Of a DNA stretch of 64,000 nt, positions 1 to 64,000 are shown piece after piece. The notes beneath the pieces were generated by a model. It saw nothing but the letters and a program-made list of their open reading frames with translations, was not told the DNA's origin and made no database searches. Every line of letters begins with the position of its first letter. Positions within the stretch are counted from its first letter, which is position 1. The position numbers and the translations under genes are program-made. Origin of the DNA: Isoetes taiwanensis. Taxonomy: Eukaryota > Streptophyta > Lycopodiopsida > Isoetales > Isoetaceae. The stretch is from the NCBI GenBank assembly GCA_021234155.1, contig JAJEKV010000051.1, forward strand, positions 3,655,370 to 3,719,369. Direction: 5' to 3'.

Positions 1-290
1 ATTACGTGTTCTTCATGGACAACGGTTGCAAAAATCTTTACATGATAAGCGTTTGAAGACAAAACATTCAAACAAGGAGATTTGGTTCTTCTTTATGATT
101 CGGTACAAAAATTTTTCGGGTAAACTCAAGTTTAGTTGGCTTGGCCCTTATCAAATTGTTCAAGTGGTTAGACCAAGTGTTTTTCCAACTTCGCTGAATT
201 AGGCGGCACTCCATTACCTACATTAGTTAATGGTTTTCGTCTCAAAGCATTTCATCACAGAAAGTGAACATCAAAACAGAGAGGCAGTTC
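1..290 (+). pseudogene. Integrase C-terminal tail of element A
   Basis: Translation across small frameshifts gives the integrase C-terminal region seen intact in element C: a segment with GDLVLLYDS, then GKLKF.WLGPYQIVQVV, then TPLPTLVNGF. This is the DNA-binding tail typical of non-chromoviral (Athila/Tat-like) Ty3 integrases, which end in a GKLK..W.GP module and have no chromodomain. It is truncated by the window edge and has at least three frame changes relative to copy C (17180-17526). Confidence 0.8.
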
Positions 291-441
291 AAGAATCAAA
301 CACCACGAGAAAGTGACTAGAAAGGCGGTGGAATTATATTATAGTGGAGATTTTTTTTACAAAATGTGGGCTGACCCGGCTATTTCGCTATGGGCTTTGC
401 CCTATATACAAAAAGCGGACTCGAGCCCTATCTACTAAGTC

Positions 442-636
442 CTAAGAGAAAAACCCTCTACTCGGGTTCGGGGCGAGAGGTGATGATGAGAGGAGATGGT
501 AGAGGTTACGCTCCGGATCGGCGAAGATGAGAACCACCTCCATCCGTTGGTCTTGGTCGGGATGTTGAGCCATCGGCACACCGGCCGTCCATGCGAATGC
601 CGCGGTTGTGGCGGCGCCCGAGATCGAACAATTCAT
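442..636 (-). CDS. Short antisense ORF of element A (64 codons)
   Basis: On the strand opposite to the element's genes, in the spacer after integrase, an ATG at 636 opens a short frame. It shares its start region, the EVVL segment and the YHLL...APNP end with antisense ORFs at the same place in elements B and C. Part of the N-terminal half is shifted by one base relative to copy C. It lies downstream of an antisense TATA box at 742-749. The function is unknown, and whether it is translated is an inference. Confidence 0.4.
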   Translation of the reverse strand: MNCSISGAATTAAFAWTAGVPMAQHPDQDQRMEVVLIFADPERNLYHLLSSSPLAPNPSRGFFS

Positions 637-741
637 CTTACAAGTGATCCACTCTCGGCGGTTAAATCGGCATGGTGCAATCTTCGTTCAAACCCGGCGG
701 CCATTTGGCGCCATCGGATGCCTTCGTTTCTCTCGGTTCGT

Positions 742-782
742 CTTATATAATAGCGAGGACCTCCTTGTCGGCGTGGACCAAT
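742..782 (-). promoter_or_regulatory. Antisense CCAAT and TATA boxes, element A
   Basis: Read on the minus strand, ATTGG (778-782) is followed about 30 bp later by a TATATAAG box (742-749). Both are at the same relative positions in elements B and C. The arrangement points away from the accessory ORF, towards integrase. Confidence 0.5.
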
Positions 783-1245
783 CACACAAATCGCCAGCGT
801 GTTTTGCAATGCAAAATTTGTTTCTAAAAAGGAGAATCTGTTCTCCGCGCATATCTAGCCATGGTACAAGCCGACACATTCCTTTTAATGATATCCCACC
901 GAGTTACCCGGCATTGAATGCCCTTCCTTCTTTCCGCCCGTCGAACATTAATGGGTGTCCTTTGCCATCTGTCACATCGATCTTTCTTTCCGTCTCATCC
1001 TCACCGTTCATTGCTTCTCCCTTACGTTTTTGGGGACTTAGCCAAATTTTTGTCTCTCAATCCCTTTCTTAGCATCTTTTGATTTTGGCATCATCAGCGG
1101 TTCTGTTTCACACTCTTCATACCTCTTAGCCTCGGTTATTAAGCCCTAAAACAAACCTTTTTCGTTCCTCTGCGCCTTCATCCTCAGGTGCTCGACTTTT
1201 TCGTCTTCGCCTTTGGCATCTCTCTCGGATTCGCAAATCATTCCC

Positions 1246-2780
1246 ATGGCTGCCCCAAGATTTTCTACACTTCAAGCTACAACTCCCAAGGATCCGGCTC
1301 TTTTTGCATCTGTATCCTTCTTGGCCCACTTTTCAGGTGAAGCCCTTGTTGGCCCCAATAAAAGTATTTGAGCGACACCGGCTTTACGAATTTTCTCAAA
1401 TGGAACTTAGGCTCCAAATCACGCCCGATTCGCAGCAATTCATCGCCAATATTGTTAACAGCCGCAAAGGAATTACACCGCGTGGTCGATGGCACCACTA
1501 TTTCATTGACTCAACACTTGATTTTACGAGGGTATTTCATATTCCCTTGCACACTCCTTGTGTATCATGAAGTGCGCTATCACGGGGATATTGATGTCCG
1601 CGAGTTTGGCGCACACGCTTATCCGCCAATGTCCATCGTCGACCAATATCGACAAAGCCTCATGAGACCTTTGTGAAATTTTGTGGCGCAAATTCACGGG
1701 GTATTCTATCAAGAACACCCATATCAATAAGCCTTTCTATAACACGGTCCTTCTTTGCTACACACTCCACGCACCACATAGATTGGCCCCAAATGATGTT
1801 CTATCGTCTTCTCCAAGAAATGGACCGCCTTGGGTACCACTTCCATTTACGAAGTTTTACGTGGGAGGGCACTTTCAAGCCCTCATCCGTCATTACTTCC
1901 CTCCCACACCACCAAATTCTCATACTTCCACTCGGCGGCTCCCTTCGGTCAATCACCAAGTTGGCACATCCGCCCATCTTCCCCTGGTCATGACCACAGT
2001 CCACACTCATGTCCTTTGTCTCTTCCCTCGCTACACCATCCACTTCACATCATTTTTCCCAAACCTCCCACACCGGGCAGCGGCCGGTTCCACCACCACA
2101 ACACCCTCGGCAATTGTTGTATCGGTATCGGCCGGGATGCTCAAGGCTGCTTTGCACTTAAGTTCTGAGGAATCCCAAGGCGGCTCTTATGGCGGGGTTC
2201 AGCAGGCACTTTTCGAGGCCTCGATGCAGTCCACCAAGACCTTCAAGCGCCCTTTGCCCAAGTTGCAACTTTGGAGGCCAAACTTCAAGACAAGCATGAA
2301 GCTCTCTTTACGGGCTCATGCGGATCTCAAAAGTACACAAGCTCAAGTCGACCAACTCGCTTGAGATCAGCGGGCTCGGCTCGGTCAGAAATTCAGACTC
2401 TATTGGAGCACAACAAGTCCAAAGCTGCTCTCCGAGTACCAAGGATGAAGATATTGCCAAACTCAATGCCTTGTACTCGGGGCTGTGTGTGAAAACTTCC
2501 GCACTCAAGTTCAAAATCTTTCAGCCGAGGCGCTCAAGTTGCCTCCTTTGGCTCGGCTTTCCTGGAACCTCTCGGATCACCTCTCTTCAAGATCGGAAAC
2601 TAGAGGTGCGAAGCGAAAATACCGATGGCGGAGATTGCGGGTGCTTCGTCTCAATACACAGGGAAATCTTCCTCCCGGGTCAATCCTTCTCGAAAGCGGG
2701 TCCGTGACGATCCGCCTCCTACTTGAAAAGGAAAATAGGATCCGTGATCTCGAACAACAAGTGCGGCAAGCTATTGATCG
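1246..2780 (+). pseudogene. Accessory ORF of element A, N-terminal half (interrupted by element B)
   Basis: The frame opens at ATG 1246 with MAAPRFSTLQA, matching the starts at 6329 (B) and 18452 (C). It carries the ERHRLYEFSQME segment, the GYSIKNTHINKPFYN segment and then the coiled-coil region, ending at LEKENRIRDLEQQ before element B. Frames 2 and 3 alternate through many single-base indels. No known family was recognised. By position it corresponds to the extra or env-like ORFs of other plant Ty3 elements, but no signal peptide or membrane segment is evident. It resumes at 13823. Confidence 0.7.
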
Positions 2781-3350
2781 TGTTTTGGAGTGCGGGTTCG
2801 GGAACTCTGGAAGGCGACCCCTGTGAGGACCGATGGATCTAACGGGGAGAGTCCGGGGGGACTATGTCCACGGGGATTTCTTTGAAAAGAAAAAAAAGAA
2901 ACGAGAACAAATGAAAGAAAGGTGATAAGCTTCCTTGATATCAATGATGAAAATACATGAGCTCATAATAGAGAAAAGCGAAAGGAGACAAGACTCAAAA
3001 CTCATCTAAAACTTATGAGCTAACTCTACTCATATATATAGTACAATGGCCTTGGGCCCAATATAGACACTCGACTGATCTCGGTGCCGACTCTGGAAGG
3101 AGGCCCGATTTCTGAGGAATGTTGGCGGTGCCTCTTGAAGTGCCTAGAATCCACGGCCGGCCGACGGGCGGTGGACGGGCCGTCACTTGTCCGAGCGGGC
3201 GCCTCTTGGCCGAGGAGCCAAAGGCTTTGATTGCGTGCTGCTTAGTCTTCGTGGATGCTTGGATGTCGACCCGTGGTTGGCCCGAGGATCTTTGAGCTTG
3301 ACCTGGTCGGCGTATGCATGAATAGTCGTACCGGGAGGCACAGACTAACA
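2781..3350 (-). repeat. 3' LTR of element B
   Basis: Bounded on the plus strand by TGTTTTGG and GACTAACA, the reverse complement of a TGTTAGTC...CAAAACA LTR. It is internally flanked at 3351 by the C-rich complement of the polypurine tract. A TATATATA box lies at about 3031-3039. It matches 13246-13822 closely except in GC-rich patches. Confidence 0.9.
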
Positions 3351-6329
3351 CTCCCCCCACCAAAGCGACACTCGAGTGAAGAAAAGGAGGAAGGCGTTTG
3401 AGGGCGGGAAGCCATCAGTCCGAAAGTGATCCTCCCGGGAGTGAGGGCCAGGCTCCATTATGGTACTGGCTGATGAGATCTTGGCGTGATTGAAGAGCTT
3501 GAGGTGTGTCTTGGCCAAGGGCGGGATCAGCATCAATAAAAAACGAGGCGTACCATGTCTTCAAGTCGGCGTGGCATGCGTCGAAGAAATGTCTTACGAC
3601 ACTCCATGAGGAGAGAGGAGTCGAAGGCCAAAAGCAGCGGCGGCATTTGGATTGCGATGAAAAAATGGGGACATTTGCCGATTTAAAGGAGCTGAGCAAA
3701 ATGCATTTGAGGGCAGCGCAAAATCTGCTTGAAGATGGACGAAGGATCGAGGTGAGGTGGGGCGTTACGCAAGAAGGTGTTGAGACCATGAAGCGCATCC
3801 AGCGGTTTGTTGCCAACCACGCTCATTAGCAATGTAAATCCAATTTGTGGTGTTGTCGAGTAGCACCTTCTTCCCAATGTGATCGGCGAACAAAGCGTGG
3901 ATCCCATAGGAGATCCGTCGAGATCACGAGGTGGTGTCCGGCTGCATGACCATCCATGACCTTGGTCCAAAAAGGAAGGCGCCAATCGAAAGTCGAGGAA
4001 CACCGGGCGTGGAGGTACACCCAGGGAAGCATAGGGAGAAGGAACCATGCCCGTGGGCGTGGGTTCTTGGCGATCTCCACGAATTGATCGACAAGATGCG
4101 GATCCGGTGCGACACCGGCGATCCCAAAGAGAAGCGAGAGGCTGAGAGTTGGCAGGAGGGCTATCCCATCACCGTGGGGACCGTCTTGCTATCCAACGAG
4201 CACAGAAGCGATGATTGTAACCAGCGAGAGGTCTTTGCATATAGACTTGTGCATAAGGAAGATCTTCGGGATGTCAGAGATACTTCGATTTGTTGCAGCG
4301 CTTCGCTTGCCGAGAGATAAATGATTTGCAAGCTCGGGCATGTACTCGATGAAAAGTTTGGGTACGGCGGGATCCCAAGATAGGGATTGTTATCTGAAGC
4401 ACCCATTGCGCAGCGGTGGGGTCACCACAGAGCAGTTGGCGTGGCCCATTGCCAAAATTTTTCTGTGTATCACCCGGATAGAAATCATGAAAAATATAAG
4501 CCATGGGCTGAACCGCGGAAAAAGTGAGAAAGTCGGGATGAACACGGTGTATGAGAGATCAAAGACAACAAGGGCACAACACAACCCTTTGTCTTCAATG
4601 GGAGTTACGGCCAAATCGAGAAAAATCAGCCACTGCCGATGGGATATCCACGGGGCCATCAGCTGCGTGCCACTTTGAAAGGAAGAGGTGGCGTCGAGCA
4701 ACCACATAATCATGATAGCAGGAGGGAGCTGGGAAGTCCAGCGGCATTGCGTGAAGAATTGAAGTCCAGGCGTCAAGTTTGGTTTGAGCCTCATCCCATG
4801 GTGAATAACTTCTTTGCGAAGCGTTGTTGAGATCACGGATCCTATTGTCCTTTTCAAGTAGGGCGTGGACTGGTCACGGACCCGCTTACGAGAAGGATTG
4901 ACACGGGAAGAAGATTTCCCGGTGTATTGAGGCGAAACCGCGGCAATCTCCAGCGTCATCGAGTATTTTACGTTTACGCACCTCGTAAAAGGCGATCTTG
5001 AAAGAGGTGATCGAGAGGTACGTGTAGAAAGGCTGAGCCGTCAAGGAGGCAACTTGAGCATCTCGGGCTGAAAGATTTTGAACTTGAGTCGAAAGTTTTC
5101 ACACGGTTAAAGTACAAGGCATTGAGTTTAGCAATATCTTCATCCTTGGTACTTTCGGAGAGCGACTTTGGACTTGTTGTGCTCCAAGAGAGTCTGAATT
5201 TGGTTGGAGCTGAACTGCTGATCTACTTGAGTTGGCTGACTTGAGCTTGTGTATTCTTGAGATCCGCATGAGCCTGTAAGAGAGCTTCATGCTTGTCTTG
5301 AAGTTTGGCCTCAAGGTTGCAACTTGGGGGGATTGCGGCTTGAAGGTCTTGGTGTCTTGCCCTCGAGGCCTCTAGTGCCCGTTGAACCCGCTCATAAGAG
5401 CGTCTTGGGATTCTCAGAACTTAAGTGCGGCGGCTTGAGCATCCTGGCGATCTTGATACAACAACCCAGCGAGGGTGTTGTGGTGGTGGAATTGGCTGTT
5501 GCCTGGTGTGGGAGGTTTGTGAAAAATGGTGTGAAGTGGATGGTGTAGCGGAGGAAGAGACGGTGACATGAGTGTGGTGTGGTCATGACCGGGGAAGATG
5601 GGCGTGATGTGCCAACTTGGTGATTATTTGGAAGGGGGGCCGAGTGGAAGTATGAGAATTTGGTGGTGTGGGAGGGAAGTAATGGCGGATGAGGGCTTGA
5701 AAGTGCCCTCCCACGAAACTTCGAAATGGAAGTGGTACCCGGCGGTCCATTTCTTGGAGAAAACGATAGAACATCATTTGGGGCCAATCTATGTGGTGCT
5801 TGGGTGTGTAGCGATGGGACCAGGTTATAGAAAGGCTTATTGATATGGGTGTTCTTGATAGAATACCCCGAGGAATTTGGCGCCACAAAAAATTTTACAA
5901 AAGGTCTCATGAGGCTTGTCGATATTGGTCGAGACGATGGACATTGGCGTGATAAGCGGGTGCACCAAACTCTGTGACATCAATATCACGTATAGCAGAC
6001 CATGATACACAAGGAGTGTGCAAGGGAATATGAAATACCTCAGAAATCAAATGTTGAGTAAATGAAATAGTGGTGCCATCGACCACCGTGGTGTACCCTT
6101 GCGGGCTGTTAACAATATTGGCGATGAAGCTGGCGAATCGGGCGGGATTTGGAGCCGGAAGTTCCATTTGAGAAAATTCAAAAGCCGGTGTCGTTCGGCG
6201 ACATCTTTATTAGGGACCAACAAGGGCTTCGCGGGAAAGTGGGCGTCAAGAAGGATCTGAGATGCACAAAAGGGCGGATCCTTGGGAGCGGTGAGCTTGA
6301 AGTGTAGAAAATCGTGGGGCAGCGACCAT
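3351..6329 (-). pseudogene. Accessory ORF of element B (frameshifted)
   Basis: Start codon at 6329, opening MVAAPRFSTLQA. It runs the full length to the polypurine tract at the 3' LTR, colinear with element C 18452-21462. Recognisable blocks are the N-terminal domain (WRQIPRGILSRTPISI in a shifted frame, and HIDWPQMMFYRFLQEMDR near 5790), a coiled coil (about 4990-5330) and the C-terminal domain with PMLPWVYLHARCSS and GPRSWMVMQ blocks near 4000. The many single-base indels could be decay or consensus error. The function is unknown, and it is the least readable of the three copies. Confidence 0.7.
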
Positions 6330-6794
6330 GAGAATGATTTTGCGAAGCGGAGAGATGCCAAAGGCGGAAGACGAAAGTCGAGCACGGAGGATGAAGGCGC
6401 AGAGGAACGAAAAGGTTTGTTTTAGGGCGCACAATTGGAGGTGAAGAGGTATGAAGAGTGTGAAACAGGAATCGTTGATGATGCCAGGTGTCAAGAGATG
6501 CGAAGAAGGGGATTGAGAGGCAAAAATTTGGCTAAGTCCCCAAAAACGTAAGGGAGAAGCAATGGACGGTGAGGATGAGTCGTGAAAGAAAGATCGGATG
6601 TGACAGATGGCAAAGGACACCCATTAATGTTCGACGGGCGTGAAAAGAAGGAAGGGCATTCAATGCTGGCAACTCGAAGTGGGATATCATTAAAAGGAAT
6701 GTGTCAGAAGGTACCATGGCTAGATATGCGGCGGTAAAACAGATTCTCTTTTTAGAAACAGCCTTGCATTGCAACCACGTTGGTGATTTGTGTG

Positions 6795-6837
6795 ATTGGT
6801 CCACGTCGACAAGGAGGTCCTCAGTTGGCTATATAAG
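6795..6837 (+). promoter_or_regulatory. Divergent (antisense to element) CCAAT and TATA boxes, element B
   Basis: ATTGG at 6795-6799 and TATATAAG at 6830-6837 lie on the plus strand, opposite to the element's genes. A CCACGTCGACAAGGAGG spacer between them is conserved in element A (with changes) and in C. A short plus-strand frame starts 114 bp downstream at 6951. Confidence 0.55.
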
Positions 6838-6950
6838 ACGAACCGAGAGAAAGGAAGGCATCCGATGGCTTTCGGTATAATTTCTTTGCTGGTTTTGAGC
6901 GAAGATTGCACCATCGAATTTTAACTGTCGGGGAGTGGATCACCCGTAAG

Positions 6951-7124
6951 ATGAACTATGCGGATCTCGGGCGCTGCCACAACCGTGGCATTCGCATGGA
7001 TGGCTGGTGTGCGGGATGGCTGAACATCCCGACCAAGACCAACGGGATGGAGGTGGTTCTGCACCCGGTTGGGATCCGGGGGCGGAGAACCTCTACCATC
7101 TCCTCGCATCACCTCTGCTCCTAA
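6951..7124 (+). CDS. Short antisense ORF of element B
   Basis: ATG 6951 opens a frame whose first 22 residues (LGRCHNRGIRMDGWCAG block) are nearly identical to the element C antisense ORF (CHNRGIPMDGWCAG). After that it is shifted relative to C near the TNGMEVV segment, but the frame stays open to 7124. It has two or three cysteines and a WCAG motif, and no family was recognised. Independent presence of the block in B and C, downstream of a conserved TATA box, is why it is listed. Confidence 0.4.
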   Translation: MNYADLGRCHNRGIRMDGWCAGWLNIPTKTNGMEVVLHPVGIRGRRTSTISSHHLCS

Positions 7125-7299
7125 CCGGAGTAGAGGGTTTTTCTCTTAGGACTTAGTAGATAGGGCTCGAGCCCGTTTTTATATATAGGCGGTGCCCATA
7201 GCGGAAATAGCTGGGCTGCGCCCACATTTTGTAAAAATTCTCCACTATAATATAATCTACCGCCTTTCTAGTCACTTTTACGTGGTGTTTGATTCTGGA

Positions 7300-8523
7300 A
7301 TTGACTACGTGTTGGGATGTTCACGTTACGTGTCTTTGAAATGCTTTGAGGCGAAAACCATTAACTAATGTAGGTAATGGAGTGCCATCTAATTCAATGA
7401 GTTGGAAAACACTTGGTCGAACCACTTGAACAATTTGATAAGGGCCAAGCCAGCGAAACTTTAGTTTACAGGAAAATTTTGTACACGGAATCATAAAGAA
7501 GAACCAAATCTCCTTGTTTGAATGTTTTTGTCTTCAAGCGTTTGTCATGTAAAGATTTTTGCAAGCTGTTGTCCATGAAGAACACGAATATAAGCATCCC
7601 TGCGAAGTTCATCCAAGCTGTTCTAATTGATAGACCCGTTCTTTGAGAGCATTTGGTGGATTATGAAGCGTGCTTGGTTGAAACCGGAGTGTTGGAAGAA
7701 TGAATTCAAAGGGCATGAGAGCTTCGACCATAAACCAATTTAAAAGGAGTGTGACCCGTAGCAATCTTGAAACAAGTATTGTAGGCCCAAAGAAGCTGTA
7801 GGAAGTTTTGTGCACGCCAATGCGTGCGGGAAGCGTCACAAATTTTCTTGAGAATGGTGACCGAGTTTTGTTGGTGCTTTCGGCCAACCCATTGCCTTGA
7901 GGATAGTAAGGTGTGCTCTTGTGATGATGTATCAAGAGATAATCCGTCGACTCTTTGATAGTATGATTGATGAAATGAACACCACGATCAGCGACCCAGC
8001 TCAGGTGGGGCGGCCGAATCAGCGTGATGATTTGTTGATAGAGGACTCGGGGCATTGCTTGCGGCGGTGTTGTCCGGAAGTGCACAAGCTTCCGCCCATT
8101 TGGTGGCGAGTCGGTGAGAACGGGGATGTATCGAGACACGAAGTGTGCCAGGAGGGTCGATAGGTCCCACAAAGTCCATTCCCCATTTCTTTGAAGGGAG
8201 TGGCGTGGCGGCCGGCGTCAAGGGAAAGAGCGTCCACGGGCGTGGGGCGCCCCACCCGCCGGCAAGCGTCACACGCGTCTTGGCGTGGCGTGAGCATCTT
8301 TGAAGAGCGTGGGCCAATAATACCCGGCAAAAGAAGAATTTTTGCGTGCCGTGGTGTCACCATGAAAATGACCACCACCGAGGCCTTGATGAGCTTCTCG
8401 AACAATGTCCGGAACTTCATGAGGGAGAACACTGGCGTCGAAGGATGGTGTCCTTACCTTTTTGTAGAGATGTCCAGGCAACCATGGTGTAGTCACGGAC
8501 CTCGGAGAAATTGATGGCGGCAA
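7300..8523 (-). pseudogene. Integrase of element B
   Basis: Reading from 8523 down: a zinc-binding N-terminal part (LPHEVPDIVREAHQGLGGGHF), the core with a WGMDFVGPIDPPG-type first-Asp block, VADRGVHFINH (second Asp) and NGLAESTNKT (Glu), and the C-terminal GDLVLL and GPYQIVQVV tail ending near 7300. Integrase inserts the cDNA into chromosomal DNA. The core D,D,E residues are recognisable, but the coding frame switches several times, so this copy could not make the enzyme as written. Confidence 0.85.
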
Positions 8524-8559
8524 GGATTGTCTCTTGGCGGGGAGAGGCGTCTCATCTTA

Positions 8560-10110
8560 CGGTGGAAGAGCACACGTGAGGAATGCTGCTGAAAATCATG
8601 GAACCAATGTGGTGTTGCCGTGACTAAAAAAGTTGAGCATCGGGGAAGGCGTCACGAGACTCTGTTGCGGGATCATCCGTGTGGATGCGTGAAAGATAAT
8701 CCGGAACAACATGAGATTTACCCGACCTTATGAGCGATTTCAAAAGGAGCAAATTCTTGGAGAAGAAGGACCCAACGAGCAATGCGACCCGTGGGCGTGG
8801 ATTTGTTGATCAAATAGAGAAGTGCTTGATGGTCCACAAAGAACTTGATTTGACTGCCCAAAAGGTAATGGCGGAGCGTTGGACCACGAGAAAATGAGAC
8901 CCAAAGCTTCGCGCCCGGTGGCGAGAATAGTTGCTTCAGCCGAGAATTGAGTTTTAAATTTGGCGAGCGAATTGGTTTATCGATTAATGCGCATCATATT
9001 CTTGAGAAAGAAAAACGGCCAATAGCAAACGCCAGACATCGACATGAGCGTGAAAGGGCTTGTCCCATTGAGGAGGAACAAGGACGGTGCTTGAGTAAGC
9101 AAAAGCTTCATTTGTTGGAAGCGACTTCGCTGGGAATTCAAGCCCGGTGGATTAAGTCACCCGTGAGTTTATGAATGGGATGCGCAATGGTGCGGTCCAG
9201 GTATGAAGGTGGAGTAATAATTGACCTTCCCTAGGAAAAAGCGTGTCTCTTTGATATTTGGTGCTTGAGCTTTTAGCACACTGGCCCGATTTTGGCGGGG
9301 ATCGGTGGTGATTCTGCTGGCGACAACATGGCCTAACGAGAACACCGAAGTGGCATAAAAGGTGCATTTTCGGGATTGAGACTAATTGGGACTCATCACA
9401 TTTCACGAAAGGCGAGTTCCAATTTATCCAAATGGTCAGCCATGGGCTGTAGGCGGAGAAGTCATCTTGAAAAATTTGCAAGAAGGGATTTTCCTTCATG
9501 AAATCATGAAAAGCAGAGAGCATGATCGTTGAAATGTTGAAGGAGAGTTGGATAATCCAAAAGGAACCACCTTGTAGGCAAAAGCCCTACGGGGTGGTGA
9601 AAGTGGTCTTGAGTTGATCAGATTCTTTGATGGAGATCTGATTGTAGCGGAAGAAACCATCCATAAAGGAGTACATCTCATGTCCGACCACTTCTTCCGA
9701 ACTTGGTGCGTGAAGGGAAGTGGAAAATGATCCGCCTTTCAGGTGGCACGATTGAGTTTAGATAGTCTACTGCACGCGGATCTTACCATTGTGCTTAAGG
9801 GCAATGGCGATAGGGCTCACCCATTGAGAATGTTTGACCTCATAGATCAAACTGCGGCAAAGGAGTTTGTCAATTTCTTGGACGCGATCCGCGGTAATTA
9901 GGGTTGAGCACATCTTTGTCGTTGCTCGGGCGTGCATCAGATTTGGTAGGAATGGTGAGTTCCCCAAGCTTTTGTTGATTCCCCGGATCTTTGTAACTCC
10001 GGCGAAAATGTGTTTGAATTTTTTGAGCAGTGGCGGCCCCCAATTACGATAAGGGGCCGGAAGGTGTGCAAAGCAATACGGACGGAGTTGATTGTTGCCA
10101 ACATCCACAA
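8560..10110 (-). pseudogene. Reverse transcriptase and RNase H of element B
   Basis: Reverse transcriptase blocks read from 10110 down: RVQEIDKLLCRSLIYEVKHS, SQWVSPIAIALKHNGKIRV, MYSFMDGFFRYNQI (about 9660-9700), VPFGLSNSPSTFQR (about 9590) and IFQDDFSAYS (about 9450, the catalytic DD). The RNase H region around 8720-8990 has LGSQIKFFVDHQALLYLI and ARWVLLLQEF blocks, readable in copy C at 15945-16060. The MYSFMDGF...YNQI form is typical of Athila/Tat-like Ty3 elements. Multiple frameshifts. Confidence 0.85.
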
Positions 10111-10560
10111 TTTCGACTTGAGAGTGCGAATATGGGGTATGACTTCAGTATCTGGACAATGTGTGCGGGAGGTTGGAGCATGACCGGATCGTGGCACTTT
10201 GCGTGTAAAAAAAGAGGTTGCTCGGTGTCATCTAGCGTGGTTGCTTCATGGCGGCGTGTACATCGGCAGGAGGTCTTTGGAGTGTCCCGTATCTGAAAAG
10301 TGATCAACAGCGTTGGATTCGATTGCAAGGAGCGGGTAGGGTCAAGCAAGGCAGCCACGACTGGTCACGATCAAAGTCATTTCTCCCCAAGGATACGCAT
10401 ATTGAGGGGATGGAGGGATGCTGGTAGCCAGGGTAGCACGAACTTGATAAATATTCGGCGTCTTTAATCGATTAATGCGAGAGAGGGTTCGCATTGTCAG
10501 CGGAAATGATCCGGCCTGTTTGCAAGTCCATTGTAGCATTGAGATGACCATCTGTGATGA

Positions 10561-11283
10561 CTAAGCGGTCCGCGTGGCCCGATAATGGATACTCTTTGCC
10601 TGGCGGAGAAAGGGTCTCCCCACCCGGCATTTCATAGTCACCGGATCTTCACCCGGCTTTCCAAACTCCAAATTCCATGGGAAAGCGGAGATCACCAATG
10701 TTGATGTGTAGAATAGGTGTGGCGCCTTGAGGTCTCGTGATATGGCCATTAGCCAATTTGATGTCATATGGGGACTAAAGAGTTGTGTGATGCCCATTTG
10801 TTTCGCGGAGTTTGTCCGTGATGAGATTGACCGCACTACCTCCATCGATTTGAACATGGTTGACTTGCTGATTTCCACCGTTGCATGGACCGTGGGTGTA
10901 GAGGTAGCCACGCCCCAACTAAAGCGGTGGGGAGTGGTAAGCTGGTCCTTGAGAGCGGGGACGAGTTTTAAAATGGTTGCCAAGCTTAAAGGAATTTTGA
11001 TCTTGGCAAGCTCCTCTTGGAGTTCGAGAGGTACATGAGAAAAAGGATCCGCTGGTTCCACTGGTGCGGGAGTGCGTGGCAGGGAAGCAGCAACTTCTTT
11101 GAGTAAGTCAACCTCGGCGGCTATATTGGGATATGTCTGAGAGCGTGGAGGTTGAGATGTTGAAGGTGGATCGTGTCTTTGTTGAGCTCGAGTGGTGGCA
11201 TGAACATTTGCCAATGTGCGGCCTTCAGCGGCTTGCATGAGATTCAAAATGCTTTGTCGAACTTTGGGCATGACATTTGGCAT
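10561..11283 (-). pseudogene. Protease region of element B
   Basis: The frame of 240 codons includes a linker (ELQEELAKIKIPLSLATILK, LVPALKDQL) like the gag-protease linker of Athila/Tat elements. Around 10800-10860 a shifted frame reads DGGSAVNLITD, an aspartic protease DGGS active site. The protease would mature gag and pol. The frame changes right at the active-site block. Confidence 0.65.
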
Positions 11284-11414
11284 GAGCTTTTCTAAGTCAG
11301 GTGCAAAGTGAACCTTTTTTTCGTCCTCATGAGGAAGGGTGTCAACTGCAAAGGCAGGTTGCGTGTCCTTCGGAAGAATAGTGAAGGGGCGTGATGCCTT
11401 GGTGCGGCGTGAAA

Positions 11415-13236
11415 CTAGACCAACCCAATTTTTGACTGGGCCGGGAGGATTAAGTGCGAAAAATTTCCTCTTGGGCTTGTTGATCCAGTGAGGTTGATTT
11501 CTTTGGAGCTGGTTGATAAGCGTGATTGCCGAGGCTCTTGGGGGCTTCTTGAGAGCTGGTGTGGGCCTTGTTTGCCATTAGCAAGCCCGAGTTGGTAAGC
11601 CGTGAGGCCGGACCGATGTGGTCTGATTTGTGCCCGGAAGGCGGACTGAACTTGTGGAAGTTGAGGGCACGCCGTGGTGGTATGACCCCATTCTTGGCGG
11701 TGATAGCACCGAGCTTTAGAAGGATCAAAAAGGGGGCGTTGGTTGGATCCCCGTGGTTGGTCACATTGGCGATAGAGTTCGTGGGCTGCTTTTTGAAGAG
11801 GTGGTGGCGATAGTGCGTTTGGGACTGAGGTGTGGTTTGTACTTGATAAACCATTTTGTTGCGTAAAGCGGTGTGGGATGAGTGCGAGTGCACTCTTAGG
11901 TGGCATGATTGCACATGTTGCATCGCTTGCAATGAGGCGGGCCATTGGTGGAGTTGCACTCATTGGCCAAATGGCCTTGATATTTGCAAATATGGCACCA
12001 GATGTGACTGCGCTGTGGATTAGCGTGTTGAGGCTGAACAGCCGTTTGTGGAACCATGACAGGTGGAATGAACGGGAGCTCTTGAAGAGCCACGCCTCGG
12101 GAGGAAACATTGACGGAGTGATTGACAAGGTCGATAGCCTGGTCCAAAGTTTTTGGACGCAGATATTCAGTCATGAGTCGAATAGCAGGAGGAAGTCCTT
12201 GGAGAAACCAGACCAAAATCTGGCTCTGTGTAGGGTACTCCTTGAGCTTACTGAGCAGAATGTGAAGTCGATCCGCAAAATCCCGGGCAGACTCCGTGGG
12301 CTCTTGTTGCAGTTCATTGAGTTGCTTTAGATGAAGTTGATCATCATCCGTGGTCCCGTAATGAGACAGAAAAGCAGTGCGCATTTCGGACCAGTCTTGT
12401 TTCCAATGGCTTTTGTTGGACATGAGCCATTGATGAGGAGAGCCACGCAGTGTGGTGGAAAAGATGTGAAATTTCAGTTGAGGTTGCGCGTGCCCATTTA
12501 GGACAGCTAGAGCCTCAAATTCTTCCATGTGGGCCTGAGCACTTTGGTCTAACGGTTTGCCTTTCGTGTTGCCAAAGGTGGGATAAGTCAGTTTCAGAGT
12601 CTGAAAGGTAGATGGGAAAGTGCTGGGCTGGACTGGAACAGGATAGTGAGAATATTGAGGTTGAGGTGGATTTGGCATTGTGCCTGACGGACCCTGATGA
12701 AGGGGTGACTGCGGTTGAGAAACTGAAGTAGCCGGAGCATTGGTTTTGAGATCTGTAAGGTTGTAAACAGGAAGAGCAGTGGGAAACGTAGGGAAAGGAT
12801 ATATGCCGGGCGGTATAAAGGAGACATGTGGATAGCCGGTACCCTGGGGGGAGAGGATGGTTCGCGAAGGAAGTGGCGATGGCACGAAGAATGATGGATG
12901 TAGGCATGTTGGGGTATGAAAGTATGGTTGAGAAGGTTGAGCCGGATAAGGCTCCCCGATAATGATGAGGGACTGAGGTTGTGAGCAATGTTTGCACGCT
13001 TTGGGGCGGGGGAACTGGGGACGAGGACTGGACACGAGGGGTGGGTGGCGCGGGTGAGCCCTAGACCGAAGATGGCCGCCCTCTATGTCATAAGCGAGAT
13101 CCATACATGTGTGAAACGGTTTCCCCGCCTGATGGCGCTCAAAGCGAGATGCCGTCACGAGAAAGGAGTTCTTCCGGGCGTGAAATTGCGGGACGGACAT
13201 GGCGACGAAAGAAAGTAGGAAAAAATCAGACCGCAT
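11415..13236 (-). pseudogene. gag of element B, with zinc knuckles
   Basis: A 446-codon frame runs from 13236 to 11896 and continues in another frame to 11415. It has a proline-rich N-terminal half, then the retrotransposon gag domain (SHWKQDWSEMRTAFLSHYG, ESARDFADRLHILLSKLKEY, QILVWFLQGLPPAIRLM). A CCHC knuckle follows (CHICKYQGHLANEC, about 12010), then a second Cys-rich block (CKRCNMCNHAT). In the shifted frame a third knuckle (CYHRQEWGHTTTAC) has Arg where the second Cys is expected. Gag forms the virus-like particle that packages the RNA. Confidence 0.9.
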
Positions 13237-13245
13237 CGGCGCCGG
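13231..13245 (-). promoter_or_regulatory. Primer binding site, element B
   Basis: Immediately inside the 5' LTR end (13246), the minus strand reads CCGGCGCCGATGCGG. This resembles the TGGCGCCG...TGC(C)GG primer site complementary to the 3' end of tRNA-Asp used by many Tat/Athila-type elements. The first bases are degenerate. Confidence 0.6.
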
Positions 13246-13822
13246 TGTTTTGGGTGCAGGTTCGGGGAACTCACGGAAGACTGACCCTCTGTGAGGACCC
13301 GTGGATCTGGGGAGAGTCCGAGGGGGACTATGTCAGCGGATTTCTTTGAAAGAGAAAAAAAGAAGAGAAAGAACAAATGAAAGAAAGGTGATAAGCTTCC
13401 TTGATATCAATGATGAAAATACATGAGCTCTCGCAATAGAGAGAAAAGCGAAAGGAGACAAGACTCAAAACTCATCTAAAAACTTATGAGCTAACTCTAC
13501 TCATATATATAGTACAATGGCCTTGGGCCCAATATAGACACTCGACCGATCTGGGTGCCGACTCACGGAAGGAGGCCCTGATTGTGAGGAATGTTGGCGG
13601 TGCCTCTTGAAGTGCCTAGAATCACGCCACGCCGGCGCTGGCGTGACGGGCAAATCACTTATGCGGCGGCGCCTCTTGGCGAGGAGCCAAAGGCTTTGAT
13701 TGCGTGGCTGCTTAGTCTTACGTGGATGCTTGGATGTCGACCCGTGGTTGGCCCGAGGATCTTTGAGCTTGACACAGTGCGGCGTATGCATGAATAGTCT
13801 GTGCGGGAGGCACGGGACTAAC
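13246..13822 (-). repeat. 5' LTR of element B
   Basis: Plus-strand TGTTTTGGG at 13246 to GACTAAC at 13822; a terminal A seems lost beside the GATCT target duplication. It is paired with 2781-3350. A TATATATA box lies at about 13502-13511. The first 45 bp of the LTR end, holding a TTCGGG(G)AACTC block, are also present outside the 3' LTR and in LTRs A and C, which fixes the true boundary beyond the CCTCACA motif. Confidence 0.9.
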
Positions 13823-15260
13823 GATCTGGCGATGAGGCTCAAACCAAACTTGGCGCCCGGACTTCAATTCTTCCACGAGAATGCCCGGTGGACTTCCCGG
13901 CTCCCTCCTGCTATCATGATTATGTTGGTTGCTCGGCGCCACCTCTTCCTTTCAAAGTGGCACGCGGTGATGGACTGTGGATATCAGCGGCGGTCTTTGA
14001 TTTTTTCGGATTTGGCGAGAACTCTCCATTGAAGACAAAGGGTTGTGTTGTGCCCTTGTTGTCTTTGATCTCATACAACGTGCCGATCGGAGCTTTCTCA
14101 CTTTCGCGTGGTTCAGCCCATGGCTTATATTTTTCATGATTTCTATCGGGTGATACGGGGAAAATTTTGGCAATGGGGCCGCGCCGGTGTTCGGGGTGAC
14201 CCCAACTGCGCAATGGGTGCCGGGATAACAATCCATATCTTGCGGATCTGCTTTCGGACCAAAACTTTTCATCGGGGGTACATGCACGAGCTTGCCAATC
14301 ATTTATCACTCACGGCAAGCGGAAGCGGCTACAACAAATTAGGAAGTATCGGGACATCAGAAGATCTTCCCTATGCACAAGTCTATATGCGACACCTCGT
14401 TGGTTACAATCGATTCTGAGCTCTTTTGGATAGCAAAGGCGGTCCCCGCGGGATGGGATAGCCCTCTGTCAACTCTCGACTCTGCTTCTCTTTGGGATGG
14501 TGTCGGGCACTTGATCGGATCTTGTCGATCAATTCGGGGAGCGCTTTCGGCAACCCGCATACGGGCATGGTCCCTTCTCCCTATGCTTCCCACAGGTGTA
14601 CCTCCACGCCCCAGGTTCACGACCCGATTGGCGCCTTCCTTTTTGGACCAAGGTCATGGATGGTCATGCGGGTGGACACCACCTCGGATCTCGGCGGATC
14701 TCGGTGGGATCCACGTTTTGTTCGCCCGATCACATTGGGAAGAAGGTGCTACTTTGGACAACACCACCAATTGGATCTACATTGCTAATGGCGTGGTTGG
14801 CAACGGCCCGCGGATGCGCTTCATGGTCTCACCACCTTCTTGCGAGCGCCTCCACCTCACACGATCCTTACGTCCATCTTCAAGCGGGATTTTTGCGCTG
14901 CCCTCAAATGCATTTTGCTAAGCTCCTTAAAATCGGCGTCCCATTTTTCCTTTGCAATCCAAATGCGGCGTCGGTGCCTTTGGCCTTGGGACTGTCTCCT
15001 CATGGAGTGTCGATTACATTTCTTGAGGCGCCCACGGCGCACTTGAAGACATGGTGCGCTCTCGTTTTCTTATTGATGCTGATCACGCCCCTTGGCCAAA
15101 ACACACCTCAAGCTCTTCAAAGCACGCCAAGATCTCATCGGCCCGGTACCATAATGGTGCCGATCCTCACTCCGTGAGGATCACTTGGCCCGATGGCTTC
15201 CGCCCTCGAAGCGCTTCCTCCTTTTCTTCACTCGAGTGTCGTTTGGTGGGGAGTGTTAGT
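13823..15260 (+). pseudogene. Accessory ORF of element A, C-terminal half
   Basis: It resumes at GATCTGGCGATGAGGCTC right after element B, where copy C has CTGATGAGGCTC at 20018. Blocks shared with C include YHDYVG, SFLDQGHGW, RWDPRFV, a WIYIAN block near 14780, ECILLSS-like segments near 14905, and the C-terminal CRLVG.SVSP that runs over the polypurine tract into the LTR at 15254. Frames alternate through indels. Function unknown. Confidence 0.7.
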
Positions 15261-15828
15261 CCCGTGCCTCTGATGCGGGACTATTCATGCATCGTCGGAC
15301 CAGGTCAAGCTCAAAGATCCTCGGTCAACCACGGGTGGACATCCAAGCCTCCACGAAGACTAGCGGCGGGCCACCTTGATCAAAGCCTTTGGCTGTCAAG
15401 AGCGCCCTTCGGACAAGTGGCGGCCCGTCACCGCCCAGCGTCGGCGTCAGCGTGATTCTAGGCACTTCAAGAGGCACCGCCAACATTCACCCAAATCGGG
15501 CCTCCTTCCGAGTCGGCAGAGATCGGTCAGAGTGTCTATATTGGGCCCAAGGCCATTGTACTATATATATGAGTAGAGTTAGCTCATAAGTTTTTAGATG
15601 AGTTTTGAGTCTTGTCTCTTTTCAGTTTTCTCTCTATTGTGAGAGCTCATGTATTTTCATCATTGATATCAAGGAAGCTTATCATCTTTCTCTCATTTGT
15701 TCTGTTCTCTTCTTTTCCTTCTCTTTCAGCAAATCCCGCGTGACATAGTCCCCCGGACTCTCCTGTTAGATCCACGGGTCCTCACAGAGGGCTGTCTTCC
15801 AGGAGTTCCCGAACCCAGACCCCAAACA
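15254..15828 (+). repeat. 3' LTR of element A
   Basis: TGTTAGTC (15254) to CCCAAACA (15828), 575 bp, preceded by GGTGGGGAG. A TATATATA box lies at 15562-15570. What follows from 15829 aligns with the pol RNase H region of the same family, as expected if A inserted there. Without the 5' flank, a tandem pair sharing an LTR with a deleted second gag-pol is the alternative. Confidence 0.85.
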
Positions 15829-17528
15829 ACAAACCCGCCGGATATGTGAGAAAACTCAATCTGGCTGGCGCAACTTCTACGCCGCGGGCGAGAGGCCTTG
15901 GGTTTAATTTTCTGTGTCCAACGCTTCCGTCACTATCTCTTAGGCAGTCAGATCAAGTTCTTTGTTGACCACCAAGCACTCCTTTACTTGATCAACAAAT
16001 CCACGCCCACGGGCCGAATTGCTCGTTGGGTCCTTCTTCTGCAAGAATTCTCGTCTTTTGAAATTGTTCATAAGGCAGGAAAATCTCATGTAAATGGGAT
16101 TATCTTTCACGCATTCACGGATGATCCCTCCCGCGGGAGTTTCGGATGCATTCCCGGACGCTCAACTCTTTACGGTCACGACCCCGCCCCATTGGTTTCA
16201 TAACTTTTCAGCAATATCTTCTTCGGTGCTCTTCCTCCCGCCCGTCGGCGCTCTCCGGACAAGCTTCGTTCCGTCAACGTCGGTTTTCAGAGAGGTCCGT
16301 GACTATACCATGGTTGCAGGCCATTTGTACAAACGCGGCAAAGACATGGTCCTCCGTCGTTGTGTCCTCCCTCACGAGGTGCCCGATATTGTTCGACAAG
16401 CCCACGATGGGCTTGGTGGTGGTCATTTTAGTGGTGACGCCCACGCCACGCAAAATTCTTACGCCGCGATACCCGGCCCACACTCTTCAAAGATGCCCAC
16501 GCTTATGCTCGCGCGCGTGTGGACGCCCTGGCGGTGTGTGGGAAAGCCCACGCCTGCGCGTGACGCCTTAGCGCCCTTGACGCCGGTCGCCACGCCACAT
16601 CCCTTCAGCAAATGGGGTATGGATTTTGTAGGGCCCATAGACCCACCCGTGGCGCACCGTGCCGCTATATTCGGTCATCGCGGATTATGCTACCAAATGG
16701 GAAGGAAGCTTGTGCACTTCCGGACAACACCGCTGCCAAAGACGACCAAAGGTTCTCTACACGCACATCATCACGCGTTTTGGTTGTCCCACGGAACTTG
16801 TTAGTGATCGTGGCGTGCACTTTGTCAATCATACTATCAAGGAGCTGACGGATTATCTTTACATCCAGCACCGGAAGAGTACACCTTACTATCCTCAAGG
16901 CAATGGCTTGGCTGAAAGTACCAACAAAACACTCATCACCGTTCTCAAGAAAATTTGGGACGTTTCGCGAACAGATTGGCAGGACAAGTTGCCTACTGTT
17001 CTTTGGGCTTACAACACCAGTTTCAAAATAGCTACTGGCCACACTCCTTTCAAACTGGTTTATGGTCAGGAAGCTCTCATGCCCTTTGAATACATTCTTC
17101 CAACTCTCCGTTTTCAACTCGCTACAGCCCATAATCCTCCTGCTGCACTCAAGGAACGGGTTTATCAATTGGAACAGTTGGATGAACTTAGGCGCGATGC
17201 TTACTTTCGTGTTCTTCATGGACAACAATTGCAAAAATCTTTGCATGACAAACGTCTTAAGACAAAAACATTCAAAGAAGGTGATTTGGTTCTTCTTTAT
17301 GATTCACGTTACAAAACTTTTCCGGGCAAGTTAAAGTTTAGATGGCTTGGTCCTTATCAAATTGTTCAAGTGGTGCAACCCAGTGTTTTCAAGCTGGCCG
17401 AACTAGATGGCACTCCATTACCTACACTGGTTAATGGCTTTCGCCGCCTCAAACAATTTCATGCAACAAATACAGACAGTCATACACCAGATGCAGCACA
17501 AGAAATTGAATCCCCAGATAGTGACTAA
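15829..17528 (+). pseudogene. RNase H and integrase of element C
   Basis: RNase H end blocks occur at 15945-16100 (LLGSQIKFFVDHQALLYLI, FEIVHKAGKSHVNG). Next is the integrase zinc-binding part (VLPHEVPDIVRQAHDGLGGG, about 16370), the catalytic core with a DFVGPIDPP-type block (about 16620), VSDRGVHFVNHTIKEL (about 16803) and NGLAESTNKTL (about 16905). The C-terminal FPGKLKFRWLGPYQIVQVV region follows, ending with stop TAA at 17526. The last 289 codons (16659-17528) are open. Earlier parts carry frameshifts near 16090, 16480 and 16600. There is no chromodomain. Confidence 0.85.
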
Positions 17529-17651
17529 CAATGCATATTTATATTATAGAGGCAAATTTTTACAAAATGAGGACGGAGCCCATCTATTTCCGCTATGAGC
17601 AGAGCTCTATGGGCAGTGCCCTATTTACAAATTCCTACAAAGAAAAACCCT

Positions 17652-17837
17652 CTACTCCGGGTTGGGAGCAGAGGTGATGCGCAGGATGTGGTAATAGTTC
17701 TGCTCCAGATCCCAGCGCAGATGAATCACCACCTCCATTCCATTGGTGTGCGGATCGGGATGCTCAGCCATCCCTGCACACCACCCGTCCATGGGAATGC
17801 CACGGTTGTGGCACCTCCACAGGTCCAAGCAGTCCAT
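17652..17837 (-). CDS. Short antisense ORF of element C (61 codons)
   Basis: The cleanest copy: ATG at 17837, stop at 17652, 61 residues with CHNRGIPMDGWCAGMAEHPD in the first half and YYHILRITSAPNPE at the end. It lies 111 bp downstream of an antisense TATATAAG box (17948-17955). It shares blocks with A and B but matches no family I know. Coding status is inferred from conservation and promoter context only; the sense frame over the same stretch (17595-18035) is also open. Confidence 0.45.
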   Translation of the reverse strand: MDCLDLWRCHNRGIPMDGWCAGMAEHPDPHTNGMEVVIHLRWDLEQNYYHILRITSAPNPE

Positions 17838-17947
17838 CTTGCATGTTATCTACTCCAGGCAGTTCGAAGGCATGGTGCACTTGTCGTGCAGTCCAACAGC
17901 AGACATACTGAGCGCCATCGGGTGTCTAAGCTTCAACCACTGTTTCT

Positions 17948-17992
17948 CTTATATAGCCCAAACCGAGGAACTCCCTGTCGACGTGGACCAAT
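17948..17992 (-). promoter_or_regulatory. Antisense CCAAT and TATA boxes, element C
   Basis: On the minus strand ATTGG (17988-17992) is followed by GGTCCACGTCGACAGGGAG and then GGCTATATAAGAG (TATA 17948-17955). Spacing and sequence match element B (6795-6837). Confidence 0.55.
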
Positions 17993-18451
17993 CAGAAAAG
18001 TTGCCAACGTGTTAGCAATGCAAGGCTCTTTCTAATTCCAGAATCTTTTCTCCCGCCGCATATCTAGCCAAGGTACCTTCTGACACCTTTGTTTTAATGA
18101 TATCCCACTTTGAGTTGCCAGCATTAAATGACATTCCTTCTTTTCACGCCCGTCGAACATTAATGAGCGTCCTTTCGCCAGCTGTCACATCCGATCATTC
18201 CCTCACGTCTCATCGTCACCGTTCACTGCATCTCCCTTTACCGTTTGGGGACTTAGCCAAAATTTTGCCCCTCAATCGCCTCCTTCGCATCTGTCGCCAC
18301 CTGGCATCATCAACGGTTGCAGGTTCATCCTCCTCATGCCCCTTCGCCAACATTTGTGCACCTTAAAACCTTTTCGCCTCTCTGCGTTTTCGTCTTCCGC
18401 TCTCCGCCTTCGCCACACAGTTCTTCCTGCTCCTTTCCGACGCTCTTTGTC

Positions 18452-21400
18452 ATGGCTCCTGCACCAAAATTTTCTACACTTCAAGCTTCTGCTCCACGGG
18501 ATCCGGCTGCTTTTGAGTCTGTGAGTTTCTCGACTCCCACCTTTCGCGAGGCCGTTGTTGGTCCGAGCCGAGAAGTGGCAGAACGCTAGGCGCTTTACGA
18601 ATTTTCACAGTTGGAACTCCCGGCCCCAAATCCGGCACAATTGAAGCAGTTTGTTGCTCATATCGTCAACAGTCCAGAAGGATACGCTACTGTGGTCGAT
18701 GGCACCACCATTTTGCTTACACAGCCCCTGATTTCTGAGGTATTCCATATTCCTTTGCAACCACCTTCTTTATCTTGGGCTACCTTACAGGACATAGATG
18801 TCACTAAGTTCGGCGCTCCTGCTTATCAAGCCAACATGCATCGCCTCACCAATATAGCAAAGAGCCACGACACTTTTGTCAAGTTTCTGTGGCGCAAATT
18901 GCTTGGGTATTCTATCAAGAACACCCATATCAATAAGCCGTTCTATAATGTTGTGATCACTGCCATCCGCTCCAATCACCATATTGATTGGCCTCAGATG
19001 TTGTTCTACCGCCTCCTTCAGGAAGTGGATCGCATTAGGGCTGCCCCCTCTTCCGTCTTTGAAGCCTCCGTGGGTGGCCATCTTCAAGCCATCATCTGTA
19101 AATACCTTCCTATTCCTGGGTCCCCGACCGCATCTCGTACCACCACTCATTAATCCTTTCATTCCCTCCCTCCCAATCAACAGGCTGGAGCTTCACGCCC
19201 TTCTTCATCTGGTCATGTTCAACACAATACCACGCATGTCACCGTCTCCTCTTCCTCCACAGAAACCATGCCCTCCACTTCCCGTCATGTCTCTCAAACA
19301 TCTCAGACAAGGCAGCAACAAGGCCCTGCACCTCCACATCCTCGCCAGCTTCTGTATCAATACCAGCAGGATGTTCAAGCCACCGCCCTAAAGTTACAAG
19401 AATCCCAGGACGCTCTCATGAATGGTGTTCAAGCATCCCTGGAGGCCTCGGATGCCGTTCACAGCGACCTTCAAGCTGCCAACGCACAAGTTCAAACTCT
19501 GGAGGACAAACTTCAAGAAAAGCACGAGGCTATGTTAGCGGCCCGTGAGGCTCTCAAGGCTGCCCAAGATCAGAACAGCCTGCTTGCTGACCAACAGGCT
19601 CAGTTGCAATCCACAATTCAGGAATTGCTGGATCACGTCAAAACCAAGGATACCCTCTTGGGAGACAAGGAAAAAGACCTTGGCAAACTCAACACCTTGT
19701 ATACTGAGCTTTCTCAGAGTTACCGCCAATAAGTTCAAGCCCTCACAGAGCGTGATACTCGAATCACCTCTTTAGAAGCTCAGCTGTCCACGCTGACCTC
19801 TCAGCTCACGCCTCTCCAAGGTCAGCTTACGAAGGCTCAGAAACAGAAAATTGTTGATGACGCCAAGATTGCCACGCTGCGCCTCAACACTCCTGGGCAA
19901 TCCTCTTCACATGGCCCGCTCTCTCATAAACGGGTCTGGGATCAGTCACGCCTGCTATTAGAAAAGGAAAACCGGATCCGTGACCTCGAGCACCAGCTAC
20001 AGCAAGCTGTTCAGTCTGCTGATGAGGCTCAAACCAAACAAGAAGGCTACATTACCATCGCCATCAACATGCCAGTTGACTTTGCTATTCCTTCCAGTTA
20101 TCTCGATTATGTGGTTGCCCGCCGTCACCTCTTTCTTCTGAAGTGGTATGCGGCAGATGGTCCAGTTGATGTCCACCTGCGCACTCAGGATTTTCTTTGG
20201 ATCTGGCCAGACCTCTCCGTTGAAGACAAAGGTTTACTCTCTGCCCTTTTAGTCTTCGACCTCATTCACTGTGAAGATCCGGATTTGATCACCTTCCGAG
20301 TTGTTCAGCCGATGGCGTATATTTTCCATGACTTCTATCTGGCTGATACACAGGACAAATTTCGTGACGGGCCACATCAGAACTTTCAGGGTGACTCACA
20401 GGTTCAATGGTAGACAACAACCCCTATCTGTCAGATCATGATCACACTCACGCTCTTCATCAGGAGTACATGCCCGAGCTTGCTCATCATTTACCTCTAT
20501 GGCAAGCCGAAACGCTGGCACAGGTACGGAAGAATCTTGGGCATCCTGAGGATCTTCCATTTGCCCAAGTCTATATGCAGCACTTGGCAGGCTATAATCA
20601 ACTGCGTGCTCTTCTGGATAGCAAGACAGTCCCCACGGGTTGGGATAGCCCTCCTGTATACTCTCAGCTCCCTGCTTCTGCTTGGGACCGGTGGTGCAAA
20701 GCTCTTGATCCCGACCTTGTCAGTGAATTCAGGGAGCAAGCTCAGCAGCCCACACCCACGGGTGCGGCCCCCTCTCCATATGCCTCACTGGGAGTCCCTC
20801 CACGCCTACGGTTCCTCACCTCAGATTGGCGTCTCCCCTTTTGGATGAAGGTCTTGGATGCCCACGCTGGGTGGACCCCGCCTCAGATCTCGACGGATCC
20901 CCGGTGGGATCCCCGTTTTGTCAGACGTTCCAATTGGGAGGATGGTGCCACCTTAGACGACACTTCAAATTGGATCTATATTGCAAATGAGCGTGGTTGG
21001 CAAACACCCGCTGATGCTGTTCATGGCCTTGATACCTTCTTGCAGAATGCCGCCACCTCACCAGACCCTTCAGTTCACCATCAAGCTGGTTTCTGTGCTG
21101 CTCTCAAGTGCATCCTGGTCAGCTCCTTAAATCGGCAGCGTCCCATTTTTTATTGCAACCCAAATGCCAGCGTCAGTGCTTTTGGTCTCCAGACCTGCCT
21201 TCTCATGGAGTGCCAGTTCGTTCCTTCGGAAGCACATGCTGCCTTGGAAGATATGGTGCGAACCCATTTTCTCATTGATGTTGATCCTGCCCTTGGGCTC
21301 AACACTCCTGCCGCTCTTCAAACACGCCAGGACCTCATTGGCCATTACCATAATGGTGCACGCCCTCATTCACGTGAGGATCACTTTCAGACTGATGGGT

Positions 21401-21624
21401 TCCCGCCATCGGAAACACTTCCTCCATTTCTTCACTCTGAGTGTCGTTTGGTGGGGGGGAGTGTTAGTCCTGTGCCTCCTGGTACAAGACTATTCATGCA
21501 TACGACGGACCAAGTCAAGTCCAAGGATCCACAGCCAGGCACGGGTCAGTCGTCAAAGGCCCAGCAAAAGACCAAGCAAAAGACCACGCAGTCAAAGCCC
21601 AAGAGGCAGCGCTCAGATAAGTGA
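18452..21624 (+). pseudogene. Accessory ORF of element C, best-preserved copy (about 1,057 codons)
   Basis: ATG 18452 (MAPAPKFSTLQASAP). One frame continues to 20413, broken only by stops at about 18587, 19151 and 19730. A single-base shift near 20405 moves it to the frame ending at 21624. N-terminal domain, about residues 45-235: ELPAPNPAQLKQFVAHIVNS, GYSIKNTHINKPFYNVV, HIDWPQMLFYRLLQEVDR. Coiled coil, about residues 300-525: Ala/Gln/Leu heptads such as ALKLQESQDALMNGVQASLE. C-terminal domain, about residues 545-1000: AIPSSYLDYVVARRHLFLLK, WIWPDLSVEDKGLLSALLVF, AYIFHDFYLADTQ. The tail is Lys-rich. The last roughly 55 codons lie inside the LTR. No family recognised. Confidence 0.75.
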
Positions 21625-22018
21625 TGGCCCGTCACTGCCCGCGTCAGCGTGATTCCAGGCACTTCAAGAGGCACCGCTAGCGTTCCTGCAAATCAGGAGT
21701 CAGCACCGAAATCAGTCAGAGTGTCTATATTGGGCCAAAGGCTATATATGAGTAGAGCTAGCGCTCTAGTTTTTAGATGAGTTTTGAGTCTTGTCTCACA
21801 TTGGTTTTCTCTCGATTGCGAGAGCTCATGTATCTTCATTGACATCAAGGAAGTTATTCTCATTATTGTGATCTCAGTGTTCTCTTTTTGTCCCGTTCTC
21901 TTTTCCTTGTTCTTTTCTTGCAAATCCCGCGTGACACAGCTACCGGATCCTCCTGTTTGATCCACGGGTCCTCACAGAGGGCTGTCTTGCAGGAGTTCCC
22001 GAACCCAGACCCCAAACA
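21462..22018 (+). repeat. 3' LTR of element C
   Basis: TGTTAGTC (21462) to CCCAAACA (22018), 557 bp, preceded by the polypurine tract GGTGGGGGGGAG. It is shorter than LTRs of A and B owing to small internal deletions. Confidence 0.9.
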
Positions 22019-23370
22019 GCAGGTACTGAGGAAGGTGCTGTGGTTAAGGTGGCTTGGTCGAAGTGCATCCTTCCAAAATGGGCAGGTGGTCTGGGTATGA
22101 TGGACTTCTTACTGTAGAGCAAAGTGCTTATTTCAAAGTTCATTTGGAGACTCCTGAATAGTGAGGATGACTCTCCTGGTTCACGCCTTCTTAGACAAGC
22201 TCTTGAACATTGTTTCCCTCTAGGCAAGAAGGCTGTCAAACCAGGCCTACCTTGGGATTTATTTCAGACTATGCAGCCTTTTCCAAGTGCTTCTCCATTT
22301 TTGCGTGGCTTGTTGGCAGCATGGGAGGCAGTCAGACATCTTTTCTGGCCATGCCCCTCTATCCACACCCTATTGGAGACTCCATGGTGGTGGGCACCCT
22401 CAGCACCTCCATTGGCAGCCTCAGTTCATCCCCTTACACAGTGTTGTCTCTATTCAAGCATGGTATGAGGAGGGTCGCCTACTGTCTTGGCCTGAATTTC
22501 AGTCAAAGTTCCTGCTCTCTCGTTGGGATGTATCTCTATAGGAGAAGGTCGCAGAGAATTTGCCTCTCATAGTGCAAGTTGGTGCTACTGAAAGGGTGCC
22601 ATGGGACTGTCATGAAAATATTCACAAAGGCAAGCAATTTGTCAGATCAGTATATCGCCTTCTTTTAGCACCACAACCCCTCCAGTTGCCAGATGGGTGG
22701 CACCTACATGTTCCACAACCCACTTTGTGTCGTACATGGCGATGGCTTTGGGATAGGTTGCTCCACCCTAAAGTCTCTGTACTGTGGTGGCAGGTTATCC
22801 ACAGGTGCCTGCGGGTTAATGCCTTTCGACATCGTTATGATCCTCGCATATCTGCAGTATGCCCGCTCTGCCTCTCAGACGTTGAGACTCTTGAGCATTG
22901 TCTCTTTGATTGTCCTGAGGTTCAACCAGCGTGTTGTTTAACAGTACATTGGACTGCCGATGCATTCTTTTGGCGTCCTATCCCAACGCGTGGCCTCCAG
23001 CTAAACAAAGGGCATTTCATCTTGGTTCCGGCTGGCTCCTATGGTCGATATGGGAGCGTCGCAGACACCACATCTTTCAGGGCATTTATTCATCTGCACA
23101 CAGTGTTATTACAGTGGCCCAGAAAAAGATATTGATAGCCTACAAGTGTTCTTCCCTTGACTCAGAACTGGTGGAACGCATCTGGATTCAGTATCTTCGA
23201 ATTGATTCTTATCATTAGTCTCCTATTCTGGAGTAAGTACATTGTGCTCCAGGCTCGTGCTCCTGTGGCGTCTCTGTGTGCTTACACAGTTAGATGAGAC
23301 ATGTAAATTTTGTACTTTTTTCTGATTAATAAACTTTTTGGCTTTCGTCCTTCAAAAAAAAAAAAAAAAA
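22019..23370 (+). mobile_element. LINE 3' fragment with zf-RVT-type C-terminus and poly(A)
   Basis: Translation across frames gives a plant LINE C-terminus: KVAWSKCILPKWAGGLGM (22040-22100), then LLHPKVSVLWWQVIHRCLRV and CPLCLSDVETLEHCLFDCPE (about 22750-22920). That is the reverse-transcriptase-associated zinc-binding domain with a CxxC...HxxxxC pattern. RAFHLGSGWLLWSIWERRR follows in another frame. The 3' UTR ends AATAAACTTTTTGGCTTTCGTCCTTC and a 17-base poly(A) (23354-23370). Element C truncates it on the left, so this is the LINE that C jumped into, or its 3' remnant. Confidence 0.85.
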
Positions 23371-23496
23371 TGCAATAAGTAATACCCATTGGCTGCAGCT
23401 TGTGTGCTAGGTATGAAGATAACAGGCAAGGCCAGGACACAAAAGAATGCTAGCAACAAGTCTAGCTAATATACAGTGGCGCTATGAATGTGCTTT

Positions 23497-24167
23497 CATT
23501 ATCATCTTTGTGGTACAAAAAAATAGGGCCATGAATGATGTAAAGGAGGACCAGCAAATGCCAATGAACCAACAACTTGTTAATTACTTGTGCAAATACA
23601 AATGCTTTTCATACATCGACCTCTGCTTACAGGAATCCAAGAAGAAGTTTGAAATGTATGGAACATGCATTAAGGTTAAATCTAGCACCTACATCTGGAC
23701 CAGCCCATTGAAAGAGATTAATCTTGCAGAAGTTTGCAAATTAAAGAAAGCTCTGCATCCAAAGGTAGAAATTTTTTCCAGCATAACATACATAGGTTTT
23801 GCACAGATCTTCACAGACCTATCTTCAGCTCATTATCATCTTTGTGGTACAAAAAAAATAGGGTCATGAATGATTTAAAGAAGGACCAGCAAATGCCAAT
23901 GAACCAACAATCTGTTGATTACTTGTGCAAACACAAACGCTTTTCATACATCGACCTCTGGTTACAGGAATCCAAGAAGAAGATAGAAATGTATGGAACC
24001 TGCATTAGGGTTAAATCTAGCGCCTACATCTGGGCCAACACATTGAAAGAGATTAATCTTGCAGAAGTTTGCAAATTAAAGAAAGCTCTGCATCCAAAGG
24101 TACAAATGTTTTCCTGCATAACATACATAGGTTTTCCAAAGATCTTCGCAGACCTATCTTCAGCTGG
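23497..24167 (+). repeat. Tandem duplication of a 334-bp exon-like unit
   Basis: Unit 1 (23497-23830) and unit 2 (23831-24167) are about 93% alike. Each holds an open segment (ESKKKFEMYGTCIKVKSS, LKEINLAEVCKLKKALHPK) bounded by TTACAG before GAATCC and by AAAG/GTA after CATCC, which look like splice sites. No protein family recognised. Both units also share the preceding MNDVKEDQQMPMNQQ-type frame. Confidence 0.6.
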
Positions 24168-24344
24168 TCCCTGTTTAGTTTTATGCTGAAAGTTCTGTGC
24201 AGCTGGTTTCAGAATGGTCTAAGTAGGTTGCTGAATGCCGCATCAAATATATGTGGCTTCTAAGACATCATTTCAAAGGGAAACGAACATGCTCGATTGC
24301 CGCTGCAGCTGCTGGTCGACCGAAAGCCATGTTATGGTGGGAAA

Positions 24345-24570
24345 GCCTGCTCTTGGAAAGAGAAAGCCTGCTCCTGCCAAGTTCAGAAAGGGAATTAAAA
24401 GCTCGAAGCTAAACCCGGCTCCTTCTTCTGTGTGTATCGAAGAGGAAGACTTACCCTAGAAACTAGGACTTCGATTATGGAAAAGCCTGCTCCTGGAAAG
24501 AAGAAATTGCACGGATATGCCAAGTCAGAAAGGGGATTCAAAGCTCGTAGCCAAACCCACCCGGCTCAAA
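24345..24570 (+). repeat. Direct repeat, about 110-130 bp, two copies
   Basis: Copies near 24345-24425 and 24478-24560 share AAAGCCTGCTC(C/T)TGGAAAGA, GCCAAGTTCAGAAAGGG(G)ATT and AGCTCG.AGC.AAACCC..CGGCTC blocks, with about 25% divergence. Probably a decayed repeat; no gene is supported. Confidence 0.5.
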
Positions 24571-26590
24571 TTACAGGGGAAAATTAGACAATACAAAAAC
24601 TATACAAATATGAGGCTAAACCATTGCAAAAGTGGAATTAAAACATAAAATATAGTGCACACTCTAGATGTACACATTAGTACGTTTTTTGAAATACGCC
24701 CATGAAATCATATGAAAACCATGCCAAAAAGCGTATAAAATCACAAAAAAAAAACCCCTGTTATAATGCTAGATATTTAAACGAGGTGCACCCTGGACTA
24801 CCACAGTCGTCGGATTCGTCGATCCTACGTCTCAGATCGTATGTTGGGGCCTCTGGGCACCTCTCGTTTTGCTTATAGTCATTTATGATTGGAGGTGCCT
24901 ATGATTTTGAAATATGAAATACGATTTCGCCTCTATAGGGAATATCGAACCTCTATACGTCTTTGGTTAAGATTTTAGAATATAAAATACGGGGGTTCGA
25001 TCCTCTACCAAAATAACTCAATGTCCTAATAAGACTACTTTAACCAATGTACCCAATGAGTTTTTATCTTGAATCTATGTTTTTTCCTTATAACAACCTA
25101 TTCAATTGTTTTAGGGATATATAGTCTATGGTTTTATTATTTTTATATCCATATTAAATCCCCTTGGAACCCCCTAGGGTAACAGGGAAAAAATTAAGCA
25201 TATTATATATTTTTTCATAAAAAATGATTTGGCTATTTTTCAAAATTTTACAGTATTTTATGATATAAATTTGGCTAAAGTTACTATTATTATTATATTT
25301 ATATGTATTTGGACTTGGTGAAACTTTTGAATTATGTACTATAAACTTTCACTTGGCTATTTTTTTCCAACTGGAAAAAGCAAAAAATGTAAATTAAATT
25401 CTGTAGCTTTAGATATATTGTACTACAATTACAAATATAAAATCAACAATCAAGGAACATACAATAATATTAAAAAACTTTTAACAAAAGCTCACAACAT
25501 AGCTTATAACATGCATAATCTGAACTATATTCAATGCAACGACATTTTATAGATATAGTGATCAAATTGCACTTATCTCTAACTCTTCAAGGAAGATGTT
25601 ATGCAACAACTCGGGCATCTAGAGGAATGACCATCTCTTACAATTCTTTTTTGAAGATACATATGTGGTACATATAATAGAAATTCATAGTTTGAAACAC
25701 TATTATCACTGATGATGATAGGTGGGGAAGTGTAAACGTCTATAATAAGAATTCATTTTTGTTTGGCTATTAATGATTTAATATATAAATATTGTAATAT
25801 AAAAAAGGCTAATCCCTTTTTGTTTAAGGAAAAGGGGGAAAATGGTTTGGCTAATCCTAAAAAAATAATAGAGTACTTGTTTTAACTATGGCTATTTTTT
25901 ATTTTTTTAAAAGAAATCTCCCTTCATAAAATTCGCCGCGAAAATTGTCTAGACCCCTTAAAAAATCGCCGTCTGGCTATTAATAGGCACTAATTTTTTC
26001 TACGGTTGTAGAAATATTGAGACCAATTTGCTTATACATTAAATAATGGTTGTTTGTCATACTATGCAGCTAATATCAACGAACTGATATCTTTTCCTCT
26101 AAGGTTGGGCTACAAGGCCCTTTCATGATCCTCTTTGCTCTCCTACCTTCCTTTCAATGCTTTCGATCTTTTTGCCTCAAGCCTGCCCTTCTGCTAGTTT
26201 TATTTTTTTGGTGGATAAAGAATTCTAATGATACTAAGTACATGCTACATGATAGGAAATAGACATAAATTTTCGTCAACAAATTATAAGATTGTCAACA
26301 AAGTATTGATTTTTAATATGACAACATGCAATGTGATAGGTGGTTAAGCCCTTAACTTTAACAAATTGTTATAAGTTAACCCCTTCACTTTACAATTTCC
26401 TTAACAAAAATCGTGCGCATAAGTAGTTAAATTAAATTGGCTTGGCATAACAAATTTAAACCCATGGTATGTAGGTACCCTGGCCCTGTAATTTCCTTAC
26501 TTTACTTTTGTTAAGTGCATTGGGGACGGCATTGAGAGCTCCATCCCCAGTCCCTTCACAAAGCTCCTCGCCATGGCATTGGCTCCAAAA
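24571..26590. other. AT-rich intergenic DNA
   Basis: About 70% A+T with frequent homopolymers and the word TTTGGCTATT several times (25350, 25770, 25890, 25975). The only frame over 70 codons (25334-25552) is Asn/Lys/Tyr-rich, as expected by chance in such DNA. I see no supportable gene. Confidence 0.6.
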
Positions 26591-27078
26591 CATGAACAAT
26601 AATTCACTACCCCTTTCCATCATCCTGGTTTTTTTCGACGAAAAGTGTAGGGTACCATTTTGTCTTGTTTTTCTCATTTTTTGACCTTAGGATTCCATTC
26701 CACGCTTCCACAACTTCTTAGAGCACCATCTGTGCATGACTTGGCATTATACATACTTGAGGTTCTAGATAAACGTCTGCAATTACTGAGCCCTCAGTAG
26801 TCATTATCTCTGCTTGTCTAGTATCATCATTACTGCAAAGGTTTTTCCCTTGAAAACCTTTCGAAGCAGAGGTTTTTTAATCCTAGTAGTAATGATTGTA
26901 CTAGCCCATTGTATGGGTCCCAATGGTCTCCGTGGACGTTAACAAATTTATTCTATTCTATTCTATTCTTTCCATCATCCTGGTTTTTTTCGACGAAAGC
27001 ATGAACAATAATTCACTACCCCTTTCCATCATCCTGGTTTTTTTCGACGAAAAGTCTAGGGTACCATTTTGTCTTGCT
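26591..27078 (+). repeat. Displaced direct repeat of about 80 bp bracketing a LINE tail
   Basis: CATGAACAATAATTCACTAC through CCATTTTGTCTTG occurs at 26591-26671 and 26999-27078 with one or two mismatches. A 30-bp part (TTTCCATCATCCTGG through CGACGAAA) occurs again at 26968-26997. The LINE 3' tail 26833-26966 lies between. This suggests a LINE insertion followed by a local duplication. Confidence 0.65.
26833..26966 (+). mobile_element. LINE 3' tail with hairpin and (TTCTA)n end
   Basis: It has the pattern ATTACTGC..GGTTTTTCCC..GAAAACC...GGTTTTTTAATCC..AGTAAT, then GGGTCCCAATGGTCTCCGTGGACG and a short TTCTA repeat. The same order occurs at 27556-27832 and, less perfectly, at 50693-51125. The outer ATTACT/AGTAAT and inner GGTTTT/AAAACC pairs can form a compound hairpin. 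Confidence 0.7.
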
Positions 27079-27469
27079 TTGGGATGCCAGTGCCCTTGAA
27101 CAGGTCAAGACAGCACACTACCAGCGCCACATAAATCCCACATTGGAACGAGGCCCACAATGCTACCTGCGCACCCACTTGCCCATGAAAAGACGCAGAC
27201 TCATTGCCTCCATTCGCACAGGGGCACATCATCTTCGAATTGAGACATGTAGATGGATTGGTGAGCCACGTCAGGACAGGCTCTGTCAATGCTGCCAAAT
27301 GGGAGTCATTGAGGATGAATCTCATACCCTTCAAAGTTGCCCAGCATATGATCAAATCCGGACGCGCTATGCTGAGTTGGTCAGGCCTGGCCAGCCGCTA
27401 CATGTGACATTGCGCACGACATCCGTACGGGTGCTAGGATCATACCTTCAGGAGGTCATGGACATGTGA
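27074..27469 (+). pseudogene. LINE reverse transcriptase C-terminal fragment
   Basis: 131 codons. The end reads RRRLIASIRTGAHHLRIETC, then CQCCQMGVIEDESHTLQSCP: a C..C...H....C zinc motif with the EDE.H.L..CP signature of Jockey/I/RTE-like LINE ends. It matches the LARFRMGSHDLRIEKDRW end of the larger LINE at 62490, so both belong to one family. The upstream part is missing. A hairpin and CTTATT repeat follow within 90 bp. Confidence 0.8.
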
Positions 27470-27555
27470 GATCAGCTATGTCCTCGGGCACGCGCTTGAC
27501 ATGTACATACATATTTATTTCATGATGATGTATACTTGTACAGTTTGACAGCATT

Positions 27556-27832
27556 CTTATTACTGCCACGGTTTTTCCCTCGAAAACCCTTTGGGGCGGG
27601 GGTTTTTTAACCCGGATAGTAATAAGTTTGCTGCGCTCCTTATGGGTCCCATAGGCCGATTGATCTCAGTGGACGATAAAAAACTATTCTTATTCTTATT
27701 CTTATTCTTATTCTTATTCTTATTCTTATTCTTATTCTTATTCTTATTCTTATTCTTATTCTTATTCTTATTCTTATTCTTATTCTTATTCTTATTCTTA
27801 TTCTTATTCTTATTCTTATTTTTATTCTTACC
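27556..27832 (+). mobile_element. LINE 3' tail with hairpin and (TTCTTA)n microsatellite
   Basis: This is the conserved compound hairpin (27559-27625) and GATCTCAGTGGACG, then about 25 copies of CTTATT (27679-27828). Together with 27074-27469 it makes a 5'-truncated LINE copy. The repeat is long enough to be read as an open frame on both strands, which is an artefact. Confidence 0.8.
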
Positions 27833-29031
27833 AAGGAAAAGCTTGGAAAACAAATGGCTTAGTAAAACTCATTATGTGGTATTTGGATTCATGGTACCAA
27901 AAATACAATGCAAGTAAATGATTTTGGTACTTGTTAGTTTTTGTTTATGTTGGGAATAATGGAGTATAGCTTGTTTTGTAATAATACAAAAACATTTGCA
28001 GGCGTGGACAAGAAGTTGGACCATAGGCTCTTTGATGGGCATCCTATAAATTCCATGGGAATGATCAAACATTGATTTTGGTCTATCTAATTTCTCTTCT
28101 TGAAGGGTAGTTCCAATAGATTTTGTTTGTTTTCAAATGGTTACATAATAGTAACAAATTTAATCAAGTCCCTATTGTCAAATGGTCTTGATTCTTTAAA
28201 GAGTTGCGTCTACATGCTAGACATCTCAAGAACTCTCTTTAGAGCTATAGCAGCAATCATATCTTTTTTGAGGTACCAGATACGGATCCATCTACATTCT
28301 CCATGTCCCTTCAATAGCAACCTACAATATGCTCGTTCCTAACTCTTGTCTTCAAATGAGCATGCCTATAGTAAGAGGATATATGTGTGCTTTATGAAAG
28401 GCCATCAAGGAGGGATGTTGCCACTATCATATGATGTAAGAAATGCACTTTACTTTCACTTCTTTATATGATCTCTCACGTTCTCATATGATCTTTTAAG
28501 ATCACAATAACCAATGGTTATGTATAGTTTTGTTACATTTCACTTCCATATAAAGAATATCCCTTATGTACAAATATCTCCAATGTAGCATCACTTTCTC
28601 ATCCAAATTGGATTATTATTGGTGTAGAATTACATATTTGCCAAGTAGGTATTCCACCATTTCTAGTGGGATATAAAGTTGAATGGAAACGACAATATAA
28701 TATCTCCATAGACAGATACTAATGACCATTGAGATAATATGTGGGACCAAAATGGACATCAAATAATAGCTCAATTCAATGTAGAATTTGATCTTATGAT
28801 AATATCAGTATTCCTCCTACATTGTAGTGTCTCCCTTCCTTTCTATTACATACGTTTGTTCCTACTCTACCTAGACTTTCTAATCTTCACAAGGTAAAGT
28901 TATCAATATTGATGAATTTTGAATTAGTAAGTTCATATTTTTTTAAAGGCTATCATGATTGATCAATTCTCACTTGTGAACTCATTGCATTATATATTGT
29001 CTTGTTATAGCTTCTAAGATTTGATTCTAGC
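27833..29031. other. Intergenic DNA upstream of the ASR gene
   Basis: No gene supported. Short AT-rich stretches only; a frame at 28100-28342 matches nothing I know. The last few hundred bases would hold the ASR promoter and 5' UTR, but I cannot place a convincing TATA box. Confidence 0.5.
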
Positions 29032-29583
29032 ATGTTTCATCACAAAAGAGATGACGAGTATGATGAGAATTATGAGTCAAACTTTGATAAAGAGGCAGAG
29101 AATGCTGAGGATAATGTATATGGTGTTAGAAAATATGATGAAGGTCAAAGATATCAAAAGGATCACAACAAATCCGAGTCATCCATGCCTTCATGGAGGC
29201 TCGACGATGACAATGAAGAATGTGACGAGTATAAGAGGCAAGAACAAATACAAGAAGCCCAAGATGCAGCACAAGAACATAGGAAGCATAATCATCTAGC
29301 AAAATTAGGTGCCTTAGGTACAAGTGCCTATGCTTTAGTAAGTCTTCTTTCTCCTTCCTTATTCTATTTTGTTTGCCTTTATCCTCTTAATATTCAAAGT
29401 TTTTGTTCTCAGTATGAAGCATATGAGGCTAAAAAGGACCCTGAGCATGCAGTACAACATGAGATCAAAGCAGGTGCGGCTGCAGCAATGGCTGCTGGGT
29501 CCATTGGATATGCAACACATGAACATCATAAATGGAAAGATGCAGAGGCAGAATATGAGCGTGTAGAATATAGGATTGAGTAG
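29032..29583 (+). CDS. ABA/stress/ripening-induced protein (ASR, ABA/WDS domain)
   Basis: Two coding exons, 29032-29337 and 29413-29583, are separated by a 75-bp intron with GTAAGT at 29338 and TTCTCAG ending at 29412. Splicing keeps the frame and gives about 158 residues. The N-terminus is MFHHKRDDEYDENYESN, of the acidic His-containing kind usual in ASRs. Exon 1 ends HLAKLGALGTSAYAL and exon 2 continues YEAYEAKKDPEHAVQHEIKA, GAAAAMAAGSIGYATHEHH, the hallmark ABA/WDS block. ASRs are small, largely disordered proteins linked to drought, ABA and ripening, acting as chaperones or zinc-dependent DNA-binding factors. Length and domain are complete and no break is visible. Retroelements and LINE tails surround it. 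Confidence 0.93.
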   Translation: MFHHKRDDEYDENYESNFDKEAENAEDNVYGVRKYDEGQRYQKDHNKSESSMPSWRLDDDNEECDEYKRQEQIQEAQDAAQEHRKHNHLAKLGALGTSAYALVSLLSPSLFYFVCLYPLNIQSFCSQYEAYEAKKDPEHAVQHEIKAGAAAAMAAGSIGYATHEHHKWKDAEAEYERVEYRIE

Positions 29584-30715
29584 AAGCATAGGTTTTTTCC
29601 ATCTATGGGATAAAAGATTTTAATAATAGGATTGTTGTGCTATTACCAAATATACATAGGTAACATTGGTTGGAAGTACTGGGCATAATTCAAGTGTCAC
29701 CATGTGGTGTGCATTCCCCTCCTTTCTGGGTTTTTTTTTTTTTTTTTTTTCTCCCTGAGGGGGAGGGTGGTCGCTATAAAATAATAACTACATTATCATA
29801 AGGGATAGGTTCGAATATAGTATATATATAGAATATAAAAAGCATATGGTAGGTACTATATATTCATGTTTTAGCAAAAATATGCATTTTATAGTAATAA
29901 AAAGAAGTAGCAAACTTTCGTCCAAAAACAATGTGTTTGCACAATACATCACACGACATCATGAGCACATGTTTATGTTTTTCATCACATGACATCATGA
30001 GCACATGTTTATGTTTTTCCTCCTTGATTGACACCCTAAGACATTTTAGAAGAAAGTATTACATAAACCCATGCAACCTCCTCGTAACATCTCTTCAGAG
30101 CAGTGGGTGTAGTACTGATGTAGTTTACGATCCTAACGTGGTCCAAAATATTGTGCCAGAGCAGACATGCCTCGCATTGTCTATAACAAACTTCAAGGCA
30201 AATGCAATGATTCTATGCCATTATAGAACCATCATTTTTGCGAAGATGGCATATCCTTGGCCTATTATTGTAAGATTTTTTCCTTTTTTCTATTGTTTCT
30301 CTATATATTGTTATTGTCTTCCAGTTCATTCCTATCGGCCTTCTCTAGCGTTCCCTTTCTTCCTTCTTCTTGTTTTCTATTCTATTCTATTCCTAGATTA
30401 CTTTCTTAAACCACGATTCCGTTAATTTGAAATTATTCCACATTTCATTTTTTTGAAAATGACATAAAAATGCGTCTTTCACACTTGATTTTGAGGTACT
30501 TTGGAGTAAAAGATAGGATTTAAAGGCTTCAATTTCCAAAGAATCTGGTTTAAGATTGATCAAAGCATTAAAATGCAAACATAAAATATACATTCAAAAT
30601 TAATTTTATGAAAATTTTGCAGATATATAGTAGAAAAATGGTCTATTTACATGAACTTTAGTTGTAGAAAACTGAAGATTCTAACCTTTCAGACCAATAT
30701 ATTAGGTCCATTTCT
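29584..30715. other. Intergenic DNA with a poly(T) run and a 36-bp tandem duplication
   Basis: Holds the 3' flank of ASR, a poly(T) run at 29731-29750 and two tandem copies of a 36-bp unit (29945-30016; CATCATGAGCACATGTTTAT shared). A short TTCTA repeat lies at 30375-30390. The 164-codon frame at 29931-30425 includes the duplication and a low-complexity hydrophobic end; I do not support it as a gene. Confidence 0.5.
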
Positions 30716-31129
30716 AGGTCGCATGGCGCGAGAATTGATGCAAAAATACAAACTTTAGCATCAATATACTATGTCCAATTGGAGGTGGTAGGCAAGAATA
30801 GCACACTCTTCTTTGCCACATCTCGCGCTAAGCGCGAGGGTTAATGCAAAAATTTAAATTTTACTTGTACAAATTAGATGACATCGCAAGAATAGCAACC
30901 CATTCTCTGTCACATCTCGCGCTATGCACGAGAGTTAATGCAAAAATACAAATTCATGTTGTAAAAAAACTAAGAATTTAACCTTTTAGATCAATATACT
31001 AAGTCCAATTGGATGATATATGACAAGAATAGTAGACCTTCTCTGCCACATCTCGCGCTTAGCGCGACAAGGCAAAATAGAAAAAAAATCCTCTTTTCGC
31101 GCTACGTGGCAGAGAAGGGTCTACTATTC
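30716..31129 (+). repeat. CGCG hairpin repeat array ending in a large inverted repeat
   Basis: Four diverged units centre on CTCGCGCTAAGCGCGAG-type palindromes (about 30725, 30830, 30920, 31058), each followed by TTAATGCAAAAAT and preceded by TCT(C/T)TGCCACAT. The last unit's GAATAGTAGACCTTCTCTGC (31027) is answered by an inverted copy ending at 31129, giving a stem of about 32 bp around a 40-nt loop. Possibly remnants of a foldback element. Confidence 0.6.
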
Positions 31130-31400
31130 ACCTTTGGCTTCTCCTCATTTCTCATATAATCTGAAAGCAGATAATTAAAAGCATTCCAAGAGTATTCTAC
31201 AGGAATTTTTCGCAAAACAAATCGATTTGACAATACCCATTTCTCAATTTCAAGCCTAAAAGCACCCATGTCATCCATTATAGCTAAGAATTTCTGGATA
31301 GATGAAGAAAAGAGGTGATTTTCTTTCTCAATTTGCAAAGGGCTGAAGAGCTTTGATTTCTCTTGCCTGGCTGCGTCACCAAGGTAAATCTGTCAAACAC
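31102..31400 (-). CDS. Possible decayed exon, no family recognised
   Basis: On the minus strand a GACGCAG acceptor-like site near 31382 precedes an open frame reading KSKLFSPLQIEKENHL, IQKFLAIMDDMGAFRLEIEK and FNYLLSDYMRNEEK. It then enters the inverted repeat near 31130. The composition is protein-like, but I recognise no family and it has no partner exons. It could be chance. Confidence 0.2.
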
Positions 31401-31659
31401 TTGCCAAACAACAATGCATCAAACTCATAGAAGGTAAGAATAGGAGCTCGCGCGTTGAGGCTCCAGTTGAGGCGCCAAGAGTTCGTATTGGTGCCAGGCG
31501 CTATGAGCTCACTCAGCACTACGCGCCAGGAACTCACATTGGCCACCACGCGACAGGGGAAGAAAAAAGAGAGACAATAAAACTCGCCTGGCCGCTAGGC
31601 GCTATGCGCAAGATAAAGGCGTTGCCATTCAAGAAGAAAAAAGAACCAACTTAACTCCA

Positions 31660-31885
31660 AAATTTGTACTCCGTGGGAAGCCCATAACACTCGGCGGGAA
31701 ATCGAAATTTTAATAGTAGGTGGGAAACACAAAAGTAACACTGGGCGGGAAGCTTAAAACCAACACTCGGGGGGAAACCAAAAATGAGAACTAGGGGGAA
31801 CCCTGAAACTGACAACCCTGAAACAAACAGCCTTGAAACTGACACATGGGGCCCTGAAACTAACAACCCCGAAACTCACACCCGG
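31660..31885 (+). repeat. Two adjoining minisatellites
   Basis: About six loose copies of a 28-32-bp unit with (G/C)GGCGGGAA(A/G) (31670-31790) run into about five copies of a roughly 15-bp CCCTGAAACTGACAA unit (31800-31880). Units are diverged. The preceding 31440-31620 stretch is also rich in GGCGC words. Confidence 0.55.
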
Positions 31886-32955
31886 TGGGTTCAAAATTGT
31901 GGAATAATTTCAAATTAATAGAATCGTGGTTCTTAGTTATCTAGGTGTGGTTAAGTTAATTCATTCTTTAAAGTTTTCTTTCTTATCAATTTCAGATAGG
32001 GCTTTGCTAGTGCTTGAGTAAATGTCTAAGGGTAAAAGAACTTCTAACTAATCTTTAAGACGCTACATGTATTGTCTATGGAGTTTGTTCTTTCTTCCAC
32101 AAGGATCTGCTTCTCAGCTTCTATCATTCTCTCTGTTTGCAAATTATCTCTTTCCATATGGATCTGTTTATCTTCTATCACTTTTTCTGCTCTCACATAA
32201 AAAACATGTAACTTTTCTCTATCTTTTGACATAAAAAGCATAAATCAACCCTTCTGTATCTTTTCCTTTCTGACTTGTTAATTAACCAGCCAATCCTTTT
32301 CTTATACTCTCAGCTTGAAAATCAAGTATTTCGACTCGGACAGGTTGCCATGGTATTTGTAAAGACGTCAGTACTACGGTTATTTGCTTTTTGCATTTAG
32401 AATTTTTTGATCATCGATTTTTTAGTTCAAATTGCTTTAGATTTCTTCCAATTCTTTTTGCCTCTAAGGTCCAATGCTTTCTATATCGCAATAATGGCAT
32501 TCAGCATATTCTGCCTTCTACCTTGAGTTCCAATGCCTTCAATAATATTGTTGTGATGATGGCTTATGGCACGGTCTATCTTTTTGCTCAACATAAGATG
32601 GTTTTGAGACTCGTACTAGATCTTGTTTGAATTTGGCGTAGCCTCTTTGGATGTTCCCTTTTCTAGTTTAGGTGGGATATAGAATAACCTTTCTTTTAGC
32701 TGTAGCCCGGATGTTTTTATTTTACAATTGGGGCCGTTGATGGGAGGAATATTCTTCCCTTTATGCCAAATCAAGGGCCTTCTGTTTTTTGCAGGCCACG
32801 ACCCATACAAATTTCAAAGGTGCAGAATTCATACACATCACCATTGAAGCGAAATTGTTCTGGACAACAACCATTATTCATATATTCATATTTGTCTCTC
32901 ACATTTACAATGCTATTTACATTGCTGTTTCACCATAACTCAGATACTTACAACA
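31886..32955. other. Intergenic DNA, no gene seen
   Basis: Low-complexity, T-rich on the plus strand, with no frame showing family similarity. A few short frames (for example 32391-32630) end without motif or splice support. Confidence 0.5.
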
Positions 32956-32957
32956 CA

Positions 32958-33316
32958 TATTTACAAAAGCTGGATGAGTTTTCTTCCAATTCTGCCTACC
33001 AATGCAATTCTCACAAAGTGACCTGGAATTGTGGCACAAAGGGCAATCAAAGCCTGAGCTTTGGCTACTCTATACAACTCCGTTAAAGCACTCATGGTTT
33101 TTGCAGGTGGAAGCCAGCCTATAGCAGCCATCACGTCTCTCTGGAACAAATTTTTCTGTAAAATCCAATATCCAGAAAGAACCAAGGGGATAATCTCTGC
33201 CGATTCCAAAGCCAAGCCGAAATCTGAAGAAACAGAGGATTTGGCAGTGTGGCCGCAGGATAAAGCAGAAGCAATCGACAAGACGACCATCAGCATGAGT
33301 GTGATTCCTTAAACTT
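32958..33316 (-). pseudogene. PHT1 phosphate transporter fragment with internal deletion
   Basis: From 33316 down, ITLMLMVVLSIASALSCGHT and, one frame over, LCFFRFRLGFGIGRDYPL match the PHT1 segment containing the GGDYPLSATIMSE signature, with one Gly replaced by Arg. The sequence then jumps (about 33180) to LQKNLFQRDVMAAIGWLPPA, KTMSALTELYRVAKAQALIA and LCATIPGHFVRIALVGRIGR, from the second half of the transporter before TM8. About 200 residues between them are missing, and a stop follows at about 32961. PHT1 proteins are about 530-residue H+/phosphate symporters of the plasma membrane. This is a non-functional relic; no further exons found nearby. Confidence 0.8.
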
Positions 33317-33459
33317 TTTTCTACCCAATTTGTTGCTCTGGGAACTTGCATCATGTTACCTAAAAAAATGGAAAAAAAAGGGCATCGGCATGAAGCCTGT
33401 GCTGTAGGGGATATGCCATCATCTGCCATAGCCGATGGCTTCAATCGCCATAGCATCTG

Positions 33460-34569
33460 TGGGCTTCATCCACCATAGCATCTGTGGGCTTCAAGCCGCC
33501 CTCTCTGCTCGCTGCTCTCTGCTCTCTACCTCTCTGCTCCACCTCAAGCCGCCTTATCTGCTCTCCGCCTCTGCTCCGCGAACAACCCTCCATTCAGGTG
33601 CCTCTGCCTCTGCTCCGCTGCCCTTGCAAAAAAAAGAAGGGAGCATCCCTTCTTATCCACACCTAAAAAAAGGCCTCCAATTTTTATTTTGTTCTTCTTC
33701 ACCTTTCCAAAGATAACTTATCTAAAAACCCAAAAAAGCAACATGACCTCTAAATGACATTAAGCTCCTCAAATATGGCAATATATACGGTTTTTCTATA
33801 CAATACAATATCAGAATCATAGTTCCCACCATTGTGAGAATACCCTCCCGCAATACTAAACGAATTGGGTAAACTTAATTGGACCCGCAATACCAAACGA
33901 ATTGGGTAAACTGGTCCCCTTCTGAGTTTAGTTGAGATGCTTCTAATTTTATCTTATGAACAAGTGACCTTTTATTCTGCCTCTTACGTATTTTTCCTTC
34001 TCTTCTGCCTGCTCCAAAAGGGGCCAGACGAAGATCAGAGCCTCGAATATGAAAATCCAAGCCACCTTTGCTGGCCAAAAATCGTTCCGGTACTTATTCT
34101 TCTGGATTTACCAATTTCTGGGTCATAGCAAATCGCCCACATGCTCACCATAGCCGTAGTTCCTGCCAGAACGAAATGACCTGCCAGATTGTGCCTTGGG
34201 TTGCAAGCCTTGCCCAGGATAACATAGGACTTGGCGGATGCAGCCTTAGAGTTTCTTTCACTATTGCTGCTAAAGTATGGCATCTTAGCTATGGCGGATT
34301 CTGCCAGTATTTTTCCATCTTTCAATACTTTGTCGATCTCTTATTGTGCCCTTTTCTGCACCACCAGATCAATCTACATTGATGTCTTCAGGTGTTTCAT
34401 TCAATCCTCTGCCTCAAATTTCTTAGATATATTTCTAATCATTTAACGGTTCCTTTAAAATCTGTGTTTTGAGTTTATACTAAGTACTTGTTTCTTGATA
34501 TCTTTGCATCAATCCCATCTTTCAAAGTTGGGTGAATCCTTTCAATCATAGTGGAGAAAATTAGAGTAA
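33460..34569. other. Intergenic DNA with one unplaced reading frame
   Basis: A CT-rich stretch (33480-33620) and a repeated CCGCAATACTAAACGAATTG pair (33848-33905, two copies about 37 bp apart). A minus-strand frame (34325-34035; ending LVILGK-like and [20 protein letters not shown]) looks protein-like, but I cannot assign it. Confidence 0.4.
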
Positions 34570-35230
34570 CTAAGACATTCTCTTCAGGTTCCTCAACCAC
34601 AGTGGAAAAGTGTTTGGATGTGGACATAGAATAAATTGCTCCACCCTAAAGTGTCAGTGCTGCGATGGCAAATTCTCCATAGATGTGCTCGAGTGAATGT
34701 CTTGGTTCACAAGATGAACCCTAAAGTCTTAGACTGTTGCCCTCTCTGTGGCCAATGTGTTGGAACTATTGAACACTGCTTCTTCTTGTGTGATCATCTA
34801 CAGCTTGCTTGGGCGTGGTTGTTCACTCTTTTCAGTGTGTCTCTCACTAGCCAGGATATCCTACTTGCACTTTATCCCCCTGTTTGGCCTAACTTGCGTA
34901 AGCGGGCATTTCATCTTGCTTCTAGTTGGATTTTGTGGTCTATCTGGCAGAGACGACGTTTGTGTATTTTCCAAGGTGCACACATCTCTGATCAGCAGCT
35001 TCTCCATTGTGCTCAGTAGAAGATCACTAAAGCTTATCATTGCTCATCTCTAGCTGATGATAAAAAAGAGATAATTTGGCAGACGTATTTACGGTGTTCT
35101 TCATATGCATAGTCGGGTGTTTATGCCTAGTTGGGTCAGCCTATCCACTAGGGTTTTATTCATGTCTATGCATTGTGTATTGCGCCTCTGTTCTTGTCAA
35201 TAAAGAGTCTCACGTCCTTCAAAAAAAAAG
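34570..35230 (+). mobile_element. LINE 3' fragment, second copy
   Basis: Reads LHPKVSVLRWQILHRCARVN, CCPLCGQCVGTIEHCFFLCD and KRAFHLASSWILWSIWQRRR, colinear with 22750-23218. It ends AATAAAGAGTCTCACGTCCTTC plus a poly(A) at about 35222-35230. The zinc-binding Cys/His positions are intact but the copy is 5'-truncated. Confidence 0.85.
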
Positions 35231-35522
35231 AAAGAAGAACTACCATAACTCATAAATCCATTCATAACTTCAAATATAACATCAATAAGAGACTAATCAC
35301 CCATCTAAACAACCAAGGGCTAATCTCTATCTAGAATCTCAAGCTAACTAAGCCTACTAACCGTGATCTGAGCTAGATCCCCCATCTCTCAGGTTCTCCA
35401 TGCTCTGCTGGTTTAATAGGCTCCTCCTCCTTCTCCAATTGCCCCCAAATCAAATTGGGGCAAATTAAAGTGGAAGCCCCAATTTGGCCAAAGTTAGCAG
35501 CTTTACCTTGCCTAATCGATTT
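35231..35522. other. Host DNA flanking chromovirus D
   Basis: No gene seen. It ends with GATTT (35518-35522), the target duplication of element D, repeated at 49626-49630. Confidence 0.6.
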
Positions 35523-37001
35523 TGTGACATTCCAGTACGATATACGGTCTCAAGGCGATACCGCATCAAGGAAATCACGCGCATACCGCCGCCGTCCGGT
35601 CGGCGTGTAATGCGACGGCGGTACCCAAGCAAGGACGCCTTAGGGGGCAACTTGCAATGGTGCGCACACTTAGCAATACGCGCACCTTTAGACCTTTAAC
35701 CCATTAAAGGTAGACCAAGGGTCATGGAAACCCTAAACCTAACTGATAGCCTACATAAGGCACCAAACCCTAACATTCCCTTTTTCGCCCACAGACCTTC
35801 CGAGCTCCGATTCGCGCGCCTGAGGAGTCAATTCCAACTCCCACGATCTGGCCTGCGCCCCAGCTTGTCAGATCATCCTTCCGACCGCATCCCAAAGCAG
35901 ATCAGAGACATGGATGCCTTCGGATCGAGAGAAGTGAACCAGGGATCAGGTATTTGGTCGATTGAATAGCCTAAACCTTATTCCAGCCTTCGAACCAGTA
36001 GGTTTAGCCTATTAAATCGCCCTTAGTAGCCAAGCAGATCCTGAGATTGACTCTAACTAAAGAACCTAACTCTATGTATTAGATTAGTTCTTATTACTTA
36101 TGTTCATATGATGGGCGGATGTATTCTGTGGACTCATTGTATTGGGAAGGGGGGGTAGAGACTTAAAGCTTAGTAGATGATGCTCCTAGCTAGTCCCTCT
36201 TAGTGCATTACTAGTTTTCGCCCACAGGTATGAGGAGCCCACCCGGTTGTGGGTGAAGGGGCCGGGCGGCTTAGAATGAGGTTTGTGTTGACCCTTGACC
36301 GGTTCCCTCGGTGTGTAAGGCCCTACCGGGGATCGTGAGTGACTAGGTCTAATGGCTTGCCACCGAGTGTGGGTAAGGCATGGGCTCGACACCGTGGGGT
36401 GGTGTTCACCTTCCGGTGGGTTAAGTCGAATAAGGGGCGGTGGCCCTCTAGTCACCTTGGGTCAGCATGTAGATCTCTGGAGGGAGCGATCCCTACCTGC
36501 CCCATCGGGATTGGGGGAGATGTAACCCGAGGAATAGCCCCTTTGGCTATGCACCCCGCTGGCTACTCTGATCGAGTCCCAACACTTTTCAACCTACTCT
36601 GCAAAGTGTGCACAGGAGGGGCGGATGGAGTGGACAATCCTAAGCCATGTTCTTATGCCAGCCCAATCCATTGTCATGATTCTGTCTGCACTGAACTCTG
36701 GTGGAGTCTGAGCCCTGGGTAGGAACTTCCTTTGTATTGTGCTGATCTTGTCTATGCAGATATTGAGGTGCCACCCTTCGAGGTGGATATATGATGATAT
36801 GTTACTGACGTGTATGTTTACGCTTCCGCAGCTAGGTAGGCCCTGAGGGAGACGGGGTAAAATGACCCCTTCACTCTTCTCACTGTGGACTTTAGACGGT
36901 CACAGTGATATGTGGAGGGCCCTGTATCAGTATGGAGCTGGTGCGGGGGATGCTCCTGTTGTATACGGTGCGGGCATCGTATACGAGTAGGGGACGTCAC
37001 A
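35523..37001 (+). repeat. 5' LTR of chromovirus D
   Basis: TGTGACATTCC (35523) to GACGTCACA (37001), 1,479 bp, paired with 43813-49625. It differs from its partner mainly in GC-rich patches. Confidence 0.92.
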
Positions 37002-37002
37002 A

Positions 37003-37018
37003 TGGTATCAGAGCCATG
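37003..37018 (+). promoter_or_regulatory. Primer binding site, initiator tRNA-Met
   Basis: TGGTATCAGAGCCATG one base after the LTR end. It is the canonical complement of the plant initiator tRNA-Met 3' end used by many chromoviruses. Confidence 0.95.
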
Positions 37019-37216
37019 TTCTTGGAGACCAAGAGCAAAGCACTGACTATGCTCCCAGTAGTACTAACTTGATAGGATCCTCAAATCTCGAAAAAGTGGG
37101 GAAAATTTTTTCTCATTTTTGTAGTTTATGCTAAGCTAGTAACAGTTAAATGAATTGGAACATAATAAGACTAAAAGGAATGAGCCAAAAAAAAAAAAAC
37201 CTCCTGAGGCAAGGTG

Positions 37217-37283
37217 GTCTCACACATCGCGCCTGGTCAAAGAACTGAACTTTAGTTTTTGAGCAGGGCGCTACGTGTGAGAC
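37217..37283 (+). repeat. Leader hairpin 1
   Basis: GTCTCACAC at 37217 pairs with GTGTGAGAC ending 37283, continuing through GCGCC/GGCGC and an inner A-rich/T-rich stem. About 30 bp of stem in a 67-nt unit. Confidence 0.75.
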
Positions 37284-37408
37284 ATCGAGCCAAGAACATA
37301 TTAAACTTGATGAATTTGAGAAAAGTAATATGGTAAGGCCAGTTCCAAGGTAAGAATTAGTTAGAATAGTATGTTTAAATCACTTAAACTACTTAAAAAT
37401 GTGTAAGA

Positions 37409-37473
37409 TCTCACACGTAGCGCCTGGTCTAAAAACTAAACTCTAGTTTTTGAACAGGGCGCTACCTGTGAGA
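37409..37473 (+). repeat. Leader hairpin 2, diverged copy of hairpin 1
   Basis: TCTCACACGTAGCGCCTGGT pairs with AGGGCGCTACCTGTGAGA, and AAAAACTA with TAGTTTTT inside. The sequence is about 85% like 37217-37283, with compensating changes on both arms in places. Confidence 0.75.
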
Positions 37474-37578
37474 CCAATAATTAGAAAAAAGTCTGAAATA
37501 AGTGTAGGTTTTAAGTAAATAGGTGCCTTGGCATGTTAAATAGAGCAACTTGAATTTTGACCTAAAAATTGCCCAAGC

Positions 37579-37586
37579 TATAAATA
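37579..37586 (+). promoter_or_regulatory. Internal TATA box upstream of the D upstream ORF
   Basis: CTATAAATAG, a textbook plant TATA box, lies 109 bp upstream of ATG 37688 and 577 bp inside the element, well outside the LTR. It would place transcription start near 37612. No upstream regulatory motif is evident, so this is a candidate only. Confidence 0.5.
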
Positions 37587-37687
37587 GAAGTAGACCCCCC
37601 TCATTTGTACGTTCTCGCCCTAGAAATCTGCTCCAGCTCCCTAAGGCGATCTTTGGCGCCCGATATCCGATTGTTGAACCGTCAAAC

Positions 37688-38417
37688 ATGGCATGGACCA
37701 AGCAGACTGCCAGGAAAGCCCGTCCAGGCGAAACCCCCAGCGCCAGCGACACCAATCTCATTCAGCAGATGCTTCGGGAGAGGCTCGTCGCGAGGGGAGG
37801 TCGACTATCTTCGAGCGAGGAGAGCATCGCAGAAGAGCAGAACGAGGAGATAGGCCAGCAGACCGACCGGGAAGAAGATGTGCACTCAGAAGCAGGAACG
37901 GAGATAGTTGAGGAGGAAGATGAGGGAGCACAGCGAGAGCAAAGGACCAAGGCTCGCGAAGAAAAGAGACTGCCGACACAGAGCTGGAGGCCGAGGAGGC
38001 GAGGACCCGTCACACAACGACAGGTCGTTGCGGTATTACCTTCCCCTGCTGATGGATGGAAGAATAGCGGTAATTCACCGCAAATTCACCCCCAGGGGCG
38101 AGGAAGGAGTATCGATGCTAATTGCGCTCTCAGGCTTTGGCCGGCATGCTCGGCTAGCTCCCAACACCGAGTATGCCATCCTGGTGAAGAGAGCGGTAGC
38201 ACTTGATATTTTTGACTTCGCCATACCTTACAGACGGCAGGGAAGACTGGCAGTGACCGCAGCCTACACCTCCGAGCACAGGGTAGAAGATTTGGCGAGA
38301 GCTTTGCAGGGGGGATCTTCAGTCAACGTCCTTAGGAACTTGGGTCATTCAGTGGGAACAGCCCAAGTGAGGAAGTTCCTAGAGGATAATCCATCCTACC
38401 GGCGTTATCAAGAATAG
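37688..38417 (+). CDS. Upstream ORF of chromovirus D with histone H3-like N-terminus
   Basis: First in-frame ATG at 37688 in good context (AACATGG). The protein opens MAWTKQTARKARPGE; residues 2-10 match the H3 tail (ARTKQTARK) at eight of nine positions. The one difference is Trp (TGG) where H3 has Arg. A Ser/Glu-rich acidic stretch follows to about residue 95 (SSSEESIAEEQNEEIGQQ). Then, after one or two frame changes at 37970-38030, comes a globular-looking segment: YYLPLLMDGRIAVIHRKFTP, NTEYAILVKRAVALDIFDF, EHRVEDLARALQGG. It stops at TAG 38415-38417 (RRYQE). It is not gag: gag domain and knuckle lie downstream after an AT-rich gap. Role unknown; chromatin targeting is inference. Confidence 0.6.
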
Positions 38418-38587
38418 TTAGGAATCTTGATCCCGGAAGTCTTTTTGTATTAATATATTATATAATATGAATATAACTCCTTTTGCACTTTAAATGTTTT
38501 GTTGATGTATTTTTGTTCCGCAACTATACCAACAACACATATAATGCAAGAGAACAAATAAAACTAACCGTACAGCCATGACCAATT
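38418..38587 (+). other. AT-rich spacer between the upstream ORF and gag
   Basis: 170 bp, strongly AT-rich, with AATAAA at 38557-38562 and an acceptor-like TATGCAG at 38597 just inside the gag frame. It could be a 3' end for the upstream transcript, or an intron joining the upstream ORF to gag. Confidence 0.5.
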
Positions 38588-39800
38588 GTGTATGCAGATA
38601 GGAAACAACGAACGGTCGAGCAAAACAGGAGGCCCAACAGAGATGAAGAGACTCCTAACAGGCAACCCCTTCAAAGGAACCTCTTCGAAGGATATGGTCC
38701 CATGACCCCAGAAGAGGAAATGTCGCAGATGCGAACAGAGCTGGACCAGATAAAGGCCCTACTAGCAGCCGAAGCATCATCCGAGCCACAAACGACACCC
38801 CGAAAGTCGGGGAAAGACAAGAGAAGGAGTAAGAGAAGGAGGTCCCCTAGTACAGAGACCTCCGACTCAAGCTCGACCTCAGATTCTGAGTCCGAGAAAG
38901 AGGCCGAGCAGGCGCCGGACCGTAGAGACGGCAGACAGAAGGACACTAAGGCCCTGGAGTACCAGACTCAGCACTGGGCAATGTATGGAAAGCCCGGAAA
39001 CTCGAATAGTTCTCGGGCGAGAACAGATCTGGCTTAGAGGCAGAGGCATGGCTCGACGAAATGAGCGAGTATGGCAATGCCTACGGCATGAAGGATAAGG
39101 ACAAAGGCAGGGTGGCAACAGCCAACCTGAAAGGAGCCGCACGCATATGGTGGAAGGGCTATGCCAAGGCACATGGTTTGAGCAGAGATGCATGCCGATT
39201 TAAGAAGTTCTCAAAAGCTTTCAAACACCACTATGTTCCTCGAGAACACAAGTCAAATATGATGCAGCAGTTCTACAGATTGCAACAAGGTTACAAGACA
39301 GTGCAGAAGTACACCGAAGAATTCATGAGGCTAAGACTGTATGTGCCTAAGCTGAGCGAGAAACACACAGTGGAAAGTTACATAGAAGGACTGAACGAGG
39401 AAATCCGGAAGCTCGTGAGGGCAATAGACCCTAAAACAGTATCTGAAACAGAATCCAAGGCAATTAGTTTGCAAGGATCCGGGCCCCAGAACAGCACACA
39501 GAGGCAGCCTTACTATCAGGATAGAGGCAAAGCAACAGGGAGCTACAGCCCTAGGGCAGCCAGCCCAAGTCCAGCAAAGTCCCCATACAATAGCAACCAG
39601 GGGAAACAGCAGGAAAGAAAGCAGGTGTCCTTCAAGGACAAACAGGAAGGTTCCAACTACTCGAAAGCAGTACGGTCCTTCTTACAGGCGATGCCCAAGG
39701 AGAAAAGGCAAGAATGCATAGAGAAGCAGCTCTGCTTTAGATGTTTCCAGCCCGGCCACCGAACGGCGAACTGCCCATTTGTTATGAGCTCAGCGCTAGC
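38588..39800 (+). pseudogene. gag of chromovirus D
   Basis: Frame 38588-39037 (Ser/Asp/Glu/Lys-rich; PMTPEEEMSQMRTELDQIKA) passes by a shift near 39015 into the frame beginning [16 protein letters not shown]. The gag domain follows: [74 protein letters not shown] knuckle [14 protein letters not shown] lies at about 39731-39772. Gag is fused in frame to pol. Apart from the shift near 39015 it is intact. Confidence 0.9.
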
Positions 39801-41450
39801 AGAGTTGGGCGGATGGGACACTCCGTCAGATGAGGACGGCGAGGCAGCACGCGATTACATTCAGGGTGAGTGCCACATCTTCGCTGCTATAGATACAGAA
39901 CAGGCAGAGACCCAGTATAAGGTAATCTCCACAGAAGGGAAGGCAAAGGCCAAATCTTTCATAGTCTTGATAGACTCCGGAAGTAGCCATAACTTCGCAT
40001 CCCCGAGGATGGTTGAAATGTTGAAATTGAAACCCCTAAAATCCAAACCAAGACCCGTAATCTTGGCAAGCAGAGCAGTAAGACATACGGCTGGGAAAAG
40101 GATCAACTTCGACATCGACTTGCCAGGGATTAATATCCAGATGGGGGCAGAAGTAATGGGCATTGGCAAGTATGACTTGATCATTGGAATGGAGTACCTT
40201 GGACCAGCAGGGGCCATCATTGATTGTGGAAAGCGGAAGGTGACCTTCCCAACGCCCGACGGCAAAGCCATTGAGATCACATGTAAAGAAGTTACTCCCA
40301 TCATGCAGTGTATGTCTGTTAAGAAGCTGCTCAAGTCTATAGAGAGCGAGCAGGTAGCATACATCTTCAAACTCGAGGTTGAGGAACCCGAGTCGGAGGG
40401 AAGCAAAGAAGACAAAGTGCTCAGCAAGTTGCCTAAGCAAATCGCCAACTTGATCATGGAGTTCCACGATATCTTTCCAGATGAGATCGAGAAGCTTCCT
40501 CCTTACAGGGGAGTAGAGTGTGAGATAGCACTCGAACCAGGGACCAAGCCGACGAGCAAGGCCCCATATAGAATGACCACACATGAACTCACGGAGCTAA
40601 AGAAGCAGTTACAAGAATTGCTCGATCTAGGCTTCATCAGGCCTAGCGTCTCACCATTTGGGGCACCCATCCTCTTTGTCAAGAAGAAGGATGGAAGCTT
40701 GAGGATGTGCATAGATTACAGACAATTGAACAAGCACACCATCAAGAACAAGTATGCACTCCCCAGATCAGACGACTTGATGGATCAGCTCCAAGGGGCA
40801 AAGGTCTTCTCCAAGATTGACCTAAGGTCAGGTTATCACCAGATCAGAATAAAGGAAGAGGACATCCACAAAACGGCTTTCAGAACCAGGTATGGGCATT
40901 ACGAATTCACCGTAATGCCATTTGGGCTATCCAACGCCCCAGCTACGTTCATGAGACTCATGAACGACATCTTCAGAGAATACTTGGATACCTTTGTGAT
41001 AGTATTCTTCGACGATATTCTGGTGTACAGCAAATCCATTGAAGAGCATGTACAACACGTAAGAAAGGTGTTCGAGAAGTTAAGAAGGCATCAGTTGTAC
41101 GCCAAGTTGTCGAAGTGCCACTTCGCAACAGAGAAGGTGGAATACCTCGGTCATGTGATTTCAGCAGAAGGAATCTCGACAGACCCCGTCAAGATAGAAG
41201 CAGTAATCCAATGGCCGGCACCAAAGAACGTCCATGAGGTCAGAAGTTTCCTTGGCCTAGCAGGGTATTACAGAAAGTTCGTGAAGAACTTCGCAAAGAT
41301 AGTAGCCCCACTGACAGACTTGACAAAGGCAGAGAAAGTGAAAAATTGGGCAGACCATTGGCTTAAGAAAGCCCAGGCAGCATTTGAATTGTTAAAGGAA
41401 GCTTTGACAACCGCCCTCGTCTTAACCCTGCCAGACCCAGGTGCACTGCA
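39801..41450 (+). pseudogene. Protease and reverse transcriptase of chromovirus D
   Basis: Protease: [20 protein letters not shown] (about 39958), with DSGS as active site, and [11 protein letters not shown]. Reverse transcriptase: [98 protein letters not shown] and [20 protein letters not shown]. The catalytic box is FFDD rather than the usual YIDD/FIDD; both Asp are kept. The connection domain ends [20 protein letters not shown]. The domains are complete in one frame, so only the lost RNase H behind them breaks the polyprotein. Confidence 0.93.
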
Positions 41451-41560
41451 ACGCAATCTCGACGCTCTTCAACGATTTCGGGAAAAAGATAGAAGAAACC
41501 TTGCCAGCGGATGTAGACTTCAAGGAAGTATGAGCAAGCTTGTGCAAGGAAGCGAGAACG
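41440..41560 (+). other. RNase H deletion junction
   Basis: After [14 protein letters not shown] the sequence passes directly into the pre-integrase spacer ([20 protein letters not shown] in another frame). The roughly 120-residue RNase H domain with its D-E-D-D residues, expected here in all Ty3 elements, is absent. Confidence 0.8.
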
Positions 41561-42977
41561 GATAAGGAGAGGGAAACCTTCAAAAATTTTAAGAAGGAAG
41601 GTAACCTCCTATACCATAAGAACAAGTTATACGTGCCGGAATCCTCTGGAGTAAGAAAGTTGATCCTCCACGATACCCACAACAGCCCAATAGCTGGCCA
41701 CGCAGGATTCATGAAGACACACTTTAAAGTGCCTAGCAGCTACTATTGGCCGGGAATGAAGAAGCAGATAGCCCGCTACATCAAGGAGTGTCAGCTATGC
41801 CAGCAAACAAAGGCAGAACAACTTCGAATACCAGGGGCATTGGAACCATTAGCGGTGCCAAACGCTAAGTGGGAGGTCGTCAGCATGGACTTTATAACAG
41901 GACTGCCAAGGACAGTAAGAGGTAAGGATGCCTTGATGGTCGTGGTCGACAAGCTGTCGAAAATGGCCCACTTTGTGCCTTGCAGGACCACGGACACAGC
42001 TATGGATACGGTGAAGCTCTTCACCAAAGAGATCTTCAGACTCCATGGCATGCCAAGGGAAATTATCTCCGACCGAGATCTGAAGTTCATGAGTGTGGCA
42101 GGATCTCTTCGCAACAATTGGAACGAAGCTATCCATGAGCACGGCCTATCATCCACAGACGGATGGGCAAACAGAGCGTATCAACAGAATATTGGAAGAC
42201 ATGCTCCGAAACTATGTCTGGAACAAGCAAGGTATGTGGGAGGAATTTATTCACTTGGTGGAGTTTGCGTACAATAGCACCAAGCAGGAATCATCCCAAA
42301 TGTCGCCGTTGACGATCAACTACGGCTACCAATGCCTAACTCTAGACACTTGGCACAATCCAGTGTCAAAAGTGGAAGTTTCGCAGCAAATGTTGAGCGA
42401 TATGCAGCAGCTTGTGGAAGAAGTTCGAGGGTACCTTCAAGCAGCAAGGAGTCGGCAGAAGAGCATTGCCGACAAACATCGGACAGTCAGAGAATTCCAA
42501 GTCGGAGATGATGTATGGCTCAAGATCAAGGTAAAGCAGGCGAAGCTCTGCATCGGAAATTGCAAGAAGCTTGCTCCAAGGTGGGCTGGACCCTTCAGAA
42601 TAACCAAGAGAGTGGGTAACCAATCCTACAAGTTAGACTTGCCAGCGCACCTAAAAATCCACAAAGTCTTCCACGTGAGTTTGCTGAAGAAGCACACTCC
42701 TAATCCAGATGAAGTCCTGGACACTCCAACGATGTTGGAAATGACAGAAGAGCAGATAGAAATAGTTCCAGAACTAATTCTTGATAAAGCATTCAAGAAA
42801 ACAAGGAGATCGGAGTTTCTCCAATACTTGGTCAAGTGGAAACACTTGCCGGTGGAAGACGCGACATGGGTACTTAAAAGAGATCTGGAACAACAGTACC
42901 CACAATTTATGGAGCAATGGGACGGCAAGGTCGTCTCCGAAGAAATCGGCTCAGGCATGTCGATTTGTGTAGATTAA
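41540..42977 (+). pseudogene. Integrase and chromodomain of chromovirus D
   Basis: Zinc-binding HHCC part: ILHDTHNSPIAGHAGFMKTH, then IARYIKECQLCQQTK (41670-41815). Core: VVSMDFITGLP (Asp 1, about 41880) and REIISDRDLKFMS (Asp 2, about 42060). After a frame change near 42095, STAYHPQTDGQTERINR carries the Glu. C-terminal LAPRWAGPFRITKRVGNQSY and HKVFHVSLLKKHTPNPDE. Chromodomain at about 42755-42920: ELILDKAFKKTRRSEFLQY, LVKWKHLPVEDATWVLKRDL. The Trp of the aromatic cage is present; the first cage aromatic is not obvious. Chromodomains bind histone marks or partners and steer insertion. Stop at 42977. Confidence 0.93.
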
Positions 42978-43002
42978 TAACTTACCTAGTTAAGTATAAT
43001 CT

Positions 43003-43037
43003 ACGCATGCAACCTATGAGGTAAGGGTTGCATGCGT
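43003..43037 (+). terminator. Strong hairpin after pol
   Basis: ACGCATGCAACC (43003-43014) and GGTTGCATGCGT (43026-43037), a perfect 12-bp stem with an 11-nt loop, 26 bp past the pol stop. It may be a 3' RNA signal; a terminator role is only one option. Confidence 0.5.
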
Positions 43038-43059
43038 TGTTACCGATGATGAGATTACT

Positions 43060-43800
43060 AAGGTGATCTCTAGGACGTGGTGTAATGTCAATGTAGGCAT
43101 GACCGCGGTGCCGCTTTAAAAGTCTACTTCTGTCCCACGGGAGTAGACGACCTCGAGAGATAAGAGGTCATTCAGGGAATGCATTGATAGGAAAAGCATC
43201 TCTAGCCCCATATATGCTTTGATAGGAGGAATCTGGCCTTCACGCCCCATATACGGGAAGGACCTATCCTCCACGCTGGGCAACTAAAGGTGTAGGCATG
43301 AGCGCCATATAGGCATTATAGGCGCTGTCTCCTCGGCCACGATGGAAGAATCATCCTCTTCCTACGCTGGGAGATTAGCCATGCATTCATGTAGATAGGT
43401 GGGGTGGTCACCATATAACCAAAAAAAAATTATTAATATTAATGGTACTAACGTAGTGTTGACCTGCAGGCCAATAGAGCGCTCCGGAGGGCCAGGAGGT
43501 CGAACTACGAAGACTTGCAACACAATTTTGTTGTAATGTGTTGCAAGGAATAAACAGTACCTCGAGGAATAATTGTATATATAATAATAAACCGAAACAT
43601 CAGGAGTTATTGTTATAATGACATAAGGGATAACTATTGGATTGAATAATAGTATAATAATGTTCTATAAATATTACCTTGAGGTAATCCTATTAAATGT
43701 ATAACTATAATAATAAGTATGTAGTATGCATGAGGTTGATTGCAGGCTAAGAAGATCCCAAGGTGGGGAAACCCAAGATGCTGCGGACAGCATCAATTCA
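43060..43800 (+). other. 3' non-coding region of D with short structured repeats
   Basis: Repeated words CCATATA(T/C/G)G, GATAGGA and CTACGCTGGG / CCACGCTGGG recur between 43190 and 43400. The rest (43540-43740) is AT-rich. No ORF of note. G-rich AAGGTGGGGA occurs at 43758 and again at 43800 as the polypurine tract. Confidence 0.5.
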
Positions 43801-43812
43801 AGGTGGGGAGAA
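43800..43812 (+). promoter_or_regulatory. Polypurine tract of chromovirus D
   Basis: AAGGTGGGGAGAA directly abuts the 3' LTR start at 43813. It is the plus-strand priming site. Confidence 0.85.
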
Positions 43813-45178
43813 TGTGACGTTCCAAAGACGATATATACGGCCTCAAGACGATACCGTGATTAGCGCCGGCCACGCCAGTACACGCCGTCTAGTCGACGTG
43901 TACGCCGACGTGTACCCAAGCAAGGACGCTCTAGGGGGCAACTTGCAATGGTGCGCACACTTAGCAATGCGCACACCTTTAGACCTTTAACCCATTAAAG
44001 GTAGACCAAGGGTCATGGAAACCCTAAACCTAACTGATAGCCTACATAAGGCACCAAACCCTAACATTCCCTTTTTCGCCCACAGACCTTCCGCGAAGCT
44101 TCGACTACCGAGGAGTCAAATCCAACTCCCACGATCCGCCTGCGGCCCGGCTTGTCGATCATCCTTCCCGACATCAAGATCCCGGCATCGTAGACATGGA
44201 CGCCAGATCGAGAGGAGGAACCAGTGGATCAGGTATTTGGTCGATTGAATAGCCTAAACCTTATTCCAGCCTTCGAACCCAGTAGGTTTAGCCTATTAAG
44301 TAAGCCCTTAGTAGCCAAGCAGCATCCCGAGATTGACTCTAACTAAAGAACCTAACTCTATGTATTAGATTAGTTCTTATTACTTATGTTCATATGATGG
44401 GCGGATGTATTCTCGTGGACTCATTGTATTGGGAAGGGGGTAGAGACTTAAAGCTTAGTAGATGATGCTCCTAGCTAGTCCCTCTTAGTGCATTACTAGT
44501 TTTCGCCCAGGTAATGTGAGCCCACCGGTTGTGGTCAAGGGGCCGACCGGCTTAGAATGAGGTTCGTGGTGTTCGACCCTTGACCGATTTCCCTCCGGTG
44601 TGTAAGGCTCACCAGGGGGATCGAGTGACTAGGTCTAATGGCTTGCCACCGAGTGTGGGTAAGGCATGTGCTCGACACCCGTGGGGTGGTGTTCACCTTC
44701 CAATTGGGTTAAGTCTAATAAGGGCAAAGTGGCCCTCTAGTCACCTTGGGTCAAGATGTAGATCTCTCGAGGGAGCGATCCCTACCGCCCCATCGGGATG
44801 GGGAGATGTAACCCAGAATAGCCCTTTGGCTATGCACCCGGCTGGCTACAGCCAGTCCCAACACTTTTCAACCTACTCTGCAAAGTGTGCACAGGAGGGG
44901 CGGATGGAGTGGACAACCCTAATCCATGTTCTTATGCCAGCCCAATCCATTGTCATGATTCTGTCTGCACTGAACTCTGGAGACCCAAGCTAGTCAGTCA
45001 TCCCCTGGAGTCTGAGCCGTGGGTAGGAACTTCCTTTGTATTGTGCTGATCTTGTCTATGCAGATATTGAGGTGCCACCCTTCGAGGTGGATATATGATG
45101 ATATGTTACTGACGTGTATGTTTACGCTTCCGCAGCTAGGTAGGCCCTGAGGGAGACGGGGTAAAATGCAGTGATGAC
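43813..45178 (+). repeat. 3' LTR of D, left part
   Basis: TGTGACGTTCC (43813) aligns with the 5' LTR to GGGGTAAAATG, where the hAT element begins. The LTR resumes at 49476. Confidence 0.9.
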
Positions 45179-45788
45179 TTTATCACATTCAAAAATTTTG
45201 AGGATTATAGAAATGAAGGCGATAAATGTAAAAATGTCATAATTTTAAAAAGCGATAATTTTTTATTTCGCGATTTTTTTTATATTAGCAAAGGCGAATT
45301 TATTGTGTTACTCAATAAATCAATTTTCAAAGCATTGGCGATTCAATTATACTAAATAACAGTAAACATAACAACATTCTTTCTAAATTTACTAGGTCTT
45401 TTTAGTTAAATGTGTATAGTTGTTAAATGTGCATTTTTTTTAGCAAACCACTAATACAACATAAACAAACATATAGATATAGTTTGAATCAAACAATCAA
45501 AACATAGCATAACATAACTGTTGTTTTCATTATTCCCAAAATGTCAAGTTTATGATAACAATAAATCAAAATTCATCATAGACCCAAATATAAATAACTT
45601 GATTGGATTTTCGTTTTAGAGAGATAGGTTTTTTAAGAAGTGCACATTTTTGGCACAAACTAAACTATCCAATAACAGATAACTTTAAGCTGCAACCTAG
45701 CACAAAATAAACAATCTTATATCAGGTCCACACTATATGAAGAATGGTTAACTATAAATTCATAAAAAAATTGAGAACGTACAAATTT

Positions 45789-46871
45789 CTATGCTTGCCA
45801 CCCTGCTGCAGATTCAAATACTTCTACGTTGGAAGCTGCTTCTTTCTCTTGTCCCCGTCTACAACACATTGAACTCCAAGCAGCCAATGCTCTCTGATAT
45901 GGAAATTCATCAATACTATACTCACTGGCATATGCTCGAAGACACAAATCTAAGTTTTTGGTGAGCTTATTACGCACCTTATTTTTCAGAACGTTCATGA
46001 TACTGAATGTTCTCTCATCCTCCACGGATCCAAGGATCATGGTTTGACAAAGGTCAGCAAGCTTGAAGTACTCTGACATATGCTCTTTAAGCACTTCACT
46101 ATAGCTAAGTCTTGTCCAAAGACGCATGATTGCACCTATCTCTGTTGGTTTTTCCAGTTTCTCAACTTGGTTCCACATAGTGCTGCCAAAACATGCAGAT
46201 TGTGCTAACAAAGCTTTTTCACTGATAGCGCCCTGAATTATTTCTCCTCCTTCAAGTGTAGAAGTATGCGCAAAATGTTCAATAAGAATGGACAATCTGC
46301 GTTTGAACTCACTTTGAACCTTCTCCACAGGCTTGTTGTGTAACCAAAATTGTGGATATACAATGGACATAGCATCTAACAACTCTTCCCTTGGAAAACG
46401 ATGTCGGATTTCAGCTGATAAAGCCTTTGCAACTTCGGCAAGGTTTCGTCTCACCAATACAATTGTATCATTGAAGGCATTCCTAGTTGTGGGAACTCTA
46501 CCTGGAAGACGACCACGCACTCTGTTCTTTCTAAAATACATCTGCAATATAAGAAAAATCAGCGATCAAATTGAACATAAATCCATAGATTATTATGGTC
46601 ATACCTGCACTAATCGAGAGCGTACCTTCACGCAAACAGTATCTTTTGAATCATAAGCAAGGAAACTTTTTGAATTTGTGCCTTCAATCTCAATAAGCTT
46701 GTACCATAACTGAAAATTTTCCCTGTCATAGGGCACTTCAGGGCTGATTGTATACAAACCATCCAAGGCTTGGCATATATTCTTTCGAGCTGTATTATAC
46801 TCGACAATGTACATTGTTCGTTTTTCTGCCATCTTCACTAGCATATTCATTTGTTTGAGCATTGGCAACAT
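45789..46871 (-). pseudogene. hAT transposase, C-terminal exons
   Basis: Two exon-like frames: 46871-46599 (QMNMLVKMAEKRTMYIVEYN, VPYDRENFQLWYKLIEIEG) and 46547-45789. The second ends with the hAT C-terminal dimerisation region: EYFKLADLCQTMILGSVEDE, RTFSIMNVLKNKVRNKLTKN. The ER.FS pattern is the diagnostic block. The gap between them (46548-46598) would be an intron. The N-terminal BED zinc finger and most of the RNase H-like catalytic core are not readable upstream, so this copy is unlikely to make an active enzyme. Stop codon at 45789. Confidence 0.8.
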
Positions 46872-47160
46872 ACCTACAAGTATAGCAAATTATAGTTATG
46901 TTATTGCATTAAACAGCTGCACTTTACATATAACGCATTCTGCTCATTCACGCATTCTGCTCATTCTAAGCATGTAACAAATAGTTTGCTTGATTTTTCC
47001 TGACAGAAAAACTACCACATCCTGCTCCCACAATTCTGTCACATAGATATAACTATTTTTGCAGCAAATATTCTGTCCACTTAGAAAGTCTTCCATCTCT
47101 TCATTTGATTTCATTATATTCTGATGCTTGCATGTGGAAATGTGCAACTGGAATTGACCA

Positions 47161-47250
47161 GCATAGGCAGAAGTGTGGTGCATGGAAGAAACCTGCACAA
47201 AAGTGTGGTGCATGGAAGAAACCTGCATAGGCAGAAGTGTGGTGCATGGC
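47161..47250 (+). repeat. Three tandem copies of a 30-36-bp unit
   Basis: AGAAGTGTGGTGCATGG(A/C)AGAA repeats three times directly before the PPR fragment. It appears to be an expansion of the PPR coding sequence (GCATGGCAGAAGTGGG...). Confidence 0.7.
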
Positions 47251-47400
47251 AGAAGTGGGCTTGGATTGAAGTTGACAATGTTGTCCACGAGTTCATTGTT
47301 GGAGACAAAAGCCACAGCCAATGGGAACAGATCTACGTCATGTTAAAGGCTTTACATGATCGAATGCGAGAGGGAGGATACATACCTAAAGCTAACTTTA
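47245..47400 (+). pseudogene. PPR protein fragment (E+ motif) inside the hAT element
   Basis: WIEVDNVVHEFIVGDKSHSQ followed by EQIYVMLKALHDRMREGGYI is the E/E+ region just before the DYW domain of organelle RNA-editing PPR proteins. There are no PPR repeats before it, and the DYW domain does not follow. The frame passes into an unassigned sequence (AFLADTPGFISGYEAPNAE) interrupted by the MITE at 47523. Opposite strand to the transposase. Capture of a host gene piece by the transposon is the simplest reading. Confidence 0.8.
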
Positions 47401-47522
47401 TATCAGAAAAGCAGCTCATAAAATCATGGGATAAAAAAGCTTTTCTGGCAGATACTCCTGGGTTTATTTCAGGCTACGAAGCACCCAATGCTGAGATTTG
47501 TTATTTGTTTATCATGACATTA

Positions 47523-47985
47523 GAGGTAATTTGAGATCTCATTTTGTCCCATTAAGGGATGCTTAAAAAGCCACATCAGCTTTTTAAACTGTCCAATAAG
47601 AGAAGAGCTCCAGTGTATTTTATTCTAGTATTATGTGGCAGCAGTAATTAATGCAGTTCTAACTAACTTTTGTAGTGTCATTTTTCTACTATAACTTTTG
47701 ATCAAAAACTCCGATTCGAACACTATTTGTGGCAATGGATTTGTATCCTCAAGATCTTTCTAATGACAACCCATTGTTATATCTTTTGGGATGTAAATAT
47801 ATAAGAAAAGAGCAAAAAACCACTAATGCAACAAACGCCGCAGCATTTTCATGAGTAGATCAAAAGTTATAGGGAAAAAACGACAGCAATGAAGTTGTTA
47901 ATGCTGCATTAATTGCAGTTTGATGTAGAGTACTCATTCTATTGGAGGATTCTTATGGGGACAAAAGGAGATCTCAAATTACCTC
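47523..47985. mobile_element. MITE with 28-31-bp inverted repeats
   Basis: GAGGTAATTTGAGATCTC.TTTTGTCCC at the left is answered by its reverse complement at 47958-47985, with TA on both sides (47521-47522, 47986-47987). It is 463 bp long with no coding capacity, consistent with a Tc1/mariner-type (Stowaway-like) MITE. Confidence 0.75.
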
Positions 47986-48240
47986 TAATGGGGAAGCAAC
48001 CTTGCAAAGTCCACCAAGCAAAACTGCACTGGCATCTCTTAATGGTGTAGTAAATTCAGCTTGAAAAGGTAAATTTGCACTTGTAATTGCTGGAGATATA
48101 GTAGGTGGAGGCATTCTAGAGAATGGCCACGTTATTGCTGCTACTGCTGTTATGAATGCAGGACTAAGTGGGTTCGTTAATGATGTTAATAGCCAGGGCA
48201 TTGCCCCTCCGGCACAAGTCTGGCACAACAGAGAACCAAA
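47986..48240 (+). pseudogene. Unassigned host-gene-like fragment beyond the MITE
   Basis: One frame reads SPPSKTALASLNGVVNSA, stop, KGKFALVIAGDIVGGGILEN, GHVIAATAVMNAGLSGFVND and QGIAPPAQVWHNREP. The composition is clearly protein-like. I cannot name the family. It may continue the sequence broken by the MITE at 47516. Confidence 0.35.
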
Positions 48241-49475
48241 ATTGAATCTTTTGACGGATTAGTATGTAAACCACAAAATTCCACTCTCAACCTGCCATAG
48301 TTGAAGCCATAGCCAGCGAATAGGAAAGGCCACTAAGCGGCGAATAGGAAACACCGGGAGTATTTTTGAGATTCCATGTGATCTACAATTTTGTAATCCC
48401 TTCTATATACTTTACATAAGCAAGATCACCTGCATATACCATTGGTCAATATTTCGGTGGTAGATCCGAACCCATTATTAGGATTGGGCACCACCGGGTA
48501 GTCCAAAGACACAATATGCTTCATAAATCCTCGGGTTTAGTTAACCGTGACTTGCTCAAAGTTTCAAGGAGCTAATTGATTCTCGGGCCGCTTCTAGTTC
48601 ATAATGCTTGAAATTCATAGATTAATGAAAACCGGACATTCTTCTTATGTAAGATGAACAAGATGCGTATACCTTTCGGTTCCGCACTTTGAAGTGAATA
48701 AACTGAATAAGGCCGAAATCGATGCACCCTAGCCTTCACACAAAGTTTTGCGGATCCCCAAGGCAATGGATGAGTCGATCTTCATCAAGAATGCTTCCTT
48801 TATCGTGGTTCTTTCTCTAAAAACTCGATCACCAGAAAGTGTGATATTATAGAGCACCTAATTATGAGTAGATATTGGTTTCATATAAAACCAGATAAAC
48901 TTCAATTAAAAAGCCTTCCGTGCCCTAAGCATCTAAAGTCAATTCTTGATCTATATGATCTAGCAACTATGTAAGTTGCTTAGATTGATTTAGATGGCCA
49001 CAAAACTGGATATGAAAAGTATACACGAGAAAATCGCTTACTTACAGACGAGAAAAGATTGCACCGCCGGATTGATTCAAGAATGGCCGATTCCTTTGTC
49101 GCAGGATTGAGAATCGATGAGCATGAGGTTACGATCATGGCCTTGGTTTTGGGGCTTCAATTCATTGAAGCTCCATATCCGAATGCACATTCTTAAGTTA
49201 GGGCTTATCCATAAGAAAAATAATCTTAGTAATTTAAAACCTATGGCTTACCTAATACTTCCGAGGATTCATACCCATCATTTCTATGGCGATCCTCCTC
49301 TCCCTTTGACTTCGTGAGTTCCTTTAAGGTGGCTGGAGCGGAAAACATGCCATCATTTTTCGCATTTTTTTTTCATGGGCTTACGGTCCTACTAAACCAT
49401 CGCGGCACACATTTTTAATTTTAGTGAAATATCGTGATCTTTATTTAAATTTCGCGGCCTTAAAGGCATCACCGG
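48241..49475. other. Right part of the hAT element, no gene seen
   Basis: Mixed composition without a supportable frame; the last 150 bp are the AT-rich subterminal region and inverted repeat. The 66-codon frame at 49117 has no recognisable motif. Confidence 0.5.
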
Positions 49476-49625
49476 GTAAAATGACCCTTTCACTCTTCCC
49501 ATCGTGGACTCTAGACGGTCACATTGATGATATGTGGAGGGCCCGTGACAAGATGGAGCTGGTGCGGGGATGAACTCCCCGCTTGTATACGATGCAAGGG
49601 CATCGATAACAGTAGGGGACGCCAT
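49476..49625 (+). repeat. 3' LTR of D, right part
   Basis: GTAAAATGACCCTTTCACTC onward aligns with the 5' LTR at 36857-37001, followed by the target duplication GATTT (49626-49630). Confidence 0.9.
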
Positions 49626-49630
49626 GATTT

Positions 49631-50370
49631 GGGCCAAGTGGCAAGTGGCGCCCTTTAAACTATATTATTATTAACATAGTTAATGACTAATTATTAATAA
49701 TTTAGCATACATAGCTTTTAATGAATATTTAATTCTAACATAGCTAACCTTACCTTGTTAATTAATAACATAGATAATTAATACACCATTACATATGCAT
49801 GGTGACGTATCATGTATTTGTATGTATAGCATATAAATACGTGGAATGTTACAGGCTCCATGAAATTTCCATTGCTATTATTTCTATCTTTCAGGATTCT
49901 TTCTTCTTGTTGCCTTCGTGTTAGTGGAATGGCAGAGTCAAGTAGGTTAAAGAGGTATTAAATAGGACCTACAACTATATGGCTTGAACCAATATGACAT
50001 ATGAAATCGTTATCTCTTCTTCTCTTCTTCTTAATCATTGCCAAACTCTCTATTAAAAATTATAATCTTGTTTTATTATTTGCAAAATGTGTAGAATGAA
50101 TCTCATTGTCAACAAGATGGCCTGCTATTACAACTAGGAATTCATCATGATTGTCTTCAAAATTATCCTCCTCAACTTTTGAATCCACTTCCACAAATGG
50201 AAATGAACTTTAAACAATTGCTTGTTAAGATTAAATTTTGACTCGACTTGGTAGTCGATGTTTAAGAATACAATAGAATAGACTTTTATTGTCGACAGAG
50301 ACCAATCAGCTTATGGGACGGATTTAGTAGCGATAAGGTTAATGCATGAATTGTGGTCGCGTTAAAAAAA
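49631..50370. other. AT-rich host DNA, no gene seen
   Basis: The continuation of the host DNA interrupted by D. No frame, repeat or motif that I can support. Confidence 0.5.
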
Positions 50371-50375
50371 AGTGT

Positions 50376-50398
50376 TTGGACATGGACATGGACATGGA

Positions 50399-50444
<46 letters not shown>

Positions 50445-50466
50445 GACATGGACATGGACATGGACA
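50376..50466 (+). repeat. (ATGGAC)n(ATGGGC)n(ATGGAC)n microsatellite
   Basis: About fifteen hexamer units with a symmetric GAC-GGC-GAC pattern. Reads as Trp-Thr/Trp-Ala on one strand and His-Val/His-Ala on the other; not a gene. Confidence 0.95.
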
Positions 50467-50479
50467 AGGGATATTTGCT

Positions 50480-50660
50480 CCATCCCGAGGTGTTTATGGC
50501 AGGAAAGAATTCATAGATGTCCCGAAGCCAACCAGTTGACTAATAAAATTCGTTCTCAAATCTCCAAACTATGTCCGTTATGTATGTATACGAAGGGTTG
50601 ATACTATTGTGCAATGTTTCTTCTTGTGTGATCGACCTCAGATGGTATGGTATTGGTTAT
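50480..50660 (+). pseudogene. LINE zinc-binding domain fragment, third copy
   Basis: WQERIHRCPEANQLTNKIRS then SKLCPLCMYTKG and, shifted, CAMFLLVCDR-like sequence align with the CPLC...EHC region at 22860 and 34740. Short and frameshifted. Confidence 0.7.
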
Positions 50661-50692
50661 TGGTGACAATGTACATAATGTATATTTCATTA

Positions 50693-51125
50693 GTAAGCTT
50701 ATTGCTGCTAAGGATTTTCCCTCTAAAACCCTTCGTGAGCGAGGGTTTTTTTAATCTTGCACAATAATCGGTTGGCTATTCTTTGTTCATTTGTTTTAAG
50801 TCCCATAGGCTAAAAGACAATTCCATTTGATTCAACTCTAACAAGCCAATATATTCTGCTAGCTATTTACCCTGATTCATGGTCTGAATTCTGTAAATGA
50901 GCTTTTACCTTGCATCTGGTTATCTTTTGTGGTTCATCTAAAAAAAGCAGGAGATTATATGCCTTTAAAGGCATTGTTATTGTATATTAGCTTGTAAACT
51001 TGTTATGGATTATAATTATTCTTCTCTTGAGCAAGAGAATAAGGCATTGATTTGGAAAGTCTATCTTCAGGTACGTCTTAGACTTTGGTCTCCGTGGACA
51101 ATAAAATTCAATTCAATTCTTATGC
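50693..51125 (+). mobile_element. LINE 3' tail, third copy, with internal extra sequence
   Basis: The compound hairpin is recognisable at 50699-50766 (GATTTTCCCTC, AAAACCCTTCG, GAGGGTTTTTTTAATC). AGTCCCATAGG follows, then about 275 bp of unrelated sequence before GGTCTCCGTGGACAATAAA and a short ATTCA repeat (51085-51120). The extra sequence suggests an insertion. Confidence 0.55.
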
Positions 51126-51290
51126 ATAGATATGTGCTTGTGCTCAGCCGGACCAGTTTGTCCACTGTGATTATAGCCATGTCTCTCTATTATATTATAT
51201 TATTATTTTTTGGTTGATGAATACGGTTTGACATCCTTAAAATATCGAAGGAACACAACAAAACAAATAAAGATCTCAATATATATTTTA

Positions 51291-54064
51291 TTAAGATATT
51301 ATAGAAACTTTTAAGGAATTTGTGATTGAGGTACTTTGAATGCTATTTTGGCCAACATCTTTTGATATTGTAAGCGGTCCTACAATAGTAGTTCTATTAC
51401 CATGTATTATTGTGACTTCATAGGTACCATGATAACCTGTGAAGCTAAATCTACCATCAGTGCTTGTTGAAGCAACTATATTGCTACCTGATTGGATCTT
51501 CCTTATGAATGTGTCGACTGTATTGCCAGTGGGTAGATTCCTGAAGTTATTATCAGTTAAGCACATGCGATAGCATCCACTTGGATGAAGAGCACTCCAT
51601 AAAATAATGCCTTTCACAGCTGGATGTGAAAATGCTTCTCTCAAAATTTGATCCAAATAGATGGCCTACAACAAGTATAAATGTTAGTATGTCTTAAAGA
51701 CCATAAGTATTTCAACTTGAAGATGAATAAATGAACAAGAATATTACACTTACTTGATTTTGAGGATTAATAGAGCTTAAGAGATCCACCTCTGTCAGCC
51801 AGATTGGTAGACCAAGGGTAGCCAATTTATCAAGGACAACCCTCATATAAGCAATGTTAGGTGCTCCAGTGAAGTGTCCTTCTATTCCAATGCCTACCAA
51901 GGCAATACCAGCCCTTTTGATCTCTAAAATTTTCCGAATATATGCATCCGGCGTACTCTTCATATCATTAGGATTTTCAATGATGTTATAGTCATTTAGA
52001 AACAATGTAGAAGATGGATCAATTTGTTGGGCCACACGATAAAACTCCCTACTTACTCCTTCTCCTAAGTGATCCTCAAAAAATGAGAAATGCAGCATCT
52101 CATTCAAGACATCCCACTGTTTAAGTTGTCTTGCATAACGTCTCATTACAGATCTCACTCTTGAAAAACTAGAAACCCTCAAATCATAAGTTCCAAGATT
52201 TTTCACCCAATTGGGTTGATAACTTGGGTCATCCCATAAAACATTATGTCCTCTAACTTCTATATGGTTGTTCGAACAAAATGCCAGCATGTTGTCAGCT
52301 ATGTCATATGTTATTCTATTTCTTTCAGGCTCTGTTGAATACCACTTAAGCTCATTCTCAAATACTGCAACATTGAATCGTTCTAAGAACCATTTCTACA
52401 TGTGTTAACAAAGGATATGTTAGAAACAGGTAATAATGTAATATCAAAATAGGGAAAGAATCAATGAAATACACCTGGTATGGGATATTGTTTAGGATTG
52501 TTGATGCAATAGCAGTTCCAAAAGGAAACCCCATGCTTACTTGATTTACTTCGATAGTAGCATTGGCTAACGGATTACCATTAATATCTGTGATGCGCAT
52601 AACCCTTGTTTGCTTTCTATTCTGCAAGGATAAACATAGTTTAGAAGTGTTCTTCTAGGCAATCAGTGAATAGGTAGAAGATTACTAAATTTATGCGTGT
52701 TTCTTGATGCCATTTCCACTCTGCATCAGTGAAGGGTTGTAGGGACACATTGTCAATCCATACGTCCACATTTGAATCTATAGTCTGCAAAAATATATTA
52801 AAATCATGCAAATATATTATACTGGAAGCTGATCTATCTCTAGATGAAAGACCTCAAAATAAAGTGTTTGTGTTGTTGAAGCTTCATCAATGGTAAAACC
52901 CCCACTAAGAAAGGACCAGCACCCTTTTTGGGCAATGACAGATCCCGCTGTTGTATAGCCTTGATTGTCCAACTTTACCATAGCTCTAATAATAGTTGAA
53001 TTAGGTCCATCAACCTGCATCCAAGCTATAATTGGAGGGTGAGAAATAAACGTCAATTTCCATTAACTTTATATATTCTCTTACCTGAGAGTGTGTACTT
53101 CATCCCGGGTTGCAAATTGCTAAAATATTGTGATGGACCTTGATATGAAGCTGATCTGTGTGTTGCCACTAGAAATGTGTTTGCTTGTTGATTTTGAAGT
53201 TGTAAAGAGCAACCGCCAAAGCACGCCCATCCTTGTAGGCCTTGATCCAAAGAAGGATTGGCGACAACACCACCATCATAGAGCAACTTAGAAGGTTGGG
53301 GCATGCACTGTTGGAGAAATAGCAACAACATTAGGATTCATTAACAAAATTGATTTGAATAAAACATAATAGGAATAGAACATAACCATCTTTATTGAAA
53401 ATAAGAAAATGGACTTTGAAAGAAATATAGTACGAAAATGGGCTCTCAAAGAAATACGGTACCTCTGTGTAGGATGTAGAATCATAATCGCGGAAATTTG
53501 ATCCTGCAAAAGACCATAGCCAAGTTTTGTATCGGCACATACAGAACCATAAATCTATTACTGATTTTAGCAAATAAATGTTGTCGAAATAGCTATATAA
53601 AAGCGCAGTCGGCACAGAAGCCCCTTCGTTTCGTCTTAATCTGCACTATTTAATCTTGTAGCTCATCTGAAAGTAGAGATTCTAATGAACAGAGCTAGGA
53701 AACAGAAAAAATCTGGGTAGTGATTAAATCTACCATAAAATGTAGCTATGGCGGACATTTGCTATTTCTTTTCTAATGCTTATCCTACAGATCTGTCGGG
53801 AAAAGCTCCGCATTGACAGCTCCATATCCATATCCAGCTTGCAATCCAGATCCAAAACGCAACCCAATGCAGATGCAAAAGGACCCATAACAAACAAGCC
53901 AACAATTAACTAACATATTCTGCAGCAAATGTAACCCAGATCCGTCCTCTGACAGCAAATTTCATACAAAATTAATGGAACAGAAGAGCCCACAATTGAT
54001 TTTTACCTGCATTTGCAGCAGAAAGTACTGATACAAAGAGGAATCCAAGAAGCAGAGCTGCCAT
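51291..54064 (-). CDS. GH10 endo-1,4-beta-xylanase, eight exons, secreted
   Basis: Exons: 54064-54007, 53503-53463, 53307-53085, 53025-52853, 52784-52686, 52621-52475, 52395-51754, 51665-51291. All introns are GT-AG, all junctions keep frame, total about 585 residues. Residues 1-19 form a signal peptide (MAALLLGFLFVSVLSAANA). About 35-190 is a carbohydrate-binding module of the CBM22 kind (GWACFGGCSLQLQNQQ, YFSNLQPGMKYTLS, VDVWIDNVSLQPF). The catalytic GH10 barrel runs about 200-500, with QWDVLNEM (acid/base Glu, about residue 346) and PIWLTEVDL (nucleophile Glu, about 448). The plant C-terminal part follows (GIILWSALHPSGCYRMCL). The enzyme cleaves xylan in cell walls. No break seen; first exons match the usual plant layout. 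Confidence 0.95.
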
Positions 54065-54728
54065 ATTCTGCTCCTAATTTCTGCTCCGGACCCAAATGCA
54101 CGAGATATAATAGTCTGGGCTCATTAAATTTACATGGCAGATCAAAGAATGCAATCCACGTAAAGACTATTTCTTTCTATTTCTCAAGATCTGGTCTCGT
54201 CATGGTTGGGGCTTCCTTTGCATTTTTTTAGTAACCCAATAGTGCCTTGATTATTTTAAAATGCATTGCCTTTTCATTTTTCGCCCATCCTCATTAAACA
54301 ACATTAGTAGGGTTGTTGATAACGGGCCCATTGTGTTGGCCTATAGGATAAAATGTTGGTTTTTTGTTGTCTTCCTTTACCAACCTCCACTTGCTAGCCC
54401 TCATATAAGAGCCCTTCACTGGTGTCGAGCTCTTACCTGTGTCGCTTCAAAGATTCCCCTGTCAACCGCTTTGTCACATTCGAATGTCGCTTTCTCATTC
54501 AGTGTGAACTCAAAAATGTAGCTGCAATGTAAGAAAGATGGTTACTTGATTTATTGTATTCTTAAGTGTCAGCAAACCCATGCATCAAAAGCTATTACAC
54601 GTAAAGTCTGAGTTGTACAAAGTTCCTAGAGTAGTTGAGACTATCAATTGTTGTAAGATAGGTTGACTTCCCCATTATGTGTTAGTTGTTTCAATAACTA
54701 TGCCTCCATTTCGAGCATATTCAATTTA
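54065..54728. other. Upstream region of the xylanase gene
   Basis: Promoter side of the GH10 gene. A GAGATATAATAG segment at 54109-54120 lies 45-56 bp upstream of the start codon but does not form a clear TATA box on the minus strand. No other gene seen. Confidence 0.4.
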
Positions 54729-54850
54729 GTTTTTTGAAGGACGCAAAACTTTATTAATTAAAAGAATGGAGCACTGAGAACTCAATGGGGAAGAGGTCCA
54801 CTAGAGCAGAACCACCTCGCCCTTGCAGCACACAATATCTAAATGTGAAT
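54729..54850 (-). mobile_element. LINE 3' end, minus strand
   Basis: On the minus strand it ends AATAAAGTTTTGCGTCCTTC then AAAAAA, the same terminus as the LINE copies ending at 23370 and 35230. Only about 110 bp of 3' UTR are recognisable. Confidence 0.7.
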
Positions 54851-54966
54851 CATGCATAAGTGAATCTGAACGTATTGCTCCCAAATACTGCTCCACTTCA
54901 TTCTCTATTGATGAAGATATATAGAGAATAATAAATAGAGATATATAGAATGTGGAATAATAAAAC

Positions 54967-55032
54967 CATGGTAGGCGATGGTAGGCGACGGGATGTAGAT
55001 GGTAGGCGACGGTAGGCGACGGGATGTAGAAA
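54967..55032 (+). repeat. GGTAGGCGA minisatellite
   Basis: Four to five copies of GGTAGGCGA(C/T) with two longer GGGATGTAGA units in between. Short and local. Confidence 0.75.
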
Positions 55033-57534
55033 GTATGGCGATGACTAGATAAGTGCAATACCTCAGACTTATCCGTGTTTCCTGATGTATTAATATAATT
55101 CTCTATAACAGAATAGATTAGAATAGATTAGAGTATGTCATATTTCTTAGAAATAATTTAGAAATAATTCAGTGGTAGAAAAGTAAAAGGTAGGGTATCA
55201 AGTGTTTGGAAACTGATAGGCTTAACCAGCATAAATGGAGCAGAATAGGAAGATGAAGATTCACCGATGGGAATACGGAGAAGGGGGGAGCTCAAGATTC
55301 CGGCGTCCGGCGTTGGGCGATTCAAAATTTCAGAGCCGTTGAAACATAGCCGTATGAATGAAATATAGTGAAATAACATAAAGTGAAATAAGATAAAATA
55401 AAAGAATTTTGAAAATCTGTGTAATTTGGAAATAAAAGGGAAAGAACGTGGAATAATAGGGAGAGAACACCAGTCGACAGGGTAGCGACAAAGGATGTGA
55501 CACGTGGCGGGGGAACGGGATACATAAAGTGTGGATAATATTAAAATATTTAAAATATAAAACGTCGGGATTTAGCGCATATAAGTGGACGTGACGGATA
55601 ATAATAATCATGGCAATTACGGTAACCATAATAATGAAAATACAGAGGAAATATGAGAAGGTACACATGTCGAAAGTCTGGGTTGGGGATATGTGGCGGG
55701 GGATTAGCGCATCGAAAACTCTTGTGATTGTGGTAGGACAAGACGGGCGCTTAAGGGAGACTCACGGAATTAATAAGGCGGAAAGTCGATTGATTTCGTG
55801 ATACCCTAATTACCCTAAAATTTATATAACAAGGTAGACGAAGGAAAGAGTGAGCGTGAAGATCGCCTCCCGCCGCCGGCGCTTTAGTGCCCGGGTGGGG
55901 GAAATTAGGCCTATCAGAGGAAGCCATCACGCCTCAGCCCCGCACAACTCGGGCCGGCGGGATGGACAAGGGTAAGAAAGTTCCGAGTGATTTTGTGGGG
56001 ATGAAAGGTCAAAGAAGCGTTTTTCAGCTGGCACTCCGTGCAACCTCACGGTGCCATTCAACCCGCATCTAGAAGAGCTTAATCCCCGTGCATCCGCTTT
56101 GACGCTTTGTAGATGCTTATGCGCAGGTCCGGCCGCCATGCATCGATTGCGCGCCGTTCATTGCTTATACCGCGACGTAATTCATCATGCATACCCATGC
56201 GAGATAGTGGTTATACCCTAGGATTGCCGGAAGTTCTCTGAGTATTGGGCAACAAGAACGCATTAATCGCGGAGACGCCAAGACTGGATCGAACCATGCA
56301 ATGCTTCAACAGACATGTGTCCATGTCATTGCATAAAGGTCCTCTAATTTCCAACACAATCTTTTGGTATGTGATTTCGAAAGTCTCAGATTCATTTGTG
56401 AAAAGAATCCCGTGGATTTTCGCGGCTTGGGGCATATATAGGGGAGAAACTCGAAAAGGTTAAGAAGATTGGGGAACCGCCTTCTAAAAAGAAGCCAAAA
56501 ATTAGTCTTTCTTTCCAAGAAAAGGGATGCATGCCAGTATGCTTTTCTGGTCCTATCTTTTCTTTTTGTTTTAATCTATTCTATTCGGTTTTGTCTTGTT
56601 TTCTCGCTTAAGATAAACCTATGATCGATTATTTAGAGCCAAAGAACGATATCAACAAATGGAGGTCGCCAAGAATATATAATAAGTACCGCTTTTTGAC
56701 TATAAGGTGCTCAACAAGAGATAATCCCGACCGTAAGGGGTCTAATTTCGGTATGACAAAAATCGATTATAGATTTTTGGATAAGAAAGGTTGTAAAAGC
56801 CGTGAAGGGCTTAATGTAACAAATTTTGGACAGACTTGTTTGATAGCTGAATGCATAGATGAAGAAGGAAGAATGGACATAGTCGAATGTCGAACATGAT
56901 CTCAATGTAATATGTTTGAATATGTAATATCTCCGTATGGAGAAATTTTTGAATGAAGGTAATATTGAAGTAATAGTTGTCAATGATAAAGCGGCCTCAA
57001 TAAAATTAATAAAATCAATAAAATCAAGAAACTAAGGTAATATATGTTACCGATAAATTAGTTCCAATCGGTAGTCTTAAAATCGCCTTAGTGGTGAAAT
57101 GATCCCAATTCATAGTATCATACCCCGCTGAGACAAGGCACCTAATATATGGGAAGATATGGAAATGATGGACTCTAACAATATAAAACATAATAGAGGT
57201 TACTGGAAGGGTTACTGATAGAGTACATTGCTGATAAGTTTCACCAGCAGATATATATACGGATAGGGAAGCACTACAGAGACACCGGGCTACATTGGGC
57301 AATAGAACGTAAAAGATAACATGTAAATTAGACAAAATGGATCATATTGTGGGGATGTCGACTGAGCAAAAGGTGACGAACACGCCGAAAAAGGGGAGTA
57401 CAAGATGAGGGGCTTACATATAAGGGACAGAGATGGGCAAGGAACAGAACAATTTGTTATGCAGACCCATACTCGTAAAAAATACAAGTAAGGTGGGATC
57501 AGCGGAGGGACACACAGAGAACAAAGGAACCACT
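55033..57534. other. Intergenic DNA, no supportable gene
   Basis: AT-rich at first, then a GC-rich patch (55855-56110). Frames at 55887-56072 and 56621-56899 (92 codons, MIDYLEPKNDINKWRSPR) lack family similarity or splice context. GCCTTCTAAAAAGAAGCC near 56480 and a short TTCTA repeat near 56571 resemble the LINE 3' end at 62905-63040 and may be a decayed tail. Confidence 0.4.
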
Positions 57535-57922
57535 GAGTAAAAGGCGGGGACGGGGCAAGTTACGGTGACGAGAGGCTATGCCTCCGCTGCATACACCGTG
57601 ATAGCGAGGGCTAGACCCACCAACCGGGTAACCCGGACCACCAAAAACTCATTAGCACTGGGGGACGGATATGACTTATTTAGAGAGGTATGGAGAATAC
57701 CTCGCCATCGTTTTCGGGTCAAGACGGAGTAAAAGGTGGAGGGGGCAAGTTACGGGGACAAGCGAGGCCAAGCCTCCGCCAGACACCGTGATAGCGAGGG
57801 TCGGACCCACCAACCTGGTACCGGACCACTAAAACTCATTATAATATCTTTTGATATAATAAAATGTAACATCTGTGAACAACATATGACTTACAGCGAG
57901 GTATGAAGAATACCTCCGATGA
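57535..57922 (+). repeat. Two tandem repeats of 192 bp at the LINE 5' side
   Basis: Unit 1 starts 57535 and unit 2 57727 (both GAGTAAAAGG). Shared blocks are GGGGCAAGTTACGG, CACCGTGATAGCGAGGG, GGACCCACCAACC-like, ACTCATTA, ATATGACTTA and GAGGTATG.AGAATACCTC. Probably 5' UTR monomers of the LINE that follows. Confidence 0.7.
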
Positions 57923-59499
57923 AGAAACTGCCCACACTAAGGATTGGGGAAATTATGGATAGTAGGATTTGCACCCCACGCCACGGACCAGGGGGAAGCG
58001 TGGGTACGGCCCCCCTCTGTTTACATGACTCCAGCCCACCAAAAGGACACATGCACAGAAATACAGGAATACAGAACTACAAAAAGATTCGTGGATTCGT
58101 AAATTTCAATGATTTAAATACCAACGTAATCAATGCAGACAGGTATTGATCCCCAACTAATCAGCCTCGAAAAACCCGAAAGGATCAACCTTGGGTAACA
58201 GACGAAAGAAGGTAAAAGACAATAAAAAGAGACAGACGGAATTAATGAGGGCATCTAGCATTTTAAATTTTGAATTTCAAATTAGAACGGTAATTACGAA
58301 TAAAAATACCGTTTAGAATCAGGGAATATATAGCCTTAGGGGGAGACGACGGATAACTTACAGTTGGGAGCCGAGCAAAAGCGCACTGCCTAGAGCCACC
58401 ACAGAGTCTTTCTGCACAGGATTCTCTTGCAAACGAGAGCTATGGCTGACAGTATCAATAGTAGCCAGCAGAGAAGATTGGATGTAGCAAGAGCCCAGGT
58501 GAGCCAACAGACCTTAGGGACTTCCCGGCACGATGGATAAGCGGCTAGAATCAAAGATCCCGAACCCGGATGCACTCAACGATTTGAAACGTAACAAAGA
58601 ACAAGACAGCCATCACTAGCTTGGACTTGAGAGTAGGAGGGGTGGAGAAGACTTAATGAGGAAATGCAGCTGTAATGGATCTAAATCAAGAAGAGAAAGC
58701 AAAGATCCCGCAAAAGGTTGGTTGAATTAGAAAAAATCAAATGTTGAGCCGATGCATGGGAGTCATTTGATAGGATAAAGCCACACTTAATGGAATATGA
58801 GGAGCAAAATAAAATTAAGCATGATGTTAGGCTAATTGGGGTAGCAGAGAGGCCTAACGAGGATATATATCGAAGTTATCGCAGAGGTGATAGAAACGGT
58901 GTTCAAGGAAATGTGGGCCATCATAGAAGCCCCACGATCAGGCCAATGGAGGGTGGATCGAGACACATAAACCCGACGTTAAGGGACATGGCAACCAAGG
59001 AAAGGATCCTACTTAATGGGATCCGATTGAGGAATGGAATCAAGGTACGAGGAGTCATTAACGGCGATGCGTAGATGTGGGTCGACAGGAATTGGCCAAA
59101 GCCGTGGAGCCGGAACCAAGGTGGATACAAGCTGGGGTCAAGAATGGCAAGGTCTACATACACAAGAGGGTGAGAGAACAAGCCGACTCAACCGCAGGAA
59201 ACGCATACCGGGTTGCAAGGTGGGATAGCAAAATCAACGGATGCAGAGAAGGGAACATACCGATGTCTATACAACGTGGGTCGGAGAACAGATCAGCAGG
59301 GGTAGCACTAAGAGCAATCACCTGGTAAGGGAACCGTAAACGAGTAATAGGAAGAAGCGGAAACGGGAAACGAAGAGCGAGCAACACAAGCGGTGGTTGG
59401 AGGGCCAACCCCGACAATGAAGACCAGTGGGAAGACCAAGGAGAACGGGCAATGGTACGTAAAACATGGAGACCCGGAAGGAGCAACCCTGGGGAAAAG

Positions 59500-60540
59500 A
59501 TCGACATTGTGGTAATCGAACTGCACGGGTACCCATGGGACGATGGAGAAAGATTGAAGGTGCCCACGGCCGTGACATAGTATGCCCGACGAGACATGGG
59601 AGCATAACGCCAAAAGGCTACCAGAGGAGGAAGGATACCAACTGCTCACATCTTTGGAAAGACAGGACTTTAAAATAGGGAGGGGAGTGCAGGTTTGGCT
59701 TGTTATATAAAGAATAGTGCAGCTTAACAACGCATGTATGTTACATCGGGATATCAATAAAAGATATATGGTTTTGAGTATCCAATTGAAAACAAACAAG
59801 ATATGGTTCGATAATTACATATTACCCGCCAAACATTGATAAGCTAGAATTGTTGAACCGGGAGAGACTATAACGAAATGGAAGGAGCAAGCCAATGATC
59901 ATAGTAGGAGATCTAAATGCCGTAACTGCATTGACAGAACAGCACAAAGTACGCATTACCGGATGAGAAAGATGGTCGATAGTGTATATGACGAGGGCAC
60001 AGTGAATGGCGCAGAGGGATACGTAAGATAAGGCGAGGTCAATGCTAGAGGTGAATTATTGTTGGAAGTCCGCGACGCAAAACAGGGATGATTATAGCTA
60101 ATGGTGGGAAAATGGAGGGGATCGGGGAGGTTTCACGAGCCAAAAACACATGGTAAGAGCATAGTGGATTATATAATTGTGAAATCCATCAAGCGGCGCG
60201 GAAAAGATAGAAAGACTGATGCTACAAGAATGGCCGACTGGGAAAAGGAAAAGCCATAGACCGATTAAACTAATAATCGGGCTAGGGGGAACGCCACAAA
60301 AAGATAGCACAGAAAGAAAGGAAGATAATAAAGACAAGGGATGAAGATACAGCCTGTGAGAAATACGCGAGAAACCTTCACCCAAATGATCAAGGAGGAA
60401 ATGGGAGAATGGAACTGGGGAAATCACAGTGCAAGTGAGAACGGAAACACCCTGAATGACATCATGGTAAGGGTAGCAACAGAGGTGTTTGGGAAAAATA
60501 TCAAAATCAGGAAGAACAGGCATTCGTGAGCTTCAAGATG
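59500..60540 (+). pseudogene. LINE endonuclease (APE-type) and linker remnant
   Basis: Blocks in changing frames: KIDIVVIELHGYPWDD (about 59500), GLACYIKNSAA (about 59695), MIIVGDLNA (about 59895, the catalytic GD.N motif) and the linker RWYDDECREYKRNVRKH (about 60538). Typical of an AP-endonuclease-like LINE N-terminal domain that nicks target DNA; heavily mutated. Confidence 0.6.
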
Positions 60541-60680
60541 GTATGATGATGAGTGTAGAGAATACAAGAGGAATGTAAGAAAACACAGGGAAAGGAGACA
60601 TACCGGGAAGAAAAAGGCGAAGATACATAAGATTACTAAAGAAGAAGAGATACAATAACCTGTTACAACACCAATGGTAC

Positions 60681-61900
60681 ATGGGGAGAATGCTGAAAAA
60701 AGCCTCAAGATTTTGGAGAGGACTCAAAAACAAAGGAGGGGGTGGCAATATGAAAACAAAGAACGAGCAAGATGACATTGGAACCGAGGGATGGGAGAGT
60801 TACCTCGACAAATTATACAAGACGGGGGCACCTCCAATACCAATACCAATACAGCATGATCAGGACAAACCATGCTTCAACATGTTAGAAGTAATGCTAG
60901 CCCTAAACAAGATGGCCAATCATAAAGCACCGGATCTATACGGACTAACCGTGGAATCGGAAGTGTGCCAAAAAGTAAATCGCGACATGTGTTACAGACA
61001 TTTTCAATGGCGCCATACATACGTGACTTCCGCATGATGGACATACAATAGAGTCATACCTCTACATAAGGCAGGAAACAGAAAAGATCCAGGGAATTAC
61101 AGGACGATAATGGTAAGCTCGATTTTTGCAAAATGGTTTGGAAAGGTATTGGATAACAAACTAAAGAAATGGGCAGAAGAAGGAAATATGAGAGCACGTG
61201 GGCAAGCGGGGGTTCAGACCGGAGCACTCAACCACGATCACCTCGTGACCCTTCCGGATATTAATAGAGCAGAACAAAGTGCGTGGAAGGAAAATAACTC
61301 CGCTTTGTAGATTTCGTAAAAGCATTTGATACAAATTCCGAGAGAAGTTGCTAAAAAGATTGATGGACATGCAAGCCCCGAGAAATATGGTAGGATCGAT
61401 AGCAAGACTATACCACAAGGTGTATGCTAAGATGGAACAGAAGGACAAACCGATAACTGCGATTACGGTGTAAAGTGGCTGCCCGCTATCCCCAACTCGC
61501 TTTGGAATATACATAGACGCACTACAGTGGGTACATAGCAGAGCAAAGATGGAGACGAAAGTATGCCCCCACACTAGAGACACGAAGGTACCGATAATGC
61601 TATATGCGGATGATCTTAGTATGATGGCAACAAAGAACAAAAGGAATGCAATGATCGCTCAAAATTTAGAACAATTGCGGAGGATACGGGTATCGACAAA
61701 GGAATCTAGCAAAAACTAAGATAGTCATCTTTGGACACAAGAACGTGCATAAACCTTTCAGATATAAAGGTGAAGAGATAGAGGAACCAATCGTATCACG
61801 ATATCTAGGTTATGATGCATGGCACAGTGGAAATGGGCCAAAGGAGCTAACGCTTAGATTCCAATCAGCTATAGGAAGCTACTTTAACATGAAAACTTCA
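60681..61900 (+). pseudogene. LINE reverse transcriptase remnant
   Basis: LALNKMANHKAPDLYGL (about 60898), VIPLHKAGNRKDPGNYRTIM (about 61050), SSIFAKWFGKVLDNKL (about 61115), GCPLSPTRFGIYIDA (about 61477) and LYADDLSMMA with the catalytic YADD at 61603-61614. These are the ordered core blocks of a LINE reverse transcriptase. Several frames and stops are involved. Confidence 0.85.
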
Positions 61901-62203
61901 GAACGTAAGTAGAATAACCGATTGGGACATCAAATGTTATCTATTCAAATTGCAGCAATAGCCACCACTCGGCTTGTAATGGAGCGTAAGCATGGGGACC
62001 GTGTTTTGTAAAGAAACCGGGAAAAGCAGGAAGAAATACTTAGGCAATGGCATGGACAGAATTCGTGGTAAGGACAAACACGCCGCTGACAATCATGGTC
62101 CTCGAGACAGGGCAGAAACCAATGGAAGTGAGAGCATGGGAAAGAACCATAAGGTACCTGCTCAGAGACAACGCGGGAGACATACAAGGAAAACTGTCCA
62201 GCA

Positions 62204-62640
62204 TTGCAATCACAGAATCAGCAAAATCACATATCCTCGAAAGCACTGGATGGTTTAAAGAAGTGGCAACATGGACCGCATGTGATGGGATTAAACCCGA
62301 AAGTGGATCTAATAGAAGAGGGGCAGTGGAATGAGGAGTGGGCAGACATAGCGACAAGAGCATGGCTGCAGAGGCATACAGGACCCAAGACAGACTGGCT
62401 CATACAAGTTTTCAATCCAGACCAACAAATGGGACATCGAATATACCGGGATAACATATTGGGGAAAAACAGAAGGGACACACTAGCCAGATTTAGAATG
62501 GGAAGCCATGATCTAAGAATCGAAAAAGACAGGTGGAGAGGGGTAGACAAGGAGGACGGGGATATGCAGAGTCCGGTGGACGGGGAGAATAGAGGATGAG
62601 AACCATATGATTAGTGACTCGCCCGATATACGGAGACATC
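62204..62640 (+). pseudogene. LINE C-terminal zinc region
   Basis: NKRRDTLARF-like, RMGSHDLRIEKDRW (about 62497) and, after a frame change, IEDENHMI (about 62590) match the IRTGAHHLRIETCRW ... IEDESHTL order at 27215-27320. The first Cys pair is degraded. Confidence 0.7.
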
Positions 62641-63045
62641 GTGACGATATAGAAATATAAGGTGGGGAACCAAACCCATAGGTGATGGAGATGACAGAAT
62701 CATTACAGATCCGCGCACGCGATCCACGTAATGACGACACTGCATACGAGAAGTACACGCTGAAAGAGGGCTTGTGATATGATCCAGACAAAACGAAGTC
62801 GATAAGCCTCACACAAATTGCTCAGCTAAAAGCCGATTGATAACGACGATCACCGCACCGCCAAGAAGCCGCAGGTAAAGCCGGGATGCCGGTATTAAAA
62901 GAAAAAGTCGCCTTCTAAAAGGCTACATTATAACAAATTGATGTGCTAGTAGCACCCCTTTTAGGGAGCTCGCCCATGCTACACAAGTCCAGGGGGCTTA
63001 TGGCACAAGGGACATAAATGTATTCTATTCTATTCTATTCTATAC

Positions 63046-64000
63046 TGTGTTATTTATCAACCCTTTTAATTTGGGATTTTCCGATTTGGCTAAAAAGGTT
63101 ATTGGAATTTTTCTTAGTCACATTTCCTAAGATTTTGAAGGGTTTAGTCACCGGAAAAAAATTCCAATTATGTAAAAATCGAAAAAAAATAATTTATGCC
63201 TTTAGAGTTGCTTTGGCAGATCCCTTATCCCTTCATGCTGCAGTTGCCGAAGCATGCATGTTGGCCACATGGATTGGCATGCTCTTATATTTTTAATTTC
63301 ATGGTAGATCCAAATTTGTGTCGCCATGTTTTTGAGCTTCATTTCCATCTGGATTTAGGTCGGAGCTCTACCTTCATCTAGCCGTGAAAAGTTCTTCTTC
63401 ACATCATGCAGGTTTTTGTAAGGCTTTTCGAGACAGAAATTTCACTGGAACAAGATTGCTTGAGCACGGAGGATTGTGGACGGATGCATGCTGCAACAAT
63501 TTTCTCCACTTCAACATGCTTGAGGCTACCATTTTTCCCTTCAGTTGATGGTTGTAATCAGTAAGGCAACTGAGTTTAAGAATTCTAGGTTATGCATGCT
63601 GTGAGTTCTTCCTTGATTGGCATGCTTCATGGCCATGTTGTATTATTTTGCATACGAGACTCACGATGTTGTGTTATTTGCAATCTAATTTGCATACTAA
63701 AATCATATTAGCTATTGAATGATTAGCTTTGGTGTTACACGTGAGTAAAATACAGTGTGTCTATTCTAGGCATATTTATTAGTGTGGTCTGAGCAAATTT
63801 TTATCAAAGGTTCTGATGCAAGCTTCTAATGCAGGTGATGTTGAAGATCTTCCAAGTCCCATCAACTTTTTGTCATGAGGTTGTTGAATGTTGTGGTGTC
63901 AGATGGTATAAATCATGATGATATCTAGACCAAAATATATTAACCTAAGTATGTACAAGATCGTTCAATTCAATGGTTGAAGGGGGAAGATATATTTTTG
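63046..64000. other. Intergenic DNA, no gene seen
   Basis: Downstream of the LINE tail. T-rich, several TTTTTC/TTGGC words and no frame above about 90 codons with a recognisable motif. Confidence 0.5.

Follow-up and report, generated by a model that had tools for sequence, protein, structure and literature searches.

A Tekay-like plant chromovirus in Isoetes taiwanensis most likely carries, upstream of its gag gene, an extra open reading frame whose predicted product begins with a near-copy of the histone H3 tail. The window analysed here is the whole stretch of 64,000 nucleotides, and on its forward strand the peptide MAWTKQTARK is encoded at 37688-37717 by ATGGCATGGACCAAGCAGACTGCCAGGAAA. 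Directly after the methionine, H3 residues 1 (A) and 3-9 (T-K-Q-T-A-R-K) are matched, which makes 8 of 9 positions, or 9 of 10 with the methionine, and the sole mismatch is a Trp in place of Arg at residue 2. The reading that we tentatively favour is that the start of this ORF is a copy of the H3 N-terminus, either acquired in the distant past or moulded by selection, which the family retains for engaging host chromatin proteins. A start that copies H3 offers, for one of the chromovirus 5' extra ORFs, a direct and cheap test of its role through methylation or reading by the host. If the tail is methylated or read by the host silencing machinery, plant retrotransposons would own a histone mimic; should it prove a mere relic of capture, it would still document the transfer of a piece of an H3 gene by a retrotransposon. 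The features of the element are collected in Table 1.

Table 1. Features of the chromovirus and of its 5' extra ORF (positions within the window).
Feature	Position	Strand	Basis and remarks
5' LTR, TGTGAC...GTCACA	35523..37001	+	alignment with 3' LTR; end set by primer-binding site
Primer-binding site TGGTATCAGAGCC	37003..37015	+	sequence
Hairpin-forming leader repeat 1	37215..37283	+	direct repeat, 37218-37283 and 37409-37474, 88% alike; fold of 37215-37290 at -36.5 kcal/mol
Possible leader intron	37350..37623	+	donor AAG|GTAAGA, acceptor CCCTAG|AAA, pyrimidine-rich; simple scoring only
Hairpin-forming leader repeat 2	37405..37480	+	fold at -36.7 kcal/mol
TATA-like TATAAATAG	37579..37587	+	109 bases before ATG; sole occurrence on either strand of window
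H3-tail-like start MAWTKQTARK	37688..37717	+	sequence, ATG and motif counts
5' extra ORF: H3-like start, acidic middle, C-terminal part	37688..38417	+	ORFs, codon score; frame change 37905-38204; C-terminal coding signal weak
Gag, protease, reverse transcriptase	38582..41565	+	ORFs, Pfam; frame change in gag at about 38920-39037
Integrase with C-terminal chromodomain	41540..42977	+	two overlapping ORFs in different frames; chromodomain at about 42765-42923, group II
Polypurine tract AGGTGGGGAGAA	43801..43812	+	sequence, directly before 3' LTR
3' LTR, cut short at 3' end	43813..45168	+	alignment with 5' LTR

The H3-tail match had been reported in a first-pass annotation; the sequence confirms it, and two methods put its chance occurrence at about 1e-6 per window. 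Over both strands of the whole window, a single ATG out of 2630 is followed by 8 of the 9 tail residues, while the next best (36 of the 2630) reach 3 of 9 and none lies at 4 to 7. Base composition leads us to expect 1.3e-6 ATGs with at least 8 of 9 in the window, and 6e-5 positions with at least 8 of 9 over all six frames. As an empirical null, the pattern M-A-x-T-K-Q-T-A-R-K, with residue 2 left free, was scanned in contig collections, and gave 11 matches in 257 Gb of bacterial and archaeal contigs and none in the viral contig collection. Seven of the 11, counted by reading downstream, read on as H3 genes; in one of these, L003, the H3 reading stops after five more residues, perhaps at an intron. 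The other four are not H3 and constitute a usable null (L001 at 6061-6090, L004 at 728-757, L005 at 2475-2504 and L008 at 2140-2169); all four sit within stop-to-stop ORFs of 296-1135 aa that belong to another frame or strand, as judged from the coordinates. From this prokaryote-contig count, about 1e-6 matches are expected by chance in 64 kb, the same order as the composition estimate, both figures applying to one 64-kb window and one copy, with an unstated number of motifs and windows screened beforehand. The opposite strand of 37688-37717 translates as FPGSLLGPCH.

It is very unlikely that such a match arose by chance in the window. We accordingly regard as improbable the explanation that the peptide is a pure coincidence, singled out by a search for a well-known motif among very many windows. 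The prior screening, the single copy in hand and the four chance matches in 257 Gb all lend it some weight, but the expectation per window is tiny, none of the four chance matches starts the long reading frame at its position, and the present match lies near a coding onset. A further explanation is convergence, in which selection for a basic N-terminus with nuclear or RNA-binding function happened to yield an H3-like peptide. With the ORF's own composition (tail included), the per-site probability of at least 8 of 9 matches comes to 1.0e-8, about twenty-two-fold above the genomic figure, but the order of the residues is still far too improbable, and convergence seems to us a poor prospect.

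The position of the peptide at the N-terminus of an ORF, also claimed at first pass, agrees with the coding signal. We computed codon log-odds in 120-base sliding windows over the leader, with the gag, RT and integrase of the same element as training set. Frame 0, that of 37688, has only negative scores (-0.2 to -31) in windows starting at 37000-37600, ranges from -1.0 to 2.7 in windows starting at 37630-37720, climbs to between 7 and 18 at 37750-37870, and stands at 5 at 37900. The onset of coding near 37688 is not sharp: in the windows starting at 37660, 37690 and 37720, frame 1 is slightly above frame 0 (2.1, 2.6 and 4.3 versus 0.5, -1.0 and 2.7), and over the first ~40 codons the codon score does not separate the two frames. 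Coding most likely begins at 37688, because the frame-0 score rises near that position, and because frame 1 is interrupted by a stop at 37851 and offers no ATG after 37688 until 37878. The context of the ATG, TCAAACATGGCA, with A at -3 and G at +4, is a favourable start context in plants. From about 37930 the best forward frame is frame 1, with scores mostly of 0-3 and 8 at best, which become negative at about 38290; the frame stays open until 38417. Stops at 37905 in frame 1 and at 38204 in frame 0 bracket the switch from frame 0 to frame 1. The extra ORF, about 240 codons long, does not keep one frame, and is therefore broken in the present copy.

An unspliced leader would hold eleven further ATGs from 37002 to the extra ORF, none of them within 37590-37687. 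The TATA-like motif is a possible internal promoter, so termed from its sequence and position, and the extra ORF could be made from a short transcript of its own or, alternatively, after splicing of the leader. The hairpin-forming repeats of the leader are two in number, 66 bases each and in direct orientation. Rfam searches gave no match at gathering scores, and no tRNA was found.

The element as a whole has the features of a Ty3/gypsy chromovirus: the order gag-PR-RT-INT, a chromodomain at the C-terminus of the integrase, LTRs, a polypurine tract and a primer-binding site that we take to be of the initiator tRNA-Met type. Between the primer-binding site and gag it bears a sense ORF without known domain, broken here, as expected for a chromovirus 5' extra ORF. 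As in Tekay elements, the chromodomain is of group II and upstream of the polypurine tract (stop at 42977, tract at about 43801), a combination that, according to the available part of PMC3605345, is not exclusive to Tekay and speaks against CRM. The searched pieces of the element gave no Pfam family match for RNase H, and only ~490 bases separate the end of the RT match at about 41160 from the integrase zinc-finger match, which starts at about 41651; RNase H has therefore probably been deleted. Since frame changes affect both the extra ORF and gag, no RNase H was found and the 3' LTR is cut short, the present copy is broken and presumably does nothing now.

The two LTRs (35523-36864 versus 43813-45168) show identical blocks of up to 149 bases alternating with clusters of gaps and mismatches, and these clusters could in part be sequencing error. 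Among their 49 mismatches 26 are transitions, and small gaps are many; the ratio of observed to expected CpG is 0.60-0.76 in the parts of the element and 0.72 in the whole window. C-to-T decay as the dominant pattern in the element is thus unsupported. This bears on the idea, put forward at first pass, that the Trp at residue 2 arose from Arg by CpG decay: the codon allows it, but the LTR pair has no marked excess of transitions. At 49471-49624 there survives a 3'-terminal piece of a related LTR, 81% identical to the last part of the 5' LTR (36852-36999).

Because a chromodomain (PF00385, E 5.5e-10) is among the element's products, one might suppose that the tail serves as ligand for the element's own protein, a role that the first-pass annotation had proposed to test. 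Aligned with CHD1, this domain keeps the middle cage Trp and has Leu in place of the third cage aromatic, and its first cage position, judged by eye, is not aromatic. This is the usual state of group or type II chromodomains, which are described in the available parts of PMC3605345 and PMC6317226 as devoid of the first and usually of the third cage residue; the latter source adds that the cage is present only in non-seed plants and that the partners of type II chromodomains are not identified. Taken by itself, that distribution would point to a host among the seed plants. Because two of the three cage positions are missing, canonical K9me reading by this domain appears unlikely, and we consider a tail made for the element's own chromodomain highly improbable.

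Past its first ten residues, the extra ORF bears no significant likeness to a histone. Pfam searches up to E 10 returned no family for the N part or for the 169-aa C-terminal ORF, and no histone match for the extra ORF. A 123-aa C-terminal piece has one sub-threshold Pfam match (Imm5_like, E 0.18), which we take as chance. NCBIfam gave one match far under cut-off and PHROGs none for this ORF; in the PDB, searched by sequence, the C part has two chance-level matches (E 0.33 and 0.8) and the N part none. A structure model of the C part, with a mean pLDDT of 37.1, is too poor for fold comparison. Protein database searches returned 133 candidates for the N half and 81 for the C half, none of them at E <= 1; this silence says little, because residues 1-300 of the gag-RT ORF of the same element, used as a control, likewise produced 1331 candidates and none at E <= 0.001. 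In viral contigs, the gag-RT query picked up three stretches and the N-half query four, none of which was confirmed. Neither blastn nor tblastn detected a second copy of the extra ORF in the window.

Local alignment with one H3 protein (L006) locates the end of the resemblance. The N part scores 55, a value reached by 1 of 500 shuffles; deprived of its first ten residues (leaving residues 11-118) it scores 22, as 483 of 500 shuffles do, and the scores of the C part are at shuffle level too (reached by 228 and 387 of 500). The predicted protein is thus an H3-like tail on a body with no detectable histone part, the similarity stopping at residue 10. A captured whole histone H3, with neither Pfam nor PDB histone match and with alignment to one H3 past residue 10 at shuffle level, is rejected. 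The first-pass statement that this is not a captured histone gene holds to that extent, since similarity does end at residue 10, but a short or old captured piece would be compatible with the same data.

Such a piece is the basis of the main competing explanation, which we regard as somewhat unlikely: a short stretch of H3 including the start codon would have been joined to the element by recombination or transduction, providing just a start and a basic N-terminus with no mimic function. The match does begin exactly at the methionine and end abruptly at residue 10, as at a junction. A recent capture would show more agreement at the DNA level, however, than we observe with seven H3 genes, which are eukaryotic DNA within prokaryote MAG records and not from the present plant: the 30 tail bases are identical at 20-23 of 30 positions, third codon positions are equal at 1-4 of 8 sites, and 15-23 of the 60 flanking bases are shared. 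With third positions agreeing at so few sites, descent from H3 is therefore not established, and this DNA-level agreement neither shows nor excludes an old capture. Capture also has an antecedent: the survey of Steinbauerova et al. 2011 (Genetica 139:1543) is reported to have found, for some chromovirus extra ORFs located 5' of gag in elements from grasses, a partial similarity to a histone H3 gene, which it reportedly explained as probable transduction or recombination of cellular sequence. If the survey did report this, H3 resemblance of chromovirus extra ORFs is probably known as a kind, and the present ORF adds a member whose resemblance extends over residues 1-10 and stops there. The 2011 survey is cited in the available part of PMC7264820.

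Extra ORFs of this position have been described in sunflower. According to the portions available of PMC11728184, Tekay chromoviruses with type II chromodomain carry 5' extra ORFs (5'aORF), retained in 500 of 523 sunflower group-2 elements; the sunflower protein, of 402 aa, is largely disordered and predicted to be nuclear, and the Tekay 5' ORFs of rice, maize and sorghum have no sequence similarity to it. Like the present ORF, those of sunflower group 2 and of RIRE3, RIRE8, Retrosat-2 and maize Tekay are in sense orientation, 5' of gag and free of known Pfam domains, in elements with a group II chromodomain; the likeness lies in position and domain content, and the sunflower ORF is the longer one. 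The word 'histone' has no occurrence in that text as available. Among the literature matches listed, we found no description of an H3-like start on an extra ORF, nor is one mentioned in the available parts of PMC12786077, PMC11963269, PMC8616336 and PMC8407070.

We come back to the histone mimic. The first-pass annotation proposed that the peptide engages chromatin readers or writers, and this is plausible from the sequence. The initiator methionine is cleaved when alanine follows, so that its removal here would leave a free tail, AWTKQTARK, or ARTKQTARK in the ancestor, on an acidic protein. The QTARK core could then be methylated by H3K9 methyltransferases, and be bound by host K9 readers or compete for them; as a result, local silencing might be weakened, or the element's complex tied to chromatin. 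In this reading, that the tail descends from H3 and is conserved in the family, and that the protein is nuclear, binds in this way and has such an effect, are inferences. Short H3-tail-like peptides on unrelated proteins have precedents in the histone mimics of influenza NS1 (its tail) and of G9a (its automethylation site); the present candidate differs from both in being N-terminal and spanning the K4 and K9 positions.

Several observations speak for this mimic. The match follows the start methionine directly, as in H3, and thus stands at the extreme N-terminus, where it would presumably be exposed; the coding signal rises near the same ATG; and a location upstream of gag, together with a group II chromodomain, fits the Tekay 5' extra ORFs described in the available part of PMC11728184. 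Against the mimic stand the Trp at residue 2, an Ala at the position of H3 Ser10, the frame change that breaks the protein, a chromodomain of its own without cage, and the low third-position agreement with H3 genes. Readers that require Arg2 should be hurt by the Trp. A nuclear signal is not supported by RPRRRG, the clearest basic stretch in frame 0, because it lies near 37990, where the codon score no longer favours frame 0. In its strongest form, which we consider unlikely, the proposal would be that a plant chromovirus lineage keeps a full H3 tail, with its K4 and K9 positions, at the N-terminus of an additional nuclear protein, where it acts as both decoy substrate and ligand for the host loop of H3K9 methylation and DNA methylation, and so counters silencing.

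The remainder of the window contains pieces of other elements and of a gene that is probably the host's. The latter, a partial gene for a family 10 glycosyl hydrolase (xylanase; E 4.4e-40), lies on the reverse strand at 51712-52395; on the same strand, 45789-46547 is a 252-aa ORF which by eye resembles the end of a hAT transposase and has no Pfam match. Another Ty3/gypsy-like element is indicated by a gag (PF03732, E 8e-13) at 11899-13332 on the reverse strand, and another again by a weak integrase core match under cut-off (E 5e-4) at 16641-17525 on the forward strand. At about 27685-27828 the hexanucleotide TATTCT (repeat family D1) is repeated in a long array.
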